Shown one piece after another: positions 1-8,680 of a DNA stretch of 8,680 bases; position 1 is the first letter of the stretch, and each line of letters opens with the position of its first letter. The stretch covers positions 1-8,680 of the forward strand of contig CAKTZP010000089.1 of assembly GCA_934636045.1 (NCBI GenBank), read 5' to 3'. The notes beneath the pieces were generated by a model, which was given only the letters and a program-made list of their open reading frames with translations, ran no database searches and had not been told where the DNA came from. Position numbers and translations under genes: made by a program. This DNA is from an uncultured Oscillospiraceae bacterium. GTDB taxonomy: Bacteria; Bacillota; Clostridia; Oscillospirales; Oscillospiraceae.

Positions 1-42
1 CGGGCGTGAGTTGCTTGTCTTCCGAACTTTTTTGCAGTCTGT

Positions 43-74
43 CAGCGTGTCGAAAAGGGTTTTTCGACACGCTG
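43..74. repeat. Perfect 14-bp inverted repeat
   Basis: The arms at 43-56 (CAGCGTGTCGAAAA) and 61-74 are exact reverse complements around a 4-base loop. No T-run follows on either strand, so this is not a standard intrinsic terminator. It lies between the end of the leftward lipid operon and a rightward-pointing terminator hairpin. It could be an RNA-stabilising hairpin at the 3' end of the leftward transcript, a protein-binding site, or a copy of a dispersed intergenic repeat. The sequence shows the symmetry only; the role is unknown. Confidence 0.75.
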
Positions 75-105
75 AACCGCCAACGAAGCACGTTGGCGGT
101 TTTTT
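75..105 (+). terminator. Rho-independent terminator, rightward
   Basis: An 11-bp stem (75-85 with 91-101, loop AAGCA) runs into a T-tract at 100-105 on the + strand. The polarity suits a rightward gene ending left of the window, convergent with the acyltransferase gene. The acyltransferase stop codon (105-107, leftward) abuts the T-tract. On the minus strand the hairpin has only two T residues after it, so it would be a poor terminator for the leftward operon. Confidence 0.7.
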
Positions 106-761
106 CATTGCTCGTTTCGGATTTGGTTTTCCTCGGGCATCGGCTCCGGCGGCAGCTCATCCTCGGGAACGGTACAGAAATGGTGGGTATGCTTGACCAC
201 ACCGATCGCAGCGATCAACGCGCAGCCGACGGCAAGCGATTGCTGCCCGCTCGCCAGCAGATATCCCGCCGCCCCAAGGCCGAACAGAGCAAACACCAGA
301 ATGCTCTTGCGGCGATTGGACGTAATCTTCACGCCGATGGAGAAGAAAATATACAGTCCCGCCAGCAGCAGCACGATGCGCGATGCCGGCAGCAGCGCCA
401 GCAGCACGCCGAAGGCTGTGGCGATGCACTTGCCGCCGCGGAAATGGTTAAAAAGACCGATGGCATGCCCCAGCACCGGCGCGGTCATCACGGCGGCAAA
501 CAGCAGACGGGACATATCGAGCCGCTGACCGGCCAGATACACCGGCAAAAAGCCCTTCATCAGGTCGAGCCCGAGGCACAGCAGCCCCATGGTCACGCCG
601 CAGGTGGCAAACACATTCGCCGCGCCGGGGTTGTGATCGGGGGTGTCCTCGGTGACGTCCTTGCCCAGCAGCAGCTTCGGCAGCAGTCGGCTGAACATGA
701 TGCTGCCCAGCAAAAAGCCGCCGAGGATCCACGGATACCAAAGCAGAACCTGTGCTCTCAT
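105..761 (-). CDS. PlsY-type glycerol-3-phosphate acyltransferase, divergent
   Basis: This 218-residue membrane protein resembles PlsY, which moves an acyl group from acyl phosphate to glycerol-3-phosphate at the membrane in the first step of phospholipid synthesis. Three family regions are visible in order: GSIMFSRL (19-26), NPGAANVFATCG (44-55) and GHAIGLFNHFRGGKCIAT (98-115). Hydrophobic stretches near 7-27, 50-75, 85-105, 113-140 and 153-190 fit a five- to seven-helix protein. The second motif departs from the usual GSGNxGATN and the third has Cys112 where GGKG is typical, so this is a divergent branch, probably a paralogue. A charged, proline-rich tail follows residue 197. The start overlaps the glycosyltransferase stop as ATGA (758-761), implying translational coupling. 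Family assignment is firm; the exact acyl donor or acceptor is inferred. Confidence 0.8.
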   Translation of the reverse strand: MRAQVLLWYPWILGGFLLGSIMFSRLLPKLLLGKDVTEDTPDHNPGAANVFATCGVTMGLLCLGLDLMKGFLPVYLAGQRLDMSRLLFAAVMTAPVLGHAIGLFNHFRGGKCIATAFGVLLALLPASRIVLLLAGLYIFFSIGVKITSNRRKSILVFALFGLGAAGYLLASGQQSLAVGCALIAAIGVVKHTHHFCTVPEDELPPEPMPEENQIRNEQ

Positions 762-1861
762 CGCGTCACGCTTTCTATGATCCGGTCGGCAGCATCGGGC
801 GGGATATTCTCTCGCTGTGCCGCGCGCATGGTCTCAGCCTTGTCCCTGTTGTGCAGGAGCTCCAGTGCTGCGCAGACAGCCTCCTTCGCGTTCTCGGCGC
901 GGACGGACATGCCGTGCGCAGAGAAAAATGCGGCGTTTTTTGTCTCGCAGCCGGAAAAGGCCAGAATATGCACCAGAGGAATGGTCGCAACGGCAGCCTC
1001 GGTGCTCGAAAGTCCGCCGGGCTTGGAGATCATCACGTCCGACGCGTTCATATACCGTGCGACCTCGCGTGTAAAGGGGACGATGTGCAGCCGGCCGCAG
1101 TCGGCATAGGCGGCCTCCAGCTCCAGCTGCAGGTCAGTGTTGCGGCCGACAAGCACATAGATGGCAAACGGCTCCGACCCCTGCTGCAGCAGCTCGTTGC
1201 ACAGCGCCTGAATGTTGCCGCAGCCAACGCCGCCGCTCATGATGAGCACGACGGGCTCATCGGCGTCCATTCCGAGCGCCTCCCGGGCGGCAGCATGCCC
1301 GACCCGTTCGGCAAAGCGGGCGCTGACCGGGATGCCGGTGCCGAAAATACGCTCCGTGGGGATGCCCTGCTCTACCAGCTCCTGCCGCAGCGCCTCATGC
1401 GGAATAAAATAGCCGTCGAGCTGCGTCTCGCGCAAAAATGGGATGCAGGTATAATCGGTCAGAATGCCATAGGTCGGTACGGCAAAGTCCGTCTTTTTCT
1501 TCAGCGCGGTAATGGCCTCCATCGGGAACAGATGGGTACAGAGCACGGCGTCAAAGCCCTCCTCCTCGATGTAGGCGCGCAGCTTGCCGGAGTAACGGGC
1601 ATTGGCCCAATACACCGGCGAGGTCAGGCCGGTCGAGCTATACAGCGCGCCCGCGCCGTAGATTGCACCAAAGACCGCCGGGACATTTTTGATGAGGCCG
1701 TTATAGGTGTTTGCGGCGATTTTTGCCGCGTTTTTGCTGCGAAAATTGAGCGGATCGGCAAGGATGTATTCGCAGCCCTTGCGCTGCGCCGCCTCAATCA
1801 AGGCATTTGCTGCGCTGTTGTGGCCCTCGCCGGTCGCGCAGCTGAGAATCAATAGCTTCAT
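758..1861 (-). CDS. MGDG synthase/UgtP-family glycosyltransferase
   Basis: This 367-residue protein has the two-domain GT-B layout of the family that transfers a hexose from a nucleotide sugar to diacylglycerol on the cytoplasmic membrane face (UgtP, MGDG synthase). The N-terminal acceptor domain begins with LILSCATGEGHNSAA (4-18), the family's glycine/histidine loop. The C-terminal GT28-like donor domain carries a strand with VVLIMSGGVGCGN (204-216) and DVMISKPGGLSSTEA (275-289), the nucleotide-sugar binding signature. The length matches the family. GAAAGGA lies a few bases ahead of the ATG. It sits 51 bp after the aldolase gene and is coupled to the PlsY-like gene, so the two probably act in one glycerolipid or glycolipid route. 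Sugar and lipid acceptor cannot be read from sequence; some relatives have other acceptors. Confidence 0.82.
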   Translation of the reverse strand: MKLLILSCATGEGHNSAANALIEAAQRKGCEYILADPLNFRSKNAAKIAANTYNGLIKNVPAVFGAIYGAGALYSSTGLTSPVYWANARYSGKLRAYIEEEGFDAVLCTHLFPMEAITALKKKTDFAVPTYGILTDYTCIPFLRETQLDGYFIPHEALRQELVEQGIPTERIFGTGIPVSARFAERVGHAAAREALGMDADEPVVLIMSGGVGCGNIQALCNELLQQGSEPFAIYVLVGRNTDLQLELEAAYADCGRLHIVPFTREVARYMNASDVMISKPGGLSSTEAAVATIPLVHILAFSGCETKNAAFFSAHGMSVRAENAKEAVCAALELLHNRDKAETMRAAQRENIPPDAADRIIESVTR

Positions 1862-1912
1862 AAAGAATCCTTTCTCCGCCGTCGGCGTTTGCAGAGGGCG
1901 GTCAGAGTGCGG

Positions 1913-3157
1913 TTACGCGCGGGGCAGGCCGAAGGCCTCCACCAGCGCTTCGATCTCTTCATCGGTAATGTGGATGATCTCGCCAAGGGGTGCCGTGTCG
2001 ATCACAGACCGCGCCGTCGCCTCCATAACCTCCATGCGGTCAAACGCCTTCAGGAGCGTGTTGCCCGTTGTCACCGCGCCGACGTTTTCCGCCAAAAGCG
2101 CTGGCTTGGCCGGGGCAAACCGGGCGGCGACGGCCTCCGGCGCGTCATAGTAACGGTCAAACGCTTCGTACAGCACGTCGCGCAGTTGGATATAGCTCTC
2201 CGGGATCGTCCGCGCGTCAAGGTATCTGTGGCAGACCGCGAAGGCCGTCAGATACGGCGGCTGTGCGGTGATCACGGCGTTGACCTCCGGGCGGGCACGG
2301 TAGAGCGCGGCGTGCAGCTGCGCCTCGGTCTGCACCGTTTCGGTGCCGTCGGGGATCCAGAGCAAATCCTCCGGCTCGAGCAGCGCGAGGTCAAGGTCAG
2401 ACGGCGTGAGCAAAAAGCCGCCCTGCGGCAGACGCACCGAGCAGCTGCCCTGCGCAGCGGTAAAGAGTCCCGTGCGGCAGCAGCGGCGGGTCAGCTTCAA
2501 AATTTCCTGTGCCGCAGCCTCCGCGCCGGCAGGGCTAGGCTGTCCTTCCGCCGGGCGCAGACGCCGAACGCACGGTGCCGGCTGGGGAGTGCCGAGCCGC
2601 CGCGCGGCCAGCTCCAGCTCCGCACTGTAATTGAGCAGCACAAAGCGGCGGAAGGCCGTAAACATTTCCGGCGCAACAACGCATACGCCGTGATTTTCCA
2701 TCATGGCAATGTTTTGTCCCTTGGCAAAGACCCGGCAGACCTTTTCTCCCAGCGCAGCGCTGCCGGGGACATCATAGCCTGCCATGGACATCTCACCTTG
2801 CGCCGTCGCGCAGACGAGGTCCTGCAGCGGCAGCCGCCGCACAATGGAAAACGACACCGGCACCGGCGGGTGCGCATGCAAAATCGCGCGGACATCCGGC
2901 CGCAGACGGTAAACGCCGGAATGGAACGGCAGCTCGCAAGAGGGCGCGTGCTTCCCGTGGCAGATGCCGTCCGGCGAAACGCAAACGATATCCTCCGGCG
3001 TCAGAGAGCCCTTATCGATGCCGGACGGGGTGATCCAAATATTTCCCTCCTCGTCCCGCACGGAAAGATTGCCGCCGGACATGGTCGTCAGCCCCTGATC
3101 ATAAATGCGCTGCATAAAAAACACCAGCAGCTGCGCGGGCGCAATGTTCCTGTTCAT
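1913..3157 (-). CDS. Tandem class II aldolase/adducin protein, second half degenerate
   Basis: The 414-residue protein holds two copies of the class II aldolase/adducin fold (fuculose-phosphate aldolase type, Zn-dependent retro-aldol cleavage). Domain 1 (about 5-190) keeps the working features: SGGNLSVR (27-34), TPSGID (43-48), Glu75 in PSCELPFH, HAHPP (94-98) and NHG with His156, giving three likely zinc histidines (94, 96, 156). Domain 2 (about 213-400) has the same order of motifs but lost the metal ligands: AQGSCSVR (235-242), TPSDLD (251-256), TAQPP (297-301) and ENVG (357-360). A Pro/Ala-rich linker (190-212) joins them. The start at 3157 is chosen because AAAGGGGA lies 8-9 bases upstream; GTG at 3217 and ATG at 3193 lack a ribosome site. 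It is first in the lipid operon, behind the promoter at 3355-3383. Substrate is unknown. Confidence 0.82.
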   Translation of the reverse strand: MNRNIAPAQLLVFFMQRIYDQGLTTMSGGNLSVRDEEGNIWITPSGIDKGSLTPEDIVCVSPDGICHGKHAPSCELPFHSGVYRLRPDVRAILHAHPPVPVSFSIVRRLPLQDLVCATAQGEMSMAGYDVPGSAALGEKVCRVFAKGQNIAMMENHGVCVVAPEMFTAFRRFVLLNYSAELELAARRLGTPQPAPCVRRLRPAEGQPSPAGAEAAAQEILKLTRRCCRTGLFTAAQGSCSVRLPQGGFLLTPSDLDLALLEPEDLLWIPDGTETVQTEAQLHAALYRARPEVNAVITAQPPYLTAFAVCHRYLDARTIPESYIQLRDVLYEAFDRYYDAPEAVAARFAPAKPALLAENVGAVTTGNTLLKAFDRMEVMEATARSVIDTAPLGEIIHITDEEIEALVEAFGLPRA

Positions 3158-3280
3158 GATATCGTTCCCCTTTCCATATAAAACCTCATGCATGCGTACC
3201 GCACCACGAAAATGCACAAATACCGGTGCACGAAGCTTTTGTGCAGCATTTCCGGTTGCCCTGCAGGGGCGAGGAAATGG

Positions 3281-3327
3281 CTGCGTTCTTATTTTGCTAT
3301 GCTTTTGTATAGCAAAATAAGACGCAG
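3281..3327. other. Long leader hairpin (18-19 bp, one bulge)
   Basis: Left arm 3281-3300 and right arm 3309-3327 pair along 19 positions, with one extra T at 3286/3287 and an 8-base loop at 3301-3308. The inner 13 bp (CTTATTTTGCTAT) are perfect. In the leftward transcript this stem lies in the 5' leader of the aldolase gene, about 125 bases ahead of its start. Its distal arm shares 3320-3327 with the terminator-like hairpin at 3320-3354, so both cannot form fully at once. No U-tract follows it in either direction, so it is not itself a terminator. The remaining leader (3158-3280) shows no further gene; it has a CCCTGCAGGG palindrome at 3259-3268. Confidence 0.65.
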
Positions 3328-3354
3328 AGAGCGGGCATTCCCCTCTCTGCGTCT
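3314..3354 (-). terminator. Terminator hairpin of the Se/S operon, overlapping aldolase promoter
   Basis: On the minus strand a 12-bp stem (3343-3354 with 3320-3331), extended by an inner 3-bp GGG/CCC around a 4-base loop with one bulged base, is followed by TTATTTT (3320-3314). This is a credible intrinsic terminator for the leftward yedE-tusA-DUF3343 operon that ends at 3413. Its outer base lies next to the -10 box (3355-3360) of the aldolase promoter. A transcript started there would begin inside the first arm and could form only the inner 6+3 bp. Confidence 0.65.
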
Positions 3355-3383
3355 ATTTTAAACCGAAAAACAAATTCTGTCAA
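3355..3383 (-). promoter_or_regulatory. Sigma-A type promoter for the aldolase operon
   Basis: On the minus strand TTGACA (3383-3378) and TAAAAT (3360-3355) are separated by exactly 17 bases, a near-consensus housekeeping promoter. The predicted start is an A near 3348, giving a leader of about 190 bases before the aldolase ATG at 3157. The promoter lies just past the last gene of the upstream leftward operon. The spacer is AT-rich, unlike the GC-rich coding DNA around it. Confidence 0.8.
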
Positions 3384-3412
3384 TATTCGTACGCCGCAAA
3401 CCTGTCGGCACC

Positions 3413-3658
3413 TCACGCCTCGGCCGAGCGGTAGACCGTCTCATAGCCTGTGGGGCTCTGGCGGACGATCATCTCGATCTCCTCGGCATCGGCCGCCTCA
3501 GGCGGCAGCCAGCCCCCTTCACAGCGGACGCAGGTGCCGCAGCTGCTGCTGAGACTGCGCGGCACCGGCATCAGCACTGCCGGAATCCCCGCGGCCTCAC
3601 AGGCGCGCTTATAGCGAATCGCGCCAAAGTGGGAGTAGACCGTTGCGAGGTAAATCAT
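3413..3658 (-). CDS. DUF3343 putative Se/S carrier-like protein
   Basis: This 81-residue protein matches the DUF3343 family (Pfam name Se/S carrier protein-like), small single-domain proteins that co-occur with selenium genes. Diagnostic features are an N-terminal SHFGAIRYKRACEAAG (9-24), then LMPVPRSLSSSCG (29-41), where PvPr...SSCG is the family signature and Cys40 the likely chalcogen-carrying residue. Here the cysteine sits in a C40-x2-C43-x2-C46 cluster. The start overlaps the TusA stop as ATGA (3655-3658). It is last in the yedE-tusA-DUF3343 operon, consistent with passing Se or S between the membrane importer and cytoplasmic enzymes. The biochemical role of the family is inferred from gene context, not proven. 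Confidence 0.82.
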   Translation of the reverse strand: MIYLATVYSHFGAIRYKRACEAAGIPAVLMPVPRSLSSSCGTCVRCEGGWLPPEAADAEEIEMIVRQSPTGYETVYRSAEA

Positions 3659-3861
3659 TTCGTGAAGGTCAGCGTATATTCGCCGTCGCTCTCCTCAACC
3701 TTGACGCCGTAGCCCTGATGGGCAGCGTAGCGGGAGGTGTTTTCCTTCGCGGCGTGGTTATCTACAATGATCTGATAGGATTTTTCGTTTGAGGCCATCG
3801 CTTCCCGCAGCAGCAGAACCGGCTCCGGGCAGGACAGACCGCGTGCATCGATCAATTTCAT
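3655..3861 (-). CDS. TusA/YedF-N-domain sulfur (selenium) carrier
   Basis: This 68-residue protein is a complete TusA-like fold. It opens with IDARGLSCPEPVLLLREAM (4-22), the family CPxP motif, with Cys11 as the expected persulfide or perselenide site. The second half, VDNHAAKENTSRYAAHQGY (33-51), matches the N-terminal domain of selenium-associated YedF rather than classical TusA of tRNA thiolation. Full-length YedF proteins are about 190-200 residues with an added C-terminal domain, so here the N domain stands alone. AAGGAG overlapping the yedE stop sits about 10 bases ahead of its ATG, with only 14 bp between the genes. Position between the YedE transporter and DUF3343 gene supports a chalcogen relay. 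Sulfur rather than selenium as cargo cannot be excluded. Confidence 0.85.
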   Translation of the reverse strand: MKLIDARGLSCPEPVLLLREAMASNEKSYQIIVDNHAAKENTSRYAAHQGYGVKVEESDGEYTLTFTK

Positions 3862-3875
3862 ATAATTTTCTCTCC

Positions 3876-4955
3876 TTATGCTTTCTTGCGGAAGGTATTC
3901 AGACAGGCGATCACGGCCACGACGCCGAGGCCGATGAGAACGGCGACCTTGCCGGCAGAGGTGGGGCCATCCGCGCTGGAGGCGAGGCCGAAGTTGTGCG
4001 CAAAGGCCGCGCCTGCGGTCAGGCCGAGGACGGTAATGGCACTGTCGCCGTTGCCCTCGCCGGATAGCACGAGCTGGCGCAGTGGGCAGCCGCCGAGCAG
4101 CACACAGCCAAAGCCGACAAGCAGCATGCCGAGGCCGTTCCAGAGCCAGTCGGTGTGCGCGACGGGCTGGCCTTCCATTGCGAGTTTAAAGTAGGTTCCG
4201 TCGGTCACACCGGTGAGGACAAGGTTCATCACCAGCGCGCTGAGCAGAATGGCGATAAAGCCGAACAGCAGCTTGAATTCCTTGAACAGGACGGCATCAC
4301 GGATGCCGCCAACCATGCAAAGACGCGTGCGCTGCGCCAGTGCACCGACAATCAGGCCGGCGATCAGGCTGATGGCAATGGCCGCATGCTTGGCGCCGGG
4401 GCCTTCTTCAGAGAAGAAGAGGAACGCCGGAGCGGCAATGAGCAGGACAAGCATCACGACCTGCGCCGCGGGGAAGACGATGCCGTCGAAACGGGAGAGC
4501 TTATAGGTGCGCTTGAGGGTGTAGCCCTTCTTGAGGAAGAAGACACCCACGAGGATACCCAGCGCGAAGCCGACAAGGCCAAAGATGGCATTCACGTCGC
4601 CGCCCGCAATGCGGAGGATCATACGGAACGGGCAACCGAGGAACATCAGGCAGCCGATCATCACGAAGAAGCCGAGCGCAAAGCGCGTCATCGGCGCGCT
4701 GCCGCCCTTGGAGCCAAACTCCTTCTTGCACAGCGCCATAATAAAGCTGCCAAGCACAAGGCCGATGATCTCCGGACGGATGTACTGGACAGCGGCGGCA
4801 CGGTGCAGGCCAAGGCTGCCGGCGGTGTCGCGCAGGAAGCAGGCGATGCAGAAGCCCATGTTCGCCGGATTCCCGAAGAACACCAGCAGCGCAGAGATCA
4901 CGCCGATGATGCACCCAGCCACAACGATCCAAAGCTTTTCTTTTTTCAGGGACAT
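3876..4955 (-). CDS. yedE: YedE/YeeE-family putative selenium (or sulfur) transporter
   Basis: This 359-residue inner membrane protein has about ten hydrophobic segments (near 8-28, 62-77, 92-110, 124-141, 159-182, 190-208, 225-248, 272-290, 303-320, 333-351). It carries the conserved cysteine motifs of the YeeE/YedE family, which in YeeE lie along the thiosulfate path: GFCIACFLRD (34-43, Cys36/39), LGCPFRMILR (106-115, Cys108), RLCMVGGIRD (211-220, Cys213) and LGGCPLRQLVLSGEGN (287-302, Cys290). The two-fold repetition of motifs reflects an internal duplication. Length and motif pattern fit the selenium-linked YedE group. It is first gene of the leftward operon; AAGGAG lies 8 bases before the ATG. 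Selenium as substrate is inferred from its partners TusA/YedF, DUF3343, PLP enzyme and LysR. Confidence 0.87.
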   Translation of the reverse strand: MSLKKEKLWIVVAGCIIGVISALLVFFGNPANMGFCIACFLRDTAGSLGLHRAAAVQYIRPEIIGLVLGSFIMALCKKEFGSKGGSAPMTRFALGFFVMIGCLMFLGCPFRMILRIAGGDVNAIFGLVGFALGILVGVFFLKKGYTLKRTYKLSRFDGIVFPAAQVVMLVLLIAAPAFLFFSEEGPGAKHAAIAISLIAGLIVGALAQRTRLCMVGGIRDAVLFKEFKLLFGFIAILLSALVMNLVLTGVTDGTYFKLAMEGQPVAHTDWLWNGLGMLLVGFGCVLLGGCPLRQLVLSGEGNGDSAITVLGLTAGAAFAHNFGLASSADGPTSAGKVAVLIGLGVVAVIACLNTFRKKA

Positions 4956-4974
4956 GGTAACACTCCTTTTTTCT

Positions 4975-5017
4975 GAGAAGCCGATGATTTGGGCGCAAGC
5001 CGGACGCCGGGCTTCTC
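4975..5017 (-). promoter_or_regulatory. Stem in the yedE 5' leader
   Basis: GAGAAGCC at 4975-4982 pairs perfectly with GGCTTCTC at 5010-5017, and a smaller GGCG/CGCC stem (4992-4995 with 5005-5008) nests inside. If transcription starts near 5025, this structure fills almost the whole 70-base leader and ends just before the AAGGAG ribosome site. It could tune yedE translation. It matches no riboswitch class I recognise, and may be chance. Confidence 0.4.
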
Positions 5018-5031
5018 GATTATATAATTCC

Positions 5032-5061
5032 AGTATATTGCTCCGCGGCGGAAAAGTCCAA
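5032..5061 (-). promoter_or_regulatory. Candidate promoter for yedE operon
   Basis: On the minus strand TTGGAC (5061-5056) and TATACT (5037-5032) lie 18 bases apart, a reasonable sigma-A promoter with a predicted start near 5025. A second -10-like TATAAT (5024-5019) lies closer to the gene but has a poor -35 (CGCGGA). The -35 abuts an AT-rich dyad that may bind the LysR protein encoded in the divergent operon. Confidence 0.55.
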
Positions 5062-5078
5062 TTGTAATTATTTATAAT
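5061..5078. promoter_or_regulatory. AT-rich imperfect dyad, possible LysR operator
   Basis: The 18 bases from 5061 to 5078 (ATTGTAAT...TTATAAT) match their own reverse complement at 14 positions. LysR proteins usually bind AT-rich dyads with a T-N11-A core. The site lies between the two divergent promoters, touching the yedE -35 and about 15 bases upstream of the -35 for the aminotransferase operon. This is the placement expected for a regulator of both. The region is AT-rich, so chance symmetry is possible. Confidence 0.4.
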
Positions 5079-5092
5079 CTTTTAGAATTTAT

Positions 5093-5121
5093 TTGAAAAA
5101 CCAATAATTTTGTGGTATCAT
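5093..5121 (+). promoter_or_regulatory. Sigma-A type promoter for the aminotransferase-lysR-nudix operon
   Basis: TTGAAA (5093-5098) and TATCAT (5116-5121) are separated by 17 bases. The predicted start is near 5128. This fixes the start of the next gene: the ATG at 5120 lies inside the -10 box and cannot be in this transcript, while ATG 5150 can. Confidence 0.72.
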
Positions 5122-5149
5122 GGAAGAAAGAAACGGAGGCGCAAATCCC

Positions 5150-6310
5150 ATGGGAATTTATTTTGACAATGCCAGCACGACCTTCCCCAAGCCGCGGGCG
5201 GTCGCGGAGGCCATGGCGGCGTATCTTTTGGACGAGGGCTGCAACATCGGCCGTGGCTGCTATGCGGGAGCCTACCGCGTGGAGGAGCAGGTCTATGAAA
5301 CGCGGCAGCTGCTGTGCAAGCTGTTTCACGGTGCCAACGCGCGAAACGTCGCCTTCACCAAGAATGTCACAGAGGCTCTGAACGTGCTGCTCAAGGGCTT
5401 TCTTCACCCCGGCGACCATGTGCTGGTCTCATCCATGGAGCACAACGCCGTTATGCGTCCGCTGACGCAGCTGAGCGCGCAGGGCGTCAGCTTTTCGCGC
5501 ATCCCCTGCCGTGCTGACGGCACGCTCATCCTTGAGGCCATGGAGGAGCTGGTGCAGGAAAACACCCGGCTTGTCGTCATGACGCACGCCAGCAATGTCT
5601 GCGGCACGCTCCTCCCGCTGCAGAGGGTCGGCGAATTCTGCCGCGCGCATGGGCTGCGGTTTTTTGTCGATTCGGCGCAGACGGCAGGGGTTCTGCCGCT
5701 GGACATGCAGGCGCTGCACATCGACGCACTGGCCTTCACCGGCCACAAGGGGCTGCTTGGGCCGCAGGGCATCGGCGGCTTCATCCTCGCGCCGGAGCTG
5801 GTGGAGCAGCTGGAGCCGCTCCTTTCCGGCGGCACGGGCAGCATCAGCCACACAGAGGAGGTACCGCCGTTCATGCCTGACCGTTTTGAGGCCGGAACGC
5901 AGAATCTGCCGGGCATTTTAGGTCTGCGCGCCAGCCTTCAATGGCTGCAGGAAACCGGTCTTAACCACATCTACACCCACGAGCAGGAGCTCACGGCACA
6001 GTTTTTACAGGGCGTGCACGATATCCCCGGCCTGCAGCTGTTTGGTCTGCCGGACGCCGAGGGGCGCACGGGCGTTGTGTCCCTCCGCCTCGGCACGACA
6101 GATCCGGCGCAGCTGGCCTATGCACTGGACACGACCTACGGCATCATGACCCGCGTTGGCCTCCATTGCGCACCAAATGCGCACCGGACACTCGGCTCCT
6201 TCCCGACCGGCACAGTGCGGTTTTCCTTTGGCTGGTACAATACGCAGGACGAGGTCGCGCAGGCCGTTCAGGCGCTGCGCGCGCTGCAGGAGGACACGGC
6301 ATGGAGCTAA
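5150..6310 (+). CDS. Class V aminotransferase, cysteine desulfurase family (selenium cluster type)
   Basis: This 386-residue PLP enzyme belongs to the cysteine desulfurase/selenocysteine lyase group, which removes S or Se from cysteine or selenocysteine as an enzyme-bound persulfide or selenide. Visible sites, numbered from ATG 5150: IYFDNASTTFPKP (3-15), MEHNAV with His98, FVDSAQTAG with Asp174 and Gln177, TGHKGLLGPQG with PLP-binding Lys200, and a C-terminal GLHCAPNAHRTLG with likely catalytic Cys340, then TGTVRFSFGWYNT. The closing motif is typical of the branch often found beside yedE/yedF-type genes rather than housekeeping IscS or SufS. GGAGG (5135-5139) lies 10 bases before the start. 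It is divergent from the yedE operon and overlaps lysR by 10 bp. Whether it prefers Cys or Sec is unknown. Confidence 0.87.
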   Translation: MGIYFDNASTTFPKPRAVAEAMAAYLLDEGCNIGRGCYAGAYRVEEQVYETRQLLCKLFHGANARNVAFTKNVTEALNVLLKGFLHPGDHVLVSSMEHNAVMRPLTQLSAQGVSFSRIPCRADGTLILEAMEELVQENTRLVVMTHASNVCGTLLPLQRVGEFCRAHGLRFFVDSAQTAGVLPLDMQALHIDALAFTGHKGLLGPQGIGGFILAPELVEQLEPLLSGGTGSISHTEEVPPFMPDRFEAGTQNLPGILGLRASLQWLQETGLNHIYTHEQELTAQFLQGVHDIPGLQLFGLPDAEGRTGVVSLRLGTTDPAQLAYALDTTYGIMTRVGLHCAPNAHRTLGSFPTGTVRFSFGWYNTQDEVAQAVQALRALQEDTAWS

Positions 6311-7194
6311 AGCAGCTGCAATCCTTCTGTGCTGTGGTGGAATACCGCAGCTTTACTAAGGCGGCGGAAAAGCTCTATATTTCCCAACCGACCATCAGCA
6401 CGCACATTCGTCAGCTGGAGGAGGAGCTGCAAACCCCCCTGCTCATCCGCACGACAAAGAGCCTGAACATCACGCCGCGCGGGATGGAACTCTATGACTG
6501 CGCCGGGCGAATGCTGCATTTGCAGGACAATCTGAAAAAGCACTGGTTCGAGGAGGACAGCCACGTCATCCGCATCGGCACCTCCACCATCCCCTCGGCC
6601 TATGTGCTGCCGGAGGTGCTTCCCGCCTTCCGCCGCCAGTGGCCGGACGTACAGTTCAATATTTTTCAGGGTGACAGCCAGCGCGTCATCGACAGCCTGC
6701 TCATGGGCAGCTATGAGGTCGGACTCGTCGGCACGCAGACGCAGGAGGACAGCCTCTGCTTTGTTCCCTTTCTGCGCGACTCGATGGTGCTCATCACGCC
6801 GGTGAATGAGCGCTATCAGAGGTGGCGCGGCGGCTATTCCATCCGGGACATTGCCCAAGAGCCGCTGCTGGTGCGCCAGCAGGGCAGCGGCAGCCGCAAA
6901 TGGATGGAAACCTACTTGGAGCAGTGCGGCCTGCGCGAATCCGAGCTGCGCATCATGGCGCGCCTGAACGATCAGGAGACCATCAAAAATCTCGTCGCGG
7001 GCGGACTAGGGCTGTCCATCATCTCGGCCAAGGCCGCGGCAGATTTCGAGCGCGAGGGCAAGCTGCTGACCTTTGCCCTGCCCGGTGCGCCGGTCGGCCG
7101 GTGGCTGTACCTCGTGCACCGCAAAAACGACTATTTTCACCGGCGGACAGAGCAGTTCGTCCGCTTTGTGCAGAATTATTATGCGGAGGAATGA
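6301..7194 (+). CDS. LysR-family transcriptional regulator
   Basis: This 297-residue protein has the standard LysR length and layout. The N-terminal winged helix-turn-helix (1-60) includes LQSFCAVVEYRSFTKAAEKL (6-25) and the recognition stretch ISQPTISTHIRQLEEEL (27-43). A coiled linker helix (about 62-85) leads to the periplasmic-binding-protein-like effector domain, starting with VIRIGTSTIPSAYVLPEVLP (89-108) and including VAGGLGLSIIS (232-242). The ATG at 6301 has AGGAGG 7 bases upstream and overlaps the aminotransferase end by 10 bp, so the two are coupled. It probably controls its own operon and the divergent yedE operon; relatives are found repeatedly with these selenium genes. The effector is unknown, perhaps a selenium or sulfur metabolite. 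Confidence 0.9.
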   Translation: MELKQLQSFCAVVEYRSFTKAAEKLYISQPTISTHIRQLEEELQTPLLIRTTKSLNITPRGMELYDCAGRMLHLQDNLKKHWFEEDSHVIRIGTSTIPSAYVLPEVLPAFRRQWPDVQFNIFQGDSQRVIDSLLMGSYEVGLVGTQTQEDSLCFVPFLRDSMVLITPVNERYQRWRGGYSIRDIAQEPLLVRQQGSGSRKWMETYLEQCGLRESELRIMARLNDQETIKNLVAGGLGLSIISAKAAADFEREGKLLTFALPGAPVGRWLYLVHRKNDYFHRRTEQFVRFVQNYYAEE

Positions 7195-7196
7195 CT

Positions 7197-7670
7197 ATGG
7201 ATATCGCAACATATTACTGCAATGACCCCACTGCGCCGAAGCCCAACTGTCCCACCCACATCGGCGCGAACGTCCTGCTGCAATGCCGCGGGCGGCTGCT
7301 GCTGGAACGGAGGACAGACTGCGGGCAATGGGGGCTTGTCGGCGGGCGGCTGAAAAACGGTGAGCGTCCCGCTGCCGGGATCGCGCGTGAGCTGCGCGAA
7401 GAGACCGGCATTGTTCTGCCGGAATTTGCCTTTGCACAGGTGCGCGTCTGTGACGATGCGCGCATCGCCGCCTACCGCGACGGCACGGTCTGGCGCATGG
7501 TCATCGTTCTGTTTTCCGCCGAGCTGGAAAATGCACCACCACTGCAGTGCAGCCGTGAATCGACCGAGCTTCGCTTCTTTTCCCCCGACGAGCTGGATTT
7601 ACAGCAGGTCGTCATCACCCACCGCGACCTCGTCGCAGCGTGGATTGAGCAAAACCGCCCTGCGCGCTGA
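7197..7670 (+). CDS. Nudix hydrolase
   Basis: The 157-residue protein carries a perfect Nudix box at 50-72, GRLKNG-E...REL-REE-TGI, with the pattern G-x5-E-x7-R-E-L-x-E-E-x-G-I; Glu65, Glu68 and Glu69 would hold Mg2+ for hydrolysis of a nucleoside diphosphate linked to another group. The fold runs about 22-150. The stretch ERRTDCGQWGLVGG before the box is the usual strand pattern of MutT/ADP-ribose type members. Its start is set at 7197 because GGAGG (7185-7189) is 7 bases upstream; ATG 7191, overlapping the lysR stop, is too near that site. It ends the aminotransferase-lysR operon. Substrate cannot be told, and any selenium link rests only on position. Confidence 0.85.
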   Translation: MDIATYYCNDPTAPKPNCPTHIGANVLLQCRGRLLLERRTDCGQWGLVGGRLKNGERPAAGIARELREETGIVLPEFAFAQVRVCDDARIAAYRDGTVWRMVIVLFSAELENAPPLQCSRESTELRFFSPDELDLQQVVITHRDLVAAWIEQNRPAR

Positions 7671-7687
7671 GCGCAAGGCGGTTTTTT
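7651..7687 (+). terminator. Rho-independent terminator of the aminotransferase-lysR-nudix operon
   Basis: A 15-position stem (7651-7665 with 7671-7685, one mismatch) encloses a 5-base loop GCTGA and ends in six T residues (7682-7687). The Nudix stop codon (7668-7670) is in the loop, so the terminator overlaps the gene end. It separates this operon from the spore coat genes. Confidence 0.88.
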
Positions 7688-7689
7688 GC

Positions 7690-7716
7690 ACCTTCGCAGC
7701 TGTGTCGGCATAGGCT
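7690..7716 (+). promoter_or_regulatory. Candidate SigE/SigK sporulation promoter
   Basis: CATAGGCT (7709-7716) fits the CATAnnnT -10 box shared by the mother-cell sigma factors SigE and SigK, and an AC at 7690-7691 lies 17 bases upstream, the SigK-style spacing. No good SigE -35 is evident. The predicted start near 7722 gives a leader of about 30 bases to the coat gene. The match is short and could be chance, but the downstream cotJ genes are expected to use such a promoter. Confidence 0.35.
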
Positions 7717-7752
7717 GAAACGGGTCGAAACCCCAAGAAGGAGGAAACAACC

Positions 7753-8229
7753 TTGGAAATAAGAACGCAGCCGATGGTGCAGCGGGAGGCGGAAAAACCC
7801 GCCCTATCCGCCGGGATCGGCACGCTGCCCGCGCAGGCGCCGCTGGCCAACCCGTTCGTACCCTTTCAGCAAAAGAACCCGCCGACCTATCCAGCCAAGG
7901 AGGGTGTTGTGCGCGGTACTCTGTTCCCCGGCCTTGATCTGCCGTTTTCTGGCATGGTCAAGGAAGGCCCGCTCAGCAAAACACCGCTGCAGGAACTGCA
8001 AACGCTCAGCTTCGCCATCGTGGAGCTGGGAGAGTATCTGGACACCCATCCGGACGACACGGACGCGTTTGCGCTGTTTCAGTCCTATGCCAAGCTCTAT
8101 GCGGAGGGGCGAGCGGCCTATGAGCAGCAGTTCGGCAGCCTGACGCAGCGCGACAGTGCGAATGGCTCGCGCTACTGCTGGCTGAACGATCCATGGCCGT
8201 GGGATTTCGTGGCCGGTGAGGAGGAATAA
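7753..8229 (+). CDS. cotJB: Spore coat protein, CotJA-CotJB fusion
   Basis: This 158-residue protein joins two normally separate coat proteins. Residues about 33-72 match CotJA: PFVPFQ, then YPAKEGVVRGTLFPGLDLPF (46-65), the family's GTlFPxL motif. Residues about 77-153 match CotJB: LQELQTLSFAIVELGEYLDT (79-98), HPDDTDAF, and the closing tryptophan-rich WLNDPWPWDF (143-152). In Bacillus subtilis cotJA, cotJB and cotJC form one mother-cell operon whose products go into the inner coat. The start is TTG at 7753, chosen for a perfect AAGGAGG 8 bases upstream. The first 32 residues are unrecognised and low in order-promoting residues. cotJC follows after 2 bp. Family calls are strong; the fusion is seen directly as one open frame. 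Confidence 0.87.
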   Translation: MEIRTQPMVQREAEKPALSAGIGTLPAQAPLANPFVPFQQKNPPTYPAKEGVVRGTLFPGLDLPFSGMVKEGPLSKTPLQELQTLSFAIVELGEYLDTHPDDTDAFALFQSYAKLYAEGRAAYEQQFGSLTQRDSANGSRYCWLNDPWPWDFVAGEEE

Positions 8230-8231
8230 GC

Positions 8232-8456
8232 ATGTTTGTGTATGAGAAGAAGCTGCAATATCCCGTAAAAATTCATACGCCTAATCCCCGCCTCGCCGCC
8301 ATCATCATCACCCAGTATGGTGGACGTTATTCCAATAGACTACAATATCAGACATTTCAAACACCTTCGCCGGAACCCGGCGAAGGTGTTCTTCGTTATC
8401 TCTCGCGGTACATCTTCTGCAAAAGCTGCACTTTTGTGGCTTTCTCGATCTGTTGA
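8232..8456 (+). pseudogene. cotJC: cotJC 5' fragment, interrupted after about 31 codons
   Basis: The frame opens with MFVYEKKLQYPVKI and continues to IITQYGG (25-31), the unmistakable N-terminus of CotJC, a manganese-catalase-like coat protein of about 190 residues. GAGGAGG lies 7 bases before the ATG, and the gene is 2 bp behind cotJAB, so initiation signals are intact. From codon 32 (8325) the frame no longer resembles CotJC, where DGEL... and the LRYL-QRY ferritin-like helix should follow; it runs on to a stop at 8454-8456 through a hairpin and antisense to another gene. The break is clean, with no gradual decay. The rest of cotJC is not in the window. Likely cause is insertion of a mobile element at the Gly30-Gly31 codons; deletion or a misassembly are alternatives. 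Confidence 0.85.
8360..8390 (-). terminator. Strong 14-bp hairpin after the ferritin-like gene
   Basis: Arms 8360-8373 and 8377-8390 are perfect complements around a 3-base loop. The hairpin lies 5 bp past the stop codon of the leftward gene, the position of a terminator. On the minus strand only TGTTTGAAAT follows, so the U-tract is weak. It may be a terminator with a poor tail, or a structure at the element end. Confidence 0.55.
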
Positions 8457-8680
8457 TCATGTGAGTACTCATACACCGCCATGATTGCCACCGGTACCTC
8501 AAGGCCCTTCTGCCGGTATGCCTCCATGTGCCCCAGCACACAATCATGCAGCGCCGTCGCGTGGGTCGTCTCCTCGCCGGAAAGCCGTGCAAACAAGCTT
8601 GCTGTCTCCGGCTCGGTGTCCCGGTACTCCAGCGCCAGCTTCGCGTAGTCGCAAGCGTCCTGCAGCTCGTCGTCGATGCG
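8396..8680 (-). CDS. Ferritin-like four-helix protein, 3' part, likely phage-borne
   Basis: Only the last 94 residues are present; the 5' end lies beyond the right edge. The open frame runs unbroken from position 8680 to the stop at 8396-8398. The sequence is helical throughout: IDDELQDACDYAKLALEYR (2-20 of the visible part), then ETASLFARLSGEETTHATAL (25-44) with an EETTH motif (36-40) of the ExxH type used by ferritin-like proteins for metal, then a helix from about 66 with EYSHDQQIEKATK (71-83) and a basic end KMYRER. Such acidic two- to four-helix proteins occur in Firmicutes phages, usually without known function. A shorter TTG-started frame at 8596 is internal. It does not look like the missing part of cotJC, since it is antisense and lacks its motifs. 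Confidence 0.65.
   Translation of the reverse strand, partial: RIDDELQDACDYAKLALEYRDTEPETASLFARLSGEETTHATALHDCVLGHMEAYRQKGLEVPVAIMAVYEYSHDQQIEKATKVQLLQKMYRER

Follow-up and report, generated by a model that had tools for sequence, protein, structure and literature searches.

An element inserted in the spore coat gene cotJC, and its likely place among recurrent serine recombinase insertions in Clostridia

The stretch of DNA analyzed here (the window; 8,680 nucleotides from an uncultured Oscillospiraceae bacterium) carries near its right end the start of cotJC, whose coding sequence breaks off after codon 31. This position, called site A below, is one of five at which cotJC is cut in relatives. 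The features around the break are as follows, where coordinates are those of the window.

7753-8229, forward strand: fused cotJA-cotJB gene with a TTG start, the upstream partner of cotJC.
8232-8324, forward strand: 5' part of cotJC (codons 1-31), severed from its remainder, with a match to the Mn_catalase profile that ends at QYGG.
8319-8323, forward strand: GGTGG core common to the host gene and the element, the predicted site-A crossover region, seen as GGNGG at the junctions of relatives.
8324-8343, forward strand: element end forming half of an attachment site (P' arm, ACGTTATTCCAATAGACTAC), recognized by its matrix match to 16 site-A left ends.
8324-8680, no strand assigned: visible portion of the element's left end, recognized by the attachment-arm match.
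8360-8390, no strand assigned: hairpin (AACACCTTCGCCGG / CCGGCGAAGGTGTT), from its sequence a likely terminator for the leftward gene.
8396-8680, reverse strand: partial leftward gene of the element, a 94-aa ORF that runs off the window and has weak ferritin/rubrerythrin similarity.

The 158-aa ORF at 7753-8229 holds both a CotJA domain (Pfam, E 2.1e-12) and a CotJB domain (E 4.9e-25). The same two genes are apparently fused in a faecal record (L001, 1465-1959, a 164-aa frame), and the fused protein, when used as a query, aligned over most of its own length in several relatives. Behind it, the ORF from 8232 (MFVYEKKLQYPVKIHTPNPRLAAIIITQYGG...) aligns through its first 33 residues with the start of the Pfam profile Mn_catalase (positions 1-33 of 284, E 2.2e-8). 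A preliminary description of this DNA had proposed that cotJC is cut at codon 31 without decay, and the reading frame bears this out: similarity is lost after QYGG with no frameshift or stop ahead of the break, and the sequence beyond is unrelated. The AT-rich stretch described there is also present, with G+C at 11 of the first 36 bases past codon 31 (counted by eye). The window stops 357 bases into the element, and the recombinase and far end lie beyond it.

The hairpin at 8360-8390 likely terminates the leftward gene, and two elements of relatives (L073 and L084) likewise have hairpins just inside the element. The leftward gene itself had been described as ferritin-like and of phage character. 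The ORF is present and has some ferritin similarity, which warrants only a weak label since both matches (Rubrerythrin, E 0.014; MbfA, E 0.0087) fall below the curated cut-offs. The phage character finds no support in PHROGs, where the gene has no match. It has 18 relatives in the protein database (P0001-P0018). Most of these small proteins measure 103-104 aa, E and H residues are conserved among them, and none has a precomputed Pfam domain. The longest contigs for five of the 18 measure 41.4-43.5 kb, a size that would suit phages. No relative of the gene was found in two scans of IMG/VR or among the relatives' loci then gathered. The CotJA-CotJB query also has no relative in IMG/VR, and the window's left end is absent from it as an exact pattern. 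The species of the window is not among the 394 genomes of the order that were searched, in which the best match to its class II aldolase is 53% identical. Elsewhere in the window (3413-6310), a YeeE/YedE-type transporter and a class V aminotransferase lie beside small genes that we take to be TusA-like and DUF3343-like, an arrangement that resembles a sulfur or selenium relay cluster.

A 20-base matrix was built from the 16 site-A left ends of other cotJC insertions, with the window excluded. The window junction scores 19.2 on this matrix, within the range of the other site-A ends (3.4 to 23.3), and it is the only one of 17,320 positions in the window to score that high. The break is therefore more than a chance loss of similarity. 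In the relatives' loci, 11 of 1,446,092 positions score as high as the window junction or higher, and all 11 are ends of site-A elements: five left ends that contributed to the matrix and six reverse-complemented right ends that did not. Reverse complements of right ends are expected among the matches, because the site is near-palindromic. Three of the 16 left ends (G006, G030 and G074) fit the motif poorly, and the arm closest to that of the window is found in G174 (17 of 20 bases identical). The attachment site consists of a short core flanked by inverted-repeat arms. Its left half is seen in the window and both halves in relatives, where GGNGG occurs at the left and the right site-A junctions alike. 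Integration of an element into cotJC after codon 31, as originally proposed, is strongly supported by the attachment-arm match and by dozens of relatives in which cotJC continues beyond a recombinase-bearing element. The cotJC remainder, the core repeat and the recombinase that the preliminary description had proposed to look for to the right of the break were all found in these relatives.

The first clue to such relatives was a faecal record (MT839280, the L001 mentioned above, labeled 'Bacteriophage sp.') whose cotJC breaks off at LTDIGTEE, with a 562-aa serine recombinase frame at the break. Among eight faecal records of this label in which CotJC was matched, six contain cut pieces. Relatives of the fused CotJA-CotJB protein were found at 16 loci, and genomes were searched for 13 of them; cotJC is in two or three pieces in six (G002, G003, G006, G009, G010 and G013), with G003 and G006 cut at the codon used in the window. 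Of 200 genomes drawn from the G003 family (Oscillospiraceae), 160 had a match, and the best match was full length in 99 of these. At least two cotJC pieces cut at recurrent sites are present in 48 of the 160. This count comes from listing the pieces of the 60 genomes other than G003 that lack a full-length best match, and adding G003. The rest of these 61 have a single piece, pieces at contig ends (the reason for leaving G178 out of the split count) or a distant paralogue. The pieces lie on one contig and strand in 28 of the 48 split genomes and on different contigs only in the other 20. A further stretch of cotJC was not found in G065, G071, G155 and G184.

In the family of G009, cotJC is likewise split in 25 of the 80 genomes with a match; the figures are two of 16 for the family of G444 and at least 21 of 99 for a class-wide draw, among the matches listed and with some of the 99 represented by a distant paralogue only. 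G003 and G079 are counted in two draws. Cutting of cotJC is not universal, since all 50 orthologues from the Bacillus family are uncut. Ribosomal protein S2 served as a control in 150 genomes of the family of G003. It matched in 139, and in none of these do two pieces share a contig. Fourteen of the matches are clearly partial; in seven of the 14 the best match starts within 10 bases of a contig start, and in seven the gene is in two pieces on different contigs. Breaks in draft assemblies are thus a nuisance for the 20 genomes with pieces on different contigs and not for the 28. Chance fragmentation of drafts was rejected as a general explanation, as it accounts neither for these 28 same-contig, same-strand genomes nor for the recurrence of the cut points. 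The same kind of structure is found inside contigs of 2.2-2.3 Mb (G087 and G111).

Some genomes depart from the simple arrangement. A second, intact copy of cotJC is present in several, for example, G009 and G256, where rejoining of the split copy would be needless. In G156 (L065-L067), cotJC is in three pieces, of which the last is in reverse orientation, and the left end has a site-A recombinase; this is a rearranged state that may be inverted. On single contigs of two other genomes the pieces lie about 157 kb apart (G811 C1, 2541492 and 2698411) and about 87 kb apart (G256 C1, 2098502 and 2185270), far above the measured inserts.

Cuts in the relatives' cotJC genes recur at codons 31 (site A), 62 (B), 65 (B2), 134-136 (C) and 174-175 (D), and some genes hold two or three elements. 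A serine recombinase is encoded in all 23 complete inserts that lie on one locus. Of 54 recombinase frames extracted, 51 were used, after a second copy of the L030 enzyme and two fragments (L060_7757 and L076) had been dropped. In a midpoint-rooted tree of these 51 large serine recombinases, whose sites were assigned by hand from position, each site corresponds to one clade (A, 15; B, 19; B2, 4; C, 6; D, 7), with support of 1.0 for every clade except B (0.32). Automatic assignment, by a program to which B and B2 are indistinguishable, agrees for 47 of 51, leaves three open and misnames one, L033. The placement of L033 at site A stems from an over-extended alignment and was rejected; its junction is of type B. 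One enzyme from each of the five clades matches the Resolvase, Recombinase and zinc-ribbon domains (PF00239, PF07508 and PF13408), with a zinc-ribbon score for L040 of 25.0 against a cut-off of 25.3. The recombinase of site-A elements mostly lies at the right end in the same orientation as cotJC, which would explain why none is seen in the window, where only the left end is visible. A group II intron or an intein was considered and rejected, as complete inserts carry serine recombinases and their junctions resemble inverted-repeat attachment sites.

The cut sites lie in stretches of cotJC that are somewhat above average in conservation. Mean conservation over sites A, B, C and D (B2 excluded) is 0.783, a value matched by 2,584 of 100,000 random sets, and the single sites rank 52, 40, 13 and 72 of 188. 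CotJC is akin to Mn catalases of solved structure, and we take the cut sites to lie near the codons of residues that correspond to the Mn ligands in those structures.

Elements of more than one type use these sites. IMG/VR was scanned with three recombinase alignments, and keeping the best 80 loci per scan gave 238 loci. A piece of cotJC is present in 23 of these 238 best-scoring loci. One contig that is counted twice among them (L102/L180) has codons 29-63 of cotJC lying between a site-A and a site-B recombinase. Four IMG/VR viral contigs have two site-A element ends joined, and when the ends of relatives are put together they make a near-palindromic attachment site. Joined ends are the form predicted from sequence for an element that is excised or not yet integrated. 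One such free contig (L338) encodes a holin, an endolysin and a repressor. The viral contigs L338 (3765-4265) and L101 (2817-3317) each have a 166-aa gene directly inward of the free attachment site, and the first 45 residues are identical in the two; the gene may resemble one for a toxin nuclease.

At the other extreme, the insert in G002, G111 and G179 measures 3.0 to 3.15 kb and consists of the recombinase and a pyrimidine-nucleoside phosphorylase gene, neither of which is a phage structural gene. These two-gene elements, at site B, were noted in L032 (at 2498-3811), L050 (at 3000-4298) and L048 (at 1031-2332). No pyrimidine-nucleoside phosphorylase besides that of the cassette was found in the drafts of G002, G111 and G179, and a search of ten other genomes for it found none. 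Just before the recombinase of five site-B elements there is a small ORF of 58-71 aa (L044, 3030-3245; also L039, L041, L042 and L047), which overlaps the recombinase gene in three elements and lies no more than 85 bases from it in two. The one such ORF searched has no Pfam match. These small ORFs could encode a directionality factor.

Split genes offer a means to ask what becomes of cotJC. Of 53 split genomes, the 42 with the needed pieces were entered for in-silico joining at the core, leaving aside G037, G050, G065, G071, G080, G144, G155, G184, G195, G199 and G203. Joining the host flanks gave an unbroken frame in 41 genomes, with 34 genes full length and seven running into a further element; the join failed in G200, where the right-hand motif was not found. 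Since both pieces were anchored to matching codon positions, the open frame is given from the outset, and the tested properties are the loss or doubling of codons and the presence of stops. In these 41 of 42, every codon around the core is present once and the parts are free of stops.

The ratio pN/pS was calculated for 32 of the 41 joined genes, excluding G009 (215 aa) and G051 (287 aa) by length and the seven that end at a further element. The median nearest-neighbor ratio is 0.141 for these genes versus 0.111 for 24 uncut ones, and over all pairs the values are 0.211 and 0.178. Split genes are thus nearly as constrained as uncut genes, if slightly less so. More telling are pairs of genomes with a common insertion. 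The sister species G164 and G088 share a site-A element that is collinear over 7.6 kb at 88%; their recombinases have a pS of 0.443, and the split cotJC has a pN of 0.021 and a pS of 0.489. The corresponding cotJC values are 0.021 and 0.620 for G158 and G079 (site B), and 0.030 and 0.383 for G066 and G209, which carry a double insertion (B and D). In these three sister pairs sharing an insertion, cotJC is under strong purifying selection (pN/pS 0.033-0.079). Six remaining, more distant pairs range from 0.133 to 0.329. The highest ratio belongs to G168 and G052, the latter including a short tail of element sequence; their recombinases are less diverged than cotJC (pS 0.32 versus 0.53), which suggests that the element moved between species. 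Why selection should persist on a gene that is interrupted is not easily understood unless the gene is rejoined or uncut alleles are common in populations. Sigma-E-like promoters were sought upstream of 46 recombinases from relatives, with a negative outcome for 45; only L040 beats 95 of 100 shuffles.

One developmental excision in spore formers is that of skin, which interrupts sigK, a mother-cell sporulation gene, in Bacillus subtilis and Clostridioides difficile and is removed by a large serine recombinase with precise rejoining of the gene. The cotJC elements are like skin in residing inside a sporulation gene and encoding a large serine recombinase. They differ in the gene that is occupied, in the use of five sites with one clade per site and up to three elements per copy, and in that their excision is a prediction. 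Excision during sporulation has been reported for elements in sigK, spsM, spoVFB, gerE and yabG (PMC5595907, PMC10747680). The gin element in gerE of Bacillus cereus ATCC10987 requires a serine recombinase and an extra factor to rejoin its sporulation gene, and it is like the cotJC elements in being possibly of non-phage nature and in having attachment sites with an imperfect inverted repeat and a short core (PMC5595907). It has three recombinase genes (PMC5595907), whereas the 3-kb cotJC elements have one recombinase and one phosphorylase. The yin element in yabG of Clostridium botulinum, a prophage-like element inside a Clostridium sporulation gene, has been seen both integrated and as a circle, and is described as unique to one strain (PMC10747680); cotJC insertions, in contrast, recur in many genomes. 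SPbeta, an active phage excised from the spore-envelope gene spsM of B. subtilis during sporulation, is a case of one phage and one gene (PMC4191935), compared with five sites and five recombinase clades in cotJC.

Two reports come closer to cotJC itself or to its pattern of insertion. The C. difficile prophage phi027 neighbors a cotJC homolog, which lies downstream of attR (PMC11222575, PMC12122855). This phage is adjacent to the gene, and a split or rejoined gene is not among what these sources report. A survey of large serine recombinases describes diverse enzymes with a single conserved target inside a coding sequence, that of a prolyl isomerase, much as many recombinases target cotJC, and its main text mentions neither catalase nor spore coat (PMC10083194). 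The main texts of PMC5595907 and PMC10747680 do not mention cotJC, and searches of the open-access literature, judged by title and abstract, brought up no report of insertion into cotJC or an Mn catalase gene by a prophage or recombinase. On sequence grounds, the cotJC elements appear to resemble skin and gin and to differ from them in the number of sites, clades, elements per gene and hosts.

The window contains the left end of an element that was probably placed in cotJC by a large serine recombinase and is predicted to be precisely excised at sporulation. The recombinase, encoded at the far end of the element, would integrate it at cotJC and hold it there. A directionality factor supplied by the sporulating mother cell would then reverse the reaction, so that the element departs in circular form and the rejoined gene yields the coat catalase. 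Rejoining of this kind would be confined to the mother cell and not inherited, and the germ line could thus keep the element at little cost. The analogous elements skin, gin and yin suggest this timing of excision, which agrees with what is known of such elements and with the purifying selection seen in both halves of cotJC. With moderate confidence, this model may be extended to many Clostridia, in which cotJC would be a DNA-spliced gene, entered at five sites near Mn-binding codons by five recombinase clades, with up to three elements per gene. To read a multiply cut gene, the mother cell would have to excise its two or three elements separately. The insert of some lineages may have shrunk to the two-gene cassette and been retained as a normal part of the genome.

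It is also possible, if unlikely, that cotJC is merely a convenient and dispensable landing site, with a conserved sequence and a cheap loss, that is never rejoined in a regulated manner. This would agree with the somewhat conserved surroundings of the cut points, with the intact second copies in some genomes and with the missing sporulation promoter signal at 45 of 46 recombinases. In addition, a coat defect is not among the effects described for loss of CotJC-type proteins in the two phi027 reports (PMC11222575, PMC12122855). Against it, 41 of 42 genes have joints without a missing codon and parts without a stop, the three sister pairs show strong constraint, and genes with two or three insertions still retain their pieces. 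Slightly less probable is a fast turnover of young, transient insertions, with selection acting on uncut alleles. G013 is split while L019 is uncut even though their CotJC proteins are 98% identical, and the apparent horizontal movement of the element in G168 and G052 also suits rapid exchange. In the collinear pair G164 and G088, however, element and gene have diverged to a similar extent (pS 0.44 and 0.49), as fits an old shared insertion, and the 3-kb two-gene elements in three diverged genomes look old as well. An assembly chimera at the window junction is highly improbable and effectively ruled out by the arm match: the window contig could not be extended, but what follows the break is an attachment arm spaced as in other insertions, and structures of the same kind lie within the megabase contigs of G087 and G111.

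If cotJC is indeed rejoined at sporulation, it adds to a short list. Developmental DNA excision in spore formers has so far involved a handful of genes (sigK, spsM, spoVFB, gerE and yabG). Here, one coat gene has been hit repeatedly, in two large families and across the class, at five sites and by five recombinase clades. How and why sporulation genes come to house mobile DNA thus becomes a comparative question with many replicates. The recombinases, each with its own attachment site, could also serve as tools. There may also be many genomes in which annotation records cotJC as truncated or missing even though the gene could be functional in spores.
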